64,000 nucleotides of DNA from Flavobacteriaceae bacterium (GTDB taxonomy: Bacteria > Bacteroidota > Bacteroidia > Flavobacteriales > Flavobacteriaceae), in NCBI GenBank assembly GCA_018646605.1, contig JABGUL010000034.1, forward strand, positions 1 through 64,000, in the 5' to 3' direction. The position numbers and the translations under genes were made by a program. A model generated the notes under the pieces. The model saw only the letters and a program-made list of their open reading frames with translations. It was not told the origin of the DNA and did no database searches. Position 1 is the stretch's first letter. Every line of letters starts with the position of its first letter. Positions 1 to 64,000 of the stretch are shown in pieces.

Positions 1-72
1 ATCTCTTTGTTTTTAAGCAAGTTACAAATTTAATCTAAATTATAACCGATTTACTCAAATTTACTAAATCTA

Positions 73-285
73 TCACACAAACAAAGGCAAGTCTCCACTT
101 ACTTCATTCGTAGCTTGTTTCATTCTTGGTAAAGTGTATTGTAAAGCTATTTGAAGCATCTTAATACGTTGATTAGCGTCTAACTCATCTACGTCTAAAG
201 AAGCTATTAAATCGTCTATAAGTAGTTGTAGTTTTTCTTTTACTTCTGATGTTATTTTGTTGGGACTTCCTTTGGGTCTTGGCAT
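73..285 (-). CDS. Small hypothetical island protein (70 aa)
   Basis: This is a short open frame with an ATG start whose product begins MPRPKGSPNK and is otherwise acidic and helical, with no signal peptide or membrane segment. The basic PRPKGSPNK start resembles the N-termini of small phage and mobile-element DNA-associated proteins (terminase small-subunit-like or DUF5681-like), but the rest is too short to assign. It lies in the genomic island, downstream of mcrC on the same strand with a 120-base gap. A role in DNA binding is only a guess. Confidence 0.5.
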   Translation of the reverse strand: MPRPKGSPNKITSEVKEKLQLLIDDLIASLDVDELDANQRIKMLQIALQYTLPRMKQATNEVSGDLPLFV

Positions 286-405
286 ATATTTAATAGTATT
301 TTAATAAATCATTTCTTATTGAATGATTCAGTATGTTGTCATAACTATTCAATACAATTAAGATTGTCGTATTATAAATTCAAAACAATAGATGAAAAAA
401 GAAAT

Positions 406-1419
406 TCATTCAACCAACTCTAACATCTCCTCTTCTATTTTTTTCCAATATTGATTAAGGTTGATATTGTTAATCATTATTTTCTTTCCTGATACTATTC
501 TTTCATTTCTAATAGTTGAAGTTGTATTAGGATACAATAACATTCCCTCTATTGTCTTATCCTCTTTTAGATTATTTAAGTAGGTATAAAGTTGGTAAAT
601 GTTTCCCGACCTAAATTTTGGTTTATCTGGGTTCAAATAGTGGTATTGAAACATATTTTCATAATATTTTGTATCAATGACAATGACCTTATTTTCGTTT
701 CTAATTGTTATATCTGTTTTCATTTTAGGATATGTACTATCTTCTGTATCTGAATCCCATTTTATTAACTCACTTCTTACTTCACTTTGAGGAAATTTTG
801 ACTTATAAAAATTAAGTGCAAAGTTTTCAAATACTGCTGCCATTCCCATCTTATTTTTTACAAAATCCCCTAAATCGTATTTACCTTCTTTTTCATCAAA
901 TCCTAAATTATAATGAATGTATTTACAAATATTGGTAAGGAAATTTAAAGTACTGTTGCCTCTTACAGGTCTAACTCCGTTAATCAAGATTTTATCAATT
1001 TTCACTCTTGATACATCATTAAAAAACACAATTTTCTTTTTTATTGATTGTTTTAATTGACTACTAATTTTAGCTTTAAGGACACTATGAATTGTAGAAT
1101 ATATTAATTGATTATTTAAGTTATTTGATGAATATTCATCATAGACGCAATCAATTTTTTTAGACTTGAAACCTAATGTTTTTAGTGTGGAATTAAAATC
1201 AATTTTTTCCCTAATTGTTTTTAATGTTTCTTTTTTTTCTATGTAATCTCTGTGGAGTCCTTTCTTAACATACTTTGACAATGTTAAATCAAATATCGCT
1301 GCAAAAAATTCTGTATCGTTATCAAAATCCTTCTGGTCAATTTTTCTAATATCACTTGGTTTGTAATATTTCCAAGCGTAAGAAAGTAAGTAATAGATAT
1401 TTCTGATAGGTATTTGCAC
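406..1419 (-). CDS. mcrC: McrC-family subunit of a McrBC-type modification-dependent restriction system
   Basis: McrC is the nuclease partner of the GTPase McrB; together they cut DNA carrying modified cytosine. The 337-aa product starts MQIPIRNIYYLLSYAW, typical of McrC. It has the MGMAAVFENF block (about 191-200), followed by a PD-(D/E)xK-type nuclease core with TDIT (D236) and IDTKYY (D249, K251). The start is GTG, and its G is the last base of the TAG stop of the upstream mcrB fragment, so the two were translated as a pair. McrC appears full length, but its McrB partner is truncated (next entry), so the system is probably not functional from this locus. Confidence 0.88.
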   Translation of the reverse strand: MQIPIRNIYYLLSYAWKYYKPSDIRKIDQKDFDNDTEFFAAIFDLTLSKYVKKGLHRDYIEKKETLKTIREKIDFNSTLKTLGFKSKKIDCVYDEYSSNNLNNQLIYSTIHSVLKAKISSQLKQSIKKKIVFFNDVSRVKIDKILINGVRPVRGNSTLNFLTNICKYIHYNLGFDEKEGKYDLGDFVKNKMGMAAVFENFALNFYKSKFPQSEVRSELIKWDSDTEDSTYPKMKTDITIRNENKVIVIDTKYYENMFQYHYLNPDKPKFRSGNIYQLYTYLNNLKEDKTIEGMLLYPNTTSTIRNERIVSGKKIMINNINLNQYWKKIEEEMLELVE

Positions 1420-1961
1420 TACGATTCAATTATTGAGGTGTATTCATCTATTAGTTGTTGGTCATCAAACCAATATTCTTCTATAAGTGGTATTATTTCA
1501 TACTTGAAAACATTAGAGAGCCATTTGTTATGTTCTCCTGATTTATATGAGCAGAAATAACTGTGACCTATTTCAAAGCCATCTCCTAAAGATTCATCAG
1601 CATTAATGAAGTTGTTCAATGTTGTCATCTTATCAATTATGGATGATATAATATCTTTTGAAATCCCTTTTTTCAATAAAAATGCTTCAAACTGTTCGTT
1701 AAACTTTGGTTTCATCTTTATAAAAGCAAACCTTCGCCTTAAAGTGTAGTCAACTATTGTTAAAGACCTATCTGCTGTATTCATTGTTCCTATAATATGT
1801 AAGTTGTCAGGTATGTAGAACTGGTCTTTAGATGAATATGCGAGTTTTATTTTATTCTTTTCACCTCTTTTATCAGCTTCTATTAGCATCATTAATTCTC
1901 CGAATATCTTACTTAAATTACCTCTGTTTATTTCATCAATTATTAAAAAGTAAGGTATACT
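1419..1961 (-). pseudogene. mcrB: 5'-truncated mcrB: C-terminal half of the AAA+ GTPase domain
   Basis: Read on the minus strand, the open frame enters at about 1961, after an in-frame stop at 1962-1964. It encodes SIPYFLIIDEINRGN, then LSKIFGELMM, the McrB Walker B block. Downstream are GTMNTADRS (sensor 1) and LRRRFAF (arginine-finger region). The Walker A motif, the GTP-binding start of the domain and the whole N-terminal DNA-recognition part are missing. The first ATG (1892) lies after Walker B, so any product would be about 157 aa and unable to bind nucleotide. The break coincides with the left edge of the small-gene array, which suggests deletion or recombination at that point. Confidence 0.85.
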
Positions 1962-1971
1962 TTAAAATTTT

Positions 1972-1986
1972 AAACACAACGTGTTT
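1972..1986. repeat. 6-bp inverted repeat at the mcrB break point
   Basis: The sequence is AAACAC-AAC-GTGTTT, a perfect 6-bp inverted repeat around a 3-base centre. It lies 10 bases beyond the last codon that can be read as McrB and about 15 bases before the first copy of the repeated module. It could be part of a recombination site or a chance palindrome. Confidence 0.4.
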
Positions 1987-2000
1987 GCACTATTGAGGAT

Positions 2001-2040
2001 TCACTAAAACTTTGCGATAGAATTAGTAGATTTAGGTATA
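2001..2040 (+). repeat. Repeated intergenic module, copy 1 (promoter part only)
   Basis: This copy carries CTAAAACTTTGCGATAGAAT followed by TAGTAGATTTAG. The same block precedes all four small genes of the array (also near 2259, 2552 and 2820). The TAGATTTAG part resembles the Bacteroidetes -7 element TAnnTTTG. A TTTG lies only 12 bases upstream, shorter than the usual spacing of about 19, so promoter function is likely but not certain. This copy lacks the ACTAAAG-CC-AACTCCTT half found between genes. Confidence 0.6.
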
Positions 2041-2057
2041 ATTTAAAACTTAATAAA

Positions 2058-2240
2058 ATGAAGAAATATAGAAGAGAAAGTTTTTGGCACTTTGTTAATC
2101 CTGTTTGTCTTGCAGTAGGTATAGTTGGCTTTCTATTATACTTTGAGGTAGGTTATTTAGAAATAGGTATGACAGGGCTTGGGGCTTGGGGTGTATCAGG
2201 TGCAATGGGGTTAGAATTAGAAAAGAAGGATAAAGACTAA
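2058..2240 (+). CDS. Small membrane protein (60 aa), first gene of the repeat-linked array
   Basis: The product begins MKKYRRESFWHF and has one or two hydrophobic stretches (about 15-28 and 33-50), then ends in a charged tail EKKDKD. This is the layout of a small inner-membrane protein, and I recognise no family. The ATG follows AATAAA, the A-rich leader usual in Bacteroidetes. A copy of the repeated module lies on each side. Its presence in a genomic island beside an integrase suggests accessory cargo. Confidence 0.55.
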   Translation: MKKYRRESFWHFVNPVCLAVGIVGFLLYFEVGYLEIGMTGLGAWGVSGAMGLELEKKDKD

Positions 2241-2300
2241 AGACCCAACTCCTTACCTAAAACTTTGCGATAGAATTAGTAGATTTGAGTATATGAAAAA
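2234..2300 (+). repeat. Repeated intergenic module, copy 2 (full length)
   Basis: This is a 67-base block that runs from the stop codon of the first small gene through the start codon of the second. It aligns without gaps to 2529-2595 at 60 of 67 positions. It has a 5' part ACTAAAGACCCAACTCCTT and a 3' part with TTTGCGATAGAATTAG and TAGATTTG just before the ATG. The 3' part is probably the promoter of the following gene. The function of the 5' part is unknown. Confidence 0.75.
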
Positions 2301-2535
2301 GCTACTTTTAATTCTACTTCTAATATCTTTTACTAGCTGTGCAGTTGATGATTGTGTTGTAATTACAAGAAAAGAGAATACAGGGGTAAACTTTTTATTC
2401 TTTTTTGAAGATGATAGAAACCTTTTTGGAAATAGTGAAAATATAGTTGACGAATATGGAGCAATTCCTTCAGGTGCAGTAACAGAAGAAGTTTATAACC
2501 AATACGAAGTAGGGGATACATACTGTTTAGACTAA
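2293..2535 (+). CDS. Small lipoprotein (80 aa), paralogue of the next gene
   Basis: The N-terminus MKKLLLILLLISFTSC is a lipoprotein signal with the lipobox cysteine at position 16. The mature part is acidic and ends EEVYNQYEVGDTYCLD. That ending is nearly identical to the C-terminus of the next gene product (EEVYNQYEVGDTYCID), so the two arose by duplication together with the preceding module. I recognise no family. Two further cysteines (in DDCVV and TYCLD) could form a disulfide in the mature protein. Confidence 0.6.
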   Translation: MKKLLLILLLISFTSCAVDDCVVITRKENTGVNFLFFFEDDRNLFGNSENIVDEYGAIPSGAVTEEVYNQYEVGDTYCLD

Positions 2536-2595
2536 AGCCCTAACTCCTTCACTAAAATTTTGCGATGGAATTAGTATATTTGAGTATATGAAAAA
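2529..2595 (+). repeat. Repeated intergenic module, copy 3 (full length)
   Basis: This is the counterpart of 2234-2300, differing at 7 of 67 positions without gaps. It contains ACTAAAGCCCTAACTCCTT, then TTTGCGATGGAATTAG and the -7-like TATATTTG immediately before the start codon of the third gene. Confidence 0.75.
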
Positions 2596-2809
2596 AACAG
2601 TACTTCTAATAATAACCATTATATATTTTAATTGCGAAAAAGAAATAGATTGTATAACTATACAAGATAAATACGGGGGAAATGGTACTTTCTATTTTGA
2701 ATGGGATAGAACAATATCAGGAAATACTGATAGGCGAATCGGCACAGGTTCTGTAAGCGAAGAAGTTTATAATCAATATGAAGTTGGAGATACATACTGT
2801 ATAGATTAA
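2588..2809 (+). CDS. Small lipoprotein-like protein (73 aa), paralogue of the previous gene
   Basis: The product starts MKKTVLLIITIIYFNC, a hydrophobic signal with a cysteine at position 16 in a poor lipobox (YFNC). It continues with DCITIQDKYGG and ends GSVSEEVYNQYEVGDTYCID. The C-terminal 16 residues match the neighbouring paralogue at all but one position, while the middle has diverged and is shorter by several residues. The family is not recognised. The duplication includes the upstream 67-base module. Confidence 0.6.
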   Translation: MKKTVLLIITIIYFNCEKEIDCITIQDKYGGNGTFYFEWDRTISGNTDRRIGTGSVSEEVYNQYEVGDTYCID

Positions 2810-2873
2810 AGGTCTACCTCTAAAACTTTGCGATGGAATTAGTATATTAGTTTTCAACTTAAAAATTAATAAA
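2806..2873 (+). repeat. Repeated intergenic module, copy 4 (shortened 5' part)
   Basis: After the stop of the third gene comes TAAAGGTCTACCTCTAAAAC, a shortened form of the 5' half. TTTGCGATGGAATTAG and TATATTAG follow, then an extra leader ending AATTAATAAA before the ATG at 2874. The promoter half is well conserved with the other copies. Confidence 0.65.
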
Positions 2874-3083
2874 ATGAGTGGTAATAAAACAAGTTTCGTT
2901 GAGCAGTTAAAACAAAACCCTCTTTTTTTAACAATGTCTGGAGTGCTTATAGGAAGCGTAACAGAACAAATTGAGGGATTTACTGGGATTCCTTCTTTGG
3001 TAGTTTCAATATTTGCTGTATTGCTTACATTAATTCCGCTAGTTTGGGCACTTTCTGTTTGGCTAAAGAAAAGAAAGAAATAA
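2874..3083 (+). CDS. Small membrane protein (69 aa), last gene of the array
   Basis: The product begins MSGNKTSFVEQLKQNPLFL and has a weak hydrophobic stretch near 20-28. A clear transmembrane segment follows at about 42-63 (SLVVSIFAVLLTLIPLVWAL), ending in a basic KKRKK tail. The size and topology resemble holins and small phage membrane proteins, but I cannot assign a family. It is convergent with the recombinase gene, and a partial copy of the module's 5' half (ACTAAAGTCCTAACTCTCTAC, 3102-3122) lies between their ends. Confidence 0.55.
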   Translation: MSGNKTSFVEQLKQNPLFLTMSGVLIGSVTEQIEGFTGIPSLVVSIFAVLLTLIPLVWALSVWLKKRKK

Positions 3084-3103
3084 TTATCCTCCTACAAACC
3101 ATA

Positions 3104-4447
3104 CTAAAGTCCTAACTCTCTACTTTTATTGTCTATAGCTTTGTAGATTTCTTCTACTCTATATTCTTTTAGCACTAATTGGTGTGCTTCGTCAACTTGT
3201 TGCTTTAGTTCATCCCATTCCCAATCCTGATAGTGTGCTTTAATGGTTGGGTTAGCGTGTCCAAGTAGTTTATATCTTATATCCTGCGATATAGCTAGTT
3301 TAAGTGCGTAGGATTCAAACGTTTTACGAGCAGTTTTAAATGGTTTACCTAATAACCTTCTAATGCTCTTTTGGTAAACATCCCATACGTTTCTGTGTAC
3401 AGTAGTATTATTTATATCGTACTTAAAGAACCAACCTTCTAATTCATTAGGTGAGTAAACATCTGCACCTTTCTTAAATGGCTCTCCTGTTCGTTTATTA
3501 ATTTTTTGTGAGTGGGTTTTCTTAATAGTGTCTCTTATAGTGTACATTAAACTGAAGATAGGTTCAACATCCATTCTTATTTCCATTAATTCACCACTCT
3601 TACTTCTACGGTGTTTAATATATCTTCGTTTCTTACTATCTAATAATATAGAACCATCAGGTAAATCAGGCTCGTTTACGTTTGTTTCGTATTGGTGCAT
3701 TGTAACTAAATCAGCTTGATAGAAACCTCTTAAAGAAAACATCAATAGATAAAAGTATAGTGCCTGTATATCGTAAATGTTTTTAGCATTAGGTATAGCT
3801 TCTAAAAAATCCTCTGTCTTTACTGTTTCAACTATCTTAATACTACTACCTCTTTTTACTTTCCATTCATCACGTCTTATAAATGGTTCGCTTATTAATC
3901 CTTTCTGATATGCAAGGTTCTTTATCTTACCTAAATGAGTAAGGTATGTTCTAACTGATGTAGGAGACAATCTCTTTTTCCAACCTTGTACGCATTTATC
4001 TATAAACTCATTAGTAAGTTCTCCTAATAGTACTTTATCAGTTCCTGCTTCCTTTAATACTGCTTGTACTACTCCCTCGTAAGTTTTGTAAGAGTTTTTA
4101 TTATCGTATTTAGCTTTAAGTACTGTTTCTAAAAAACCCTGTAAGTTTTCGTTTGAAGTTGCGTTACCTCCACCCAACTTAACGCAAAGTTCATCCCAAG
4201 TATAACTACCACTCTCAAATAAACTCCAAGCCAAGTTCATATTATTAGTAATCTCTGTCAGCTTACGATTAACAATAATAGAATCTAAAGCAGTTCCTTT
4301 TACTTGATTGTTTCGTGGATTCCAATCAGAAGGTTTGACTTTTAAAGAAGTGTATTTTTTAAACTGTCTACCTTTTGAAAAGGCACGTAGAAAGATTAAA
4401 GACCTTCCATCTTTAGCAACAGGTTTGAGATATAGACCAACTCCCAT
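3104..4447 (-). CDS. Tyrosine recombinase (integrase) of the genomic island
   Basis: This site-specific recombinase is expected to insert and excise the island. The 447-aa protein has an N-terminal arm-binding region (1-90), a SAM-like core-binding region (about 100-190) and a C-terminal catalytic domain. Likely catalytic residues are R240 (SLRGFYQADL), R374 (TARKTF), H397 (LLGHANP) and the nucleophile Y406 (IKAHYQDW). The usual first histidine of the HxxR box is K371 here. The start codon lies 24 bases from two tandem 11-base repeats and about 155 bases from a tRNA 3' remnant, as expected for an integrase beside its attachment site. Its 3' end abuts the small-gene array. Confidence 0.93.
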   Translation of the reverse strand: MGVGLYLKPVAKDGRSLIFLRAFSKGRQFKKYTSLKVKPSDWNPRNNQVKGTALDSIIVNRKLTEITNNMNLAWSLFESGSYTWDELCVKLGGGNATSNENLQGFLETVLKAKYDNKNSYKTYEGVVQAVLKEAGTDKVLLGELTNEFIDKCVQGWKKRLSPTSVRTYLTHLGKIKNLAYQKGLISEPFIRRDEWKVKRGSSIKIVETVKTEDFLEAIPNAKNIYDIQALYFYLLMFSLRGFYQADLVTMHQYETNVNEPDLPDGSILLDSKKRRYIKHRRSKSGELMEIRMDVEPIFSLMYTIRDTIKKTHSQKINKRTGEPFKKGADVYSPNELEGWFFKYDINNTTVHRNVWDVYQKSIRRLLGKPFKTARKTFESYALKLAISQDIRYKLLGHANPTIKAHYQDWEWDELKQQVDEAHQLVLKEYRVEEIYKAIDNKSRELGL

Positions 4448-4471
4448 ACATCAAATATACACAAAATTTAT

Positions 4472-4494
4472 ATTGGGGTACAAATTGGGGTACA
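4472..4494. repeat. Tandem direct repeat, candidate integrase arm-type sites
   Basis: ATTGGGGTACA occurs twice, at 4472-4482 and 4484-4494, in phase at 12-base spacing. It lies between the integrase start and the tRNA remnant. Short tandem repeats in this place are the usual arm-binding sites of tyrosine integrases. The second role, autoregulation of the integrase promoter, is inference. Confidence 0.6.
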
Positions 4495-4599
4495 GATTTT
4501 ATGGTAGGTACTGTAAACTATTACCTTTGTTAAGTACTGTTATTATTGATAATTGTATTAGTAATCAATAAGTTAGGTTTTTTTATGCTTATTTACGGC

Positions 4600-4634
4600 T
4601 CAAGAGGTTGCAGGTTTGAATCCTGCCGAGGTCA
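4600..4634 (+). mobile_element. tRNA 3'-end remnant: island attachment site (att)
   Basis: The stretch has a perfect T-stem (GCAGG at 4610-4614, CCTGC at 4622-4626) around loop TTTGAAT. A 7-base acceptor strand CGAGGTC (4627-4633) and discriminator A follow. No matching 5' acceptor strand or D and anticodon arms precede it, so it is only a 3' fragment. Such fragments are left when an island integrates into a tRNA gene. The intact tRNA should lie left of this window. The tRNA identity cannot be told from the fragment. Confidence 0.8.
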
Positions 4635-4641
4635 CTAACTA

Positions 4642-4681
4642 AACCAGTACTTTCAAGCTATTTTGAAATTGCTGGTTTTTT
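4642..4681 (+). terminator. Rho-independent terminator behind the tRNA remnant
   Basis: AACCAG (4642-4647) pairs with CTGGTT (4672-4677), with an inner stem TTTCAA/TTGAAA, followed by a T run. It is probably the original terminator of the tRNA gene, separated from its gene by the island. Confidence 0.75.
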
Positions 4682-4787
4682 AGTTTTCAGAATATTTGCA
4701 AAAAAAAGTCTTATCAAAGAATAATAATCATTCGTAAAATCTCAATTGTTACTTCAATTTACGTGTTATAATGGAGAATTAAAACTC

Positions 4788-4823
4788 AAAAAGCCTATTC
4801 ATAAAAATGAACAGGCTTTTTTT
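4788..4823 (-). terminator. Bidirectional terminator
   Basis: AAAAAGCCT and AGGCTTTTT form the outer stem, with TTCAT/ATGAA inside. A and T runs on both flanks allow use in either direction. It probably serves the minus-strand gene that ends at 4843. Confidence 0.75.
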
Positions 4824-4842
4824 AGATTAAAAAAGGAGGATT

Positions 4843-5580
4843 TTAATTTGTCCTTGTTACAAATTCCCAAACAACCCTTTTATTCCAACCTTCGGGTAAC
4901 TCATCCAAAAGTTGAGCTAAGAGTTTTTGATCAACATTTTTTATTGCCCCCTTATTCATCAGATGATCGATCATTTGCTCCATGTTTTCATAAGCATCCC
5001 AAAAGAAGAGTGGTGCTAGATCGGAATCTTGAGGGATTATTCTAGTTGCCATTCCCCAAGAGGCCATCCCTGAATTTTTCATTTCCGATTTAAAACTAGA
5101 TGAAATTTTATCCGCAAGCTCCATAGCTGAATTTATATTTTTCGGAAAAGCCCAATTAAACAGAATATACTTTGAATTTAAATCGTTATCGTATCTTTTT
5201 TCTGTTTTGTAAACAAAACTTCCATATCGTTCAATATCTATACCACCAAATAAACCTGGAATACCATATTTTTTTTCTGTATCAAACCACGCTTCTCGAT
5301 TTACATACTTCTTTGGATTTTCATATATCGACACCCATAGATAATTGTTTTTCTCGTCTTCAACTTTGCCAATGCCAGGTACACGCTTTAATACCGCCCA
5401 GCCCTGAATTAATCCATTATCTACTGCATCTTGAGCCATTTCCTTACCGTATTTCTTAATCAGCATTTCGAAATTTTCAGCATCATCGGGGTCTACCATT
5501 GCTGGATTTAACACAAAGGTTTGTTGAGCCGAAATAACGAGTCCAAATAGTAAAAAACTAAATAAAAATATTTTTTTCAT
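4843..5580 (-). CDS. Secreted protein of unknown function (245 aa)
   Basis: The N-terminus MKKIFLFSFLLFGLVISAQQ is a signal peptide with probable cleavage after ISA. The mature protein of about 226 residues is rich in aromatic and charged residues and has two roughly similar halves. Each half contains a W/Y-rich segment and a LIKKYGKEMAQ or LADKISSSFKS type helix, which could reflect two ferredoxin-like (dabb-like) domains. I recognise no named family. It is a single gene just outside the island with its own terminator. Confidence 0.8.
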   Translation of the reverse strand: MKKIFLFSFLLFGLVISAQQTFVLNPAMVDPDDAENFEMLIKKYGKEMAQDAVDNGLIQGWAVLKRVPGIGKVEDEKNNYLWVSIYENPKKYVNREAWFDTEKKYGIPGLFGGIDIERYGSFVYKTEKRYDNDLNSKYILFNWAFPKNINSAMELADKISSSFKSEMKNSGMASWGMATRIIPQDSDLAPLFFWDAYENMEQMIDHLMNKGAIKNVDQKLLAQLLDELPEGWNKRVVWEFVTRTN

Positions 5581-5644
5581 TTTAAATTGATTTATGGTTA
5601 ATACGTGCTAATGTATAAAAAGTATATTATAAATCAATTAGAGT

Positions 5645-5668
5645 AATTATTACGAACCTGTAATAATT
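5645..5668. repeat. 9-bp inverted repeat upstream of the secreted-protein gene
   Basis: AATTATTAC (5645-5653), spacer GAACCT and GTAATAATT (5660-5668) form a perfect inverted repeat. It lies about 65 bases upstream of the minus-strand start at 5580. It could be an operator or a small hairpin; nothing in the sequence decides between them. Confidence 0.35.
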
Positions 5669-5775
5669 CACTTTAGTCTTTGCTCAGTATTTAACCGTAA
5701 GCTATTGTAAACAAATTGATTCAACCACATACATATTTGTAGTGTAATGTTTATGTAGCGTTATCTCGAAGGCAT

Positions 5776-5812
5776 AAAAAAAAAGGATTACTAAACGATA
5801 ATCCTTTTTTTT
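5776..5812 (-). terminator. Rho-independent terminator after the Gfo/Idh/MocA gene
   Basis: GGATTA and TAATCC pair across CTAAACGA and are flanked by A9 on one side and T9 on the other, giving a terminator usable on the minus strand for the gene ending at 5834. Confidence 0.7.
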
Positions 5813-5833
5813 ATTTATGTAAAATGTTTAAAA

Positions 5834-7174
5834 TTAAAATTCTCGATAATCACCACTCAAGAATACATTCGCTTCTTCTTCTTTAAATCGAGCTTTTTCA
5901 TTGTCCCAATGCAAAGTTTTCTTTGGAAAACGTCCCGCGATTACACCTAGCAAAATAGTTTCCGTTAATCGAGATGAATAAGAGAATGGAGCCGAGGCCT
6001 TATCCTTTCCTAAACAAGCGTCTACAAATTGATGGTAGTGCTTGGGTGCATCACGTTCATAATCATTTTTATTGTTTCCAAGGCTATTATTTGGATCGTA
6101 TTTAGCTATATCTATATCTTGATATTCACAATCAACAATGAGACGTGGTAATTCCATGAAATGAGGAAGTAATAAGCGTCCTTTTTCCCCAATAAACATT
6201 GCTCCTTGTAAGGGAAGTTTTTCTTTGTTGGGTAGTTTTAATTCCTTACTAACTTTGGGAGCACCAGGCCCATCTGACCAAATCCAAGTAAGTGTATCCG
6301 TAGTGTACTTTGTGCCTGGAAATGTATAGGTTACACTGTTGTTTTCAGGAAAACCAAATCCATTTGGCTTACGGCAATTATTTGTAATCGTTAATGGAAC
6401 ATCAAGCGCCAAAGCGTTATAAGGTGTGTCAAAAATATGAACACCCATATCCCCTAGTGTTCCACATCCATAATCTACAAGTTTCCTCCAATTCCCTGGG
6501 TGATAAACAGTTTCCTTAAAGGGACGTTCAGGAGAAGTTCCTAACCATAAGTTCCAGTCTAGATGATCTGGGACTGTATCTTCACCTTTCGGCTCAGGCC
6601 CATCATAACCCCAGTTTTTGGGAGACCAAGCATGTACTTCACTTACCTTTCCAATAATTCCAGATTGGATTAGAACAGTTGCTAGTTTATAATCATAAAA
6701 AGAATGTACCTGTATTCCCATTTGAGTCACCAAGTTCTTTTCTTCCGCTATCTTTCGCATAGCTCTTGCTTCGGAAACAAAGTGCGTTAGGGGTTTCTGA
6801 CAATAGACAGGTTTATTCATCTCCATGGCCATCATAGATGCAGGTGCATGTGTATGATCTGGTGTAGAAACCACTACAGCGTCAATATCTGCAGCCATTT
6901 CTTTTAAAAGAGTTCTGTAATCACTAAATATTTTTGCATTCGGATGAAGCTTTTTGGCTGCTGCTAGATTGTTTGAATCTACATCACACAATGCGACAAC
7001 ATCAACTAATTCATGAGAGGATATAGATGCTAAATCAGCTGCACCCATATTTCCAACACCAATATGTGCAGTTCTTAGTCTTGCGTTTGTTTTAGAAAAC
7101 GCAAAAAGTGAGGAGGGTAATATAGCGGTTGATGCCAAGGCTGCTGAAGTTTTTAAAAAATCTCTTTTTTTCAT
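5834..7174 (-). CDS. Gfo/Idh/MocA-family oxidoreductase, exported type
   Basis: This NAD(P)-dependent sugar oxidoreductase family member has 446 residues. The N-terminus MKKRDFLKTSAALASTAILP looks like a twin-arginine signal (KR in place of RR). The Rossmann motif is in HIGVGNMGAADL (near 37-48). The catalytic-lysine block is YCQKPLTH, equivalent to the family EKP motif. The C-terminal alpha/beta domain is complete. The gene is on the same strand as the DUF1080 gene, whose product is expected to cleave 3-keto glycosides. I infer that this enzyme oxidises a sugar C3 hydroxyl in the periplasm, but the substrate is not visible. Confidence 0.88.
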   Translation of the reverse strand: MKKRDFLKTSAALASTAILPSSLFAFSKTNARLRTAHIGVGNMGAADLASISSHELVDVVALCDVDSNNLAAAKKLHPNAKIFSDYRTLLKEMAADIDAVVVSTPDHTHAPASMMAMEMNKPVYCQKPLTHFVSEARAMRKIAEEKNLVTQMGIQVHSFYDYKLATVLIQSGIIGKVSEVHAWSPKNWGYDGPEPKGEDTVPDHLDWNLWLGTSPERPFKETVYHPGNWRKLVDYGCGTLGDMGVHIFDTPYNALALDVPLTITNNCRKPNGFGFPENNSVTYTFPGTKYTTDTLTWIWSDGPGAPKVSKELKLPNKEKLPLQGAMFIGEKGRLLLPHFMELPRLIVDCEYQDIDIAKYDPNNSLGNNKNDYERDAPKHYHQFVDACLGKDKASAPFSYSSRLTETILLGVIAGRFPKKTLHWDNEKARFKEEEANVFLSGDYREF

Positions 7175-7259
7175 TTTTTTATAGTTTAATTATTTTAAGG
7201 TGGAATTTAACATCGAATATTCAGGGTATACTATTGATTTGTTAATGCTAAGTTAGAAA

Positions 7260-8012
7260 TTATAATTTTTTAATTTTTATATTTCTAAACCACAAGTCAC
7301 TACCGTGATCTTGAAAACCAATAAAACCCGATTTAAATTTACCATAATCTGGTAAACCATCCCACTTTCCGGAATTTTTTTTCTCATACCATTCTTCAGA
7401 CCATGGAACGAATGACAGTACTTTTTGTCCATTTAACCAATATTCCACAAGCGCTTCAGTAAATTTAATTTTAGATGTATTCCATTCCCCCGCAGGATTT
7501 AAATTTTTCATTGAAGGGTCTGCTGGATACATTGCGTAGTCAGAGGCCGTTTGCTGTAAAGGGTGAAGTTTGGATGGATTTTCAAAACCGACACTTGTAT
7601 TGTAAGCTGTTAAATCATGAATGTCAGCGTAATTTTCATCATCTATAAGCTGATATTCGGGAGAAACCTCGGGCGCTCCTCCATACCCTTCCTTAATATG
7701 GTAAAAAATACCGCTATTTCCGCCTACAGGAATTTTCCATTCCACATAAAGTTCAAAATTATCAAATTCTTCTGCTCCGTAAATTATATCTCTACTTCCT
7801 TTATAATCATAATCTTCCTCTAAAATCTGTTCTGTTTTGAAAGTCAAAACATGGTCTATTATTTTCCAGCCGGGAGGCATTGAGTCTCCATTATATGCTC
7901 GCCACCCATCTGTAGAAGACCCATCAAAAAGATTAATCCAGTTTTCATTTGGAATGGTATTGCAAGAAGAGAGAAAAATTAAAACACTACAAAAAAATAT
8001 ACTATGATTCAT
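7260..8012 (-). CDS. DUF1080 / 3-keto-disaccharide hydrolase-family lipoprotein
   Basis: The 250-aa product starts MNHSIFFCSVLIFLSSC, a lipoprotein signal with the cysteine at 17. The NLFDGSSTDGWRAYNG motif and the C-terminal SGFIGFQDHGSDLWFRNI segment are diagnostic of the DUF1080 concanavalin-like fold. Characterised members hydrolyse 3-keto disaccharides made by Gfo/Idh/MocA oxidoreductases. Such an oxidoreductase gene lies directly downstream on the same strand, 85 bases away, which supports a shared pathway. The protein is probably anchored in the outer membrane or periplasm. Confidence 0.88.
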   Translation of the reverse strand: MNHSIFFCSVLIFLSSCNTIPNENWINLFDGSSTDGWRAYNGDSMPPGWKIIDHVLTFKTEQILEEDYDYKGSRDIIYGAEEFDNFELYVEWKIPVGGNSGIFYHIKEGYGGAPEVSPEYQLIDDENYADIHDLTAYNTSVGFENPSKLHPLQQTASDYAMYPADPSMKNLNPAGEWNTSKIKFTEALVEYWLNGQKVLSFVPWSEEWYEKKNSGKWDGLPDYGKFKSGFIGFQDHGSDLWFRNIKIKKL

Positions 8013-8175
8013 TCTATATACTATCTAAAATTTGAATCTAAAAATAGTCAAAGAATTTAACTTATCCATAAACTTTACAAATTGAATTAATACTCAGTTT
8101 AAGTAAGAATAATTTTAAATTAATAATACTATGTTTTTTTTTTATGAAACTATATTAATGTACGGTAAAAGTTAG

Positions 8176-8183
8176 TATATTTG
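8176..8183 (+). promoter_or_regulatory. Bacteroidetes-type -7 element upstream of the OmpA-family gene
   Basis: TATATTTG matches TAnnTTTG and lies 18 bases before the ATG at 8202. No good TTTG is seen at -33. Confidence 0.5.
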
Positions 8184-8201
8184 AGACCTAAATGATTCAT
8201 T

Positions 8202-9536
8202 ATGAAAATACTCAAACAACTCCTACTTATTGTTGCGTTAGTAACATACTCATTTTATTCAAATGCACAAACTGTCGAAAACCCATGGGCTATTGCCGCG
8301 GGTGTCGATCTAATCAACCTTCAAGGTGACAACGTCGATTCTGGTATGAACTTTGGAGCTCCTGCTTTAAGTTTATCAAGATACATTGGAGCTGGTTTTT
8401 CCATTGGTGCACAATTTGCACTTAACAATGTTAAAAATAACAATGCAGAACTAGACTATTCCTCTATTGACGGAGTTGTCAAATACAACCTTACAGATGG
8501 AAAAATCATACCTTACCTTTTTGCAGGTTATGGATTTTCAAAATTTGGGGAAGAAGATGAAAAAAATGGTTTATTCCCCTCTACTGAGACCAACAGAACA
8601 GGGCTTGGTGGTATTGGAGTAAATTTCTTTTTGGATGACAACTTTGCTATTAACCTAAGTACATCCTACAGAGGAAATGTTGAGGGAGACACCTACAATC
8701 ACCTTCAACACATTGTGGGTCTAAGCTACAACTTCGGGGCTGGTGACGCAGACAAAGATGGAGTACCAGACCAAAAAGACGAATGTCCAGACGTTCCTGG
8801 TCTCAAAGAATTTAATGGATGTCCAGATACTGATGGTGATGGAATTCCAGACAACAAAGATCGTTGTCCTGAAGAAGCGGGAACAGAAGCTCTACAGGGT
8901 TGTCCTGATGCTGATGGAGACGGAATTGCTGATGCAGACGATGCTTGCCCTAACAAAGCTGGAACTGCAGCCATGAATGGTTGTCCTGATACAGACGGTG
9001 ATGGTGTTGCAGACAATGAAGATCGTTGTCCAGATACAGCCGGAGATAGTGCAAATGGTGGTTGTCCTTGGACAGATTCAGATGGAGATGGTGTTGCCGA
9101 TAAAGATGATAACTGTCCAGAACTCGCAGGAACTATAGCTAATAATGGTTGTCCTGACGAACCTACAGATTTAATAAATTTCATCAATAGTGATCAAAAT
9201 AGAATTCTATTTCCAGCTAGTAGTGATCTTTTGGACACTAATGACAAAGCAATTTTAGACACCGTTAACGGTTTATTGAAAAAATATCCAAATGCTAATA
9301 TTATCATAGAGGGATATGCTTCAAGTGATGGTAGTGATGCATATAATTTAAAACTATCAAATAAACGTGCAGCAGCTGTTAAAGCATACCTTGTATCAAA
9401 TGGTATTGATGTTAAAAGATTAAACACTGTTGGATATGGTGAAACTAATTTATCAGGTGACAACAACACTGCGAAAGGCAGAGCAGAAAGCCGTCGTGCT
9501 AAAATTAATAGAAGCGCCAAGGTTAAAATAAATTAA
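8202..9536 (+). CDS. OmpA-family outer-membrane protein with thrombospondin type 3 repeats
   Basis: This envelope protein links the outer membrane to peptidoglycan. The 444 residues divide into a signal peptide (1-22, ending SNAQ), an N-terminal beta-barrel domain (about 25-180), and five thrombospondin type 3 repeats of the D-D-D-G-x-x-D-x-x-D-x-C-P kind (about 183-320). An OmpA C-terminal domain follows (about 330-440) with IIEGYASSDGSDAYNLKLS and RAAAVKAYL. The aspartate-rich repeats are expected to bind calcium. It is expressed alone from a TATATTTG promoter and ends at a strong terminator. Similar proteins are among the most abundant in flavobacterial outer membranes. Confidence 0.93.
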   Translation: MKILKQLLLIVALVTYSFYSNAQTVENPWAIAAGVDLINLQGDNVDSGMNFGAPALSLSRYIGAGFSIGAQFALNNVKNNNAELDYSSIDGVVKYNLTDGKIIPYLFAGYGFSKFGEEDEKNGLFPSTETNRTGLGGIGVNFFLDDNFAINLSTSYRGNVEGDTYNHLQHIVGLSYNFGAGDADKDGVPDQKDECPDVPGLKEFNGCPDTDGDGIPDNKDRCPEEAGTEALQGCPDADGDGIADADDACPNKAGTAAMNGCPDTDGDGVADNEDRCPDTAGDSANGGCPWTDSDGDGVADKDDNCPELAGTIANNGCPDEPTDLINFINSDQNRILFPASSDLLDTNDKAILDTVNGLLKKYPNANIIIEGYASSDGSDAYNLKLSNKRAAAVKAYLVSNGIDVKRLNTVGYGETNLSGDNNTAKGRAESRRAKINRSAKVKIN

Positions 9537-9556
9537 CCCTAACTTTATATAGATAT

Positions 9557-9588
9557 AAAAACCCCTCATATTGAGGGGTTTTTTTTTA
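9557..9588 (+). terminator. Terminator of the OmpA-family gene
   Basis: AAAACCCCTCA pairs with TGAGGGGTTTT and is followed by a T run. The stem is GC-rich and leaves a 20-odd-base gap to the next coding start region. Confidence 0.85.
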
Positions 9589-9621
9589 TATTTATCCTTA
9601 GTAAAACACAAAACGTATCTC

Positions 9622-11109
9622 ATGAATAAATATAATTTTCTTTCGCTCGTTCTCTTTTTTATTTTCTCTACATCTATTGCACAGAATAGAGAAATTCCAG
9701 TAGACACGATTGTAGTAACTAACCATACAACAACCATTAAAGGTAAAAATGTAAGTTATCAAGCACAAACTGGAACACAACCTGTATGGAATAAAGAGGG
9801 TGAACCAATAGCAACTTTGTTTTACACCTACTACAAAAGAACTGACTTAAAAAACAATCCAGAACGTCCTTTGATCTTTTCTTTTAATGGTGGTCCTGGT
9901 TCCGCATCGGTATGGATGCATTTGGCATACACTGGACCAAAAATTCTCAATATAGATGATGAAGGATATCCTGTTCAGCCATATGGCTATAAAAGTAATC
10001 CCAATTCAATATTAGATGTAGCAGATATTGTATTTATAAATCCTGTAAACACAGGCTATTCACGGATCATTGAAAACAATGGAAAAAAAGAAAATGGAAA
10101 GACCTTTTTTGGAATTAATGAAGACATAACCTATCTAGCGGAGTGGTTAAATACTTTTGTGAGTAGAAAACAAAGATGGGAGTCCCCAAAATACTTAATT
10201 GGAGAAAGCTATGGCGGAACACGAGTGATGGGACTTTCTGCTGCTTTACAAGAAAATCAATGGATGTATATTAATGGTGTAATAATGGTTTCACCTGCTG
10301 ATTATAAAGTAATTCGAGTTGGGGGTCCCGTTTCCTCAGCGCTTAATCTTCCTTATTATGCAGCTGCAGCATGGTTTCACAAAAAACTTAAGCCTGAATT
10401 ACAACAAAAAGATCTGACCGATATGCTTCCAGAAGTTGAAGATTTCACTATTAATGAATTAATTCCTGCAATGGCTAAGGGTGGATTTATAAACCCTCAA
10501 GAACGTTCTGAAATTGCTTCTAAAATGGCACTTTATTCTGGGCTTTCAGAAAAATCTATTTTGCAAAATAATTTAGATGTACCAACCGCATTCTTTTGGA
10601 AAGATCTCCTAAGAGAGGAAGGAAAGACAATAGGACGACTCGACTCACGTTATCTAGGAATTGATCGTAAAGACGCTGGAATGCGTCCGGATTATAGTGC
10701 AGAACTAACCTCATGGCTACATTCGTTTACCCCAGCAATAAATCATTACATCCAGAAAGAATTGAAGTTTAAAACAGATATTAAATATAATATGTTTGGC
10801 CCGGTGCGTCCTTGGAACAATGACAATGATAATACCAGAGAAGATTTGCGTCGTGCCATGGCAGAAAACCCATACATGAAAGTACTTTTCCAATCAGGTT
10901 ATTATGATGGTGCAACGACTTATTTCAATGCAAAATATACGATGTGGCAAGTTGATCCAAGTGGTAAAATGAAAGACCGTTTTTACTTTGAAGGTTATCG
11001 TAGTGGACACATGATGTATTTGCGTAATGAAGATCTTATTAAGGCAAATGAAGACATTCGAACTTTCATTGAAAACAGTGCTGCAAAGGGAAAGCCTGCA
11101 AAATATTAA
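9622..11109 (+). CDS. Serine carboxypeptidase (peptidase S10 family), secreted
   Basis: The protein removes C-terminal residues from peptides by a Ser-Asp-His mechanism. I chose the ATG at 9622 because MNKYNFLSLVLFFIFSTSIA is a clean signal peptide; an upstream in-frame ATG at 9571 lies inside the preceding terminator. Family motifs are FSFNGGPGSASVWMH (oxyanion region), LIGESYGGTRV with the catalytic serine, and GYRSGHMMY with the catalytic histidine near the end. The length (495 aa) fits S10 enzymes. It is a single gene between the OmpA-family gene and a convergent isomerase gene. Confidence 0.92.
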   Translation: MNKYNFLSLVLFFIFSTSIAQNREIPVDTIVVTNHTTTIKGKNVSYQAQTGTQPVWNKEGEPIATLFYTYYKRTDLKNNPERPLIFSFNGGPGSASVWMHLAYTGPKILNIDDEGYPVQPYGYKSNPNSILDVADIVFINPVNTGYSRIIENNGKKENGKTFFGINEDITYLAEWLNTFVSRKQRWESPKYLIGESYGGTRVMGLSAALQENQWMYINGVIMVSPADYKVIRVGGPVSSALNLPYYAAAAWFHKKLKPELQQKDLTDMLPEVEDFTINELIPAMAKGGFINPQERSEIASKMALYSGLSEKSILQNNLDVPTAFFWKDLLREEGKTIGRLDSRYLGIDRKDAGMRPDYSAELTSWLHSFTPAINHYIQKELKFKTDIKYNMFGPVRPWNNDNDNTREDLRRAMAENPYMKVLFQSGYYDGATTYFNAKYTMWQVDPSGKMKDRFYFEGYRSGHMMYLRNEDLIKANEDIRTFIENSAAKGKPAKY

Positions 11110-11115
11110 TCAATT

Positions 11116-12003
11116 TTACACGTCACAACGTCTAATACTATCCGCTAAAGAATCAAATCCATTATTCGTTCTGTTTTGAGGAATGAATTCTTGTGCGACA
11201 ACACCTTTAAAACCGGTTTTTAAGATGGCCTCCATTATTGCTGGATAGTATAATTCTTGTGATTCGTCGATTTCATTTCGTCCAGGAACACCCGCTGTAT
11301 GATAATGACCATAATATTTATGATTTTCTTCTATAGTGTGAATTATGTCACCCTCCATGATTTGCATGTGATATATATCATAGAGTAATTTAAAATTATC
11401 AGAGTCCAGTTCTTTACACAGAGCGACACCCCAATTAGAATTGTCACACATGTAATCACTGTGATCTACTTTAGAGTTCAAAAGCTCCATATGTAAAACA
11501 ACACCTCTTTTTTCTGCATATGAAAGAATGGCTTTTAAACCTTTTACTGAATTTTTCAACCCTAATTCATCGTCCATTCCACGTCTATTTCCACTGAAGC
11601 ATATTAGGTTTTTATACCCTGCTTTAGCGACCAAATCAATATGTTCTAAATAACGAGGTATTAGTTTATCATGATATTTAACATCGTTAAACCCATCTAC
11701 TAAATTCAATTCTGCCCCATTACACATAGTAGAATCTAAATCGTATTTTTTTAGAATATTCCAATTTTCAGGCCCAATTAAATCAATACCTACCAAGCCT
11801 AACTTTTTTGCCTCTTGAGCAAGTTCCTCTATCGGTGTATTTCCATAGCACCATTGACAAACAGAATGATTGATATTTCCTTTTAAAGGTTCGTTTTTTG
11901 ATGATAACGAATCAGAATTTAAACTTGGTATTGCCATTGCAGTTGATCCCAAAGCCATAGTTTTGATTGCATCACGACGGTTGATATTCAATTTGTTCTT
12001 CAT
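11116..12003 (-). CDS. Exported TIM-barrel sugar isomerase/epimerase (hydroxypyruvate isomerase-like)
   Basis: The 295-aa protein belongs to the xylose-isomerase-like TIM-barrel superfamily. The N-terminus has RRDAIKTMALGSTAMAIP, a twin-arginine-type signal. The motif HSVCQWCYGNTPIEELAQEA is the hydroxypyruvate-isomerase-like start. Metal ligands are likely in LHMELLNSK, YDIYHMQIMEG and the closing VAQEFIP. A signal peptide argues against a role in cytoplasmic glyoxylate metabolism. Some relatives epimerise 3-keto glycosides, which would fit the Gfo/Idh/MocA and DUF1080 genes nearby. It precedes no gene on its strand but follows galE by 20 bases. Confidence 0.82.
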   Translation of the reverse strand: MKNKLNINRRDAIKTMALGSTAMAIPSLNSDSLSSKNEPLKGNINHSVCQWCYGNTPIEELAQEAKKLGLVGIDLIGPENWNILKKYDLDSTMCNGAELNLVDGFNDVKYHDKLIPRYLEHIDLVAKAGYKNLICFSGNRRGMDDELGLKNSVKGLKAILSYAEKRGVVLHMELLNSKVDHSDYMCDNSNWGVALCKELDSDNFKLLYDIYHMQIMEGDIIHTIEENHKYYGHYHTAGVPGRNEIDESQELYYPAIMEAILKTGFKGVVAQEFIPQNRTNNGFDSLADSIRRCDV

Positions 12004-12023
12004 TGTTTTATAAGTTAGATTTT

Positions 12024-13043
12024 TTAAGTCGTTACGTTAAGTTGTTTTTCCCAATTCCAAGCGCTCATTAAAGATTCTTCCAGAGTATATCTAGCTTTCC
12101 AACCAATATTTGTGTTTATTTTATTTGGATCTGCATAGGCTGAAATAATATCTCCATTTCTAGGATCGCTTAATTCATAGGGTACTTTTTCACCTGTTAC
12201 TTTTTCAAAAGCATTAATCACTTCCAAAACACTTACTCCTTCTCCGGTTCCTACATTGTAAACTTCACAAGATTTACTATTTCTAGAAGCCATCAAGTAA
12301 TCTAGGCTCTCAATATGTGCTTGAGCCAAATCCATTACATGAATATAATCTCTAATACAAGTCCCATCCGGCGTTTCATAATTTGATCCAAAGACCTTTA
12401 GCATCTTACGCTTTCCAATCACAGTTTGGGTCAGAAAGGGAATAAGGTTTTGTGGAATTCCTTGAGGAAATTCACCGATTTTAGAAGAAGGATGGGCACC
12501 TATAGGATTAAAATAACGTAATACTATAGCGTTGAATGCTTCATGGGCTGAGCAACAATCAGCAATGATTTGTTCTCCTATTTGCTTGGTGTTACCATAG
12601 GGTGAAAATGCCTTTTTTAAAGATACTTCCTCATCAATTGGCATTTGATCTGCTTGCCCATAAACAGTGCAGGAGGAACTAAATATAAAAGGAATGGATT
12701 TTTGAATTACTGGCTTCAGAATCTGAACCAGTCCACTGATGTTATTTTCGTAATATTTAAGTGGGTTTTCAACACTCTCTCCTACTGCTTTATGAGCAGC
12801 GAAATGAATTACTCCGTCAATTTCTGGAAATTTATCAAACAATAGGCTCATTTGATCCTCATTCCTTACGTCAAAAGCTTCGAAAAAAGGTCTATTACCC
12901 GTTATAGACTCTATTCCGTCTAAAACTTTTAGTGAAGAATTATCGAGATTATCAACAGAAATTACTTCGTAGCCTTTCTGTAAAAGAAGTACCGTCACGT
13001 GAGATCCAATGTACCCTAGGCCTCCTGTTACAAGTATTTTCAT
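12024..13043 (-). CDS. galE: UDP-glucose 4-epimerase
   Basis: GalE interconverts UDP-glucose and UDP-galactose in the cytoplasm, for galactose use and surface glycan synthesis. The 339-aa protein has the NAD-binding GGLGYIGS (7-14), the SSSCTVYG strand with S124, and the catalytic pair Y149 and K153 in SPYGNTK. The C-terminal VYNVGTGEGVSVLEV segment is characteristic of the extended SDR family. It is in a tight minus-strand run, 10 bases after a Gfo/Idh/MocA gene and 20 bases before the TIM-barrel gene, so these three are probably one transcript. Confidence 0.95.
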   Translation of the reverse strand: MKILVTGGLGYIGSHVTVLLLQKGYEVISVDNLDNSSLKVLDGIESITGNRPFFEAFDVRNEDQMSLLFDKFPEIDGVIHFAAHKAVGESVENPLKYYENNISGLVQILKPVIQKSIPFIFSSSCTVYGQADQMPIDEEVSLKKAFSPYGNTKQIGEQIIADCCSAHEAFNAIVLRYFNPIGAHPSSKIGEFPQGIPQNLIPFLTQTVIGKRKMLKVFGSNYETPDGTCIRDYIHVMDLAQAHIESLDYLMASRNSKSCEVYNVGTGEGVSVLEVINAFEKVTGEKVPYELSDPRNGDIISAYADPNKINTNIGWKARYTLEESLMSAWNWEKQLNVTT

Positions 13044-13053
13044 ATCACAAAAA

Positions 13054-14508
13054 TTAAGTTAACTCCCATCCTTTTCGATATGTTCTTCCAACGAATTGAT
13101 TAGCTGCATCAAGGTTTTTAATCTTCATGTTTTCTCCATCCCATAATAATTTTTTACGGCCAATATAGTTTGCACGTCTTCCAGTAGCACCTTCCTCTGT
13201 TAACATGTAACTTCGAATTGCGATATTACCCATTAAAACGGTTTCAGTTAAAGGACCAGAATAATCAAAAGATGAAGTAAGAGATTTGTGTTCTGCACTG
13301 TTAAACCCTGCCTTACATGCATCAACCCATTGACGTTGATGTCCAAATTCAGGTTCTAACACCTTTACCTTTTCACCCATAACCACAGGTTCTCCTTTAC
13401 GATATAATTTTGGATCATTTCCATAAGCATCACATGTAATTACACCTTTATCTCCAATCATTATAACACCATTATCTTCAATACTAACATCTGCTGGAAG
13501 CAAATCTGGATGGAAAGGGCGAATTCCTCCATCACTCCAGGTCATTTGAATTGGACCGTTGTTCTTTTCTGTTGCATCAAAATGTAAAGAAACAGATGAA
13601 GAAGGTGGACAGCCTTCTGGGTAATAATCGGCACTCCACATTTTGGTGAAAACAGTACCTATACTACACTCTACATCTGTTGGATATTTTAATCCTAATG
13701 CTTTGAAGGGAATATCAATTAAGTGACATCCCATATCCCCAAGAGCCCCTGTACCAAAATTCCACCAACCTCTCCAATTAAAAGGATGCATTTCAGGAAT
13801 GTAAGGCGTCTCTGGTGCAGGTCCTAACCATTGATCCCAATTTAAACTTGTTGGTTTTAATGCAGCGTCAGGCTGCTTCATAGCGACACCTTGTGGCCAT
13901 ACAGGACGGTTAGTCCAGACGTTCACTTTAGAGATAACCCCTATAGAACCTTCACTTATCCATTTTTGAATTTGTAATTGATCTGGGTTTGACGCTCCCT
14001 GGTTCCCCATTTGAGTTACTAATTTTTTCTCACGTGCCATTTCAGTTAATAATCGTGCTTCATAGATATTATGAGTAAGGGGTTTTTGAACATATACGTG
14101 TACACCTCGCTCCATAGCATAAATAGCGGCTGCCGCATGAGTGTGATCTGGAGTTGAAATAGTGACAGCATCAATATCCTTTTCAGTATCCAACATTTTC
14201 TTGAAATTATCGTAAAGCTTTGCATCAGAAAATCTTTTGATAGATTTTCCCACGCTACCATCACCTGAACTATCTACATCACAGAGCGCAATTACACGTT
14301 CTCTCCCCTTGACGGATGCGTTTCTTAAGTCACTTTCTCCTTTACCTCCTACTCCAATACCAGCTAATACTAGTTGATCACTTGGGGAAGTATATCCTGC
14401 TCCACCAAGAACATGACGAGGAACGATGAAAATTGAAGAGGCAGCAACCCCTTTCTTTATAAAGGATCTTCTACTATCCATATTTTGTTTTGAATTTTTG
14501 TCAGACAT
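13054..14508 (-). CDS. Gfo/Idh/MocA-family oxidoreductase with twin-arginine signal
   Basis: This 484-aa protein has a clear twin-arginine signal (SRRSFIKKGVAASSIFIV, about 12-29), so it is expected to act in the periplasm with a tightly bound cofactor. The Rossmann loop is GIGVGGKGESDL, and VYVQKPLTH carries the conserved lysine. This block is almost the same as in the paralogue at 5834-7174 (YCQKPLTH), although the proteins are otherwise clearly different. Members of this family oxidise glycosides at C3 or open glycosidic bonds through NAD cycling. It probably leads an operon with galE and the TIM-barrel gene. Confidence 0.9.
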   Translation of the reverse strand: MSDKNSKQNMDSRRSFIKKGVAASSIFIVPRHVLGGAGYTSPSDQLVLAGIGVGGKGESDLRNASVKGRERVIALCDVDSSGDGSVGKSIKRFSDAKLYDNFKKMLDTEKDIDAVTISTPDHTHAAAAIYAMERGVHVYVQKPLTHNIYEARLLTEMAREKKLVTQMGNQGASNPDQLQIQKWISEGSIGVISKVNVWTNRPVWPQGVAMKQPDAALKPTSLNWDQWLGPAPETPYIPEMHPFNWRGWWNFGTGALGDMGCHLIDIPFKALGLKYPTDVECSIGTVFTKMWSADYYPEGCPPSSSVSLHFDATEKNNGPIQMTWSDGGIRPFHPDLLPADVSIEDNGVIMIGDKGVITCDAYGNDPKLYRKGEPVVMGEKVKVLEPEFGHQRQWVDACKAGFNSAEHKSLTSSFDYSGPLTETVLMGNIAIRSYMLTEEGATGRRANYIGRKKLLWDGENMKIKNLDAANQFVGRTYRKGWELT

Positions 14509-14573
14509 GTTGTATGAGAATTAATATTATATAAAAGATTAAAATACAAAAAAAAAACGGTAGCCATTTTTTT

Positions 14574-15110
14574 TTAGGGAATTAAAAAAGTTCCTTCCCA
14601 ATTAGTTTCTGAAGTGAAAAAAGCCCTTATGTGATTTGGTCTCTTTAATTGCAAATATTCAATTGTTTCGGCTTTAAAAACAAGTTGAGTAAAGTATCCC
14701 TTAGAAAAGTCATATTCAACTTTTCCAGGAGAACTAATTTCACTTCCCGGACCCATTTTCGTTGCATAATCTTTTTTACTTTGCTCAGGAATAGATTTAT
14801 AAATCAAATCATTGTTGATTGACTCAACGAGACTAACATTAACAGTAACCTGAAGCATCTTTTTAGCGTCATAAAACAAAAACTGAGCCCTACTATCCTG
14901 ACCCAGCTCTTTCACTTTCTTGGAACGTAAGTCGGTAAAAATTGAAAAAAATAGAGTTTCTGAGTCAAAATCTCGAAGCACTACTGTTCTAAGACTTGGT
15001 CTTCCATCATTTCCTATTGTAGCTAAGTAAAAAAAACGGAAAGGATGCTTTTTGTTATCCTTTACCTCGCTCCATGCTGTCTTGCAGTTATGTAATAAAG
15101 AATCTAACAT
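14574..15110 (-). CDS. Pyridoxamine 5'-phosphate oxidase-family FMN-binding protein
   Basis: The 178-aa product has the split-barrel flavin-binding fold: FFYLATIGNDGRPSLRTVVLRDFD near the start, then LFFSIFTDLRSKKVKEL and AQFLFYDAKKMLQVTV. It ends with a residue run LQLKRPNHIRAFF that differs from the R-L-x-P ending of true PdxH. I therefore call it a family member of unknown substrate, not the vitamin B6 enzyme. Its ATG overlaps the stop of the upstream DUF3089 gene by one base (TAATG), so the two are translationally coupled. Confidence 0.85.
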   Translation of the reverse strand: MLDSLLHNCKTAWSEVKDNKKHPFRFFYLATIGNDGRPSLRTVVLRDFDSETLFFSIFTDLRSKKVKELGQDSRAQFLFYDAKKMLQVTVNVSLVESINNDLIYKSIPEQSKKDYATKMGPGSEISSPGKVEYDFSKGYFTQLVFKAETIEYLQLKRPNHIRAFFTSETNWEGTFLIP

Positions 15111-16123
15111 TACAAGTTTGATTTATTTTGCTCAATCCAACTCTCAACTCTTATTTTAGCGTTTTTCTGAATGTCTGCCCAAAAAAGATTGATGTCGGCG
15201 AAATGATAATTTTTAATAAAAGAAAGGAAAAAACGCTTGGGTATTTTTGGGACACTTGACCAAAGCATGCCATCGATTCTTTCAACCTTTAGACTTTGTG
15301 GATAAATCTTTTTATCGGAACTCAAAACGCCAAGGTGGTCTTTTTTATTACTTGTTCGTTGGTCATCCCAAGAAATAGGATTGGTTACCACCCCCCCTTT
15401 ATACCAATAATCATATCGTTTTGGGAGTTTATTCTTTTTATATGTATTCCAACTTACAAAACCTCCAGTTTCATTGGGCTGATTTAAAACAGGAATATTT
15501 TTAAACTCATTTGGTAAAATTCGAACACCTACTAAATAAGCCGCAATTAACTTTTCTTGCAATACTTTTCCATCAAAAAATTCATTTAATAAGCATTTGG
15601 CATGAAGAGACCCTTGACTATGTGAAGCAATAATAATTGGTTTTCCTTGATTGTAATTTTCTAAATAAAATTGAAAAGCGCGCTTTACATCTTGATATGC
15701 TAAAACACCTGCTTCTTTTCCTTGGGCTGCATAAGGATCTACAAAAATCCTGTAATGTGCTTGGCGGTAAAATGGAACATATAAGTTTGCAGCATCTGCC
15801 CATGCAGAAGCCTGAAAAGCTACGGCTTTAGACAATACCTCTTTTCTAATTTCATTATTATAAATATCCGCATTCCATTGTGGATTCTTTTTATTTGTAA
15901 ATAAAGTAGGATAGATGTAAAACACATCTGCTGTCTTTGTCCCTGAATTTTCAATAACACCTTCTAACTCAATAGGCCATTGATCTGGGAGTACTGCCCA
16001 ATTTTCAAGCTGACTATATTCAGGTGTTTTTGGTGTATTTTTTATATCAAAATCTGAGGTAATATACATGGGTTTACATGAAATAAAGAAAAGTCCAATA
16101 AGGACAACTATTTTGTTTTTCAA
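15110..16123 (-). CDS. DUF3089 lipoprotein, alpha/beta-hydrolase-like
   Basis: The 337-aa protein starts MKNKIVVLIGLFFISC, a lipoprotein signal with the cysteine at 16. ADVFYIYPTLFTNKKNPQW and the nucleophile-elbow-like IIASHSQGSLHAKCLL are hallmarks of DUF3089. The serine in HSQGS is the likely nucleophile. The substrate is unknown; esterase or lipase activity is a reasonable guess. It is coupled to the flavin split-barrel gene downstream and is divergent from sodC with a 141-base gap. Confidence 0.87.
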   Translation of the reverse strand: MKNKIVVLIGLFFISCKPMYITSDFDIKNTPKTPEYSQLENWAVLPDQWPIELEGVIENSGTKTADVFYIYPTLFTNKKNPQWNADIYNNEIRKEVLSKAVAFQASAWADAANLYVPFYRQAHYRIFVDPYAAQGKEAGVLAYQDVKRAFQFYLENYNQGKPIIIASHSQGSLHAKCLLNEFFDGKVLQEKLIAAYLVGVRILPNEFKNIPVLNQPNETGGFVSWNTYKKNKLPKRYDYWYKGGVVTNPISWDDQRTSNKKDHLGVLSSDKKIYPQSLKVERIDGMLWSSVPKIPKRFFLSFIKNYHFADINLFWADIQKNAKIRVESWIEQNKSNL

Positions 16124-16264
16124 TGTTTAATTTTTTACTAAGATAAGGATTAAGACAAAACATTTTTCAATAGCCTATTTTAAACATTTTAAACACTATA
16201 TTAAAGTATTAAAAAAGAATAATTATCTTTATTTGCATCATTCTTTAACCACAAAAAAAATCTA

Positions 16265-16993
16265 ATGAAAAAATATTTCATCCTTTTATTTTCCATATCC
16301 ATAGGAATAGTGACGAGTTGTCAAAATCAAAAAGCAACAACAAAACCTCAAAAATCTGTTGAAGTTAAAGTGGAAAAAAACGATTCAGTATCAAAGGCTA
16401 AAGTAACCATCACCAGCAACGTTAACGGTAAAGTTTCTGAAGAGGTTCAAATGTTTGAGGGAACACATGAGGAAGTGATGTCTAAAGTCCATCTAATCAC
16501 TCAAGATTCTGAGGGAATTGAAGACGTTGAAAGAAAAATGGTTAAAAAAATTCGCTTTATGCTCAACCCTAAAAGCGGAAGTCAGACCACTGGTACAGTC
16601 ACATTTACAGAAGAAAATGGAAATGTACTTTTTGAAGCTAGTTTATCCGGACTAAGTGAAGGTACGCACGCGATACATATCCATGAAAAGGCAGACTGTT
16701 CATCTGAGGACGGCAAATCAACTGGAGGACATTGGAATCCTACCTTTGAAAATCACGGTTCATGGGGTGCAGAAACAGGCTACCATAGAGGCGATATTGG
16801 AAATTTTCAAGCAAATAAAGAAGGCAATGGAACTGTTCAGTTTTCAACAGACCAATGGTGTCTTGGATGTGATGACGACACAAAAAACATTGTTGGAAAA
16901 GCTATTATTGTGCATCAAGGAGAAGATGATTTGGTTTCGCAGCCCTCTGGTGCAGCAGGTGCTAGAATAAGCTGTGCGGGAATTATTGAATAA
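16265..16993 (+). CDS. sodC: Cu/Zn superoxide dismutase, lipoprotein form
   Basis: SodC converts superoxide to hydrogen peroxide outside the cytoplasm. The 242-aa product starts with a lipoprotein signal (cysteine at 19 in IVTSC), followed by an extended N-terminal region of about 80 residues that most SodC proteins lack. The enzyme domain has HAIHIHEKADC (copper histidines), GGHWNP, HGSWGAE, YHRGDIGNF (zinc site), IIVHQGEDDL and the closing GAAGARISCAGII with the active-site arginine and disulfide cysteine. All expected metal ligands are present. It stands alone between divergent and convergent neighbours. Confidence 0.95.
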   Translation: MKKYFILLFSISIGIVTSCQNQKATTKPQKSVEVKVEKNDSVSKAKVTITSNVNGKVSEEVQMFEGTHEEVMSKVHLITQDSEGIEDVERKMVKKIRFMLNPKSGSQTTGTVTFTEENGNVLFEASLSGLSEGTHAIHIHEKADCSSEDGKSTGGHWNPTFENHGSWGAETGYHRGDIGNFQANKEGNGTVQFSTDQWCLGCDDDTKNIVGKAIIVHQGEDDLVSQPSGAAGARISCAGIIE

Positions 16994-17791
16994 TTAAAAT
17001 TCCCATTGACGGGTAACATCAAGCTTTCTTTTTGCTTCGAGTTCTTCTTGTGAAATAACCTTTAAAAAAGAAGGGTGTTGCTCAATAGCATATTCGATTT
17101 TTTCAATTATATCTTCGATACTTTCGTTGTCATAATCAATGTCTAGTGGCTTTTTGATTATCATAGACTGGAGGATTCCACGCTTTTTTATCATTAAGCC
17201 TTTTTTATCAAAAGACCTCCTAAAGCCGTCTATTACAATAGGGATAACAATTGGTTTGTATTTCTTAATAATGTGAACTGTTCCTTTTCTTACAGGTCCA
17301 AAAGGCTTAGTTGTACCTTGCGGAAACGTGATAACCCAACCGTCATCAAGTGCCATACCGATATTCGTAATATCACTAAATTTGACTTGACGTTTAATAT
17401 CCTTGCCTCCTTCTCTCCATGTTCGCTCGATAGACACCGAACCTGCATAAGCCAATACACGAGGTAATAATCCTGCTTTCATCGTTTCTTTAGCAGCCAC
17501 ATAATAGATATTTAATTTTGGTGACCACAGATACCCTACATTTTTAATGCTATCTATGCGTCCGCTCAAGCTTGCGTTAAACACATGAAACATAGCAACA
17601 ACATCAGCAAAATAAGTTTGGTGATTAGAAATAAAAAGTACGTTTTTATCAGGTAAATTCTTTATGATTTCAGAACCTTCAATTTCGAGCTGGTTGAAAC
17701 CGCGATAGCGGCGATGCGTCATAAACCCCATGTAACGGATTAACCATTTCTTTAAAATTAAGTAATGACCAAATGGATTTTTTTTGAACAT
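16994..17791 (-). CDS. 1-acyl-sn-glycerol-3-phosphate acyltransferase (PlsC family)
   Basis: This phospholipid acyltransferase has 265 residues. Motif I is SNHQTYFADVV, with H57 and D63 five residues apart instead of the usual four (NHxxxxD). Motif III is FPQGTTKPFGPVRKGT, where Q replaces the usual glutamate of FPEG. PIVIPIVIDGFRR is motif IV. These differences suggest a lineage-specific branch of the family, not loss of function. The stop codon adjoins the end of sodC, which is convergent. Confidence 0.85.
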   Translation of the reverse strand: MFKKNPFGHYLILKKWLIRYMGFMTHRRYRGFNQLEIEGSEIIKNLPDKNVLFISNHQTYFADVVAMFHVFNASLSGRIDSIKNVGYLWSPKLNIYYVAAKETMKAGLLPRVLAYAGSVSIERTWREGGKDIKRQVKFSDITNIGMALDDGWVITFPQGTTKPFGPVRKGTVHIIKKYKPIVIPIVIDGFRRSFDKKGLMIKKRGILQSMIIKKPLDIDYDNESIEDIIEKIEYAIEQHPSFLKVISQEELEAKRKLDVTRQWEF

Positions 17792-17822
17792 ATAGGGTTT
17801 TATAATCTGGCTAAAGATAGAA

Positions 17823-18464
17823 TTAAATCAAAGCACAGTGTTCCAAAAAAAATTTAAATTCTGATAAAATCATCGCGGTGGCACCCCATATCGTATGCTC
17901 TTCATAGATATAGCTAGGAACTGTTGTTCCTTTAAAGACCCCCTCATATAGAAGGCTTTGTTTAACTTTTAACTGAATAAGTTCACTCAATGGTATTTCT
18001 ATATGTTGCGCTACTTCACGAGGGTCAGGAGCGAAAACTGGACTACTGGGGTCAACAACAACGAAAGGACTCACTAAAAAATTACTTGGTGGAATATAAA
18101 TAGGAGATAAATTCAAAAGCGGTTTTGACCCTAAAAGAGAAACCCCTAATTCTTCTTTGCATTCTCTCAAAGCGGTATGCCAAAGACTCTTATCTACAGC
18201 CTCAGGTTTTCCTCCGGGTAAGCTTATTTGACCAGAATGAGGACCTTTATATGTTGTTCGTTTAATTAATGACATATGCATAATTCCATTTTTCGGGTAA
18301 CAGTAAATCAGGACTGCAGCATATTTCGCATTAGGATGTTCCTTGGAAAGGTTTTCCAATTGCTTCTTTCTTTCTTTGGGCATTGTGCGGAGGTGAGCTT
18401 GTTTTCCTGGTAAAGAGAAATCTTTTACATTTGAAACACAATCCATAAAGGTTTTATAATCCAT
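17823..18464 (-). CDS. Nudix hydrolase, CoA pyrophosphatase type
   Basis: The 213-aa protein has the Nudix box in GGKPEAVDKS...ALRECKEELGV (about 83-107), with D in the first acidic position as is usual in CoA-specific members. LISLPGG-like QISLPGGKPE upstream and PIYIPPSNFLVSPFV downstream also fit the CoA-diphosphatase group (NudL-like), which hydrolyses CoA to 3'-phospho-ADP and phosphopantetheine. Its start codon overlaps that of the divergent cyclophilin gene within the tetranucleotide CATG. Confidence 0.87.
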   Translation of the reverse strand: MDYKTFMDCVSNVKDFSLPGKQAHLRTMPKERKKQLENLSKEHPNAKYAAVLIYCYPKNGIMHMSLIKRTTYKGPHSGQISLPGGKPEAVDKSLWHTALRECKEELGVSLLGSKPLLNLSPIYIPPSNFLVSPFVVVDPSSPVFAPDPREVAQHIEIPLSELIQLKVKQSLLYEGVFKGTTVPSYIYEEHTIWGATAMILSEFKFFLEHCALI

Positions 18465-19173
18465 GTCAAAAACAAAAATACTTATATTCTTCTTAATAGG
18501 TCTGTTTACACTAACTCAGTGTACCTCCAAAAAAAACGTAAAACAAAGTGTCAATAAAGCAATAAAAAAAGAAGAAGTTAAAAAAGAACAACTGAAAGAA
18601 GAAATCATCAAAAAAGAGGAGTTTATAGTTTTAAATGATGAAAATGCAATCCCTTTCTTCTTTGAGTACCAAAAAGAAAATCATGAAAACAAAGTGCGTA
18701 TAAGTACTCGCTTTGGAAATATTGACATTAAACTTTATGAAAACACACCCTACCACCGATCTAATTTTATTTATTTAACTAAAAGGGGGTATTTCAATGG
18801 TACGACCTTTCACAGAGTGGTTCCTGAATTCATAATACAGGGTGGAAATTCAGACCGTATGGAGACCTCAAAAAAAAGAGGTGAAATAGGTAAATATCTT
18901 CTTCCTCCTGATACAAGAAAGGGACATAAACATCATCGTGGCGTTATTTCAATGCCCAGTAGCGAAATTGAAAATCCATATAAGCTAGCTTCCCCATATG
19001 AATTCTTTATTGTTCAACAAAGCCCTGGCGCTTATCATCTTGATGGCTCATACACTGTTTTTGGAGAAGTTATCAGTGGAATGGATGTTGTTGACAAGAT
19101 CAACAAACAAAACATTGATGATAGGGAGACCCCGTTAACAAACATATTTATGGAAGTTTCAATTTTAAAATAG
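18463..19173 (+). CDS. Cyclophilin-type peptidyl-prolyl isomerase, lipoprotein
   Basis: The 236-aa product starts MSKTKILIFFLIGLFTLTQC, a lipoprotein signal with the cysteine at 20. A lysine- and glutamate-rich linker (about 25-55) follows, then a cyclophilin domain with TTFHRVVPEFIIQGGNSDRM and YTVFGEVISGMDVVD. It is expected to help fold proteins in the periplasm. The ATG shares two bases with the divergent Nudix ATG, so its promoter must lie inside the Nudix coding sequence. The alternative downstream starts would destroy the signal peptide, which supports this start. Confidence 0.92.
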   Translation: MSKTKILIFFLIGLFTLTQCTSKKNVKQSVNKAIKKEEVKKEQLKEEIIKKEEFIVLNDENAIPFFFEYQKENHENKVRISTRFGNIDIKLYENTPYHRSNFIYLTKRGYFNGTTFHRVVPEFIIQGGNSDRMETSKKRGEIGKYLLPPDTRKGHKHHRGVISMPSSEIENPYKLASPYEFFIVQQSPGAYHLDGSYTVFGEVISGMDVVDKINKQNIDDRETPLTNIFMEVSILK

Positions 19174-19283
19174 ATTTTATCGATACTTTAGTCAAAGAGG
19201 ATGCTTTTTTCGCATAAAATGATGTAAAAATCATTGATTATAAGATTAAATTATTAATTTTGATTTAATAATAAGAATTAATA

Positions 19284-20210
19284 ATGACACTCACTCAACT
19301 CCAATACACAATTGCTGTAGCAGAGGAAGGAAACTTTACCCAAGCTGCTGAAAAATGCTTTGTAACTCAACCTACATTGAGTATGCAAGTTCAAAAACTA
19401 GAAGATGAGCTAGGAATCAAGCTATTCAACAGAAACACCAAGCCTATAACCTTGACAACAATTGGTGAAAAAATAATTGATCAAGCAAAAATGATTCTTA
19501 AGGAAGCAAATCGCATGAAAGATATTGTTTCCACAGAAAAAGGATTTGTTGGCGGTAACTTTAGACTAGGCATCATACCAACAGTAATGCCTACACTACT
19601 TCCGATGTTCCTTAATACATTCATAAAAAAATTTCCTAAAGTAAATTTAAAAATAGAAGAACTCAATACAGCTGCGATTATTGAAGAGCTTAAAAATGGA
19701 AAACTAGATGCAGGGATTGCTGCAACACCATTAGATGATGTTAAAATAATTGAAAAACCGCTTTATTACGAACCTTTTGTTGGCTACATCCCAGAACCTC
19801 ACCCTCTATCAAAACTTAAAACATTAGCCCTATCAGATTTGGAAAAAATGGATGTTTTAGTGTTAGAGGACGGCCATTGCTTCAGAGATCACGTCTTAAA
19901 AATTTGCCAGACACCCAATTTTTCACATACATTCAATTTGAAGAGCGGTAGTTTTGAAACCCTTATTCATCTTGCAAATGACGGACTCGGCATGACACTA
20001 CTACCCTATCTTCAAACACGAAATCTTACCCCCCAAAATGCTAAAAACCTTAGGTCATTTGAAAGTCCTGAACCCGCCAGAGAGATTAGCTTAATATACT
20101 CAAAAAGCCAACTCAAATTACCAATAATAGAATCTTTGAGTGCAACAATAGAAAGCTTAATGCGTGGGGCAATTAAGTTCGATAACATAAAAGTAGTAAC
20201 CCCTAATTAA
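19284..20210 (+). CDS. oxyR: Hydrogen-peroxide sensor and LysR-type regulator OxyR
   Basis: OxyR activates catalase and peroxidase genes after a disulfide forms between two cysteines. The 308-aa protein has an N-terminal LysR helix-turn-helix (AEEGNFTQAAEKCFVTQPTLS) and a periplasmic-binding-like sensor domain. The sensor motif VLEDGHCFRDHVLKICQ places cysteines at 199 and 208, the same numbering as the redox pair of E. coli OxyR. The gene is alone on its strand with an AT-rich upstream region; no target operator is evident in the window. Confidence 0.93.
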   Translation: MTLTQLQYTIAVAEEGNFTQAAEKCFVTQPTLSMQVQKLEDELGIKLFNRNTKPITLTTIGEKIIDQAKMILKEANRMKDIVSTEKGFVGGNFRLGIIPTVMPTLLPMFLNTFIKKFPKVNLKIEELNTAAIIEELKNGKLDAGIAATPLDDVKIIEKPLYYEPFVGYIPEPHPLSKLKTLALSDLEKMDVLVLEDGHCFRDHVLKICQTPNFSHTFNLKSGSFETLIHLANDGLGMTLLPYLQTRNLTPQNAKNLRSFESPEPAREISLIYSKSQLKLPIIESLSATIESLMRGAIKFDNIKVVTPN

Positions 20211-20403
20211 TCGGCGTTTCTTGACTTGAAGGATCTTTTAAGTGATTGTTCTTTTTATAAAAACCAACCAACCATTGTTTCAAGCGATCACAATCTTCGG
20301 GGCTTAAGTATTGGTTTGCCTTGCTTAACTCCTTATTAAATAATTGTCCATCAAAACTTACCTTTCGGAGAATCATTCTATAGTAGTTTAAATTTCTAGA
20401 CAT
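20203..20403 (-). CDS. Small conserved-type hypothetical protein (66 aa)
   Basis: The 66-aa product (start MSRNLNYYRMILRKVSFDGQ) is soluble and helical, with a LSPEDCDRLKQWLVGFYKK segment. It overlaps the 3' end of the convergent oxyR gene by 8 bases. Small proteins of this look recur in Flavobacteriaceae, but I know of no function. The ATG at 20403 is followed upstream by a 17-base palindrome shared with the padR promoter region. Confidence 0.7.
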   Translation of the reverse strand: MSRNLNYYRMILRKVSFDGQLFNKELSKANQYLSPEDCDRLKQWLVGFYKKNNHLKDPSSQETPIN

Positions 20404-20428
20404 CTAATGTAAATTTTATAGCCACAAT

Positions 20429-20445
20429 GTATATTTAAAATATAC
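20429..20445. promoter_or_regulatory. 17-base palindrome between the 66-aa gene and padR
   Basis: GTATATTT-A-AAATATAC is a perfect palindrome with a one-base centre. It lies 26 bases upstream of the minus-strand start at 20403 and about 90 bases upstream of padR. PadR regulators bind AT-rich dyads near their own promoters, so this is a candidate operator. Confidence 0.45.
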
Positions 20446-20479
20446 TTTATAATGTTGTTGAAATGTTAAAATATTACTA

Positions 20480-20524
20480 TGCATAACATAGTTCTATCTT
20501 TTATTTATATATTTGCATAACATT
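20480..20524 (+). promoter_or_regulatory. padR promoter with flanking direct repeats
   Basis: The -7-like TATATTTG is at 20508-20515. TGCATAACAT occurs twice, at about 20480-20489 and 20514-20523, so one copy overlaps the -7 element and the transcription start and the other lies near -35. The layout suits repression of the padR-pspC operon. Confidence 0.5.
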
Positions 20525-20533
20525 ATATTAATT

Positions 20534-20863
20534 ATGAAGATAGAAAATACAACTGCTCAAATGCGTAAAGGAATCTTGGAGTTCTGCATACTGTCTCTTA
20601 TTTCAGGGAAAGATCTTTACACTACTGAGATTTTAGACACCCTTAAAAAAGGAAAGATGTTGGTTGTAGAAGGCACCATATACCCTTTACTTACACGCTT
20701 AAAAAATGCAAATTTATTGCAATACCATTGGGAAGAGTCAACTTCTGGTCCCCCTCGAAAGTATTACTCAATAACTCCTGAGGGCGAAGAGTTTCTCTCA
20801 AAACTGAAAACCGTTTGGAATGAACTAAATGAAGCGGTACAAATTATTACCACACAAAAATAA
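20534..20863 (+). CDS. PadR-family transcriptional regulator
   Basis: The 109-aa protein is a winged-helix regulator: MRKGILEFCILSLISGKDLYTTEIL, then MLVVEGTIYPLLTRLKNANLLQYHW and GPPRKYYSITPEGEEFL, the standard PadR core. I chose the ATG at 20534, because an in-frame ATG at 20513 lies within the TATATTTG promoter element. It is followed after 5 bases by the PspC-domain gene. PadR plus PspC pairs are frequent in Bacteroidetes and suggest control of an envelope stress response. Confidence 0.9.
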   Translation: MKIENTTAQMRKGILEFCILSLISGKDLYTTEILDTLKKGKMLVVEGTIYPLLTRLKNANLLQYHWEESTSGPPRKYYSITPEGEEFLSKLKTVWNELNEAVQIITTQK

Positions 20864-20868
20864 ATCTT

Positions 20869-22530
20869 ATGAATAAGACTATCAACATAAACCTAGCCAG
20901 CACTTTCTTCTACATGGATGAAAATGCATACACAATCTTAAAATCCTACTTAAACGAACTTGAATCAGCATTTAAAAATACGCTAGGCAAAGATGAGATT
21001 TTGCAGGACATAGAAACTCGAATTGCTGAGCTTTTCCAGGAAAGAAAAACAAGTTCTGACTATGTAATTAATGAAACAGATGTAAATGAAATCATTGATA
21101 TTTTAGGACAACCTAAAGATTTCATCTTAGAAGATGAAGATGAAACCACAGACACAGGGGACACTAAATCTGAAAAAAAACTATTTAGAGATCGTGAAGA
21201 TAGATACATTGCAGGTGTTGCCTCCGGTCTGGGACATTACTTCGGCACTGATGCGAGTTGGATCCGACTCATTTGGGTACTTTTTGCGCTATTTTCTGTT
21301 GGGTCTTTATTTCTGATTTATTTGATTTTATGGGCTATTGTTCCCGAAGCAAAAACTACTGCTGAAAAACTCAAAATGAAAGGTGAGCCTGTAAATATTG
21401 ATACTATTCAAAAAAAAATAAAAAAAGAATTTGATGAAGTATCCTCAAAGATTAAAGATGTAGACTATCAAAAAACTACAGCGTCTTTAAAAAAAAAATC
21501 CAAAAGTTTCTTCACTTTTTTAGAGCAACTACTGAAGCAGGTTCCTCAAGTAATAATTAAACTACTGGGTCTTATTTTATCCTTTTTCTCAGGGGTAGGA
21601 ATACTTGGAATTTTCATTGGATCACTCGTTTTTATATTTTTTGGGAGCATACATTGGCCCATTGACTTTCATTTTAACTTTTTTAATTTTTCTGTATTTC
21701 AAAGCATCTATTTTTCAATTGCCTTGTTTTTACTCCTATTAATTCCTTTTCTTTTCACCTTTTCTCTGGGGATGCGCTTAATCAGCTCACAATCAAATGC
21801 TTTTGGAAAAATTAGTAGAATTGTTCTTTTGATAGTATGGATAGCCGCTCTTGTTTTTATTATAATCATGGGGTCACAAGAAATTAAAAATCAGAATATT
21901 ACTGCTACAAAAACAGATACTAAAGAACTGAATATTAAAAAAACAGATACTTTATTTGTGAAATTAAATTCTGAATTTATTCAGGGTGATGACCTAAGCT
22001 GGGAATACAATAGGGCGAATAGATTCAAAATAGCACTTGAAAATTTTAGCGAGAGTAGAAAAAATGCAAAAATAAATCTATACAAGAGCAACAAATCGTT
22101 TTCTTTTATCGAGTTAAAATATTCAGCAAACGGTGCAACACAGGAAAAAGCACAAATAAACGCAACAAACATTGACTATAACTGGAAACTAGATAAAAGT
22201 ATCCTCTACCTAGATCCGTTATGGAAAACGGTAAACTCTACCCCATTCTATAACCAAAAAATAAACATAAATCTAAACATTCAGGAGGGTCAAATAATTT
22301 TTATAAACAATAGATCAAAAGACCTTCTATATTCCATTTTGAGCAATGATCAAGGGTACAGTAAAAGACAAATTACTGGCCATTATTGGAGGATGGGAAC
22401 GGAAAAACTCGAATGTTTAGACTGTTCTAGTAATCAACAACAGTTAAATATCAAATATCAGGATAAATCGGGGGATGAAAAGCTAAACTTAAACGTTGAT
22501 AATCAGGGGGTAACAATAAAAAGAAAATAA
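20869..22530 (+). CDS. PspC-domain membrane protein (553 aa)
   Basis: The N-terminal 95 residues (MNKTININLASTFFYMDENA, then LQDIETRIAELFQERK) resemble the DUF1700-like domain that often precedes PspC. The PspC domain is at about 103-160: KKLFRDREDRYIAGVASGLG, ending in a membrane helix LIYLILWAIVPEA. Two or three further hydrophobic segments lie at about 225-330. The C-terminal 200 residues are predicted to be extracytoplasmic and beta-rich. It is in an operon with the PadR gene and probably responds to envelope stress. Confidence 0.88.
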   Translation: MNKTININLASTFFYMDENAYTILKSYLNELESAFKNTLGKDEILQDIETRIAELFQERKTSSDYVINETDVNEIIDILGQPKDFILEDEDETTDTGDTKSEKKLFRDREDRYIAGVASGLGHYFGTDASWIRLIWVLFALFSVGSLFLIYLILWAIVPEAKTTAEKLKMKGEPVNIDTIQKKIKKEFDEVSSKIKDVDYQKTTASLKKKSKSFFTFLEQLLKQVPQVIIKLLGLILSFFSGVGILGIFIGSLVFIFFGSIHWPIDFHFNFFNFSVFQSIYFSIALFLLLLIPFLFTFSLGMRLISSQSNAFGKISRIVLLIVWIAALVFIIIMGSQEIKNQNITATKTDTKELNIKKTDTLFVKLNSEFIQGDDLSWEYNRANRFKIALENFSESRKNAKINLYKSNKSFSFIELKYSANGATQEKAQINATNIDYNWKLDKSILYLDPLWKTVNSTPFYNQKININLNIQEGQIIFINNRSKDLLYSILSNDQGYSKRQITGHYWRMGTEKLECLDCSSNQQQLNIKYQDKSGDEKLNLNVDNQGVTIKRK

Positions 22531-22554
22531 AGTTGTAAGAAAGCTGGGTTAGGG

Positions 22555-22585
22555 TTTGTAGTATTTTTATTAAATGTTATATTTG
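22555..22585 (+). promoter_or_regulatory. Consensus Bacteroidetes promoter of tRNA-Pro(UGG)
   Basis: TTTG (22555-22558), a 19-base spacer, and TATATTTG (22578-22585) match the -33/-7 consensus at normal spacing. The tRNA starts 12 bases further on. Confidence 0.8.
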
Positions 22586-22596
22586 CGCACACTTTT

Positions 22597-22671
22597 CGGG
22601 GTGTAGCGTAGCCCGGTCATCGCGCCTGCTTTGGGAGCAGGAGGTCGCAGGTTCGAATCCTGCCACCCCGA
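22597..22671 (+). tRNA. tRNA-Pro, anticodon UGG
   Basis: The acceptor strands CGGGGTG and CACCCCG pair fully, with discriminator A at 22671. The anticodon stem CCTGC/GCAGG encloses the loop with TGG, and the T-arm is GCAGG-TTCGAAT-CCTGC. No CCA is encoded, so the CCA-adding enzyme (cca, 60998) must add it. Confidence 0.95.
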
Positions 22672-22696
22672 CTGACAAGCCTATATGGCGAATGAT

Positions 22697-22736
22697 AACC
22701 CTGTAAATTTTAATATTTGCAGGGTTTTCCTTTTTT
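22697..22736 (+). terminator. Terminator after tRNA-Pro(UGG)
   Basis: AACCCTG (22697-22703) pairs with CAGGGTT (22720-22726), with weaker AAAT/ATTT pairing inside, followed by a T-rich run. Confidence 0.75.
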
Positions 22737-22985
22737 TACCACAGGACAGCAGTTAAAACTACCCTCATCTTTTGAAATTCGTTTTAAAAAGTTGCACTCA
22801 AATCAATTGGATTCAAAAAATATTTGTTTAATTTTATTGCTTAATAAATTACAATTTTTTTGGTCATTTAGCTTTTCATATTAAATGATAAAAAAATAAA
22901 TTAGCAAGGTAAAATTTTGGATATCAATATTGTAGAATCTTTAAAATAAGAATTCTGCTACCACTATTACCTATCTAGTTTAATA
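22737..22985. other. AT-rich spacer between the two tRNA-Pro genes
   Basis: I see no coding frame, clear hairpin or repeat here. The last 30 bases must contain the promoter of the second tRNA, but no TAnnTTTG match is obvious. Confidence 0.6.
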
Positions 22986-23254
<269 letters not shown>

Positions 23255-23500
23255 TTAGTTAATAAATAGTCTTGCCCCAACATTAATAAAAGGAACCATT
23301 GAGTATCTATCAAACGATTTTATCAAACCTGAGTTTGAATCATAAATAAAAAGTCTCTCTAATATATTTCTCCTGTAAGTAAGATTTTTAAAAGCAATTT
23401 TTAAATCCATTTTTAAAGATTGATTTAAACGAATCCTTTTGGTTAGGCTTGCATCTAAACGATGAAATGAGGGAAGGAATAGATGTTTATGAAATGTGCA
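23255..23500 (-). pseudogene. Remnant of a TonB-dependent receptor (C-terminal beta-barrel strands)
   Basis: Reading the minus strand from a stop at 23501-23503 to the stop at 23255-23257 gives 81 codons with no start. The frame contains PSFHRLDASLTKRI, KMDLKIAFKNLTYRRNI, LERLFIYDSNSGLI, and the end FINVGARLFIN. HRLD plus K-NL-RRN and a final aromatic-rich strand are the typical last strands of TonB-dependent receptors in Bacteroidetes. Upstream of the stop the frame is lost, and no plug domain is present. It is therefore a fragment left by deletion or decay beside the tRNA genes. Confidence 0.65.
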
Positions 23501-23503
23501 CTA

Positions 23504-23766
23504 AAATAAAACTATATAAAACTGAACATTTTGGTATGAAAGAGCCTGATAATGAATTTGAAAAAGAATCCTTCTTTTCTAAAAAAAGAAATGTAATATA
23601 AATAATTTAATTGATTCGACAAGAGATTTATCAGATTAAACAATAATGCTTCAGCGGATTTATAAGGTGTGCGAAATTTATTTTCTTATTTGAAAAATCA
23701 AATACATTTTTTATCACTTTAATTACTCTCTTTTGTACATTTGGTTTTCACATAATTCGTAAACAA
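23504..23766. other. Spacer between the receptor remnant and the sugar dehydrogenase gene
   Basis: I see no convincing gene. A short plus-strand frame ends at 23600 but looks antisense to the remnant. The region must hold the promoter of the downstream operon. CATTTGGTTTTCACATAATTCG at about 23738-23760 is the nearest candidate and is weak. Confidence 0.4.
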
Positions 23767-24888
23767 ATGAAAAGTTACTTATCCTTAATTGCCTTTAGCT
23801 TTTTTTTAGCTAGTGGTTGTGCTCAAGAGAATACTCCAGCAATAGAAACTCCTACAGTAGTAAATTATACATATGAAACCCTTGTAGGTGACATCAACAT
23901 CCCTTGGGGAATGGCTTTTATTGGTGAAAATGAATTATTAGTTACTGAGATCTCTGGAACTCTATATCATGTTTTAAATGGTGTAAAAACTTCTATAGAA
24001 GGCTTACCTGAGATTTACACAAGAGGTCAAGGTGGGCTTCTGGATGTTGCTTTACATCCTGATTTTAAAAATAATAACATTATTTATATGACTCTTGCAG
24101 CAACGCTGGAAGGAGATGAAGGTGGAAATACCGCTTTGTATCAAGCTAAGCTTGTTGCCCATCAGTTGGAAGATGTTAAGTTGCTATACAAAGCAACTCC
24201 AAACACTAAAAAAGGACAACACTTTGGTTCACGTATTGCCTTTGACAGTGATGGTCATGTATATTTTTCAGTGGGAGATCGTGGAAATAGAGATGAAAAC
24301 CCCCAAGATATAACACGAGATGGAGGTAAAATTTACCGTTTAAATTTAGATGGTAGTATTCCGGAAGACAATCCCTTTGTTTCAAATTCGGAGGCAAAAC
24401 AAGCAGTATTTTCTTATGGCCACAGAAATCCTCAAGGAATGGCAGTACATCCTAAAACGGGTGCAATATGGGTTAATGAACATGGACCTCAGGGAGGAGA
24501 TGAAATTAATGTGATTTCCAAAGGAAAAAACTATGGATGGCCACTTATCACTTATGGAATTAATTATAGCGGCACTCCCATTACGGACAAAACTACAGAC
24601 CCCAATATGGAACAACCACTATATTACTGGGTTCCTTCAATCGGTCCAAGCGGAATGGCTTTTTCCACTTCTGATGTTTATGCGGATTGGAAAGACAACC
24701 TTTTCGTAGGCTCCCTAAAATTTGAATATTTAGAACGTCTTGTTATTGAAGGAGGTGATAAGATCGTAAAACGTGAAAAAGTGTTGGATAAAATTGGTAG
24801 AGTAAGAAATGTAAAAGAAGGACCAGATGGTTTTCTTTATGTTGCTGTTGAAGGAAAAGGTATTTTAAAAGTGGTTCCAAAAGGATGA
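23767..24888 (+). CDS. PQQ-dependent sugar dehydrogenase family lipoprotein
   Basis: The 373-aa protein starts MKSYLSLIAFSFFLASGC, a lipoprotein signal with the cysteine at 18. It is a six-bladed propeller of the soluble aldose (glucose/sorbosone) dehydrogenase family, with GQGGLLDVALHPDF, GGKIYRLNLDGSIPEDNPF, GHRNPQGMAVHP and NEHGPQGGDEIN. The histidine in HGPQGGDE is part of the PQQ site. The cytochrome c gene directly downstream overlaps by 4 bases (ATGA), so electrons from the sugar probably pass to that cytochrome. The sugar substrate is unknown. Confidence 0.9.
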   Translation: MKSYLSLIAFSFFLASGCAQENTPAIETPTVVNYTYETLVGDINIPWGMAFIGENELLVTEISGTLYHVLNGVKTSIEGLPEIYTRGQGGLLDVALHPDFKNNNIIYMTLAATLEGDEGGNTALYQAKLVAHQLEDVKLLYKATPNTKKGQHFGSRIAFDSDGHVYFSVGDRGNRDENPQDITRDGGKIYRLNLDGSIPEDNPFVSNSEAKQAVFSYGHRNPQGMAVHPKTGAIWVNEHGPQGGDEINVISKGKNYGWPLITYGINYSGTPITDKTTDPNMEQPLYYWVPSIGPSGMAFSTSDVYADWKDNLFVGSLKFEYLERLVIEGGDKIVKREKVLDKIGRVRNVKEGPDGFLYVAVEGKGILKVVPKG

Positions 24889-25298
24889 AAATTTTTACTG
24901 TAATCTATTTTATTATTATTGGACTCCTTTCATTTCACCTTTTTCAAGAAAAAACAAAAGCTGAGAGTATTGAAGCAGGAGCAGAAATCTATCAAGACTT
25001 CTGTGTGCAATGTCACCTAACAAACGGAAAAGGTGTTTCCGGAGTTTTTCCTCCACTTCAAGCCTCAGACTATTTACTTGCTAACATAGATCGCAGTATT
25101 GCAGGAATTAAATACGGTCTTAAAGGAAAAATTGTGGTGAACGATGAAGAATATGATGGTGTAATGAACAATCAGGGCCTGGATAATGAAGAAATAGCAG
25201 ATGTAATGAATTACATTCTAAATCAATGGGGAAACAAAAGCGATTCCTTTGTTACTTCGGAAGCTGTTGATCAAATTCAAAAATCAATCTTGGAATAA
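24885..25298 (+). CDS. Class I cytochrome c, exported
   Basis: The 137-aa product has a signal-anchor MKIFTVIYFIIIGLLSFHLF and one haem c site CVQCH (about 42-46). The probable distal methionine is in GVMNNQGLDNEEIADVMNYI near 100. This arrangement is typical of the small electron-carrying cytochromes paired with quinoprotein dehydrogenases. It overlaps the sugar dehydrogenase by 4 bases upstream and shares one base (TAATG) with the FtsB-like gene downstream. Confidence 0.92.
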   Translation: MKIFTVIYFIIIGLLSFHLFQEKTKAESIEAGAEIYQDFCVQCHLTNGKGVSGVFPPLQASDYLLANIDRSIAGIKYGLKGKIVVNDEEYDGVMNNQGLDNEEIADVMNYILNQWGNKSDSFVTSEAVDQIQKSILE

Positions 25299-25624
25299 TG
25301 GAAAAAAATTCCATTTGGATATTTTTCAAGAAAATTAAAAAAAACTATCTGCTCTATGGAGGTATTCTGATTGGGTTTATCGTTTGGATGCTTTTTTTAG
25401 ACACACATTCCTGGACTATTCATTCCGAATTGAATGGTGATATTGATCAATTAGAATTAGAAAAAGAAGCCTTGACAAAAGTTATAGAGTCTGATAAGAA
25501 TACGATCAAACAATTACAAAATGAAGATAGTTTAGAACGTTTTGCTAGAGAGCAATATGGTCATAAAAAGAAAAATGAGACTGTTTTTATAATTGAAACT
25601 ACAAAGACCCCATCTAAAAACTGA
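25298..25624 (+). CDS. FtsB/DivIC-family septum protein
   Basis: The 108-aa protein has a short cytoplasmic start and one membrane helix (about 17-33, LLYGGILIGFIVWMLFL). An extracytoplasmic coiled coil follows (about 44-78), and then DSLERFAREQYGHKKKNETVF, the conserved closing block of FtsB/DivIC. FtsB stabilises the FtsL/FtsQ complex during septation. Its translation start overlaps the stop of the cytochrome c gene, an unexpected partner for a division gene. It could be carried by readthrough of the upstream operon or have an internal promoter. Confidence 0.85.
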   Translation: MEKNSIWIFFKKIKKNYLLYGGILIGFIVWMLFLDTHSWTIHSELNGDIDQLELEKEALTKVIESDKNTIKQLQNEDSLERFAREQYGHKKKNETVFIIETTKTPSKN

Positions 25625-25720
25625 TTAATTCTTCTTCTTTTTTTAACAAAACAATTGGTGTCACTAATCTTTTTAAAGCAATTAAATAATTGTATTTTTA
25701 GTGGCTTATAAATCAAATTA

Positions 25721-26485
25721 ATGGGAAAGATAATTGCCGTTGCGAATCAAAAAGGAGGAGTAGGAAAAACGACCACAGCCGTTAACCTTGCTGCCGCTTT
25801 GGGTGTGCTTGAAAAAAAAATATTACTCATTGACGCAGATCCTCAAGCCAATGCTACGTCGGGCTTAGGCGTTGATGTAAATAAAGCTACCTATGGAACC
25901 TATCAGCTATTAGAACATAGCATTGAGGTGACAGATGCCATTGTAAAAACAAATAGCCCAAATCTTGATTTAATTCCCTCCCACATTGATTTGGTGGCCT
26001 CAGAAATTGAATTGGTCAACCAAGAGGCAAGAGAATACATGTTGAAACAAGCACTACAGACCATAAAAAATGATTATGATTATATTCTAATTGATTGTGC
26101 CCCTTCATTGGGATTAATTACATTAAACGCTTTAGTGGCTGCAGATTCGGTTATAATTCCTATTCAATGTGAATATTTTGCACTAGAGGGGCTTGGGAAA
26201 TTATTAAACACCATAAAAAGTGTGCAAAAGCTACACAATACAGATTTGGATATTGAAGGTCTTTTGTTGACTATGTATGATACGCGTTTACGCCTATCGA
26301 ATCAAGTCGTTGAAGAGGTTAAAAAGCATTTTGGGAAAATGGTCTTTAAGAGTATAATCCAGAGAAATATTAGGCTTAGCGAAGCCCCTAGTTTTGGAGA
26401 GGACATCATTACCTATGATGCCTCTAGTAGAGGCGCAAAAAGTTATCTTTCACTAGGAAGTGAAATTTTAAAACGGAATAAATAA
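25721..26485 (+). CDS. parA: Chromosome-partitioning ATPase ParA
   Basis: ParA drives segregation of the origin region with ParB. The 254-aa protein begins MGKIIAVANQKGGVGKTTTA, the deviant Walker A motif. IDADPQANATSGLG (switch) and DYILIDCAPSLGLITLNAL (Walker B) follow, with RLSEAPSFGEDI near the end. It starts the conserved cluster parA-parB-DUF5683-dapB-lepB-wbqC. The gap to parB is 5 bases. An upstream TATTTTTAG around 25692 may be the -7 element. Confidence 0.96.
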   Translation: MGKIIAVANQKGGVGKTTTAVNLAAALGVLEKKILLIDADPQANATSGLGVDVNKATYGTYQLLEHSIEVTDAIVKTNSPNLDLIPSHIDLVASEIELVNQEAREYMLKQALQTIKNDYDYILIDCAPSLGLITLNALVAADSVIIPIQCEYFALEGLGKLLNTIKSVQKLHNTDLDIEGLLLTMYDTRLRLSNQVVEEVKKHFGKMVFKSIIQRNIRLSEAPSFGEDIITYDASSRGAKSYLSLGSEILKRNK

Positions 26486-26490
26486 GAATC

Positions 26491-27378
26491 ATGACAAAAT
26501 CTAACCGTAAACCAGCTTTAGGTAGAGGACTTTCAGCTTTATTAAACGATCCGGAAAATTCAATTGAGTCTGTTAAAGATAAAAATGCAGATCAGATTAT
26601 TGGAAACATAATTGATATACCCATTGAAAAAATAAACGCCAATCCGTTTCAACCCAGAACTCATTTTAATGATGAAGCATTAAACGAATTGAGTACTTCT
26701 ATTTTAGAGTTAGGAATTATACAACCTGTTACTGTAAGAAAAACAAAAGAAGGTGTCTTTGAGCTAATTTCTGGAGAACGTCGCTATAAAGCTTCAAAAA
26801 TGGCAGGCTTGAAGAGTATACCTGCATATGTAAGACTAGCCAACGATCAAGAGTCACTTGAAATGGCTTTGGTTGAAAATATTCAACGAGAAGATTTAGA
26901 TCCTATTGAAATTGGACTTTCTTATCGTCGCTTAATTGAAGAAATTAATCTAACGCAGGATCAACTGAGTGATCGTGTAGGTAAAAAAAGGTCAACTATC
27001 ACAAATTATATGCGCTTGCTCAAATTAGATCCAATCATTCAGACTGGAATACGAGATGGGTTTGTTAGCATGGGACATGGAAGAGCATTAGTAAATGTTG
27101 AAAAGGTGGAAATACAATTAGATCTGTATAAACAGATTGTAAAAAAAGGGCTCTCAGTAAGAGCAACAGAAACTTTAGTTCGAAATTCCAAAAAAACAAA
27201 ATCGTCTGAAACCCTAACCTACAAACCTCCTTTTATTTCGCAAGCTGCCGCCGAGCTCGAAACTCTATTTAAAACTTCTGTTACTGCAACAGCAAACAGC
27301 CAAGGAAAAGGGGTATTGAAGATTGCTTTTGAATCTCAAGAGCAACTCCAACGTATTTTAAATGAGATTAAGAAGTGA
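26491..27378 (+). CDS. parB: Chromosome-partitioning protein ParB
   Basis: ParB is the CTP-dependent clamp that loads at parS sites. The 295-aa protein starts RKPALGRGLSALL, the ParA-stimulating N-terminal motif. FELISGERRYKASKMAGL is the GERR-containing CTP-binding block, and QDQLSDRVGKKRSTITNYMRLL is the helix-turn-helix. A C-terminal dimerisation region is present. It overlaps the start of the DUF5683 gene by 4 bases (TGA/GTG). I did not see a consensus parS site in the window. Confidence 0.95.
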   Translation: MTKSNRKPALGRGLSALLNDPENSIESVKDKNADQIIGNIIDIPIEKINANPFQPRTHFNDEALNELSTSILELGIIQPVTVRKTKEGVFELISGERRYKASKMAGLKSIPAYVRLANDQESLEMALVENIQREDLDPIEIGLSYRRLIEEINLTQDQLSDRVGKKRSTITNYMRLLKLDPIIQTGIRDGFVSMGHGRALVNVEKVEIQLDLYKQIVKKGLSVRATETLVRNSKKTKSSETLTYKPPFISQAAAELETLFKTSVTATANSQGKGVLKIAFESQEQLQRILNEIKK

Positions 27379-28028
27379 AAAAACGAGCTCTTTTAATTTT
27401 TTGTTTTGTTTTGGTGAGTACTTTGCTATTTGCTCAAGAAAAAGAGGTCGAAAAAACAGTTAAAACTGAAAAAATAAAAAAAAATAAAAAAAAGAAGAAA
27501 GTTAATCCAGAAGAAAAAACTTTTGCTGTTCCTGATACTGTAGGAACACAAAAAAAATACTCCACTAGGGTTCAACGCTTAATTGCAGACCCATTAACTC
27601 CGTCAAAAGCTGCTTTTTATTCAGCTATAATCCCAGGTTTAGGACAGGCTTATATTGGGAAAGCATGGAAGGTTCCTGTAGTATACGCAGCTATTGGTGC
27701 TTCTCTTTATTATTACGATGTGAACAATAAAGAGATGAACAAATACAGAACTGCCTATAAACGGAGATTGAATGGTTTTTTTGATGATGAATTCCTAGAT
27801 ACAGACATTCCAATCACCACAGAACAGCTATTATTGGGAATGGATTTTCATAAAAACTACCGCGATATTGCAATGATACTAGCCGCAGCTGCATATATGC
27901 TAAACATACTTGAAGCCAATGTAAGTGCACATTTACTACAATTTAATGTAAGTGATGATTTGAGTGTTACCCCAAATTTTGTTTTGGACCCCCAACAAAC
28001 GGGGATTCGTGTAGCCCTTAAATTTTAA
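27375..28028 (+). CDS. DUF5683 membrane-associated protein
   Basis: The 217-aa product starts from GTG at 27375 and has a signal peptide (KKRALLIFCFVLVSTLLFAQ), then a lysine-rich linker of about 30 residues. The DUF5683 domain follows: SPSKAAFYSAIIPGLGQAYIGKAWKVPVVY-type, with two or three hydrophobic helices. The conserved position between parB and dapB in Flavobacteriaceae supports the assignment. The function is unknown. Confidence 0.87.
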   Translation: MKKRALLIFCFVLVSTLLFAQEKEVEKTVKTEKIKKNKKKKKVNPEEKTFAVPDTVGTQKKYSTRVQRLIADPLTPSKAAFYSAIIPGLGQAYIGKAWKVPVVYAAIGASLYYYDVNNKEMNKYRTAYKRRLNGFFDDEFLDTDIPITTEQLLLGMDFHKNYRDIAMILAAAAYMLNILEANVSAHLLQFNVSDDLSVTPNFVLDPQQTGIRVALKF

Positions 28029-28039
28029 ACTAAAGAAAA

Positions 28040-28744
28040 ATGAAAATTGCATTATTAGGATATGGTAGAATGGGAAAGACTATAGAAAAGTTTGCCCAAG
28101 AAAGAAATCATGAAATCGTCTTTATTTTAGATAAAAATGAAGAAAAAGGTTCCTTGGCTGAAGCTGAAGTAGCAATAAATTTTAGTGTACCAGAAGCAGC
28201 AGTTAAAAACATAAAACTCGCTCTAGGGAAAAAAATTCCTGTTATTTGTGGAACTACAGGATGGCTTGATTTTTATGATGAAGTCACTTCCTTTTGTAAC
28301 ATAAATAAAACTGCTTTTTTATATGCCTCGAATTTTAGCATAGGGGTTAATTTATTTTTTAAAATTAATGAATTAGCAGCAAAGCTTATGAAACCTCACA
28401 GTGAAGAATACAAGCCAAGCATACAAGAAATTCATCATATACACAAGTTAGATGCCCCCAGCGGAACAGCCATTACAATAGCTGAATCCCTTGTAGATAC
28501 GGGTCATTTTTCCACATGGGAACTAAATGGAACTACTGATAAAAAACTCAATATTGAATCAGTGAGGGAGGGTGAAGTTCCAGGTACACATTCGATAACC
28601 TATCACTCACAGGTAGATGAAATTAGTTTGAAGCATGAAGCCTTTAGTCGTGATGGATTTGCGTTAGGAGCTGTAATTGCAGCAGAATGGATTTTAAATA
28701 AAAAAGGTGTCTTCAGCATGCAAGATGTTTTAAATATTTCTTAA
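28040..28744 (+). CDS. dapB: 4-hydroxy-tetrahydrodipicolinate reductase
   Basis: DapB reduces the DapA product on the path to diaminopimelate and lysine. The 234-aa protein has the NAD(P) loop ALLGYGRMGKTI (4-15) and VICGTTGW. The active-site block EIHHIHKLDAPSGTA is close to the family EXHHXXKXDXPSGTA signature. The length is slightly below the 240-270 usual elsewhere but normal for Bacteroidetes. It lies 11 bases after the DUF5683 gene. Together with dapD (59626) it serves peptidoglycan precursor synthesis. Confidence 0.95.
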   Translation: MKIALLGYGRMGKTIEKFAQERNHEIVFILDKNEEKGSLAEAEVAINFSVPEAAVKNIKLALGKKIPVICGTTGWLDFYDEVTSFCNINKTAFLYASNFSIGVNLFFKINELAAKLMKPHSEEYKPSIQEIHHIHKLDAPSGTAITIAESLVDTGHFSTWELNGTTDKKLNIESVREGEVPGTHSITYHSQVDEISLKHEAFSRDGFALGAVIAAEWILNKKGVFSMQDVLNIS

Positions 28745-28771
28745 TTCCACGATGAATATAGCATATAGGTT

Positions 28772-28779
28772 TATCTTTG
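28772..28779 (+). promoter_or_regulatory. Possible -7 element upstream of lepB
   Basis: TATCTTTG matches TAnnTTTG and lies 13 bases before the ATG at 28793. No -33 TTTG is seen. Confidence 0.45.
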
Positions 28780-28792
28780 AAAAAAAAATAAA

Positions 28793-30487
28793 ATGACACT
28801 AACACAGTGGATCCTTTTTACCCTGGCCATTCAGGTAATACACTTCTTAGGAACCTGGAAACTATATAAAGTCGCAGGATATAAGTCATGGCAAGCTGCT
28901 GTACCTATTTACAATGCTATCATATTAATGAAGATTATCAAGCGCCCTCTTTGGTGGGTAATCTTACTTTTTATTCCTACCATCAATTTAATTCTCTTCG
29001 GTGTAATCTGGGTAGAAACACTACGAAGTTTTGGAAAAAATTCAGCAAAAGACACTTTTTTAGGTATTATTACCTTTGGTCTTTATATATATACTATCAA
29101 TTATAGTAGCAATCCTACTCATTTTCCCGATCGAAGTTTACAGGCTAAAACAGGTTTAGGTGAGACTGTTAGCTCAATCATGTTTGCAATTGTTGCAGCC
29201 ACTATTGTTCACAATTATTTAATCCAACCCTATATAATCCCTACAGGTTCGCTTGAAAAGTCTTTATTAATAGGTGATTTTTTATTTGTTAGTAAATTTC
29301 ATTACGGTGCGAGAGCACCAATGACTGCAGTATCTTTTCCCATGGTACATGATACAATACCAGTGATAAAGACAAAATCTTATTTAAAAAAACCTCAACT
29401 ACCCTACTTTAGACTTCCAGCTTTACAAAAAATAAAACGGAATGATATTGTAGTCTTTAGTTGGCCCGCAGATACCGTTCGTCAATTTTTTGTGCGAGAG
29501 AAAAGAGTAGATAAGCCCATTGACAAAAAATCAAATTACGTAAAACGATGTGTGGGTATTCCTGGAGACACTCTAGAGATTATCGATGGATTTATTCATA
29601 CTAACGGAATAAAAAACATACTGCCTGAACGTGCTGAAGTTCAATATACCTTCAATGCTTATGCAAAAAAAGGGGTATCCTCAAGGAAATTATTAGACGA
29701 GGGGTTCGAAGATTTCGACCGTATCTATAAAATTGAAAACATTACCGAAAGTAGCTTTCAACAAATCATCCCTTACATTACTGGAAGAAGGGGTACCGCC
29801 GATAACTTTTATGTTTATACTGGATCGAAAGGTTTGCCGACAGACCTAATCCGTAAACTCGGACTTAGAGTAAGTGAAACCCTTGAAGTTGATAAACAAC
29901 TGACAATTACACTTGAAGAAGCGGACAAGTTGAGAAAAATAACCTGGATTGATAGTGTAAAGCAACGTATAAATTCAATCAAAGTACCTAACGAAAGTTT
30001 CTTCCCAAACAAAATACCCTATAATTGGAATGAAGATAATTTTGGCCCTTTGTTGATACCTAAAAAAGAGATGTCCATTGAATTAACTAGGGATAATCTT
30101 CCACTATACAAGAAAATCATTCAAGAATATGAAGGGAATCAGTTAGAGCTTACTCCCACACAAATTAAAATCAACGGGGAAATTGCAAGTACGTATACCT
30201 TCAAAAAAGATTATTATTGGATGATGGGTGACAATCGTCATAAATCAGAGGACAGTCGCTTTTGGGGGTTTGTACCCGACGACCATATTGTTGGAAAACC
30301 TGTTTTTATTTGGTTTAGCATAAAAGGAATTAATGACGGAATTAAAAACTGGAGTATCCGTTGGGATCGAGTTTTTACAACTGTAGATGGTCCTGGTGAA
30401 CGTCGTTCTTATTTCCCTTATTTCTTAGTCTTTGTTGTATTATGGCAAGGGTATGTTTTTTACCGAAAACGAAAAGCTAAAGCTTAA
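28793..30487 (+). CDS. lepB: Signal peptidase I, long Bacteroidetes form
   Basis: LepB removes signal peptides from exported proteins. The 564-aa protein has several N-terminal membrane helices, with the catalytic domain in the periplasm. The nucleophile is S153 in IIPTGSLEKSLLIGDF, where leucine replaces the usual methionine after the serine. The general base is K251 in YVKRCVGIPGD. GDNRHKSEDSRFWGF forms box E. A roughly 200-residue insertion between the lysine block and box E is the reason for the length and is usual in this phylum. A last membrane helix lies near the C-terminus. The stop overlaps the next start by one base. Confidence 0.94.
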   Translation: MTLTQWILFTLAIQVIHFLGTWKLYKVAGYKSWQAAVPIYNAIILMKIIKRPLWWVILLFIPTINLILFGVIWVETLRSFGKNSAKDTFLGIITFGLYIYTINYSSNPTHFPDRSLQAKTGLGETVSSIMFAIVAATIVHNYLIQPYIIPTGSLEKSLLIGDFLFVSKFHYGARAPMTAVSFPMVHDTIPVIKTKSYLKKPQLPYFRLPALQKIKRNDIVVFSWPADTVRQFFVREKRVDKPIDKKSNYVKRCVGIPGDTLEIIDGFIHTNGIKNILPERAEVQYTFNAYAKKGVSSRKLLDEGFEDFDRIYKIENITESSFQQIIPYITGRRGTADNFYVYTGSKGLPTDLIRKLGLRVSETLEVDKQLTITLEEADKLRKITWIDSVKQRINSIKVPNESFFPNKIPYNWNEDNFGPLLIPKKEMSIELTRDNLPLYKKIIQEYEGNQLELTPTQIKINGEIASTYTFKKDYYWMMGDNRHKSEDSRFWGFVPDDHIVGKPVFIWFSIKGINDGIKNWSIRWDRVFTTVDGPGERRSYFPYFLVFVVLWQGYVFYRKRKAKA

Positions 30488-31098
30488 TGCGTGCAGTAAT
30501 CTGTCCAGCATACATTCCTAATGTTGCCTATTTCAGTTATCTATCAAAGCAAGAAAAAAGCTACTTTGTCTCTGACACCCATTATCAAAAACAAACCTTT
30601 AGAAACAGAACGGTAATCTATGGTGCTAATGGGAAACTAAACTTAATCATTCCCATTGTTCATAAAAAACAGCCTTATCAATTAGAAAGTGAAGTTGAAA
30701 TAAGCTATGAAATCAATTGGCAAAAAGAACATTGGAAATCAATTTGTTCAGCTTATAGATCCTCCCCTTACTTGGAATTCTATGAAGCAGATTTAGCTCC
30801 TTTTTTTAATGAAAAAATTATTTCCCTTTATGAATTCAATCTTACGCTAATTGAAAAAATAATGTTCCTATTAGAACTTCCCTTTTCTTTTGAGAGTGTA
30901 TTATTTGATAAAGAAAATGATCTTCGAGAGGATCGACTAGTTCTAGCTAAAAAAATCCCTCCCATCATTCAAGAAAAATACACACAAGTATTTGAAGATA
31001 AAGCAGGTTTCCTCTCTAATTTGAGCGTCCTTGACGCCCTTTTTAATCTAGGACCCAATTGTGCTTATTATGTGAAAAACGCAAACCTACCTGCCTAG
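30487..31098 (+). CDS. WbqC-family protein
   Basis: The 203-aa protein begins MRAVICPAYIPNVAYFSYLS and has TFRNRTVIYGANGKLNLIIPI and HWKSICSAYRSSPYLEFYE, the WbqC family signature. The family is found with polysaccharide and tRNA-linked genes, but its reaction is unsettled. Here it ends the parAB-dapB-lepB operon, sharing a base with lepB, a position conserved in Flavobacteriaceae. It is convergent with the exonuclease-like gene and touches its stop. Confidence 0.9.
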   Translation: MRAVICPAYIPNVAYFSYLSKQEKSYFVSDTHYQKQTFRNRTVIYGANGKLNLIIPIVHKKQPYQLESEVEISYEINWQKEHWKSICSAYRSSPYLEFYEADLAPFFNEKIISLYEFNLTLIEKIMFLLELPFSFESVLFDKENDLREDRLVLAKKIPPIIQEKYTQVFEDKAGFLSNLSVLDALFNLGPNCAYYVKNANLPA

Positions 31099-32106
31099 TT
31101 AAGGGTTTTGAAATATAATGGAAATCGGTTTGTGATCTGAAAGGTTCACCTTATGAGTTTTATAAGACAAAATATTTATTTTGGGACTAGACATAATAAA
31201 ATCAATCCTTAAAGGAAACTTTAAAAAGTTATATGTCGCTCCAAACCCCTCCCCTTTTTCAAGAAAAGAATCTTTCCTTCCCCTTGATAAATTTAAGTAG
31301 CTTTTAGAAAAAGCATTATTATTTAAATCAGTACAGATGATTTCTGGATACTCATTAAGATTTTTTATATCATTAAATTGGGCAACCTGCTGGTTCTGGA
31401 TTTTAAAAACTTCATTTATTTTTCTTCGAAATTTTTGAGAATATTCAGCCGCTATTAAAGTATCCTTTGAATCTATTCGCAAGGACTCAAAATGTACATT
31501 ATATAAACGTAGTGTGTCCTTTTTCCATAAAAAATCGGTATACATTCCTCCATTTTTGGATTCCTTAAAAGAAATAGATTTAGAATTTAAAAGAGGAAAC
31601 TTGGAGATAATACAAGAACCTATTTGACCGGACCCAACATAGGGTTTGAAAATTTTGTAAGGATATTTTTCAAAATCTGGAGCTTCATTTTGAGCATATT
31701 CTTGAAAGCAAACAATATCAGGTTGCTCTTTATTTATAAATCCTTCAATCTCCGCAGGAATATTCTTTGAATCTATCCAATTAAAGCGATTGAAAGATCG
31801 AACATTATAACTCATCACAGAAATTCCACTTTCAATCCTAATTCCTTTATCTTCAAATTGATATAGTAATTGTAATTCATCATACCCAATAGTCACTGCA
31901 AGTATAAATAGTAACAAAGGCCATTGAAAGCGTACCACCCAAAAAATAAAAAATACTAGGTTTATAAAAAAAAGCAGTGGAACTAATAAAGAAAATAGAG
32001 GAAGTTCAATCCAATAACCTAAGCTCCCCATTGCCAAGAGTTGAATGAAGAGTAAACCGGCATTGAAAAGGGCTACAATACCAATAAATATTTTTTTTTG
32101 TTTCAT
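31099..32106 (-). CDS. Endonuclease/exonuclease/phosphatase-family membrane protein
   Basis: I chose the ATG at 32106 (MKQKKIFIGIVALFNAGLLF), 10 bases after the upstream rhomboid stop; a longer frame from 32154 would overlap that gene by 38 bases. The 335-aa product has two or three N-terminal membrane helices (to about 85). A DNase I-like fold follows with VMSYNVRSFNRF, DIVCFQEYAQNE (metal-binding glutamate), ICTDLNNN, and the closing LSDHKPISI (catalytic histidine). The substrate may be a nucleic acid or a phosphoester; location suggests it works outside the cytoplasm. Confidence 0.87.
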   Translation of the reverse strand: MKQKKIFIGIVALFNAGLLFIQLLAMGSLGYWIELPLFSLLVPLLFFINLVFFIFWVVRFQWPLLLFILAVTIGYDELQLLYQFEDKGIRIESGISVMSYNVRSFNRFNWIDSKNIPAEIEGFINKEQPDIVCFQEYAQNEAPDFEKYPYKIFKPYVGSGQIGSCIISKFPLLNSKSISFKESKNGGMYTDFLWKKDTLRLYNVHFESLRIDSKDTLIAAEYSQKFRRKINEVFKIQNQQVAQFNDIKNLNEYPEIICTDLNNNAFSKSYLNLSRGRKDSFLEKGEGFGATYNFLKFPLRIDFIMSSPKINILSYKTHKVNLSDHKPISIIFQNP

Positions 32107-32116
32107 TAGATTTGGG

Positions 32117-32998
32117 TTATTCTTTTCCTGCTTGAAAAAGAAAATCTTTCTCATCCTTCGTTAAACTATCATACCCTGAGGTACTGATTTTGTCTAATAT
32201 TTCGTCTATTTTCTTTTGACGAGAGGAACTCGTAGTTACAGTTGAGGGTTTCTTGGTAGACGATTTACTTTTATATACAGTTTTTAAGGAAGGTTTTTTT
32301 CTAAAAAAATCAATTATATAAGTCACGAAACGCTCAAAAGGTAAACCAATATCTATTCCCTGCTGAAGGCGTTGAGCATAAAAAAAGCCTAAAGCAGCTC
32401 CACCTAAATGCGCTAGATGTCCACCGGCATTTCCATAGGGAATTTGAATAACATCCAGTAAAATAAAAGCCAATCCTAAGTATCGCAACTTAACATTAAA
32501 AAGGATAATTCGCACTTCATGATCTGGACTATAGGTACTCATAAAAATAAACACAGCCATTACTCCAGCAGAAGCTCCTATCATAACAGGGGTGCTGTTT
32601 TGAAATGCAGGAAATAGGGAATAGCTTAACAAAAAGGTTAATCCTCCAATAATAACCCCTATAAAATATACATTAAAAAAAAATCGTGGAGGAAACAGGT
32701 TTAAGAACAATCGCGAAGCAAAAAACAAGAGATACATATTCCAAAACAAATGAAAAAATCCTGAATGAATAAAACTGTAAGTCACTAGAGACCATGGTTG
32801 GAACAAAAGGATACTCCATTCAGAAGAAAGCTCAAACCAACTCAAAAAAGCATCAAACGGAATGGCTAACAGAAAAAATAAAGTCCTTAAAAATAAGGGT
32901 AATACAAAGCAAACAACATTGATTAAAATCAATTTTTCTGCACTATTGAGCCGCTGAATACGGTATTGAATTTGATCTTTAAAGTTCATTAATTCCAA
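32117..32998 (-). CDS. Rhomboid-family intramembrane serine protease (first of two)
   Basis: The 293-aa product has six predicted membrane helices. The catalytic serine is in MIGASAGVMAVF and the histidine in GGHLAHLGGAALGF. A polar C-terminal tail of about 80 residues, rich in S, T and K, follows. The rhomboid upstream on the same strand overlaps its start by 10 bases. The substrates of these tandem enzymes are unknown. Confidence 0.9.
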   Translation of the reverse strand: MELMNFKDQIQYRIQRLNSAEKLILINVVCFVLPLFLRTLFFLLAIPFDAFLSWFELSSEWSILLFQPWSLVTYSFIHSGFFHLFWNMYLLFFASRLFLNLFPPRFFFNVYFIGVIIGGLTFLLSYSLFPAFQNSTPVMIGASAGVMAVFIFMSTYSPDHEVRIILFNVKLRYLGLAFILLDVIQIPYGNAGGHLAHLGGAALGFFYAQRLQQGIDIGLPFERFVTYIIDFFRKKPSLKTVYKSKSSTKKPSTVTTSSSRQKKIDEILDKISTSGYDSLTKDEKDFLFQAGKE

Positions 32999-33726
32999 CG
33001 GTTATTATCAAATTGACTTTTCTTCCAATACCAAAGCATTATAAAACCTGTAATAGCACCACCTACATGAGCAAAATGTGCTATTGGCCCTATGGAATAT
33101 GAAGTAAATCCGAAAAATAAATCTCCTAAAATCAAAATAGGAACTAAAATTTTTGCTTTTACAGGAATTGGTGGGAAAAGTAACATCAATCGTGCATTAG
33201 GAAATAAAAAGGCAAAAGCAACTAAAACACCATACAAAGCCCCAGAGGCTCCGACCATGACTCCATTAAAAGCGGATAAACCACTAAGTAATTTTTCTCT
33301 TCCCAGTTCTTCAACAATGGAAAAAGGTAAGTCTCTTGTGTTAAAAAAGTTAGTGATTTGAGTGACTGTCAAACCTTGAGATGTCAATAAATCTGAAACA
33401 TGACTTACTTGGTAATAATACAATCCCAATTGAAGCGCAGCAGCACCAAAACCTGTAGAAAGGTAAAAGAAAATAAATTTTTTACGTCCCCACATCTGTT
33501 CAATTGGAGTTCCAAACATATACAATCCGAACATATTGAAGAATATATGTCCCAAATCACCATGCATAAACATATGAGTCAAGGGCTGCCAAAGCTGAAA
33601 ATTATCATTGGAGGGATAATGTAATGCAAACCAGTCATACATTACATCGCCTAATGATAATGAGGCAACAAAAAAAATCACATTGATAATTAAAAGATGT
33701 TTTATGGTCTCCGTAATGTTTCGCAT
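32989..33726 (-). CDS. Rhomboid-family intramembrane serine protease (second of two)
   Basis: The 245-aa protein starts at the ATG at 33726; a TTG three bases upstream is less likely. It has HMFMHGDLGHIFFNMFGLYMFG, the conserved early loop with N and H. The catalytic serine is in MVGASGALYGVLVAF and the histidine in HFAHVGGAITGF. Compared with its neighbour it has the more complete family signature and lacks the polar tail. Its ATG overlaps the mutL stop (TGATG). Confidence 0.92.
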   Translation of the reverse strand: MRNITETIKHLLIINVIFFVASLSLGDVMYDWFALHYPSNDNFQLWQPLTHMFMHGDLGHIFFNMFGLYMFGTPIEQMWGRKKFIFFYLSTGFGAAALQLGLYYYQVSHVSDLLTSQGLTVTQITNFFNTRDLPFSIVEELGREKLLSGLSAFNGVMVGASGALYGVLVAFAFLFPNARLMLLFPPIPVKAKILVPILILGDLFFGFTSYSIGPIAHFAHVGGAITGFIMLWYWKKSQFDNNRWN

Positions 33727-35507
33727 CAACTTAATTTTTGTTCAATTTCACCTTTCTCCAAAGTAATGAAAATCTGCTTATTAAAAGGAGATACCGTGGT
33801 TTCTTTACACCCAAAAAAGTCATCTAATAAACGATGTTGCTCTTCCAACTTAAGTGTTTCTCCTGGTCGAATTGCCAAGCTTTGAGCCATTGACTTTGCT
33901 ACTTGATCGGCATAACTAAAATGCTGATTCTCTGATTCCTTGTCATTTTCTAAAAGAAGGGTTTCGATAACTGATTCAATTTTTGATGGTGGACAATGCT
34001 CAGGAGCCCCCATAACTTCGATAGATTTTTCAATGTGCTTAATTTCAAATCCTAAAGCTTCTAAAATTTCATATGAACTTTTAAATTGTTCTTCTTGCTG
34101 AGGGTTTAACTCTATTGTTAACGGAAAGAGAAGCTGCTGACTGATTCCCTTTTTAGTTGTGATAGCACTTAAAAAACGCTCATATAAAATACGCTGATGC
34201 GCCCTACTTTGATCAATTAATAACATGCTGGTTCTAAGTGGACAAACAATATATTTGAAGAAAAGTTGAAAGACCCGCGTAGCTTGAGGCACTTCGACCA
34301 AGGAATGTGTAGATGAAACTTCTTCTGTAGGTAAGGATTGAATTCCGCTGTATAAACCTTCCCATTGCTCCATTTTAGGTTTCCTGTTTGAGGCTGAATC
34401 CTTGAATGGGTTAAAACTAGAATCCACTTCTATTGGAGGAGATGTAGGAACTTTATTTTTAAATGCATAGGGAACTTCCATTGTTTGGTTTTGTTCAAAA
34501 TCAAGCGTTGGAATAACCTGAAAAATCCCTAAACTATGCTTAATTGTAGAACGTAAAATAGCATAAAGACTCTGTTCATCTTCAAATTTCACCTCCGTCT
34601 TGGTTGGATGAATATTGATGTCGATTGTTTTGGGGTCCAATTCCAAAAACAAAAAATATCCTGGATTAAATCCTGGTCGTAATAAGCCTTCAAATGCTGC
34701 CGATACTGCATGATTCAAAAACGGACTCCTTATAAAACGATTGTTAACAAAAAAAAATTGCTGCCCACGTGTTTTCTTGGCATGGCTGGGTTTCACCACA
34801 AATCCATTAAGTCTTGCTAATGAGGTTGTTTCTTCAATGGGCACAAGAAGTGAATCCAACTTATTTCCAAATATGGCAACCAGTCTTTTACGTAGGTTTG
34901 AAGAGGGTAAATCGAACAGCTCAGAACCATTATTAAAAAACAAAAACTTAATTCCAGGGTGTGCAAGTGCAACCCTATGGAATTCATCAATGACATGCCT
35001 TAATTCAACCGTATCTGATTTCAAAAAATTTCTTCGTGCTGGTATGTTATAAAAAAGGCTTTTTACCGCTATCGAGGTACCCTTGGGTTGTGTAGATAGT
35101 GTTTGCTCAATTACTTGACTTCCCTCTATTTTTAGACAATGTGACACGTCTTCATTTTCAACACGGGTATGCGTTTCAACATGAGCGATCGCAGCAATTG
35201 AAGCAAGTGCCTCACCTCTAAATCCTTTCGTTTTTAATGTAAATAAATCTTCCGCTATATTAATCTTGGAAGTAGCATGTCGTTCAAAGGCTAATCGAAT
35301 ATCTGTACTATTCATACCCGTGCCATTGTCAATTACTTGCACGAGAGTTTTTCCAGCATCCTTAACAATTAACTGAATGGTGTCCGAACCCGCATCAACG
35401 GCATTTTCCAACAATTCTTTAACAACAGAAGCGGGTCGTTGAATAACTTCTCCTGCCGCTATTTGATTGGCTACGTGGTCGGGTAAAAGCGATATCCTAT
35501 TTGTCAT
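33726..35507 (-). CDS. mutL: DNA mismatch repair protein MutL
   Basis: MutL couples mismatch recognition by MutS to strand removal. The 593-aa protein has the GHKL ATPase: NQIAAGEVIQRPASVVKELL, ENAVDAGSDTIQL, DNGTGM, TKGFRGEALASI. The C-terminal dimerisation domain has IDQSRAHQRILYERF where endonuclease-type MutL proteins have DQHAxxExxxxE, so the histidine and first glutamate are replaced. No CPHGRP motif follows. It is therefore probably not itself an endonuclease. Its start overlaps the stop of the small membrane-protein gene by one base. Confidence 0.95.
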   Translation of the reverse strand: MTNRISLLPDHVANQIAAGEVIQRPASVVKELLENAVDAGSDTIQLIVKDAGKTLVQVIDNGTGMNSTDIRLAFERHATSKINIAEDLFTLKTKGFRGEALASIAAIAHVETHTRVENEDVSHCLKIEGSQVIEQTLSTQPKGTSIAVKSLFYNIPARRNFLKSDTVELRHVIDEFHRVALAHPGIKFLFFNNGSELFDLPSSNLRKRLVAIFGNKLDSLLVPIEETTSLARLNGFVVKPSHAKKTRGQQFFFVNNRFIRSPFLNHAVSAAFEGLLRPGFNPGYFLFLELDPKTIDINIHPTKTEVKFEDEQSLYAILRSTIKHSLGIFQVIPTLDFEQNQTMEVPYAFKNKVPTSPPIEVDSSFNPFKDSASNRKPKMEQWEGLYSGIQSLPTEEVSSTHSLVEVPQATRVFQLFFKYIVCPLRTSMLLIDQSRAHQRILYERFLSAITTKKGISQQLLFPLTIELNPQQEEQFKSSYEILEALGFEIKHIEKSIEVMGAPEHCPPSKIESVIETLLLENDKESENQHFSYADQVAKSMAQSLAIRPGETLKLEEQHRLLDDFFGCKETTVSPFNKQIFITLEKGEIEQKLS

Positions 35508-35803
35508 TAAGCAGCTGAAGAAAAAATAGAAAGATCAAAATCTAATATATACAAACACACAAAAACAAGTGCTAAAATAATAAGTAAAAGGCGTAAAGAA
35601 ATGGATCGATTCTTTCGAGATCGCATTTGTACTCTGGCCTCTTTCCATTGTTGACCAAAATCATTGGAGTTGTAAGTATCTCTGTATTTTGAAAACTTAG
35701 AATCAAATTCATATAGATTACCCTCTTCTTTCCCTTTGTAGTAACGAGGCGTATAGTTATACCGTCTGTTTTTGGATATCTTGAAAAGATTTGACTTCAT
35801 CAT
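35507..35803 (-). CDS. Small membrane protein linked to ribH and mutL
   Basis: The 98-aa product has a basic, tyrosine-rich N-terminus (SKNRRYNYTPRYYKGKEEG), an EFDSKFSKYRDTY helix and one membrane segment near the C-terminus (LRLLLIILALVFVCLYIL). Homologues next to ribH have been labelled riboflavin synthase beta subunit in some annotations, but nothing in this sequence supports enzyme activity. It lies between ribH and mutL on the same strand. Confidence 0.8.
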   Translation of the reverse strand: MMKSNLFKISKNRRYNYTPRYYKGKEEGNLYEFDSKFSKYRDTYNSNDFGQQWKEARVQMRSRKNRSISLRLLLIILALVFVCLYILDFDLSIFSSAA

Positions 35804-35867
35804 AAAACCAAAGGTACAAGAAAGCTATAAAATTAGAAACTCTCTCTTAAGAAACTTATGATTGAAT

Positions 35868-36353
35868 TTAAGGTACCTTACGAAGTGCAATCATTTGCAT
35901 TGCTGCAACAGCAGCCTCAACTCCTTTATTGCCATGCTTCCCTCCACTTCTATCTTGTGCTTGTTCAAGTGTATTGTCTGTGAGGACACAGAATACAACA
36001 GGCACTTTGGAAAGAACATTCAAGTCCTTAACCCCTTGAGAAACTGCTTGACATACGAAATCAAAGTGTTTGGTTTGTCCTTGAATTACACTCCCAATGA
36101 CAATAACTGCATCGGGGTTATACGATTGTGCTTTTTTAGCACCATAAATTAATTCAAAACTACCAGGAACATTCCAAACTTTGATGTTGGATTCCTGAAC
36201 CTTGTGCTTTAAAAGTGTCGTTATTGCTCCGTCTAGAAGCGAAGAAGTAATCGACTCATTCCATTGGGATACGACAAGGTGAATGATAAAAGGCGTTCCG
36301 TCGGGAATAGCTTCAGAATTATAAGCAGAAAGATTGCTTAAAGCTGTTGCCAT
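35868..36353 (-). CDS. ribH: 6,7-dimethyl-8-ribityllumazine synthase
   Basis: RibH joins the pyrimidine and butanone-phosphate precursors in riboflavin synthesis. The 161-aa protein has VVSQWNESIT, VWNVPGSFELIYGAKKA and VIVIGSVIQGQTKHFDFVC, where the histidine of TKHFD is the catalytic base. KVPVVFCVLTDNTLEQAQDRSGGKHGNKG closes the active site. The next gene upstream (TPR protein) ends at its start. No FMN riboswitch sequence is seen upstream. Confidence 0.95.
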   Translation of the reverse strand: MATALSNLSAYNSEAIPDGTPFIIHLVVSQWNESITSSLLDGAITTLLKHKVQESNIKVWNVPGSFELIYGAKKAQSYNPDAVIVIGSVIQGQTKHFDFVCQAVSQGVKDLNVLSKVPVVFCVLTDNTLEQAQDRSGGKHGNKGVEAAVAAMQMIALRKVP

Positions 36354-37121
36354 TTATTGTAATAGTGTTTCCAGTCTTCCAATTTGAACCGCAACTTGTT
36401 TTGCTTCCTCTGATTTTGGAAATTCTTTTTCAATACGCTTTAAAAAAGATAACGCCTGTTTTGTCTTACCAATTTCTGTACCTACCATAGCTGCCTTATA
36501 AAGGTACTTGGGGGTACTAAACATATTGTTGTTTATTTCAGATGCAGCTAAATAATAATCAAAGGCATCTTCCTTTTGATCCAACTGAAAAAAAGCATCA
36601 CCAATAGCACCTTTTGAGAGAGCACTCAACAATACGTCATCAGCAGTAAATTGATCTAAATAAACGATTGCGTTTTGATAATCTTTCAAATTCAAATAAG
36701 ACATCCCAGCACTATAAGTTGCAAGTTTTGCTGCTGGAGTCCCTTTATAGTTTTCAATGATATCTAAAAAACCATACTTCCCTTCTCCTCCTCTAAGTGC
36801 TCTAGAATATAAGGAATCCGAATCAACACTATTGACAGCCAGTTCAAAGTAATATTGTGCTTGATTTAATTCACTTACGGCTTCGCGCTGCTTGGGTTCT
36901 ACCACAAAATTGTTATACCCTAAATACCCTAAAACACCAATGGCAACTACACCTATGATGGTTAAAATTATATTTTGATATTTAACTACCCATTCTTCTG
37001 TCTTGGAAGCAGAACTATCTAAAGCTTCAAATACTTCAGCTGTTGTGCTTTCTACAGCAATATCATTTTCTTTGGATGAAGAGATAGATTTCTTTGCACC
37101 GCGTTTTTTATATGTTGCCAT
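36354..37121 (-). CDS. TPR-containing membrane protein, YfgM-like
   Basis: I chose the ATG at 37121 (MATYKKRGAKKSISSS), because the longer frame adds a hydrophobic start unlike its homologues. The 255-aa protein has a lysine-rich N-terminus, one membrane helix (about 57-78, ILTIIGVVAIGVLGYLGY) and a C-terminal tetratricopeptide region with YFELAVNSVDSDSLYSRAL and LNLKDYQNAIVYLDQF. The topology resembles YfgM, a helper of exported-protein folding. It heads the ribH-mutL-rhomboid operon. Confidence 0.88.
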   Translation of the reverse strand: MATYKKRGAKKSISSSKENDIAVESTTAEVFEALDSSASKTEEWVVKYQNIILTIIGVVAIGVLGYLGYNNFVVEPKQREAVSELNQAQYYFELAVNSVDSDSLYSRALRGGEGKYGFLDIIENYKGTPAAKLATYSAGMSYLNLKDYQNAIVYLDQFTADDVLLSALSKGAIGDAFFQLDQKEDAFDYYLAASEINNNMFSTPKYLYKAAMVGTEIGKTKQALSFLKRIEKEFPKSEEAKQVAVQIGRLETLLQ

Positions 37122-37196
37122 GGTAAAATAAATTAAGCGCACAAAATTAGTCTTTTTATTCTAATTCAAAAAGTACTTCGCTACCTTCTAACTTAT

Positions 37197-37204
37197 TATT
37201 TTTG
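37197..37204 (+). promoter_or_regulatory. -7 element of recF
   Basis: TATTTTTG matches TAnnTTTG and lies just 6 bases before the ATG at 37211. A start further upstream would fall inside it, which decides the recF start. Confidence 0.5.
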
Positions 37205-37210
37205 TATTCT

Positions 37211-38290
37211 ATGCATTTAAAACAAATTACACTTACTAATTATAAGAATATAACCTCTAAGACTTTTGACTTTAATCCTAAAATCAATTGCTTCATTGGA
37301 AACAATGGTGTTGGAAAAACAAATATTTTAGACGCAATCTATCATTTAGCTTTTGGCAAAAGCTATTTCAACCCTATTTCAATTCAAAATATTCAAATAG
37401 GTACTGACTTTTTTGCGCTCGAAGGACGCTATGAAACCAATGAAAGAGAAGAAAAAATTATTTGTAGTGTAAAAAAAGGACAAAAAAAAACCTTAAAACG
37501 AAATGGAAAGATTTATGATCGCATTGCAGACCACATTGGACTTATTCCCACAGTAATAATTTCACCTGCTGATCGTGACCTTATTTCTGAAGGGAGCAGC
37601 ACTCGTAGGAAATTTATAGATGCTGTGATTGGTCAGACCGATGCAGAATTTCTTAGAAATTTAATTGAATACAATAAGATTCTTTCTCAACGTAATGCTT
37701 TATTAAAATATTTTGCGCTCAACCACACCTTTGACGCCGATACACTTGAAATATATAATGAGCAATTAACCACCAGAGGACAGCCCATCCATGAAAAACG
37801 TAAATTATTCATGGAACAGTTCATTCCTATTTTTAAAGAACGTTACCACAGCATTAGCGATAAAAAAGAAACGGTTGACTTATCCTATGACAGTCAGTTG
37901 CATACTATTTCACACAAGATACTTTTAGAAGAAAGTCTTTCCAAAGATCGTATGATACAACATACCACTACAGGAATTCACAAAGACGACATACACCTCC
38001 TAAAAGACGAACAACCCATCAAAAAATTTGGAAGTCAAGGCCAGCAAAAAACTTTTTTGGTTGCTTTAAAATTAGCACAGTTTGATTTTTTAAAGGCAGA
38101 AACAGGAGTTGCACCCATACTCCTTTTGGACGATGCTTTTGACAAGCTAGACCAACAACGTGTTTCTCAAATTATTTCTTTAGTGGATCAAAATGATTTT
38201 GGTCAAATATTCATTACTGACACCCACGAGGACAGAACATTACAAGCACTATCTAATACGCAATCAAGCTATGAGTTATTTAAACTTTAA
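37211..38290 (+). CDS. recF: DNA replication and repair protein RecF
   Basis: RecF loads RecA at gaps with RecO and RecR. The 359-aa protein starts MHLKQITLTNYKNITSK and has Walker A GNNGVGKTN (about 30-38), PADRDLISEGSSTRRKF, the signature FGSQGQQKTFLVALKLAQ and Walker B PILLLDDAFDKLD. An in-frame ATG three codons upstream lies in the promoter. The 3' end overlaps the start of the lipoprotein gene by 20 bases. Confidence 0.95.
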   Translation: MHLKQITLTNYKNITSKTFDFNPKINCFIGNNGVGKTNILDAIYHLAFGKSYFNPISIQNIQIGTDFFALEGRYETNEREEKIICSVKKGQKKTLKRNGKIYDRIADHIGLIPTVIISPADRDLISEGSSTRRKFIDAVIGQTDAEFLRNLIEYNKILSQRNALLKYFALNHTFDADTLEIYNEQLTTRGQPIHEKRKLFMEQFIPIFKERYHSISDKKETVDLSYDSQLHTISHKILLEESLSKDRMIQHTTTGIHKDDIHLLKDEQPIKKFGSQGQQKTFLVALKLAQFDFLKAETGVAPILLLDDAFDKLDQQRVSQIISLVDQNDFGQIFITDTHEDRTLQALSNTQSSYELFKL

Positions 38291-38708
38291 AAAGGGATCC
38301 CAACTATTTTGTATACTTATGCTGTTGGTTGGCGTAAGCTGTACTAATCAAAAAAAAATAGCCCCTGAGGAACTAGAGGGATATTGGGAAATTGATTTTA
38401 TCTCACAACATGGAGAAACTTTTAAATCCTCCTCTGCAGCACCTTTATATGATTATTATGCAGTAGAGCAAATGTCTGGTTTTTATAAGAAAGTAGCTCC
38501 TTCATTCAGAGGAACATTTGAAACATCCGAAGATGTGACTGCCTTTAAGATAGAAATGACAAAAGCCGGTTATTTCTTACATTTTAAAACCCCATGGGAT
38601 GAATGGGAAAAAAAAATAATACAACTCGATAGTCAAAAGCTTATCTTAGAGCATGAAAAAAGAACTTTTCATTACAAACGACCTAGGTTAATTAATGTTC
38701 TCCCATGA
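38271..38708 (+). CDS. Small lipoprotein of unknown function
   Basis: I chose the ATG at 38271 because MSYLNFKKGSQLFCILMLLVGVSC gives a lipoprotein signal (lipobox VGVSC); a frame from 38193 would run deep into recF. The 145-aa product then has a small beta-rich domain with LEGYWEIDFISQHGETF. This resembles the lipocalin-like small-domain lipoproteins of Bacteroidetes, though the match is not firm. It overlaps recF by 20 bases and the DUF721 gene by 4, so the three form one operon. Confidence 0.82.
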   Translation: MSYLNFKKGSQLFCILMLLVGVSCTNQKKIAPEELEGYWEIDFISQHGETFKSSSAAPLYDYYAVEQMSGFYKKVAPSFRGTFETSEDVTAFKIEMTKAGYFLHFKTPWDEWEKKIIQLDSQKLILEHEKRTFHYKRPRLINVLP

Positions 38709-39007
38709 GTGATTTCCAAAAAAAATTTGATCCCAAGCCAATCAAGAGTGTTCTCCAAGATATCGTGGGACAAAAGTCCCTCAAAAAGGGAGTTCAAAAT
38801 GTAAGAATATGTAATTCCTGGGGAGAAATAGTAGGTGAAAATGTTATGAAATATACTGACGAAGTCCGCTTTTCTCATAATATCTTATACGTAAAAATCC
38901 ATTCTGCTCCTTTAAAAATGGAACTAAACTATGGCATTGAAAACTTGAAGCAAAAGCTAAATAATCACTTAGGCCTAGAGGTAATTCAAAAAATAGTTTT
39001 AATCTAA
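38705..39007 (+). CDS. DUF721 (DciA-like) protein
   Basis: The 100-aa protein has [24 protein letters not shown] and [22 protein letters not shown], which fit DUF721. Members related to DciA help load the replicative helicase in bacteria without DnaC. The link with recF in the same operon is consistent with a DNA-replication role but is not proof. Its stop codon overlaps that of the convergent ndk by 3 bases. Confidence 0.88.
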
Positions 39008-39420
39008 AAACGCTCGCGAGTGGCAAAATGAAAGGCTGCCTCTATTGCCGCATTTTCATCACTATCAGACCCGTGCACTGCATTTTCTCCCATAGAGGTT
39101 GCATAGAGCTTACGGATAGTTCCTTCTGCTGCTTCAGCTGGATTGGTAGCACCAATAAGAGTTCTGAAATCGTTGACTGCGTTTTCTTTTTCTAAGACTG
39201 CAGCAACTATAGGACCACGCGTCATAAAAGCAACTAACTCACCAAAAAATGGACGTTCATTATGGACTGCATAAAAATGTTCAGCATCAGAAAGCGTAAG
39301 TTGAGTTAATTTCAGTGCTTTTACTTTAAAGCCAGAAGAAGTTATTTTTTCTAAAATAGCACCGATATGTCCGTTTTCAACACCATCGGGCTTAATCATC
39401 ATGAAAGTTGTATTTCCCAT
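39004..39420 (-). CDS. ndk: Nucleoside diphosphate kinase
   Basis: Ndk transfers the terminal phosphate between nucleotides to balance NTP and dNTP pools. The 138-aa protein from ATG 39420 starts [20 protein letters not shown] and has the phosphohistidine H116 in [32 protein letters not shown] is the family core. A longer frame from 39438 adds six residues absent from homologues. It stands alone between convergent and divergent genes. Confidence 0.95.
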
Positions 39421-39551
39421 TTTTTTTCTTTGCTGCAAAACTACTAAATGTATTTAAATACCACTTTACAAGATGCATTAAAGATTTTAGGGAATTAAAA
39501 AAATAAGGAGGATGTCTTACAAATATCATGAAAATGGTATCTTCGCTATGT

Positions 39552-40559
39552 ATGGATAAGCACTTTATTACTAGCCTAAAGAAAAAACTAGAAACGCCTC
39601 AAAAAGCAGTCATAATACCTCATAAAAACCCTGACGGGGATGCTTTAGGAAGCACTTTAGCTTTACTCCACTTTTTAATTCAAAACAAACATGAAGCAGT
39701 GGTAATTGCTCCCAATGAATACCCTGATTTTTTAAACTGGCTCCCTGGACAAGAAGCTGTTTTAAAATACAATCGAAATCCAAAAGACGTAAGATATAAA
39801 ATTGAATCCGCAACATTAATTTTCACCCTGGACTTCAATCATCTCTCTAGAATCGGAGATCTGGAACCCTTAGTACAAAAAGCAAAAGCCGATAAAATCA
39901 TGATCGATCATCATGAAAGTCCAGACAATTATGCAACATTAATGTATTCTGATGTAAGTATGAGTTCAACCTGTGAAATGGTATATAACATAATTAAAGA
40001 CATGGATCCAAATGGATTTACACCTGACATATCAGAGTGCTTATATACCGGAATAATGACAGATACCGGCTCGTTTCGTTATCCAGCAACTACGCCAGCA
40101 ACGCATAGAGCCATCGCTCATTTGATTGAAACGGGTGCTTCAGGCACAGAAATTCATCAAAGAATTTATGATAGTGCTTCCTTTAGTAGACTCAAATTAT
40201 TGGGTCTTACGCTCTCTAATCTTAAGCAAATACCTAATTTACCTGTAGTCTACATGACCCTTTCTCAAAAGGAACTCAATAGTTGTGATTATAAAAAGGG
40301 AGACACCGAGGGTTTTGTCAATTATGGATTAAGTCTCGAGGGGATTATTTTTTCTTGTATAATGATTGAAAATGAAAATGAAGGAATTATTAAGATATCC
40401 TTCAGATCTCAAGGTGAGTTTTCTGTAAATGATTTTGCGCGATCCTATTTTAATGGAGGCGGACATCATAATGCTGCGGGGGGAATGTCTTCAGATTCAA
40501 TTGAAACAACAGTTGCCCGTTTTATAGAATCCGTACAAGAGGTAGCTCATAAATTTTAG
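39552..40559 (+). CDS. nrnA: DHH-family phosphoesterase, NrnA-like
   Basis: NrnA-type enzymes degrade short RNA oligonucleotides and may also dephosphorylate pAp. The 335-aa protein has IIPHKNPDGDALGSTLALLHF, IDHHESPDN (DHH motif), GIMTDTGSFRYPATTPATH and GGGHHNAAGG (DHHA1). I chose the ATG at 39552 (MDKHFITSLKKK); ATGs at 39528 and 39534 precede or overlap a possible -7 element TATCTTCG at 39538-39545. It starts an operon with gldI. Confidence 0.9.
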   Translation: MDKHFITSLKKKLETPQKAVIIPHKNPDGDALGSTLALLHFLIQNKHEAVVIAPNEYPDFLNWLPGQEAVLKYNRNPKDVRYKIESATLIFTLDFNHLSRIGDLEPLVQKAKADKIMIDHHESPDNYATLMYSDVSMSSTCEMVYNIIKDMDPNGFTPDISECLYTGIMTDTGSFRYPATTPATHRAIAHLIETGASGTEIHQRIYDSASFSRLKLLGLTLSNLKQIPNLPVVYMTLSQKELNSCDYKKGDTEGFVNYGLSLEGIIFSCIMIENENEGIIKISFRSQGEFSVNDFARSYFNGGGHHNAAGGMSSDSIETTVARFIESVQEVAHKF

Positions 40560-40562
40560 ATT

Positions 40563-41096
40563 GTGAAAAAAAAAGTTTTCCTTCTTTTAATTTTAACTCT
40601 CGTTTCATGCAATGAAATAGAACCAAGGAAACCCCTAAATAAAAAGTTAGATTCCTTTATGATAAGCTCTGCTCAGCGGAATAAAAATCTATTCAAAAAA
40701 GAAGCTCAATTACTAAAAGAGGCTGCCAAAAAAGACTCACTTTATAACTATAAAATTTCAGAGTCAGGGTTCCTATATAGATATATCGAGATTTCTTCTC
40801 AAACTATTTCCTTCCCTTCAAAAGGAGAGGTTGTTCGTTTTCAATATCAAATTGAAGACCTAAATAAAAATATAATTTACAGTTTTGAAGAGCTTGGACC
40901 TGTTGAATATGCAATAGATCAAGAAGATTTACTACCCGCCTTAAGAGAAGGTCTCCGTCTTCTTCGCCCTGATGATATTGCGGTATTTCTTTTTCCTTCA
41001 TACCTTTGTTATAGTTATCAAGGTGATAACCAAAAAATAGGAATAAACCAACCCTTACGTTTTATTATAAAACGCCTACCCTTAACTAACAAATAA
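40563..41096 (+). CDS. gldI: Gliding-motility peptidyl-prolyl isomerase lipoprotein GldI
   Basis: GldI is an FKBP-type isomerase needed for gliding motility and the type 9 secretion machinery in some flavobacteria. The 177-aa product starts with a lipoprotein signal (KKVFLLLILTLVSC) from GTG at 40563. The FKBP domain has EVVRFQYQIEDLNKNIIYS, VEYAIDQEDLLPALREGLRLL and the end FIIKRLP. It follows nrnA by 3 bases and precedes another isomerase gene by 15. Its presence suggests, but does not prove, that the organism glides. Confidence 0.88.
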   Translation: MKKKVFLLLILTLVSCNEIEPRKPLNKKLDSFMISSAQRNKNLFKKEAQLLKEAAKKDSLYNYKISESGFLYRYIEISSQTISFPSKGEVVRFQYQIEDLNKNIIYSFEELGPVEYAIDQEDLLPALREGLRLLRPDDIAVFLFPSYLCYSYQGDNQKIGINQPLRFIIKRLPLTNK

Positions 41097-41111
41097 CGAA
41101 AAACTAACCTC

Positions 41112-42188
41112 ATGAAAAAAATATTTACTCCTCTGTTATTAATCATTTTCCTGATTGGATGTGACACTCAATATCCCGATTTAGAATCTGGTCTTTATGC
41201 TGGCATTAAGACCAATAAAGGATCAATCGTAATAAAATTAGCACAAGAAAAAGCTCCAATAACAGTAGCCAATTTTGTTTCTCTAAGTGAAGGAAACAAT
41301 CCCTTTGTTTCGGAAGAATTTAAATCTAAAAAATTCTATAACGGTTTAAAATTTCATCGTGTTATTGCAGACTTTATGATTCAAGGAGGAGATCCTGACG
41401 GTAATGGATCTGGAGGTCCAGGGTATCGCTTTGATGATGAGTTTTCAGATTTAACCCACAAAGGACCTGGTATATTATCTATGGCCAATTCTGGGCCAGC
41501 AACCAATGGAAGCCAATTTTTCATCACCCACAAGGCAACACCATGGCTAGACGGAAAGCATACTGTGTTTGGAGAAGTTATAATGGGTCTAGAACTAGTT
41601 GACAGCATTGCTCAAAATGACACCATAGAAGAAATCATTATCATTCGTAAAGGAGGAGATGCAAAGAATTTTAATGCCCCTGAAGTTTTTAACGCTTATT
41701 TTTCTGATAAAGATCAATTAGCGAAAGAAAAAGAGTTAAAACAAGTGGCTATTAAAGAAAATAATACTTCCAAATTTGATGTGCTAAAAAAAGAAACTAC
41801 CACGACCAGTTCCGGTTTACAATATATAGTTACATCAAAAGGTAATGGTGCAGCTGTAAGTTCTACAAATAAAGCCATGGTGCACTATGCTGTTTATTTT
41901 GTAGATGGAACCCTTTTGGAGACAAGTATGGAAAATGTTGCCATCGCCAATGACATTCTAAATCCTCAGCGTCAAAGTGCGGGTCAATACCAACCCATAG
42001 AAGCGTCAGTAGGAATTGATGCAAGAATGATTGAAGGTTTTAAAGAAGGTTTACGTCTTTTAAATGAAGGAGATAAAGCTACTTTATTTCTCCCCTATTC
42101 CATTGCCTACGGAGCAGATGGAATTCAAGGAATACCTCCTCAATCCGATCTAATTTTTGAGGTTGAAATTGTCTCAGTAACTCAATAA
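41112..42188 (+). CDS. Cyclophilin-FKBP fusion peptidyl-prolyl isomerase, lipoprotein
   Basis: The 358-aa lipoprotein (MKKIFTPLLLIIFLIGC) carries two isomerase domains. A cyclophilin domain lies at about 30-185, with FYNGLKFHRVIADFMIQGGD, ANSGPATNGSQFFITHKA and LDGKHTVFGEV. An FKBP domain lies at about 225-355, with TSSGLQYIVTSKGNGAAV, AMVHYAVYFVDGTLLE and GFKEGLRLLNEGDKATLFLP. The fusion of the two unrelated folds sits directly after gldI in the same operon, and it probably folds secreted proteins in the periplasm. Confidence 0.92.
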   Translation: MKKIFTPLLLIIFLIGCDTQYPDLESGLYAGIKTNKGSIVIKLAQEKAPITVANFVSLSEGNNPFVSEEFKSKKFYNGLKFHRVIADFMIQGGDPDGNGSGGPGYRFDDEFSDLTHKGPGILSMANSGPATNGSQFFITHKATPWLDGKHTVFGEVIMGLELVDSIAQNDTIEEIIIIRKGGDAKNFNAPEVFNAYFSDKDQLAKEKELKQVAIKENNTSKFDVLKKETTTTSSGLQYIVTSKGNGAAVSSTNKAMVHYAVYFVDGTLLETSMENVAIANDILNPQRQSAGQYQPIEASVGIDARMIEGFKEGLRLLNEGDKATLFLPYSIAYGADGIQGIPPQSDLIFEVEIVSVTQ

Positions 42189-42194
42189 AAAATA

Positions 42195-42224
42195 AAAAGG
42201 CCAACAGTTGTTGGTCTTTTTTTT
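42195..42224 (+). terminator. Terminator after the isomerase operon
   Basis: GGCCAACA and TGTTGGTC form a hairpin around GT with A-rich 5' and T8 3' flanks, closing the nrnA-gldI-isomerase operon. Confidence 0.75.
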
Positions 42225-42228
42225 ATCT

Positions 42229-43299
42229 ATGAAAAAAGTTTATTACATCTTAATTGCTTTACTTCCCATACAATGGATAGCCATAGGAATGATTAAGAAA
42301 AATCCTGAATGGATTGAACTTTTTTTTAGTCAAAACCTATATCCTTTCATTTTCAAAATGCATCGCTTTTTCCTCGTGAATCTACCTTTTTCATTTGGAG
42401 ACTTGTTTTATGGAATTATAGTAATATTTATAATTAAGTCCATAATTCAATTGATCAAAAAGCCTAAACAACGTATAAAACTATTTTTGATTCAAAGCAT
42501 TGCCATACTCTCACTGATTCTTATCGTTTTTCAAATCACTTGGGGTTTAAATTATTATAGAATACCTCTGCACAAGTCTCTGAATTATAATTTGAAATAT
42601 AATGAAGCAGAATTAACAGAAACCCTTGAAAAACTAATTAAAACAACCAACATACTCCATCTAAGACTCTCTAACTCAGATAGCATATCAGTTCAGATAC
42701 CTTATTCAAAAGATGTTTTGATTAACATGATAGAAAAGAATTTTTCATTTGAGGAAGAATTATACCCAATAAAACCTTTTGTTAAAAACTCTCAGTGGAG
42801 TACCCTATTAAGCTACATGGGGTATGCAGGATATCTAAACCCCCTCACCCTGGAATCTCAGGTAAACAAACACATTCCAAAATTAAACTACATCACTACC
42901 GTTGCGCATGAAATGGCGCATCAACTAGGTGTTGCTCCTGAAAGTGAAGCTAATTACATTGCCTTTTACACCACTATAAATCACCCAAATCCTTTTATTC
43001 AATATTCAGGGTACAGTTTTGCTATTCGATATTGTTATTCAGAGTTGTATAAAGCAAATCCAGAAAAAGCTAAAGAATTGATTTCAGTTTTACACCCGGG
43101 AATTATTGAAAAATTCAAAGAACTTTCTGCCTTTTGGAGAGAGTATAAAAACCCCTTCGAACCATTTTTAAAAAAAGGATATGATTCTTATTTAAAGGCA
43201 AATGGACAGCGTTTGGGAATTAAAAGTTATGACGCAATGGTTGCATTGGTCATTGCGCACTCTCAAGTATCTACATACGATCTTGATAAATTCTATTAA
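42229..43299 (+). CDS. DUF3810 membrane protein with zinc-peptidase motif
   Basis: The 356-aa product starts at the ATG at 42229 (MKKVYYILIALLPIQW); the earlier in-frame start at 42208 is in the terminator. It has about three N-terminal membrane helices (to about 115), then a soluble region. VAHEMAHQLGVAPE contains HExxH and a distal glutamate in E-x-E, suggesting a metallopeptidase-like site. DUF3810 has no experimentally known role to my knowledge. Expressed alone between two terminator-bounded operons. Confidence 0.87.
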   Translation: MKKVYYILIALLPIQWIAIGMIKKNPEWIELFFSQNLYPFIFKMHRFFLVNLPFSFGDLFYGIIVIFIIKSIIQLIKKPKQRIKLFLIQSIAILSLILIVFQITWGLNYYRIPLHKSLNYNLKYNEAELTETLEKLIKTTNILHLRLSNSDSISVQIPYSKDVLINMIEKNFSFEEELYPIKPFVKNSQWSTLLSYMGYAGYLNPLTLESQVNKHIPKLNYITTVAHEMAHQLGVAPESEANYIAFYTTINHPNPFIQYSGYSFAIRYCYSELYKANPEKAKELISVLHPGIIEKFKELSAFWREYKNPFEPFLKKGYDSYLKANGQRLGIKSYDAMVALVIAHSQVSTYDLDKFY

Positions 43300-43338
43300 T
43301 TTTTTTTAATTGGTAGGATTTTAAAATACCTTGCATAG

Positions 43339-44133
43339 GTGAAAATACTATCATCCATCCAGAATCCAGAGCTTAAAAAGCTTCGCTTACTTTTTCAAAA
43401 AGCCCGCGAACGTAAAAAACTAGCACTTTTTGTTATTGAAGGAAAACGAGAAATTCAAAAAGCTATACGTGGAGGGTACTCTTTTGAGTCGGTTTTTATC
43501 CATGAAGAAGCCATAGGTGATTTTGAATCACTCCTTAATTCAGTGGATCATGTAACTAAATATAGCTTGGAAGCTAGTCTATTTGAAAAATTGAGTATCC
43601 GATCTGGGTCCGAAAAAATCATTGCAATTGCACAAAATAAACCACATGATTTATCTCAATTAAAACTTAATAAAAACTCTATTGTTTTAGTCATTGAGGC
43701 ACCTGAAAAACCAGGGAATATTGGTGCCTTATACCGAACTGCAGCAGCAGCAAAAATAGATGCTGTTATCATTGCGAATCCCAAAACGGATTTTTACAAC
43801 CCAAACAGTATCCGCTCTAGCCTGGGCGGTATATTTATTCTTCCCACAGCAATAGCTTCCTCTATCGAAGTAATCGCTTATTTAAAAGAAAACAAAATTA
43901 CAATCGCAACTGCTGCCATTAATAGCAAAGCAGTTCCTTACGATCAGTTTGAATACACACCTCCATGTGCACTTGTAATGGGAACTGAAAGTACAGGTCT
44001 GGATCAACTTTGGTTGAATGAAACAAATCAAAATTTGATGATACCAATGGCAGATGAAGTAGATTCTTTAAATTTATCTGTTTCGGCAGGGATTTTGATG
44101 TATGAATGTCAACGGAAAAACAAACGCTTTTGA
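43339..44133 (+). CDS. SpoU/TrmH-family RNA methyltransferase
   Basis: The 264-aa protein starts from GTG at 43339 (MKILSSIQNPELKKLRLL) and has an N-terminal RNA-binding domain (about 5-95). The SPOUT methyltransferase domain follows with VIEAPEKPGNIGALYRTAAA (motif 1), LVMGTESTGLDQLWL (motif 2) and IPMADEVDSLNLSVSAGILMYE (motif 3), forming the SAM-binding knot. The position of the ribose it methylates in rRNA or tRNA cannot be deduced. It precedes relA/spoT by 34 bases. Confidence 0.93.
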   Translation: MKILSSIQNPELKKLRLLFQKARERKKLALFVIEGKREIQKAIRGGYSFESVFIHEEAIGDFESLLNSVDHVTKYSLEASLFEKLSIRSGSEKIIAIAQNKPHDLSQLKLNKNSIVLVIEAPEKPGNIGALYRTAAAAKIDAVIIANPKTDFYNPNSIRSSLGGIFILPTAIASSIEVIAYLKENKITIATAAINSKAVPYDQFEYTPPCALVMGTESTGLDQLWLNETNQNLMIPMADEVDSLNLSVSAGILMYECQRKNKRF

Positions 44134-44167
44134 ATAAGCCTATTATCTTTAGTATATTGAAGCATCA

Positions 44168-46369
44168 ATGATTGTAGACCCAGAAATAGAAAATAAAGAA
44201 ATAGCTAAGCAGTATAAAGAATTGCTTCGGATCAGTTATCAGTCCTTGAGTGATTCAGATAAAAAAATGATTCGTTTAGCTTTTGACACCGCAGTCGAAG
44301 CGCATAGTAACCAACGAAGAAAATCTGGAGAAGCATACATTTTTCATCCCATTAGTGTCGCAAAAATTATTGCAAATCAAATTGGTCTTGATGCCACTTC
44401 TATATCAGCAGCCCTTCTTCATGATGTTGTTGAAGACACCCCAGTTACACTTCAAGACATTGAACGCTTATTGGGCAATGGAGTGGCCAAAATTGTTCAC
44501 GGGCTTACTAAAATATCGAGCCTAAAAAAAGATAAAGACATCTCGCTTCAAGCAGAGAATTTCAGGAAAATGCTGCTTACACTAAGTGATGATGTTAGGG
44601 TCATTATAATTAAAATTGCTGACCGGCTTCACAACATGCAAACCATGGACTCCATGCCGGAATATAAACAGGTTAAAATTGCATCAGAGACTCTCTACAT
44701 TTATGCTCCCCTAGCTCACAGAATTGGATTATACAACATCAAAACTGAACTTGAGGATTTAAGTTTAAAATATACCGAACCTCAACGCTACTCATCTATT
44801 AAAGAGAAAATTGATGAAAGTATTGAGGCCCAAGACAATTATATCACTTCTTTTTCAAAGTTTATTTCTCAAGAATTAAAAAAAGAACGACTCAAATACG
44901 AGATAAAAGGAAGAAGTAAATCGATCTATTCGATTCACAAGAAAATGTTAGCCCAAAATATTTCCATAGATCAGATTTATGACAAATTTGCAATCCGAAT
45001 TGTATATGATTGCCAAAGAGCTAAAGAGAAATTCATCGCATGGAAAATTTATTCCATCATTACAGACCATTTCACCCCCAACCCAACACGACTAAGAGAT
45101 TGGATTTCTGCTCCAAAGTCAAATGGATATGAAGCACTTCACATCACCGTGATGGGGCCAATGAATAAGTGGATAGAAGTTCAAATACGTTCCGGTAGAA
45201 TGCATGAAATTGCTGAAAAAGGATACGCAGCTCACTATAAATATAAACAAGGGGAACAAAAAGATATTGGAATTGAAAGTTGGCTGAATCGTCTCCAAGA
45301 GGTGCTAGAAAATAATACTGGAAACGCTGTTGACTTTGTTGAAGATTTTAAACTCAATCTTTATGCAGAGGAAATTTTTGTTTTTACTCCAAAAGGGGAT
45401 TTAAAATCTTTACCCCTGGGAGCTACTGCTTTAGACTTTGCATTTACAATCCATTCGGAAATTGGGCAAAAGACAAGAGGGGTAAGAGTTAATGATCGTT
45501 TAGTACCACTAAGTAAAATTCTCAAAAGTGGTGATCAAATTGAGGTTATTACCTCAGAATCGATAAAACCTTCCAAAAACTGGCTAGATTTTGTAATCAC
45601 CTCACGAGCGCGTTCGATTATTAAATCGTCTTTAAATGATGAGAAAAAAGAAAGAGCTGAAGAAGGAAAAGAAATTTTAAGAAGAAAATTAAAACAACTT
45701 AAAATTACCAGTAACGAAAAAACCATTCAAAGTCTGTTGCTGTTTTTTAAATTTAATTCCAGTCAAGATCTTTTTTACAGAGTAGGTATAGGTTCTATAG
45801 ACAACAAACAACTTAAAGATTTTGCAAGTGCATATAATAACTCCCTTTTAAACTTCTTCAAAAAACGCATACGCTCTAAAAAACCAGAGGATATAATTAC
45901 CAACAGTCAAATCACAGAAAAGTATGATAAACTTGTTTTTGGTAAAGAAAAAGAAGCCATGACCCATAGCTTTGCTAGTTGTTGCAGCCCTATCCCAGGA
46001 GATGCAGTATTTGGCTTTATAACGGTAAATGAAGGAATAAAAGTGCACAATAAAGAGTGTCCAAATGCACTCTCCCTGCAGTCCAATTATGCTTATCGAA
46101 TTATACCTGCAAAATGGATAGATTCTTCCTCTGAAGAATATTCTGCTGTCCTCAAATTATCAGGAATTGACACTAGAGGGCTAGTAAATGAAATTACACG
46201 AATGATTACCAACAATAGTAATGTGAATATTAATAAAATCAATTTTGACACTAATGATCAATTCTTCACGGGAGAAATTCATGTAAGTGTTCAAAACATT
46301 AATATTTTAAATAAATTGGTTCAGAATTTAGCTCGTGTAAACGGAATCGACAAAATTGTTAGGGAATAA
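44168..46369 (+). CDS. Bifunctional (p)ppGpp synthetase/hydrolase
   Basis: RelA/SpoT proteins make and break the alarmone (p)ppGpp in the stringent response. The 733-aa protein has the HD hydrolase domain with [26 protein letters not shown] and [10 protein letters not shown]. The synthetase domain has [15 protein letters not shown] and [19 protein letters not shown]. The TGS domain ([21 protein letters not shown]), a C-terminal zinc-finger-like region with [14 protein letters not shown], and an ACT domain follow. All catalytic motifs for both activities are present. Confidence 0.95.
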
Positions 46370-46380
46370 GCCTTTATAAC

Positions 46381-46388
46381 TATCTTTG
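46381..46388 (+). promoter_or_regulatory. -7 element of the Fur-family gene
   Basis: TATCTTTG matches TAnnTTTG; a TTG at 46356-46358 lies 22 bases upstream. The ATG is 5 bases after it at 46393, giving a very short leader. Confidence 0.5.
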
Positions 46389-46392
46389 TAAA

Positions 46393-46833
46393 ATGATTAT
46401 AGAAAAATCAAATCAAGATATTGTTAAAGAGGTGTTTATTAACTTCTTAGACCAGCATGGACACCGTAAAACACCAGAGCGTTTTGCCATTCTTTTTGAA
46501 ATCTATGACAATAAAGAACATTTTGATATAGAATCTTTATATATCAAAATGAAAAATAAAAACTACAGAGTGAGTAGAGCTACGCTCTACAATACAATTG
46601 AATTATTATTAGAATGTGGCTTGGTTCGAAAACATCAGTTTGGAAAAAATCAAGCACAATATGAAAAATCATATTTTGATCATCAGCACGATCATATTAT
46701 ACTAACTGACACAGGAGAAGTAAAAGAGTTTTGTGACCCTAGAATCCAACAAATTAAGAAAACAATTGAAGAAGTTTTTGATGTTGAAATTCACAAGCAT
46801 TCTTTATACTTTTACGGTACTAAAAAGAAATAA
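46393..46833 (+). CDS. Fur-family metal- or peroxide-responsive regulator
   Basis: The 146-aa repressor has the winged helix [20 protein letters not shown] and [21 protein letters not shown], then the metal-binding [16 protein letters not shown]-terminal CxxC pair is absent, so there is no structural zinc site of the usual kind. Whether it responds to iron, zinc or peroxide is not clear. The next gene purA follows after 17 bases. Confidence 0.92.
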
Positions 46834-46850
46834 AAATAAATCCAAAAAAC

Positions 46851-48119
46851 ATGGCGGTAGATTTGCTACTCGGGCTTCAGTGGGGAGACGAAGGAAAAGG
46901 AAAAATAGTTGATGTATTAACCACTTCTTATGATATTATAGCTCGATTTCAGGGGGGACCTAATGCAGGTCACACCCTAGAATTTGAAGGTAATAAGCAT
47001 GTACTACATACAATTCCTTCAGGAATTTTTCACCCTAAGGCTATAAACTTAATTGGAAATGGTGTCGTTATAGACCCTGTGATTTTCAAAAAAGAAATTG
47101 ATAACTTATCTCCATACAACCTTGATTTTTCTGAGAAATTACTAATCTCTAAAAAAGCACATCTTATTTTACCTACTCACCGCCTGTTGGATGCAGCTTC
47201 AGAAGCTGCTAAGGGAAAAGCTAAAATTGGGTCTACCCTTAAAGGAATTGGACCCACTTATATGGACAAGACCGGAAGAAACGGGATTCGAGTAGGGGAT
47301 ATTCTAGCTCCCGACTGGGAAAAAAAATACAAACGTCTTACTCAAAAACATCTTGGAATGCTTAAAGGGTATGACGCATCTATTGAGTACGACCTTAAAA
47401 GTATGGAGATCGCTTTTTCAGAAAGTATTAATGCCCTTCGTAAGTTTAAATTAGTTGACAGTGAGCAATACCTCATCGAAGCCCAAAAGGCTGGCAAAAA
47501 GATTCTAGCGGAAGGTGCTCAAGGATCCCTGTTAGATGTAGATTTTGGAACCTATCCTTTTGTAACTTCTTCAACCACAACAGCTGCTGGTGCTTGTACT
47601 GGCCTGGGTGTAGCTCCTAATAAAATTAAAGAAGTTTATGGGATTTTTAAAGCCTACACTACGCGAGTGGGAAGTGGTCCCTTCCCTACTGAGTTATTTG
47701 ATGAAGATGGTGAAACTATGGGTCGTGTTGGAAATGAATTTGGTGCTACAACAGGTCGTTCAAGACGATGTGGCTGGATTGATTTAGTAGCGCTTAAATA
47801 TTCTATTCACATCAATGGAGTTACACAATTAATGATGATGAAAGGGGATGTTCTTTCAGGTTTTAAAACAATAAAAATCTGTACGGCTTACAAAACAGAA
47901 TCTGGAATCATGGATTATTTTCCATATGATATTACGTCTGGAATTGAACCTATATATGAAGAAATTTCTGGGTGGGAGGAAGATCTTACACAAATGACAG
48001 ACGCCTCTCAATTTCCAGTAAAATTCCAAGCGTATATTGATTACTTAGAAAAAGCATTAGAAACTCCAATCAAAATCGTTTCAGTAGGGCCTGATCGTAA
48101 GCAAACTATTTTTAGATAA
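46851..48119 (+). CDS. purA: Adenylosuccinate synthetase
   Basis: PurA makes adenylosuccinate from IMP and aspartate with GTP, the first step to AMP. The 422-aa protein has the signature GLQWGDEGKGKIVD near the start, NAGHTLEFEGNKHVLHTIP, GIGPTYMDKTGRNGIRVGD, EGAQGSLLDVDFGTYPFVTS and TTGRSRRCGWID. It is complete and slightly short for the family. It lies between a Fur-family gene and an OstA-like gene. Confidence 0.97.
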   Translation: MAVDLLLGLQWGDEGKGKIVDVLTTSYDIIARFQGGPNAGHTLEFEGNKHVLHTIPSGIFHPKAINLIGNGVVIDPVIFKKEIDNLSPYNLDFSEKLLISKKAHLILPTHRLLDAASEAAKGKAKIGSTLKGIGPTYMDKTGRNGIRVGDILAPDWEKKYKRLTQKHLGMLKGYDASIEYDLKSMEIAFSESINALRKFKLVDSEQYLIEAQKAGKKILAEGAQGSLLDVDFGTYPFVTSSTTTAAGACTGLGVAPNKIKEVYGIFKAYTTRVGSGPFPTELFDEDGETMGRVGNEFGATTGRSRRCGWIDLVALKYSIHINGVTQLMMMKGDVLSGFKTIKICTAYKTESGIMDYFPYDITSGIEPIYEEISGWEEDLTQMTDASQFPVKFQAYIDYLEKALETPIKIVSVGPDRKQTIFR

Positions 48120-48132
48120 AACATCAAAGAAT

Positions 48133-49803
48133 ATGGGGCTGCATTTACGTTCAATTTTGCTGGTTTATTGTAGCCTTTGCGTAAATGTATTAATCGCTCA
48201 AGAACCAAAAATCATTGAAATTAGACAAGCTGGGGGCTCAACGCAAGACCAAGAGCGTTTTCCAGGTGCTAATATTCTTTTTAAATCACCCGAAAAAAGA
48301 GTTCTACTTTTTCACGAAGGAGCACTGATTGAATCAGACCAAGCCTACTTTTATGCAAAAGATAACTATTTTAGAGCATTAGGGAGCGTTGTATTTACCC
48401 AGGGAGATAGCCTCAGGATGACCTGTAACACCATTGAATATGATGGTAAAACAAAAACTGCAATTGCTATTGGAAATGTAGATCTTCAGCGCCCCGACAT
48501 GAATTTAAAAACAGAACGTTTAGATCTGGACAGAATCAACAACAAAGCTTTTTACAATACCAAAGGGGTGATTGTAGACAGTGCAAGTACGCTCACAAGT
48601 AATCGTGGAACGTATTTTATGAATCAGAAGAAATACCGTTTTACTTCAGATGTAACCATTATAAATCCTGATTACATTGTTAATTCTGAACAATTGGATT
48701 ATTTTACTGAACTAAATCAAGCCTACCTCTACGGAAACTCAAAAATAAAAGGGGAAGCCTACACCATTTTATGTGAACGTGGTTTTTATGATTTAGATCG
48801 TGAAAAGGGAATTTTTAAAAAAAATGCTACACTTTACTATGATGATAAAATCATCAAAGGAGATAGCTTGTATTTTGAAAGTGAACGGAATTATGCCGCA
48901 GCAACAAAAAATGTGAGCATTTTTGACTCTTTGAATAATTCAATAATTACAGGGCATTATGGAGAAATTTTTAAAGCCAAAGACTCTGCAATTATTACAC
49001 GTAGAGCAATGGCAATCAATATTGTTGACAATGATTCCTTATTCATTCATGCAGACACCCTAGTGGCTACAGGACCTGAAGACAAGAGAATATTAAGAGG
49101 CTATTACGACGTTCGAATTCTCAAAAGTGATATTAGAGGAAGATCAGATTCAATTTATTTGGATGAATCCATTGGACTGACAAAACTATTAAACAAACCC
49201 CTGACTAAAAAACAAGAACAGGTTTTTACTGAGGCAGATAGAAATGCAAGCAATCCGGTTTTATGGTTTGGTGAAAGTCAAATGACAGGAAACAAAATAT
49301 TTTTACTCTCTGATTTAGAAACAAAAAAGTTAGATTCGATAAAAATCACAGGAAATGTATTTATAATTGAAAAAGACACCCTTAGTTCAGATGGATTTCA
49401 ACAAATAAAAGGGGGACTACTGGATGGTGCTTTTGAAAATGGAAAGCTAGACAATATAGTTATTACAAAAAATACAGAAATGGTATACTATCTTTATAAT
49501 GATGAAGATTTACAACTCATTGGTATAGATAAAACAACATGTAGTGCTCTTAAAATGAATTTCGTAGAGGGCCAAATTGATGACATCACTTTTCTGGTAA
49601 GTCCAATTGGAGATGTCTATCCAGAGGATGAAATTCCGCTAAACGATAGGACTTTGAAAGGCTTTATTTGGAGGATCAAAGAACGCCCAGAAACTGTGGA
49701 AGATCTTTTCGATAAAAATGATGAAGCAGATCAATTTCCTGAAATTTTAAAATTTCAATTTCCCGAAGAGTCAGAAAAAAAAGAAAGTGAAAAGAAATCC
49801 TAA
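48133..49803 (+). CDS. OstA/LptA-like outer-membrane biogenesis protein
   Basis: The 556-aa protein has a signal peptide (MGLHLRSILLVYCSLCVNVLIAQ) and repeated beta-strand units of the OstA/LptA type. Examples are AYFYAKDNYFRALGSVVFTQ, CNTIEYDGKTKTAIAIGNV and TLYYDDKIIKGDSLYFES. Relatives carry lipopolysaccharide across the periplasm, so a role in LPS transport is likely. The C-terminus is rich in charged residues (EESEKKESEKKS). Its stop overlaps the aminotransferase start by one base. Confidence 0.88.
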   Translation: MGLHLRSILLVYCSLCVNVLIAQEPKIIEIRQAGGSTQDQERFPGANILFKSPEKRVLLFHEGALIESDQAYFYAKDNYFRALGSVVFTQGDSLRMTCNTIEYDGKTKTAIAIGNVDLQRPDMNLKTERLDLDRINNKAFYNTKGVIVDSASTLTSNRGTYFMNQKKYRFTSDVTIINPDYIVNSEQLDYFTELNQAYLYGNSKIKGEAYTILCERGFYDLDREKGIFKKNATLYYDDKIIKGDSLYFESERNYAAATKNVSIFDSLNNSIITGHYGEIFKAKDSAIITRRAMAINIVDNDSLFIHADTLVATGPEDKRILRGYYDVRILKSDIRGRSDSIYLDESIGLTKLLNKPLTKKQEQVFTEADRNASNPVLWFGESQMTGNKIFLLSDLETKKLDSIKITGNVFIIEKDTLSSDGFQQIKGGLLDGAFENGKLDNIVITKNTEMVYYLYNDEDLQLIGIDKTTCSALKMNFVEGQIDDITFLVSPIGDVYPEDEIPLNDRTLKGFIWRIKERPETVEDLFDKNDEADQFPEILKFQFPEESEKKESEKKS

Positions 49804-50987
49804 TGAGATCACTTCAAGATGATTTTTTAAAGTATCAAGCTAAAACAACTCCACATCCTCTTGGTATTGTTGTGAAAAAGGCAAAGGGTTCATACATAAC
49901 CGATACTGTAGGAAAAAAATATTTAGACTTTATTGCAGGAGTGTCCGCGTGTAGCTTAGGGCATTGCCATCCAAAAGTAGTTTCAGCTATTCGCAAGCAA
50001 ACTAAGAAATACATGCATGTTATGGTTTATGGTGAATTTGCTCAAGAACCAGCTGTAGATTTATCTAAAGAATTGATAGAATTACTACCTGAAAATCATG
50101 AATCTATATATTTAACCAATTCTGGAACCGAAGCAATAGAAGGAGCTTTAAAACTAGCAAAGCGCTCTACCGGTAGAAGTGAACTTATCGGAGCATATAA
50201 TAGCTATCATGGAAGTACCCATGGTGCTTTGAGCTTACTAGGTTCTGAACATCAAAAAATAGGATATCGCCCCTTACTTCCAAACACACGGTTTATTCGC
50301 TTTAATGATGAAGAAGATTTGGAACTGATAAGTACAAAAACTGCTGCGGTAATTATAGAAACAATTCAAGGAGGAGCAGGATTTATACTTCCCGAAAACG
50401 ATTATTTATTAAAAGTAAAAAAACGCTGTGAAGCAGTTGGTGCTTTGTTGATATTAGACGAAATACAGCCTGGCTTTGGTAGAACTGGACGCTTTTTTGG
50501 TTTTGAAAACTTTAATGTCATACCCGACATCATCGTTATGGGAAAAGGAATGGGAGGTGGATTACCCGTTGGTGCGTTTAGTGCATCACATGAACTCATG
50601 CGTAATTTTGAAGAAAAACCTAAACTTGGACACATTACAACTTTTGGGGGCAATCCAGTTATTGCAGCCGCTAGTCTTGCAACCTTGAGGGTAATAAGGG
50701 ATTCAAAATTAATGCGAGATATTCCAGAAAAAGAAGCCCTTTTTAGAGCCGAATTAAATCATTCCAAAATAAAATCCATTAATGGAATGGGACTAATGCT
50801 TGCTCCTATTTTAGAAAATTCTGACCTTGCGAACCAGGCTGTCTTAAAATGCATTGACCGGGGACTCCTACTTTTTTGGCTTCTCTGGGAGAAAAAAGCA
50901 CTCCGTATCTCACCCCCGCTGAGCATTTCAAAAAAAGAAATTAAAAAAGGGTGTGCCATAATTCGATCTGTTTTAGATGAAATTTGA
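49803..50987 (+). CDS. Class III aminotransferase
   Basis: The 394-aa PLP-dependent enzyme is related to acetylornithine and 4-aminobutyrate aminotransferases. It has FIAGVSACSLGHCHPKVV, LTNSGTEAIEGALKLAKR, IIETIQGGAGFILPE, LLILDEIQPGFGRTGRFFGF and VMGKGMGGGLPVGAFSA, where the lysine of GKGMGGG binds PLP. The gene context is not arginine biosynthesis, so the substrate is open. It is translationally coupled to the OstA-like gene. Confidence 0.9.
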   Translation: MRSLQDDFLKYQAKTTPHPLGIVVKKAKGSYITDTVGKKYLDFIAGVSACSLGHCHPKVVSAIRKQTKKYMHVMVYGEFAQEPAVDLSKELIELLPENHESIYLTNSGTEAIEGALKLAKRSTGRSELIGAYNSYHGSTHGALSLLGSEHQKIGYRPLLPNTRFIRFNDEEDLELISTKTAAVIIETIQGGAGFILPENDYLLKVKKRCEAVGALLILDEIQPGFGRTGRFFGFENFNVIPDIIVMGKGMGGGLPVGAFSASHELMRNFEEKPKLGHITTFGGNPVIAAASLATLRVIRDSKLMRDIPEKEALFRAELNHSKIKSINGMGLMLAPILENSDLANQAVLKCIDRGLLLFWLLWEKKALRISPPLSISKKEIKKGCAIIRSVLDEI

Positions 50988-51089
50988 CCCCTTTAGTGTT
51001 AATTAATTTGTTAAAAACAATACCCCAATGAAACAAAATGATCCACAAGTAGTCCTTAATTTTAAGTACTAGTCTAGAGAATCTAATTT

Positions 51090-52466
51090 ATGCTGAATTA
51101 TAATTCGGAAAATGCCCAATCTTCGATAACCAAATTTGAGCATATGCTCAAAACAAATCATGTTTACTTTTTTGATGCACAGGAATTTGAAAATATAATT
51201 GTGCATTATTTAGGCTTTGGTGATAACCAATTAGCAAAAAAAGCTCTGAAAATGGGGCTAGCCCAGCACCCATCAAACATTGAACTGATGATGCTTCAAA
51301 GTGAAATTTTCATTTTGGATGAAAAATTCGAAAATGCAATTGAGCTATTAAATTATATTCAAAAATTAGCGCCACTAGAAGAAGAAATAGCATTACAAAA
51401 AGCTACTATCGCATCCAAAACCGGCAATCATAAAGCTTCAATAGAGTTTCTTCATGTTGCCTTAGAGTTCTCTGAAGATCCTGTAGAAATCTGGAATCTA
51501 TTGGGGATGGAGCATTTACTCGCTGAGGAATATGAAGATGCAGAATATTTTTTCAAAAACTGTCTTTCCGATAATCCAGAAGATTATCCAGCACTATACA
51601 ATCTTTTGTATTGTTATGAACAACTCAAAAAAGATGATGAAGCTATAGCCTCCCTAAATGAAGTTTTAGAAGTGGACCCTTATTGTGAAGTAGCATGGCT
51701 CCAACTTGGTAAACTTTTTAACAAACTTGGAAGGACAAAAGAAGCACTTTCAGCGTTTGAATTTGCAATCATTAGCGATGACACCTTCACTGGAGCCTAT
51801 ATCGAAAAAGGTAAGATGCTAGAGCGTATTGGACGTACAAATGAGGCCATAGAAAATTATGAAGTTGCACTAAACACAACAGAACCAAGTGCTTTTGTGT
51901 TTCAAAGTATTGGCCGCTGCCATGAAAAATTAGGGAATGATCGATTAGCGCAAAAATTTTATTTAAAATCTGTTCAGACAGAACCTACAAATGAAAAGGG
52001 TTGGGAATCTTTGATTAATTTCCATGTCCAATTAGAAAATTTTAAAAAAGCAAAGCATTATTTAAAAAGTGCATTAGAAGTTAATAGTGATTCTTTTCTA
52101 CTTTGGATTCAAAGTGCTAAAATTTATAAAGCCCTAAACCAAAATAAGAAAGCCCTTGCTTCCTATGAAAAAACATTAGATTTAGGATATTTTGATCATT
52201 CTTTTTTATTAGACTATATTGATGTCTATCTCGAAATGAAACTATGGTATGATGCCTATCAAGTAGCTCAAACAGCCTTCAAAGGCTATCCAGAAAGTAA
52301 AGAAGTAAAATTGAGATTAGGAGGATGTAGTTTGATTTTGGGAAAATTTGAAGAAGCCAATTATCATTTGATTCCAACTGAAATTCAAAATCAAGATCTT
52401 GACTTAATCAATCAACTTTTTCACAAAGCGGATTTAGCTTTATTTAATCAGTTCTTTTCCAAATAA
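51090..52466 (+). CDS. Tetratricopeptide-repeat protein (458 aa)
   Basis: The product consists of about eleven TPR units, for example EDAEYFFKNCLSDNPEDYPA, EAIASLNEVLEVDPYCEVAW, GRTKEALSAFEFAIISDDTF and NKKALASYEKTLDLGYFDH. It has no signal peptide or membrane helix, so it is a cytoplasmic scaffold. Partner proteins cannot be named. It lies in a 100-base gap after the aminotransferase and before the DUF368 pair. A 14-codon frame upstream (51028-51072) may be a leader or chance. Confidence 0.9.
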   Translation: MLNYNSENAQSSITKFEHMLKTNHVYFFDAQEFENIIVHYLGFGDNQLAKKALKMGLAQHPSNIELMMLQSEIFILDEKFENAIELLNYIQKLAPLEEEIALQKATIASKTGNHKASIEFLHVALEFSEDPVEIWNLLGMEHLLAEEYEDAEYFFKNCLSDNPEDYPALYNLLYCYEQLKKDDEAIASLNEVLEVDPYCEVAWLQLGKLFNKLGRTKEALSAFEFAIISDDTFTGAYIEKGKMLERIGRTNEAIENYEVALNTTEPSAFVFQSIGRCHEKLGNDRLAQKFYLKSVQTEPTNEKGWESLINFHVQLENFKKAKHYLKSALEVNSDSFLLWIQSAKIYKALNQNKKALASYEKTLDLGYFDHSFLLDYIDVYLEMKLWYDAYQVAQTAFKGYPESKEVKLRLGGCSLILGKFEEANYHLIPTEIQNQDLDLINQLFHKADLALFNQFFSK

Positions 52467-52499
52467 TTGTTGGAAACAAGTCTAATAAAAAGGGTTTTC

Positions 52500-52507
52500 T
52501 ACCTTTG
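52500..52507 (+). promoter_or_regulatory. -7 element of the DUF368 operon
   Basis: TACCTTTG matches TAnnTTTG and lies 25 bases before the ATG at 52533. The -33 part is not clear. Confidence 0.5.
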
Positions 52508-52532
52508 CAATAATTAACAAAGTGAATACATT

Positions 52533-53471
52533 ATGCGGTATCTTCTTCTCTATTTAAAAGGAATGCTTATGGGTGCAGCAGACATTGTTCCCGGAGTATC
52601 AGGGGGAACCATTGCGCTCATTACAGGGATATATAAAGAATTGCTAGAAAGCATAAATGCTGTCTCCTGGACTACCCTAAAACTTTTAAGAAAAGAAGGT
52701 GTTAAAGCAGTGTGGAGAAAAATAAATGGTCCCTTTCTTCTAGCCATATTCGGAGGAATAATTTCTAGTATTCTACTCTTTTCTAGGGTCCTAGAGTGGT
52801 TAATGATTAATGAAGCTATTGGACTTTGGTCTTTCTTTTTTGGATTATTAATGGCTAGCATTGTTTATCTTATCAAGACGGATCTTCGTTTTGATTTTTC
52901 TTCAATCCTTTACTTATGTCTTGGTGCATTTACATCATTTATCGTTACACAACTTCAAGGCGGACAAGAAGAAATGAGTCTATGGTACCTTTTTTTATCA
53001 GGATTTATTGGAATATCGGCAATGATACTTCCCGGTCTTTCTGGGGCTTATATATTATTTGTAATGGGTGTTTACCAAACCGTACTTTCATATGTAAGAC
53101 AAGCGCAAGATTTGATTTTTGAGTTTGATCAACCTACTTTTATTATAGTGAGTACCGGATTACTTGTCTTTATTTCTGGTATTGTTATGGGGTTAAAAGT
53201 ATTTTCAAAATTTTTAGTGTGGCTTTTGAATCGCCATCCCAAACAGATCATGGCAATATTAATAGGCTTGATGATAGGTGCATTGCATAAGGTTTGGCCT
53301 TGGCAAAATGAAGTAACTTCTGTCGCATCATCCATTAAAAAAACGATAGCGGTACTTCCAAACTCCTATCAAGGGGAGGCCCCACAGTTAGTAAAAGCAA
53401 TTCTTCTTATGATCATTGGTTTTGCCTTATTATTTATACTAGAACGCTTCAAGAACTTTCAAAAAAAATGA
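52533..53471 (+). CDS. DUF368 membrane protein (first of tandem pair)
   Basis: The 312-aa protein has about eight membrane helices. The family motif is at the start: MGAADIVPGVSGGTIALITG, then LPGLSGAYILFVMGVY at about 168-184 as an internal repeat of the motif. DUF368 proteins have been linked to polyprenyl-phosphate translocation in cell-wall recycling, so a lipid-carrier role is possible. The next gene is a diverged paralogue that overlaps by 4 bases (ATGA). Confidence 0.9.
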   Translation: MRYLLLYLKGMLMGAADIVPGVSGGTIALITGIYKELLESINAVSWTTLKLLRKEGVKAVWRKINGPFLLAIFGGIISSILLFSRVLEWLMINEAIGLWSFFFGLLMASIVYLIKTDLRFDFSSILYLCLGAFTSFIVTQLQGGQEEMSLWYLFLSGFIGISAMILPGLSGAYILFVMGVYQTVLSYVRQAQDLIFEFDQPTFIIVSTGLLVFISGIVMGLKVFSKFLVWLLNRHPKQIMAILIGLMIGALHKVWPWQNEVTSVASSIKKTIAVLPNSYQGEAPQLVKAILLMIIGFALLFILERFKNFQKK

Positions 53472-54520
53472 AACCCCTAACTAAAAAAAGAAGTTCATCA
53501 GAAGCTTTTTTCCTTTTATTAAAGGGTATTGCTATGGGAGCTGCTAACAAAGTTCCTGGTGTTTCCGGTGGAATTGTTGCTTTAGTAGGTGGTTTTTACG
53601 AAGAACTTATTTTTTCATTTCAGAGACTTAATTTAAAAGCACTAAAACTTTTAGTGTCTGGAAGATTTAAATCCTTTTGGATTTATATCAACGGTAGATT
53701 TTTAATTATACTTTTTGGAGGTGTTATTATGAGTTATTTTAGTGTTTCTCTTTTATTAGATTATGCTTTAAAAAGTAATGAAGCCATGGTACTTGGAGCA
53801 TTTTTCGGAATGATTATCGCATCTCTCTTTTTAATAATTAAGCAGGTTAATTTTTGGGAAAAAACAACTGTTTTGATCTTATCCATTGGTTTGATTTTGG
53901 GATTAACAATTAGCTATGCAAGACCCATTTCGGAAAATGATCAACTACTTTTTGTCTTTTTCTGTGGTATCATTAGTGTTTCTGGAATGACTATTCCGGG
54001 ACTCTCAGGCTCTTTTTTACTTTTGGTTTTAGGAAATTACAACCTTCTACTAGTAGATTCTGTTAATGCTGTTTTTAAAATACTCACCAATATTTTAATC
54101 GGAAATTTTGAACCATTGAATGATCCCATTTTGGGACGGTTAGTAATTATAATGCTAGTATTTGGATTGGGTTCAGTTCTGGGATTAATTCTTTTTTCCA
54201 ATGTAATTAAATGGGTACTCAAAATATACCCAAAACACACTTTGGCTGCTATCATCGGATTTATCACGGGAACATTACGCCTAGTATGGCCTTGGAAAAC
54301 AAAAATATTCAGCTATGATGAATACGGTAAAATGATAAAAAATAGTGTAGGGAATCCTGAAGTTGCCTCTTACAAGTATACTTTCCCAGATTTAAGTACT
54401 TTAGAGGCTTATGGAGTTATCACTGCTATTTTAGTAGGCGTAGGTCTCTTATTTTTAATAGATTATTATGATAAAAAAAGAAATGATAAAGAAATTCGGG
54501 CTAGTCGGAAAGAATATTGA
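53468..54520 (+). CDS. DUF368 membrane protein (second of tandem pair)
   Basis: The 350-aa protein has the same layout as its neighbour: MGAANKVPGVSGGIVALVGG near residue 24 and IPGLSGSFLLLVLGNY near 178, with about eight membrane helices. It has N where the neighbour has D in GAAD/N and a longer, charged C-terminus. The pair is clearly paralogous but has diverged, so the two may handle different lipid carriers or work as a heterodimer. The last 38 bases overlap aroE. Confidence 0.9.
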   Translation: MKPLTKKRSSSEAFFLLLKGIAMGAANKVPGVSGGIVALVGGFYEELIFSFQRLNLKALKLLVSGRFKSFWIYINGRFLIILFGGVIMSYFSVSLLLDYALKSNEAMVLGAFFGMIIASLFLIIKQVNFWEKTTVLILSIGLILGLTISYARPISENDQLLFVFFCGIISVSGMTIPGLSGSFLLLVLGNYNLLLVDSVNAVFKILTNILIGNFEPLNDPILGRLVIIMLVFGLGSVLGLILFSNVIKWVLKIYPKHTLAAIIGFITGTLRLVWPWKTKIFSYDEYGKMIKNSVGNPEVASYKYTFPDLSTLEAYGVITAILVGVGLLFLIDYYDKKRNDKEIRASRKEY

Positions 54521-55220
54521 TTATTCCTTTTCAAAAAATTATTTTTCGGAAAAATTCATAAATGAAGCATTGAAAAACCATGCATATGTCAACTTTGACT
54601 TTTCTAGTATTGAGGGATTTACCAAATTACTTAAAGAAGGACCTATTCTTGCTGGACTTAATATTACCATTCCATACAAAAAAGAAGTAATTCCTTTTTT
54701 AGATCGAATTACTAAAGATGCTCAAACAATAGGCGCTGTTAATACAATCGTTTGGGAAAAAGACGGAACCACAACAGGACAAAATACAGATCATGTTGGA
54801 TTTCAAAAAGCACTAGAAGAAATCAGTAATAAGCCGCCAGAAAAGGCCTTAATTTTAGGTACTGGTGGGGCTTCAGGAGCAATAAAGTTTGTCCTTGATA
54901 AAATGGGATGTGAGGTTCAATTTGTATCAAGACAGCCAAAACAAAACATATTGAATTATGGAGCACTAGATAAGTCAAAAATGGATGAAGTAGATCTAAT
55001 TGTAAACACAACTCCTCTTGGAACTTTTCCAGACATAGAAAAAATGCCACCTATTCCCTATCAGTGGATAACCAAAAAGCATTTACTCTTTGACTTAATT
55101 TACAACCCTGAAGAAACGACCTTTATGAAGCTAGGGAAATCAAAAGGAGCAAAAACAACTAATGGTTATAAAATGCTTATATACCAAGCAGAAAAATCGT
55201 GGGAACTATGGAATTCATAA
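54483..55220 (+). CDS. aroE: Shikimate dehydrogenase
   Basis: AroE reduces 3-dehydroshikimate in aromatic amino-acid synthesis. From the ATG at 54483 (MIKKFGLVGKNIDYSFSKNY) the 245-aa protein has the substrate loop DYSFSKNYF, LNITIPYKKEVIPFLD with the catalytic lysine, GAVNTIV, NTDHVGF with the aspartate, and the NADP loop ILGTGGASGAIKFVL. The earlier ATG at 54468 would add five residues. It overlaps the 3' end of the second DUF368 gene. Confidence 0.93.
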   Translation: MIKKFGLVGKNIDYSFSKNYFSEKFINEALKNHAYVNFDFSSIEGFTKLLKEGPILAGLNITIPYKKEVIPFLDRITKDAQTIGAVNTIVWEKDGTTTGQNTDHVGFQKALEEISNKPPEKALILGTGGASGAIKFVLDKMGCEVQFVSRQPKQNILNYGALDKSKMDEVDLIVNTTPLGTFPDIEKMPPIPYQWITKKHLLFDLIYNPEETTFMKLGKSKGAKTTNGYKMLIYQAEKSWELWNS

Positions 55221-55319
55221 GATTGGAATTAGTATTAAATATAGATATGTCTAAAATTTGACAGATTCTATTTTTAGAATCCAAAAAAATGTATATTATT
55301 TGTATACAAGCTACATACT

Positions 55320-57311
55320 ATGGAAGAAAATACCATACCATCGGGTGCGGACGATAAAACGAAACCGCAAGAAATAGAAACACAACAAGCCGGAGACCAA
55401 GAATCTTCTGAACAAGTTGAATCTAAAGAAAATGAAGTTCAAGAATCTGCCTCAGAACAAATCCCTGACAAAGTTGATGAACCAATTGAAGTTGAAGCAG
55501 TTGAAAAACGTAATGAAATTTCGAAGGAAATAAATATATCCGAACTTTCTATTGATGCACTAGTTGATTTATTATCCAACGTTACCACAAGGGATGATTG
55601 GTTCAAGAATCACAAGCAAATACAAAGCATTAATAGTGTCTTTGAAGAAAAATTCCAAGCAGATTTAGAAATAAATAAACAATCCTTTATAAAGGAAGGT
55701 GGAAACGAAATTGATTTTTATTTCAAACCTGAATACAAAAAGAAATTTGATCAAATCGGATATGATTACCGTGAAAAAAGACGGAATCATTACAAAAGTC
55801 AAGAAGCGACTCAAAAAGTCAATCTAGAGAAAAAGAAAGCTATTATTGAAGAGATTAAAAACCTAATCAATATAGAGCAAAATATAAATACCATTTACAA
55901 CAGTTTCCGTGCCTTACAGGAAAGTTGGTATAATACTGGTCCTATTCCACGAGCAGATAATCAAAATATCTGGGAAACCTATAAACATCATGTAGAGCGC
56001 TTTTATGATTTTCTTCATTTAAACAGAGAACTTCGTGATTTGGATTTCAAACACAATTACGAGGAGAAATTAAAGATAATTGAACAAGCTGAAGCGCTAC
56101 AACAAGTTCCTGATATCGTTAGAGCGAGTAGAGACTTAAATACACTTCATCAACTTTGGAAAAATGATTTAGGCCCTGTTGCAAAAGAACATAGTGAGGA
56201 TCTCTGGAATCGATTCCAAGAAGCCTCAAGAGTGATTCAATCCAAAAGACAGACTTACCAAAAAGATATGGTAGGCGCAATGAAGGAAAATTTAGAGAAA
56301 AAAGAAACGTTACTCAAGGAAATGAAGTCGCTTACTGAATCTCCTCTTGACACACATAAAGCATGGCAAAATGCAATAAATAAATATAACAAGCTACGGG
56401 AAGACTTCAAAACCATTGGCTATGTCCCTGCAAAAGAGAGCAAAGCTACTTGGCAAGAATTCCGTGACATAGGGCGTGAATTTATGCGCCTAAAAAATGT
56501 TTTTTACAAAGAACAGAAAAAAGAATACAACCAAAATATCGATGGTAAAAAAGCTTTGATTGAAAAATCTAAAGCCATTGTAGAGAGTGAAACTTGGGAA
56601 TCAAGAGTACAAGAAATGAAAGATCTACAAAAAGAATGGAGAGGAGTAGGATTTGTTCCTCGTAAGCTTGATAACAAGTTATGGGATGAGTTTTCTGAAG
56701 TTCAAAAAATCTTTTTTGATCGTTTAAAAACTGGATTCCAACACCTTTCCTCTGAACAAGAGGCGATGCAAAAAGAAAAACTTGCACAAATTGACAAATT
56801 AAAAACCTTTACATTTTCTTCCGATATAAAAGTTTTAAAAGAAGAATATAATAACTTTTGGGATACTTGGAAAGCTATTAGCAGGTTAGATACCGGGAAT
56901 CAAGAGAAAATTAATTATTCTTTTTCAAATGCCCTACTCGCTGGAGTGAAGAAAGTTGAATTAGATAAAGACGCCAAAAACGAAGTCTTAATTAACTTAA
57001 ATACATTAATACTTCAAGGGGACTCAAAGCGATTACAGCAGGAACTTCAAACGGCAAGAACAAATGTTTCTACCCTAAAAGCTGAACTAACTCAGTTAGA
57101 AAATAATTTAGCCTTCTTTAGTAACTCAAGCTCAGAAAATCCTTTATTTAAAAATGTAGAGAAACAAATTAAAAGCTGTCAAAACAAAATTGATAAAGCA
57201 ACGGAAGATCATATTCGCCTTAAGCAAATTAGAAATTCTCAGGAAAAATCTGCCAAAAAAGCGGCTGAAAATGTAGAACAAGACAACGAAGAATCTTCGG
57301 AGGAGAATTAG
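55320..57311 (+). CDS. DUF349 protein (663 aa)
   Basis: The protein starts with an acidic, glutamate-rich segment of about 70 residues, then has multiple DUF349 repeats: LNTLHQLWKNDLGPVAKEH, YNKLREDFKTIGYVPAKES, MKDLQKEWRGVGFVPRKLD. A coiled-coil tail follows (about 585-660). It has no signal peptide. The family is abundant in Bacteroidetes, but its function is unknown to me. It overlaps the convergent mazG gene by 4 bases. Confidence 0.88.
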   Translation: MEENTIPSGADDKTKPQEIETQQAGDQESSEQVESKENEVQESASEQIPDKVDEPIEVEAVEKRNEISKEINISELSIDALVDLLSNVTTRDDWFKNHKQIQSINSVFEEKFQADLEINKQSFIKEGGNEIDFYFKPEYKKKFDQIGYDYREKRRNHYKSQEATQKVNLEKKKAIIEEIKNLINIEQNINTIYNSFRALQESWYNTGPIPRADNQNIWETYKHHVERFYDFLHLNRELRDLDFKHNYEEKLKIIEQAEALQQVPDIVRASRDLNTLHQLWKNDLGPVAKEHSEDLWNRFQEASRVIQSKRQTYQKDMVGAMKENLEKKETLLKEMKSLTESPLDTHKAWQNAINKYNKLREDFKTIGYVPAKESKATWQEFRDIGREFMRLKNVFYKEQKKEYNQNIDGKKALIEKSKAIVESETWESRVQEMKDLQKEWRGVGFVPRKLDNKLWDEFSEVQKIFFDRLKTGFQHLSSEQEAMQKEKLAQIDKLKTFTFSSDIKVLKEEYNNFWDTWKAISRLDTGNQEKINYSFSNALLAGVKKVELDKDAKNEVLINLNTLILQGDSKRLQQELQTARTNVSTLKAELTQLENNLAFFSNSSSENPLFKNVEKQIKSCQNKIDKATEDHIRLKQIRNSQEKSAKKAAENVEQDNEESSEEN

Positions 57312-58078
57312 TTTTTAGCTTGTTGCCACAAAATTTCCATTTCATCCAAAGATAATTTCTCTATTGAAGAACTTTGCGCTTTTGCCTTAGCTTCAATAAA
57401 TTGAAACCGCTGAATGAATTTTTGATTGGTTCGCTCTAGTGCAGATTCAGGATTTATTTTAAGAAATCGAGCATAATTAATTAAGGAAAATAAAACATCA
57501 CCAAATTCAGCTTCAATAGCTTCGGTATCGTCTTTTAAAAGCGCTTCGTCAAGCTCTCCCAATTCTTCTTCAAATTTACTCCAAACTTGATCTTTAGTGT
57601 TCCAATCGAAACCAACGCCTGCCGCTTTTTCTTGCATTCGCTGGGCTTTAATCAACGCTGGCAAACCCTTAGGCACCCCTTCTAGGACACTTTCTTTCCC
57701 TTCAGACAACTTCAATGCTTCCCAGTTTTTTTTCACCTCATCAGCGTCAGAAACGGATACATCTCCATAAATATGTGGATGTCTATAGATTAGTTTTTCA
57801 ATAATATCGTTTGTTACATCAGCTATATCGAATGCATTTTTTTCACTTCCCAGCTTAGCATAAAAAACAATATGAAGTAAAATATCTCCTAACTCTTTCT
57901 TGATTTCATTAAGATCCTTATTTAAGATTGCGTCTCCAAGTTCGTAGGTTTCTTCAATAGTCAAATGTCTGAGGGTCTCAAAAGTTTGCTTCTGATCCCA
58001 AGGACATTTCTCACGGAGTTCATCCATGACATCCAGCAGACGCCCAAAAGCTTCTAGTTTGGATGCTTTAGAATTCAT
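57308..58078 (-). CDS. mazG: Nucleoside triphosphate pyrophosphohydrolase MazG
   Basis: MazG hydrolyses unwanted NTPs and dNTPs to monophosphates. The 256-aa protein has two MazG domains. The first has KCPWDQKQTFETLRHLTIEETYELGDAI and ELGDILLHIVFYA. The second has WSKFEEELGELDEALLKDD and EAEFGDVLFSLINYARFL. The metal-binding EExxE/ExxD pattern is intact in both. Its start overlaps the DUF5606 stop by 4 bases. Confidence 0.94.
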   Translation of the reverse strand: MNSKASKLEAFGRLLDVMDELREKCPWDQKQTFETLRHLTIEETYELGDAILNKDLNEIKKELGDILLHIVFYAKLGSEKNAFDIADVTNDIIEKLIYRHPHIYGDVSVSDADEVKKNWEALKLSEGKESVLEGVPKGLPALIKAQRMQEKAAGVGFDWNTKDQVWSKFEEELGELDEALLKDDTEAIEAEFGDVLFSLINYARFLKINPESALERTNQKFIQRFQFIEAKAKAQSSSIEKLSLDEMEILWQQAKN

Positions 58079-58530
58079 TCTTCTGATTTTTTTGAAGGGG
58101 TTTTGGGAGTTGGTTTTTCTACCTTCTTTGTAGCTTTTGTCTTGGTAACACTAATCAATTTGTTTTGGAGTAGGATATTATACCATTGTATCACTTTTTT
58201 AATATCACTAGCATATACTCTTTCTTCATCATAATTATCCATTATATCAAAAAAGTAGGCTTCTAAATCACTAGAAGCAGCCTTTGGACTCACGCTTGCG
58301 CTTTTACCTTCTTCTTTCTTTAGTATTTTTTCAAAAACTTCAGATAAAGGAACTTCAGTACCAATACAATAAATTTGTATTTCACTTAAAACACTGATTT
58401 GGTTATTTACAGAAGTGGTCACACGCTTCCCATCTACAAGAGATCGAGCAACAATTCCACTTCGAGTTTGAGCTTCCATTTCAAAAAGACCAGGCCTTCC
58501 AGAAATTGATAAAATTTTATCTAATTGCAT
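58075..58530 (-). CDS. DUF5606 protein
   Basis: The 151-aa protein begins MQLDKILSISGRPGLFEMEA and ends in a lysine-, proline-rich tail. LDKILSISGRPGLFE is the family hallmark. The tail (KKVEKPTPKTPSKKSEE) looks disordered. Function unknown; it is conserved between def and mazG in Bacteroidetes. The gene is 2 bases after def. Confidence 0.88.
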   Translation of the reverse strand: MQLDKILSISGRPGLFEMEAQTRSGIVARSLVDGKRVTTSVNNQISVLSEIQIYCIGTEVPLSEVFEKILKKEEGKSASVSPKAASSDLEAYFFDIMDNYDEERVYASDIKKVIQWYNILLQNKLISVTKTKATKKVEKPTPKTPSKKSEE

Positions 58531-58531
58531 A

Positions 58532-59119
58532 TTATCGTTTTGATTTATTTGGAAACTTCATGGGGTAATCCACTTGAATTGTTCCTTTTGATATTGAGTT
58601 TAATCTGTTTTTTAAAAGTCTCCTTTTCAAGGGAGTAAGGTGATCTGTAAACAAAACCCCTTCGATGTGGTCATATTCATGTTGAACAACTCGTGCTGCA
58701 AGGCCAGTTAACACGAGCTCTTGCTCTTTAAATTGTTGATCAAAATAGTGAATCTTTATACGCTCATGACGACTAACATCTTCCCGTACATCTGGAATAC
58801 TCAAACAGCCTTCATTAAACTCCCAAAGAGATCCGTCTTCCTCGATCACTACAGGATTTATAAATACTTTTTTAAATGACTTTAGTGTTTCCGCCTCAAG
58901 CTCATCCAATTCATCATCCTCAGAAAAAGGAGCGGTATCAATTACGAAAAGCCGAATAGACAACCCTATTTGAGGTGCGGCCAAACCAACTCCATTAGAG
59001 GCATACATTGTTTCCCACATGTTTTCAATAAGTTGATCTAAATTTGGATATTCCTCCGAAATCTCGGCTGCTTCTTTCTTTAATACAGGAGCTCCGTAAG
59101 CTACAATTGGTAAAATCAT
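58532..59119 (-). CDS. def: Peptide deformylase
   Basis: Def removes the formyl group from new proteins. The 195-aa protein has the three metal motifs: NGVGLAAPQIGL (43-54), EGCLSIP with C105, and QHEYDH with H147, E148 and H151. The spacing is normal for a type I enzyme. It overlaps the ruvX stop by 4 bases and precedes DUF5606 by 2. Confidence 0.96.
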   Translation of the reverse strand: MILPIVAYGAPVLKKEAAEISEEYPNLDQLIENMWETMYASNGVGLAAPQIGLSIRLFVIDTAPFSEDDELDELEAETLKSFKKVFINPVVIEEDGSLWEFNEGCLSIPDVREDVSRHERIKIHYFDQQFKEQELVLTGLAARVVQHEYDHIEGVLFTDHLTPLKRRLLKNRLNSISKGTIQVDYPMKFPNKSKR

Positions 59120-59538
59120 AGTGTGTTTGCTTTAAAATCTAAATAAGATTGTAAAATAAGTGTAGCACTTACTTGATCAATCATTCCTTTATCAGCACGT
59201 TGTTTCTTTTTTAATCCACCATCAATCATAGACTGAAAAGCAAGTTTAGATGTATAACGTTCATCATAACGCTCAATGGATTGAGAAGGAAATTGATTTT
59301 GTAATTTTTTAATAAAATTTTTGATATCTACTTCAACTTCTGCTGGAGTACCGTCTTTTTGAAGTGGTTTTCCTACCACAAAAGTATCTACTTCTTCCAT
59401 TTCACAATATTTTTTTAAAAAAGGAATAACCTCAGGGGTAGATAAGTTTTTTAATCCACTAGCAATGATTTTTAAAGGATCAGTACAAGCAAGTCCCGTC
59501 CTTTTTGTTCCAAAATCAATCCCTATTAAAGAGCCCAT
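59116..59538 (-). CDS. ruvX: Putative Holliday-junction resolvase RuvX (YqgF)
   Basis: The 140-aa protein has IGIDFGTKRTGLACTDPL at the start, VVGKPLQKDGTPAEVE, and RYDERYTSKLAFQSM, the YqgF/RuvX fold with D-E-D catalytic residues. YqgF has been linked to 16S rRNA processing as well as to junction resolution. The gene starts the ruvX-def-DUF5606-mazG operon and faces dapD across an 87-base gap. Confidence 0.93.
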   Translation of the reverse strand: MGSLIGIDFGTKRTGLACTDPLKIIASGLKNLSTPEVIPFLKKYCEMEEVDTFVVGKPLQKDGTPAEVEVDIKNFIKKLQNQFPSQSIERYDERYTSKLAFQSMIDGGLKKKQRADKGMIDQVSATLILQSYLDFKANTL

Positions 59539-59604
59539 TATTATTTTTTTGCAAATATACCTTTTTCAAAAAGATATGCTCTATTTCAGTCTTTTTGAAT
59601 TCTT

Positions 59605-59612
59605 TACATTTG
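59605..59612 (+). promoter_or_regulatory. -7 element of dapD
   Basis: TACATTTG matches TAnnTTTG and is 13 bases before the ATG at 59626. A TTTG lies only 7 bases upstream, so the -33 element is not in the consensus place. Confidence 0.45.
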
Positions 59613-59625
59613 TGAAAAATTTAAA

Positions 59626-60432
59626 ATGAAAAATATCATAGAAGCCGCTTGGGAAAATAGGTCTCTTTTACAAGACGAAAAAACACAAGAGGCCATTAGG
59701 TCAGTAATCAATCAGCTGGATGAAGGAAAACTAAGAGTAGCAGAGTCTGTCGGAGACGAATGGCAAGTGAATGAATGGATTAAAAAAGCAGTCGTTTTAT
59801 ATTTTCCAATTCAAAAAATGGAAACTTTAGAAGCAGGACCTCTAGAATTTCATGATAAAATGCCGTTGAAAAGAGGCTATAAGGAAAAAGGAATTCGTGT
59901 GGTTCCACATGCAGTTGCCAGACACGGTGCTTATTTGTCAGCTGGGGTAATTTTAATGCCTAGTTATGTTAACATTGGTGCCTATGTAGATGAAGGGACA
60001 ATGGTGGATACATGGGCAACTGTTGGGAGTTGCGCCCAAATAGGTAAAAATGTTCATTTAAGCGGTGGCGTTGGAATAGGTGGCGTTTTGGAACCTTTAC
60101 AAGCAGCACCAGTTATCATTGAGGACAATGCCTTTTTGGGATCAAGAAGTATTGTTGTTGAAGGTGTTCGGGTGGGTAAAGAAGCCGTTTTAGGCGCTAA
60201 TGTTGTTCTTACTGCCTCAACAAAAATAATTGATGTTACTGGAACAGAACCTGTTGAAACAAAGGGCTACATCCCTTCACGATCTGTTGTAATTCCTGGA
60301 AGTTATACAAAAAAGTTTCCTGCAGGAGATTTTCAAGTCCCTTGTGCATTGATTATTGGCAAACGTAAAGAAAGTACAGACAAGAAAACCTCACTAAATG
60401 ATGCTTTACGTTCACACAACGTTTCTGTTTAG
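59626..60432 (+). CDS. dapD: 2,3,4,5-tetrahydropyridine-2,6-dicarboxylate N-succinyltransferase
   Basis: DapD adds a succinyl group to tetrahydrodipicolinate in the diaminopimelate pathway. The 268-aa protein has VVPHAVARHGAYLSAGVILMPSYVN, GAYVDEGTMVDTWATVGSCAQIGKNVHLSGGVGIGGV and GSRSIVVEGVRVGKEAVLGANVV, which form the left-handed beta-helix with hexapeptide repeats. The length is normal. It pairs functionally with dapB at 28040. The next gene follows after 20 bases. Confidence 0.95.
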   Translation: MKNIIEAAWENRSLLQDEKTQEAIRSVINQLDEGKLRVAESVGDEWQVNEWIKKAVVLYFPIQKMETLEAGPLEFHDKMPLKRGYKEKGIRVVPHAVARHGAYLSAGVILMPSYVNIGAYVDEGTMVDTWATVGSCAQIGKNVHLSGGVGIGGVLEPLQAAPVIIEDNAFLGSRSIVVEGVRVGKEAVLGANVVLTASTKIIDVTGTEPVETKGYIPSRSVVIPGSYTKKFPAGDFQVPCALIIGKRKESTDKKTSLNDALRSHNVSV

Positions 60433-60452
60433 CAATAAATCCATTCAGTAGT

Positions 60453-61001
60453 ATGATAGATGAAGTCTTAGCAGCTCTAGAAAAAAAGCAAACGATACTT
60501 TACCCCACTGATACCGTTTGGGGTATTGGCGGAGATGCTACCGCTCCAGAAGTTGTTGAGAAAATTTATAAAATTAAACAACGTGCCGATCATAAAGCAT
60601 TAATTGTATTAGTAAAAGACATTGAAATGTTAAAAGAATATGTTCAAGAAATTCCTGAAGTAGCTTTTTCATTTCTTGAAGAAGAACGCCCCACTACCCT
60701 GGTTTATCCTCAGGGAATCAATCTGGCAGACAACCTCTTAGGACAGGATGGCTCTGTGGGGATACGTATCCCAAAACATTCTTTTTGTCAACAACTACTC
60801 ACGAGTTTTGGAAAACCAATCATTTCTACTTCAGCAAATATCAGTGGTAGTGAAACACCAAAAAACTTTAATACCATTGATTCAAAAGTTTTGGAAGGGG
60901 TAGACTATGTTGTACATTTGCAAAAAAAAAACAACCAAAATCAGCCTTCAAGAGTACTAAAAATTAAAGCTGACGGAACGGTACTGATCTTACGTGCGTG
61001 A
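60453..61001 (+). CDS. L-threonylcarbamoyladenylate synthase (Sua5/YciO/YrdC family)
   Basis: The family makes threonylcarbamoyl-AMP for the t6A37 modification of tRNA. The 182-aa protein has the YrdC core: TILYPTDTVWGIGGDATAPE, KIYKIKQRADHKALIVLV, ERPTTLVYPQG, SVGIRIPKHSFCQQLL and PIISTSANISGSETP. It lacks the extra C-terminal domain of Sua5. It shares 4 bases with the cca start (GTGA). Confidence 0.92.
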   Translation: MIDEVLAALEKKQTILYPTDTVWGIGGDATAPEVVEKIYKIKQRADHKALIVLVKDIEMLKEYVQEIPEVAFSFLEEERPTTLVYPQGINLADNLLGQDGSVGIRIPKHSFCQQLLTSFGKPIISTSANISGSETPKNFNTIDSKVLEGVDYVVHLQKKNNQNQPSRVLKIKADGTVLILRA

Positions 61002-62437
61002 AATTACAAAAGGATTTTTCAAAAGTACTTGCTACTCCACTATTTGAAGTGTTACAACAAACAGTAGCAGAATCAAATACTTTGGGTTATGTTATTGGTG
61101 GATTTGTTAGAGATCACCTCCTAAATCGTTCCCATAAAAAAGATATTGATATTGTAGCATTGGATTCAGGAATTGATCTTGCCATTGCAGTTCAAAACAA
61201 GCTAAAAGGAGCAAAAGCGGTACAAGTATTCAAAACCTATGGTACTGCAATGGTGCATTGGAATAATACTGATTTAGAATTTGTAGGCGCACGCAAAGAA
61301 TCCTATTCCAAAGAAAGCAGAAATCCAGAGGTGAAACCAGGGACTCTAGAGGATGATCAAAACAGACGTGATTTTACTATTAACGCCTTAGCAATTAGTC
61401 TTAATAAAGACGACTTTGGATTGCTTATCGATCCCTTTAACGGGTTAAAAGACTTGGAAGAGGGTGTCCTTCGTACTCCCCTAGATCCTGACATAACCTA
61501 TTCAGATGATCCCCTACGGATGCTGCGAGCCATTCGGTTTGCCACTCAATTGGATTTCACTATAGCTAGTGACTCTTATGATTCCATTAGTCGCAATGCA
61601 GAGCGAATTGATATTATAACAAAAGAGCGGATCGTAGAGGAGTTGAATAAAATATTAATGACGCCAAAACCCTCCAAAGGATTTATTTTATTGGAAAAGA
61701 CGGGACTTCTTCAAAGAATACTTCCAGAATTAATTGATCTAAAAGGGGTTGAAGAAATTGAAGGGCAAAAACACAAAGACAACTTTTATCACACTTTAGA
61801 AGTCGTCGATAATTTATGTAAAAACAGTGATGATTTATGGTTGCGTTGGGCTGCTTTACTCCATGATATTGGCAAGGCACCAACAAAAAAATTTAAACCG
61901 CCAGTGGGCTGGACATTCCACAACCATGAGTTTGTCGGAGCCAAAATGACTTACAATCTTTTTAAACGCATGAAAATGCCATTAAACGAAAAAATGAAAT
62001 TCGTACAAAAGATGGTGTTCATGAGCTCACGACCCATTATCATTGCAGAAGAGCAAGTGACCGATTCCGCCATAAGAAGGTTAGTTTTTGATGCAGGACC
62101 TTTTATAGACGATTTGATCACTCTATGTGAAGCTGATATCACAACAAAAAACCCAGAACGCTTTGAACGCTATCACAATAATTTTAAAATAGTCCGTGAA
62201 AAAATTATTTTAGTTGAGGAGAAAGATCATTTACGAAATTTTCAACCTCCAATCAGTGGGGAAACCATTATGAAATATTTTGATCTCAAGCCTTCCAAAG
62301 AAATCGGATTGATTAAAGAAGCAATAAAAGAAGCGATTTTAGAAGGAGAAATTCCAAATGAAAGAGAGGCTGCTTTAAAAAAAATGAAATCAGAAGGAAA
62401 AAAATTAGGACTTACGTTTCATGAAAAAGCAATTTAA
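60998..62437 (+). CDS. cca: CCA tRNA nucleotidyltransferase with HD domain
   Basis: The enzyme adds CCA to tRNA 3' ends, needed here since the tRNA genes in the window encode none. The 479-aa protein starts from GTG and has GYVIGGFVRDHLLNRSHKKDIDIVAL (nucleotidyltransferase GG...RD...DxD), RRDFTINALAIS and DPLRMLRAIRFATQL. An HD domain follows (LLHDIGKAPTKKF). It overlaps ctaA by 17 bases. Confidence 0.94.
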   Translation: MKLQKDFSKVLATPLFEVLQQTVAESNTLGYVIGGFVRDHLLNRSHKKDIDIVALDSGIDLAIAVQNKLKGAKAVQVFKTYGTAMVHWNNTDLEFVGARKESYSKESRNPEVKPGTLEDDQNRRDFTINALAISLNKDDFGLLIDPFNGLKDLEEGVLRTPLDPDITYSDDPLRMLRAIRFATQLDFTIASDSYDSISRNAERIDIITKERIVEELNKILMTPKPSKGFILLEKTGLLQRILPELIDLKGVEEIEGQKHKDNFYHTLEVVDNLCKNSDDLWLRWAALLHDIGKAPTKKFKPPVGWTFHNHEFVGAKMTYNLFKRMKMPLNEKMKFVQKMVFMSSRPIIIAEEQVTDSAIRRLVFDAGPFIDDLITLCEADITTKNPERFERYHNNFKIVREKIILVEEKDHLRNFQPPISGETIMKYFDLKPSKEIGLIKEAIKEAILEGEIPNEREAALKKMKSEGKKLGLTFHEKAI

Positions 62438-63437
62438 ACCACTTATTATAACTAGCCTAATTCTAGTCTATCTTGTGATTGCAGCAGGTGCTGTTGTTCG
62501 TATGACCGGAAGTGGAATGGGTTGTCCTGATTGGCCAAAATGCTTTGGTTATTTGATCCCCCCTACTGAAAGAAATCAGCTGGACTGGAAGTCTAATCAC
62601 CAATATCGTGAGGGAGAAGTAATTATTGTCAATGAAAGTTTGCGTGTAGCTTCATCTGATTTCAACTCCTCAGAAGAATACGAATCTAAGAACTGGGAAA
62701 CCTACACCAAACATGATTACGCGCTATTTAATGCCACGCACACTTGGATTGAATTCATCAATCGTCTATTGGGTGCCTTGGCTGGACTCGCAACTTTATT
62801 TCTTTTTATTAGTTCACTTTGGAGGATTAAAACAGATCTTTTATCAATGGTAATATCCTTTTTGGTTGTATTAGGAATGGGATTTCAAGGGTGGCTAGGA
62901 AAAACAGTCGTAGATTCTAATTTACTCCCCTACAAAATTACCATTCACATGGCAATGGCCCTTTTGATTGTACTCCTACTAATTATCCTTCTAGCTCGAG
63001 AAAAGCGATCTAAAAAAATATTAAAAAATACCGCCTTACTTCAAAAAGTTTTAGGGTTTGGATTAATATTAACCCTTATTCAAATTGGAATGGGAACTCA
63101 AGTACGTCAATTTGTAGATGATCAAATGCATGCTTTTAACCTAGAAAACACCTCAGCTTGGCTGGCTAATGCGCCACTCATGTTTTATTTTCATCGAAGC
63201 TTTTCTTTACTTGTACTTTTGGTGCACGGTTATCTTGGTTATTTACTTTACAAAAATAAAATGGTACCCACTGTATTTACTCTAATTTTATCTTTACTCT
63301 CTGTAGAGATTTTAACAGGGATATGGATGTACTATTTTGATTTCCCCTTTTCTTCTCAACCCCTACATCTTATAATGGCCTCCTTATTATTTGGAGCACA
63401 AAGTTATTTTATGTTGACCCTTAAAAAACAATTATGA
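62421..63437 (+). CDS. ctaA: COX15/CtaA-family haem A synthase
   Basis: The enzyme oxidises haem O to haem A for cytochrome c oxidase. The 338-aa membrane protein has eight helices and four conserved histidines: VVRMTGSGMGCPDWPKCFG, THTWIEFINRLLGALAG, ITIHMAMALLIVLLL and FYFHRSFSLLVLLVHGYLG, with a last helix near HLIMASLLFGAQSYF. It follows cca with an overlap of 17 bases. Confidence 0.93.
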   Translation: MKKQFKPLIITSLILVYLVIAAGAVVRMTGSGMGCPDWPKCFGYLIPPTERNQLDWKSNHQYREGEVIIVNESLRVASSDFNSSEEYESKNWETYTKHDYALFNATHTWIEFINRLLGALAGLATLFLFISSLWRIKTDLLSMVISFLVVLGMGFQGWLGKTVVDSNLLPYKITIHMAMALLIVLLLIILLAREKRSKKILKNTALLQKVLGFGLILTLIQIGMGTQVRQFVDDQMHAFNLENTSAWLANAPLMFYFHRSFSLLVLLVHGYLGYLLYKNKMVPTVFTLILSLLSVEILTGIWMYYFDFPFSSQPLHLIMASLLFGAQSYFMLTLKKQL

Positions 63438-63937
63438 TTTATAGAATTCGAGTTATTTTAGATGTAAAAGAGGATGTACTTCGCGATATCGAAATTGATG
63501 AAACGGCAACCTTAGAAGATTTTCACCACGCTGTTACTCAGTCTTTTGGATTTTTAGGAAATGAAATGGCCTCATTTTATTCCACCAATGACGATTGGGA
63601 ACAGGGAGATGAAATGCCTTTAGAATCTATGGATACTTCTCAGCCAAATTATGGTGAGACAATACTAAATACTATTTTCTCTGCCGATACACATAAACTA
63701 CTTTATATCTACGATTTCCTTAATCTATGGACTTTCTTTATTGAATTAATGGAGGTTGGAGAGTTGATTGTTGGCACAAACTATCCTAATCTTATTCATG
63801 CTGAGGGAGAAGTCCCAGAAGAAGCTCCTGACAAATCATTTGAAAGTGATACACCCTTTAAGGAAGAAGGTTTTGAAGATGATCTCGATGATAATGATTC
63901 CGATCAGCAGGATTATGATGACAGTGATTTCTACTAA
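63434..63937 (+). CDS. pRiA4b ORF-3-family protein
   Basis: The 167-aa protein begins MIYRIRVILDVKEDVLRDIEI, with ATLEDFHHAVTQSFGFLGNEMASFY and KLLYIYDFLNLWTFFIELMEV. These resemble the plasmid pRiA4b ORF-3 family, often found in mobile elements but also in chromosomes. The last 30 residues are almost all acidic (DDLDDNDSDQQDYDDSDFY). The function is unknown. It overlaps ctaA by 4 bases. Confidence 0.85.
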   Translation: MIYRIRVILDVKEDVLRDIEIDETATLEDFHHAVTQSFGFLGNEMASFYSTNDDWEQGDEMPLESMDTSQPNYGETILNTIFSADTHKLLYIYDFLNLWTFFIELMEVGELIVGTNYPNLIHAEGEVPEEAPDKSFESDTPFKEEGFEDDLDDNDSDQQDYDDSDFY

Positions 63938-64000
63938 AACTGACTATGCGTGTCAACTTCCTCATAATGTTTTCTAACATATTCAAAGGAGGCTTTCATG
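63934..64000 (-). CDS. 3' end of a minus-strand gene running off the window
   Basis: The last 22 codons, read from the right edge to the stop at 63934-63936, give KASFEYVRKHYEEVDTHSQF. The strand and lack of stops suggest the end of a longer gene. A start ATG at 63999 is probably internal. The protein cannot be identified from this piece. It overlaps the previous gene by 4 bases in convergent orientation. Confidence 0.45.
   Translation of the reverse strand, partial: MKASFEYVRKHYEEVDTHSQF

What the first reader, a model, noticed from the sequence alone, without database searches (positions are those of the whole stretch)
2001..3125. Array of tiny genes separated by a conserved intergenic module next to a tyrosine recombinase
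Four small genes (60-80 aa) lie head to tail, each preceded by the same module with TTTGCGAT and a TAnnTTTG-like element. Two copies of the module (2234-2300 and 2529-2595) match at 60 of 67 positions without a gap. A partial copy of its first half is also found after the last gene, against the recombinase gene end. Module plus gene thus looks like a repeating unit. Two of the gene products are paralogous lipoproteins sharing a nearly identical C-terminus; the other two are unrelated membrane proteins. This could be a cassette system, with modules as recombination sites, or repeated local duplication carrying a promoter. The module could also be only a shared promoter that cargo genes recombine within. 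Duplication is certain; a cassette mechanism is speculation.
Basis: partly seen in the sequence, partly recalled or inferred. Interest (0 to 1): 0.62.

Follow-up and report, generated by a model that had tools for sequence, protein, structure and literature searches.

The report
Shuffled promoter-gene cassettes beside an integrase
A small mobile element in a little-known flavobacterium carries a row of tiny genes for membrane and lipoproteins, each with its own copy of the same promoter and most ending in a copy of the neighbouring integrase gene's tail; genome comparisons suggest that related bacteria swap such promoter-gene units one by one, like a home-grown gene-cassette system.

Summary
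The module has two parts. The right half is promoter-like (CTAAAACTTTGCGATnGAnTTAGTAnATTTG). The left half, unnoticed before, copies the last ~19 bp of the neighbouring tyrosine integrase gene; the "partial copy" after gene 4 is the integrase end itself. The unit is thus promoter + gene(s) + integrase-tail copy. The array lies in an integrative element at tRNA-Arg. Two congeners carry the same element with other cargo, and similar arrays lie at further loci. Two single cassettes are shared by two species at 96% DNA identity where glutamine synthetase is 76% identical, with near-chance identity outside; most other cassette comparisons do not exceed that yardstick. One block reaches another genus (90.7% against 72%). 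Crossover points scatter through the module, so I favour homology-driven exchange in shared promoters and tails over a fixed-site recombinase, which remains possible. It is not an integron: no attC-like folding. Cargo elsewhere includes a Bor-like lipoprotein, a classic phage moron. The function of the window genes is inferred only. A second repeat, 49 copies in four genomes, hints at a wider system.

The parts
1955..2003 (+). Leader of the array: GTATACTTTAAAATTTTAAACACAACGTGTTTGCACTATTGAGGATTCA, 49 bp before promoter 1
   Evidence: Its first 25 bases (up to 3 mismatches) occur in 5 of 38 genus genomes, 7 places, reversed control 0; left neighbour differs among the six loci with this leader aligned
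2004..2040 (+). Promoter copy 1 (no integrase tail before it)
   Evidence: E 4.4e-11; used to build the profile
2058..2240 (+). Gene 1, 60 aa, membrane protein by eye
   Evidence: homologue 82% aa identical in G412:C39 (L130); no family in Pfam, PHROGs or PADLOC
2238..2256 (+). Tail 1: copy of an integrase 3' end (reverse complement reads KELGL-stop); its first bases hold the TAA stop of gene 1
   Evidence: 1 of 18 bases differs from the G399 integrase end
2257..2292 (+). Promoter copy 2
   Evidence: E 7.9e-12
2293..2535 (+). Gene 2, 80 aa, lipoprotein by its N-terminus (...EEVYNQYEVGDTYCLD)
   Evidence: relatives at L048, L051, L057, L127, L130
2533..2551 (+). Tail 2, holds the stop of gene 2
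2552..2587 (+). Promoter copy 3
   Evidence: E 7.1e-11
2588..2809 (+). Gene 3, 73 aa, lipoprotein by its N-terminus, paralogue of gene 2
   Evidence: 44% aa identity to gene 2
2807..2819 (+). Tail 3, degenerate or shortened
   Evidence: not matched by the tail patterns
2820..2856 (+). Promoter copy 4
   Evidence: E 8.3e-10
2874..3083 (+). Gene 4, 69 aa, membrane protein by eye
   Evidence: relatives in L053 and L128; in L128 an integrase-like end follows it too
3104..4447 (-). Tyrosine integrase, 447 aa; its last ~19 bp (3104-3123) correspond to the tails
   Evidence: Arm-DNA-bind_5 and Phage_int_SAM_5 above cut-off; 80% aa identical to the G399 integrase
4593..4636 (+). att remnant: 3' half of tRNA-Arg(acg)
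   Evidence: 98% match to the intact tRNA-Arg in G000:C44; 95-96% to those of G399 and G397
406..1419 (-). mcrC (McrBC component)
   Evidence: PF10117 E 2e-31
1419..1960 (-). mcrB, 5' part missing; cut where the leader begins
   Evidence: AAA_5 fragment, E 1.4e-9; reading
50..86 (-). Fifth, weaker promoter copy, reading off the contig end, directly after the 70-aa gene 73-285
   Evidence: E 6.7e-5; not used to build the profile

Best explanation
The array is the cargo site of a small tRNA-Arg integrative (perhaps mobilizable) element. Cargo comes as self-contained cassettes: a shared promoter, one to three small genes, many for lipo- or membrane proteins, and usually a ~19 bp copy of the integrase gene end, at whose first bases the cargo gene stops. 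Shown by comparison: the anatomy, its recurrence with different genes in related genomes, and the sharing of some single cassettes between genomes, once across genera, at identities far above background. Inferred: exchange works by recombination in the short shared sequences (promoter on the left, integrase tail on the right), by RecA or a phage-type annealing recombinase, between co-resident elements and chromosomal copies. An illegitimate fusion of an integrase tail to a promoter start, which seems to have happened at least twice, lets cassettes line up in tandem instead of replacing one another. Also inferred: each gene is expressed on its own and the products are moron-like cell-surface traits, for example exclusion of competing phages.
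For: Same element with other cargo in G399 and G397. Promoter pattern (up to 3 mismatches) in 10 of 38 genus genomes, 26 places, reversed control 0; profile finds 32 sites at E<=1e-3 in 11 of 38, 22 of them used to build it. The two full tails of the window differ from the G399 integrase end in 1 and 3 of 18 bases (sequences). Two cassettes at 96.2% and 96.4% between G397 and G399 against 75.8% for glutamine synthetase; adjacent in G397, on two contigs in G399. Identity mostly 85-100% inside, 15-55% outside. Cross-genus block 90.7% against 72.0%. Scattered crossovers and a deviating junction in L054. Bases T23, A24, T27, T28 of the -7 element invariant in the 25 promoter copies aligned. Bor-like cargo in L054, PF06291 E 2.7e-12, with a 90% relative in L053.
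Against: No direct evidence of expression, excision or exchange. Of 16 between-genome cassette comparisons only four exceed the glutamine synthetase yardstick by 9 points or more; ten lie within about 5 points above it or below it (for example FKKKTE 91.2% against 92.7%, gene 4 G000-G403 67.2% against 84.8%). In 6 of 8 aligned tail-bearing junctions (two of the six are duplicates within G397) the tail-promoter spacing is identical, which a fixed-site recombinase would also give. In G412:C39 genes 1 and 2 stand side by side without a module between them. Tails at 3-4 mismatches are weak calls: the same pattern also gave 4-mismatch matches at six places with no visible link to an array. Not all 26 places are arrays; those in G413 and G423 look like ordinary promoters and were not studied. 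G at the third base of the -7 element (14 of 25) is said to be virtually absent in F. johnsoniae. Most loci come from draft assemblies.
Confidence: 0.63

Rival explanations
1. Site-specific cassette system: the integrase (or the resolvase beside the leader in G399) recognises the tail, an attachment site lying inside the 3' end of its own gene, and cassettes flanked by tail copies are moved as circles, like cis-mobilizable elements or dif modules.
For: A tail-like sequence follows a cargo gene in 12 of the array loci read (window, L017, L048, L050-L056, L128, L130); identity ends exactly at the tail end for the 31-aa cassette; equal spacing in 6 of 8 aligned junctions; resolvase gene near the leader in L016, L131 and (broken) L057.
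Against: Crossovers start at different places: in the leader, 18 nt left of the promoter, inside it, near the start codon, and run into the next promoter; the L054 junction lies about 10 nt further into the integrase; of the 12 loci L048-L058 and L060 only L050 (26 aa) and L053 (a distant one, 21% identity) matched the integrase; no tail after cargo in L049, L058, L060; the element's own att is the tRNA-Arg end, unlike the tail.
Confidence: 0.18
2. Mobile promoter: the module itself is a small mobile repeat that inserted in front of genes already there; the genes did not move.
For: Genes 1 and 2 are neighbours with a module in G000 and without one in G412.
Against: Some of the genes are shared at 96% between divergent genomes, and families sit in different neighbourhoods; in the best pairs identity spans promoter, gene and tail.
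Confidence: 0.08
3. Simple local tandem duplication carrying a promoter.
For: Genes 2 and 3 are paralogues preceded by near-identical modules.
Against: Genes 1 and 4 are unrelated; other genomes have other genes between the same modules.
Confidence: 0.05
4. Integron gene-cassette array with attC sites.
For: One-gene units, repeat after each gene, tyrosine recombinase next door.
Against: Eight module strands fold no better than shuffles (z from +1.2 to -1.6); the integrase has a phage-type arm-binding domain; each cassette has its own promoter and the integrase is convergent to the array.
Confidence: 0.02

Closest known systems
Phage morons (for example lambda bor)
   Same: One or few small genes with their own promoter, inserted between genes that are neighbours in relatives; one cargo family here is Bor-like. 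Definition seen in passages of PMC3029335; that bor is a classic moron is recalled.
   Different: Here in an integrative element and on chromosomal contigs, in tandem arrays sharing one promoter sequence and an integrase-derived 3' end; no relatives of gene 2, gene 4 or the Kazal-like protein found in viral contigs.
Cargo hotspot next to int in P4-like satellites
   Same: High-turnover small locus beside the integrase gene; homologous recombination is proposed as one step of exchange there too (passages of PMC9122126).
   Different: P4 hotspots swap whole anti-phage systems; no repeated promoter or integrase tail between cargo genes is mentioned in the passages seen.
dif modules of Acinetobacter plasmids
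   Same: Shuffling of small gene modules bounded by short sites within a genus (abstract of PMC13141974).
   Different: Those recombine at pdif sites (by XerC/XerD, abstracts listed); here no such site was recognised and crossovers scatter.
Integron cassette arrays (recalled)
   Same: Rows of small genes in one orientation with a repeat after each, near a tyrosine recombinase.
   Different: No attC folding, promoter in each unit, different integrase type, repeat derived from the integrase's own coding end.
Recombination at short boundary sequences in mosaic phages
   Same: Gene swapping through short shared sequences at gene borders (passages of PMC3029335).
   Different: Here the border sequences are a promoter-like core and a gene-end copy, repeated in tandem.

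Membership tests
Phage-type moron | Small gene with its own promoter | tested here: met
   By sequence only: promoter-like core ahead of most array ORFs, -7 TA..TT invariant in the 25 copies aligned; some units hold two or three genes behind one promoter
Phage-type moron | Present in one, absent in a related element at the same place | tested here: met
   Integrase-side cargo differs between G000, G399 and G397
Phage-type moron | Own terminator | tested here: inconclusive
   Modules do not fold as single strands; the terminator scan was not run
Phage-type moron | Carried by a phage | tested here: not met
   No exact module match in viral contigs, no relatives of genes 2, 4 or Kazal there, integrase not found in viral contigs or phages
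Integron cassette array | Foldable attC site after each gene | tested here: not met
   z from +1.2 to -1.6 for eight strands of six modules
Integron cassette array | IntI-type integrase | tested here: not met
   Arm-DNA-bind_5 plus Phage_int_SAM_5; that IntI lacks an arm-binding domain is recalled
dif module | 28-bp site with XerC and XerD half-sites | not tested
   No dif of this genome was located; none recognised by eye; site size recalled
Integrative element at a tRNA gene | Tyrosine integrase next to a duplicated tRNA 3' end | tested here: met
   in G399 and G397 both ends are on one contig, in G000 they are on two
Integrative mobilizable element | Relaxase or oriT | tested here: inconclusive
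   Only a NikA-like accessory protein found among ten proteins of G399's and G397's elements (PF21983, E 3.3e-6); no relaxase; oriT not sought
Cis-mobilizable element accretion | Units bounded by direct repeats of an att site used by the integrase | tested here: inconclusive
   Tails are direct repeats, but the known att is the tRNA end and crossovers scatter

The most novel reading that the evidence does not exclude
A self-made cassette system: the 3' ends of element genes (the integrase here, a second gene end for the 49-copy repeat) have been turned into cassette-end sites, so that promoter-gene-tail units are captured, lined up and traded one by one across species and genera by an element-coded recombinase, a cassette mechanism independent of attC and pdif.
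Probability: 0.17. Interest if true: 0.82.

Novelty: new variant of a known kind. Interest (0 to 1): 0.62.

Why it matters
Gene cassettes that travel one by one are known in few systems, and those I can name rely on a dedicated site. Here a flavobacterial genus appears to share a pool of small genes (17 families counted, 15 of them at two or more loci), many for lipo- or membrane proteins, as promoter-bearing units whose 3' border is usually made from the end of the integrase gene. That gives a testable case of how a cassette system can start: a cargo hotspot beside an integrase, plus an accidental fusion of a gene end to a promoter. The cargo (Bor-like and other lipoproteins) points to surface traits worth testing for phage exclusion.

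Tried and rejected
Module pattern in 397 family genomes: own genome plus one hit in another genus (G300), which proved to lie in an array. Profile in 249 family genomes (stricter filters): own genome plus two weak hits (4.9e-4, 9.6e-4; about 0.25 expected at this limit, with E-values good to a factor of about five); not read. Viral contigs for module, tail-promoter junction and second repeat, exact patterns only: nothing; integrase and three cargo proteins there: no relatives; integrase in phages: none. Genome-contig scan with the integrase: two loci, in the two congeners already known (records of UBA980 and PACB-20200310-m14). PDB search with the integrase: none. PADLOC: nothing for genes 1-4. 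attC-like folding of modules and of the second repeat: no. Tail pattern: 19 places in 11 of 38 genomes against 6 control matches; 11 of the 19 were in loci already held, of six more read three belong to the system and three are ordinary chromosomal genes, and two (L076, L078) were not read. A spacing count by script (end) misfired because the fuzzy match slid; I use the alignment instead. Literature searches for a description of such arrays: one search found no paper, the others list 8-12 papers each of 9-39 found, and none of those listed describes one by title or start of abstract; only open-access papers are held. The idea that the module is a generic promoter of the genus was dropped because the profile finds only 32 sites at E<=1e-3 in 38 genomes.
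Full report
WHAT IS THERE. The window starts at the end of contig C10 of a 1.98 Mb, 98% complete genome; named congeners are Flavobacteriaceae metagenome assemblies. From 2004 to 3103 four small genes stand head to tail, each behind a copy of one promoter-like core; with the 67-base module as query there are four matches in the own genome, all here. A profile made later adds a weaker fifth copy at 50-79 on the other strand. To the right, convergent to the array, lies a 447-aa tyrosine integrase (3104-4447), then the 3' half of a tRNA-Arg (4593-4636), whose intact gene lies on contig C44. To the left, mcrB is cut off at about 1955, where a 49-bp leader begins.

ANATOMY OF THE MODULE. The module has two parts of different origin. 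The right part, CTAAAACTTTGCGATnGAnTTAGTAnATTTG, is promoter-like: in the 25 copies I aligned from this and related genomes four bases of the Bacteroidetes -7 element (TAnnTTTG; passages of PMC2483708 and PMC6847099) are invariant, 15 have it complete, and the first ATG follows 13 nt from its start in nine. A G in its third position, in 14 of 25, is unusual for F. johnsoniae. The left part, AAAGnCCTAACTCCTTACC, is a copy of the last ~19 bp of the integrase gene read backwards: the window's two full tails differ from the integrase end of the related element in G399 in 1 and 3 of 18 bases, and still read KELGL-stop. The third tail, after gene 3, is degenerate. In the tail-bearing cassettes the stop codon of the cargo gene, most often TAA, usually lies in the first bases of the tail. 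Promoter 1 has no tail before it but the leader.

THE SAME ELEMENT ELSEWHERE. Among 120 relatives (limit E 1e-60) the integrase is found in the window's genome and two congeners, G399 (80% aa identity, intact) and G397 (broken), and both carry the same kind of element between a tRNA-Arg copy and the intact tRNA-Arg. G399 has a leader, one promoter and two small genes where the window has four cassettes. G397 has three cassettes with other genes: a 31-aa protein, a Kazal-like lipoprotein (Pfam E 0.0014, below the curated cut-off) and a 100-aa protein, with tails between them. G399's element also codes for a resolvase and a NikA-like protein. G397 holds a second copy of the element end in tandem (94.8%).

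ARRAYS BEYOND THE ELEMENT. The promoter pattern occurs in 10 of 38 genus genomes, 26 places, with no match of the reversed control. A sequence profile finds 32 sites at E<=1e-3 in 11 of 38 (my count from the list); 22 of these had been used to build it. Not every site is an array: those of G413 and G423 look like ordinary promoters and were left. In 249 genomes of the family the profile finds the own genome and two weak hits, but an array with one such module exists in G300 of another genus. Reading these loci shows recurring cargo families in changing neighbourhoods: 17 families were compared, 15 occur at two or more loci. For instance gene-2 relatives follow gene 1 (G000, G412), a 59-aa gene (G399:C60) or the array start (G425, G400), and precede gene 3, the Kazal-like gene, a 41-aa gene or a 35-aa gene. 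One family is a Bor-like lipoprotein (PF06291, E 2.7e-12; PHROG Bor-like, E 5.3e-4). Of the 12 loci L048-L058 and L060 only L050 (26 aa of the end) and L053 (a distant integrase, 21% identity) matched the integrase protein; L051 keeps 24 bp of its end. A tail-like sequence follows cargo in 12 of the array loci read; in L049, L058 and L060 I see none, and in L057 and L127 it is degenerate. Tails with 3-4 mismatches are weak on their own, because the pattern also gave 4-mismatch matches at six places unrelated to arrays.

MOVEMENT. Two cassettes that are neighbours in G397 lie on two contigs in G399 at 96.2% (158 nt) and 96.4% (277 nt) DNA identity, while glutamine synthetase, a conserved gene, is 75.8% identical between these genomes and the integrase 86.4%. 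Two more comparisons exceed the yardstick by 9 points or more (gene-2 type G399-G425 90.5% against 79.7%; 76-aa gene 89.0% against 79.7%). The other 12 of 16 between-genome comparisons do not: two are 7 points above, the rest between about 5 above and 18 below. Most cassette families are therefore shared without proof of recent transfer. A two-gene block is 90.7% identical between G397 and G300, a different genus (glutamine synthetase 72.0%). In 20-nt bins for five pairs, identity is mostly 85-100% within the unit, lower (60-85%) in the promoter of three pairs, and 15-55% outside, except where the neighbouring module or leader is itself shared.

HOW IT WORKS. The five pairs also show where the shared stretch begins: in the leader for the two-gene unit, 18 nt left of the promoter for the 31-aa unit, inside the promoter for the Kazal and FKKKTE units, near the start codon for the gene-2 type. 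On the right, identity ends at the tail end, within the tail, or in the next promoter. A recombinase with a fixed site would not scatter like this, although later mutation blurs the picture. One junction (L054) runs about 10 nt further into the integrase sequence and lacks the start of the promoter, so a gene end seems to have been fused to a promoter at least twice. On the other side, 6 of 8 aligned tail-bearing junctions have the same spacing (two of the six are near-duplicates in G397). I take one main fusion, spread by homologous exchange, as the simplest account, with RecA or a phage-type annealing protein as the likely agent (inferred). A site-specific mechanism remains possible. The case without a module between genes 1 and 2 in G412 is unexplained.

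FUNCTION. Nothing here shows what the window's four proteins do; none has a family in Pfam or PADLOC, and the only PHROG match is weak and of unknown function (gene 2, E 0.0064). Small lipo- and membrane proteins under their own promoters, with a Bor relative in the pool and mcrBC beside them, suggest traits that help the host of the element, such as blocking other phages. This is inference.

WHAT IS KNOWN. Closest are phage morons (passages of PMC3029335), cargo hotspots beside the integrase of P4-like satellites (passages of PMC9122126), and dif modules (abstract of PMC13141974). It is not an integron. Five searches of the open-access library listed no description of such arrays. I file it as a new variant of a known kind.

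A SECOND REPEAT. A different short repeat, GGCATATCnTCTTCAnTAAGTTC (up to 2 mismatches), occurs 49 times in four genomes (G000 8, G397 19, G399 4, G425 18) with no control match, often in rows on one strand between genes. In the copies read it tends to follow gene ends or terminator-like sequence and to precede the next gene's promoter region, and read backwards it too looks like a gene end (...ELNEEDMPMI-stop). Six stretches with it do not fold better than shuffles (z from +1.1 to -1.4). This hints that the tail-plus-promoter principle is wider than the integrase tail; I did not find the parent gene.

Noticed in passing
G000, G397, G399, G425 genome-wide; L018:88, L055:6650, L131:7802: Second dispersed repeat GGCATATCnTCTTCAnTAAGTTC, 49 copies in four genomes, reversed control 0, in same-strand rows between genes (for example eight copies over about 5 kb of G425:C11); reads backwards as a gene end (...EEDMPMI-stop). 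A possible larger cassette system.
   Followed up: partly
window 73-285 (-); L055, L131, L018, L060, L051, L019: The 3' end of a 70-aa gene (MPRPKG...LPLFV) recurs as fragments of about 80-100 bp between genes, often joined to the repeat above.
   Followed up: partly
window 1955-2003; L016, L049, L054, L057, L060, L131: Leader GTATACTTTAAA... has a sharp left edge next to different sequence in most loci, as if deletions or joinings stop there; in G399 and G400:C5 it neighbours a resolvase gene.
   Followed up: partly
window 1419-1960: mcrB lacks its 5' part while mcrC is open; the restriction system is probably dead.
   Followed up: no
L017 1313-2480 and 8667-9816: Tandem copies (94.8%) of the element end at tRNA-Arg in G397: accretion of elements at one site.
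   Followed up: no
L130 rc 201-650 (G412:C39): Genes 1 and 2 adjacent without a module, gene 2 frameshifted in a T-run, with an integrase-like tail after gene 2 facing an unrelated gene end.
   Followed up: partly
window 4843-5580 and L018 235-990: Similar-looking secreted proteins flank the two element ends in G000 (by eye, not compared by a tool).
   Followed up: no
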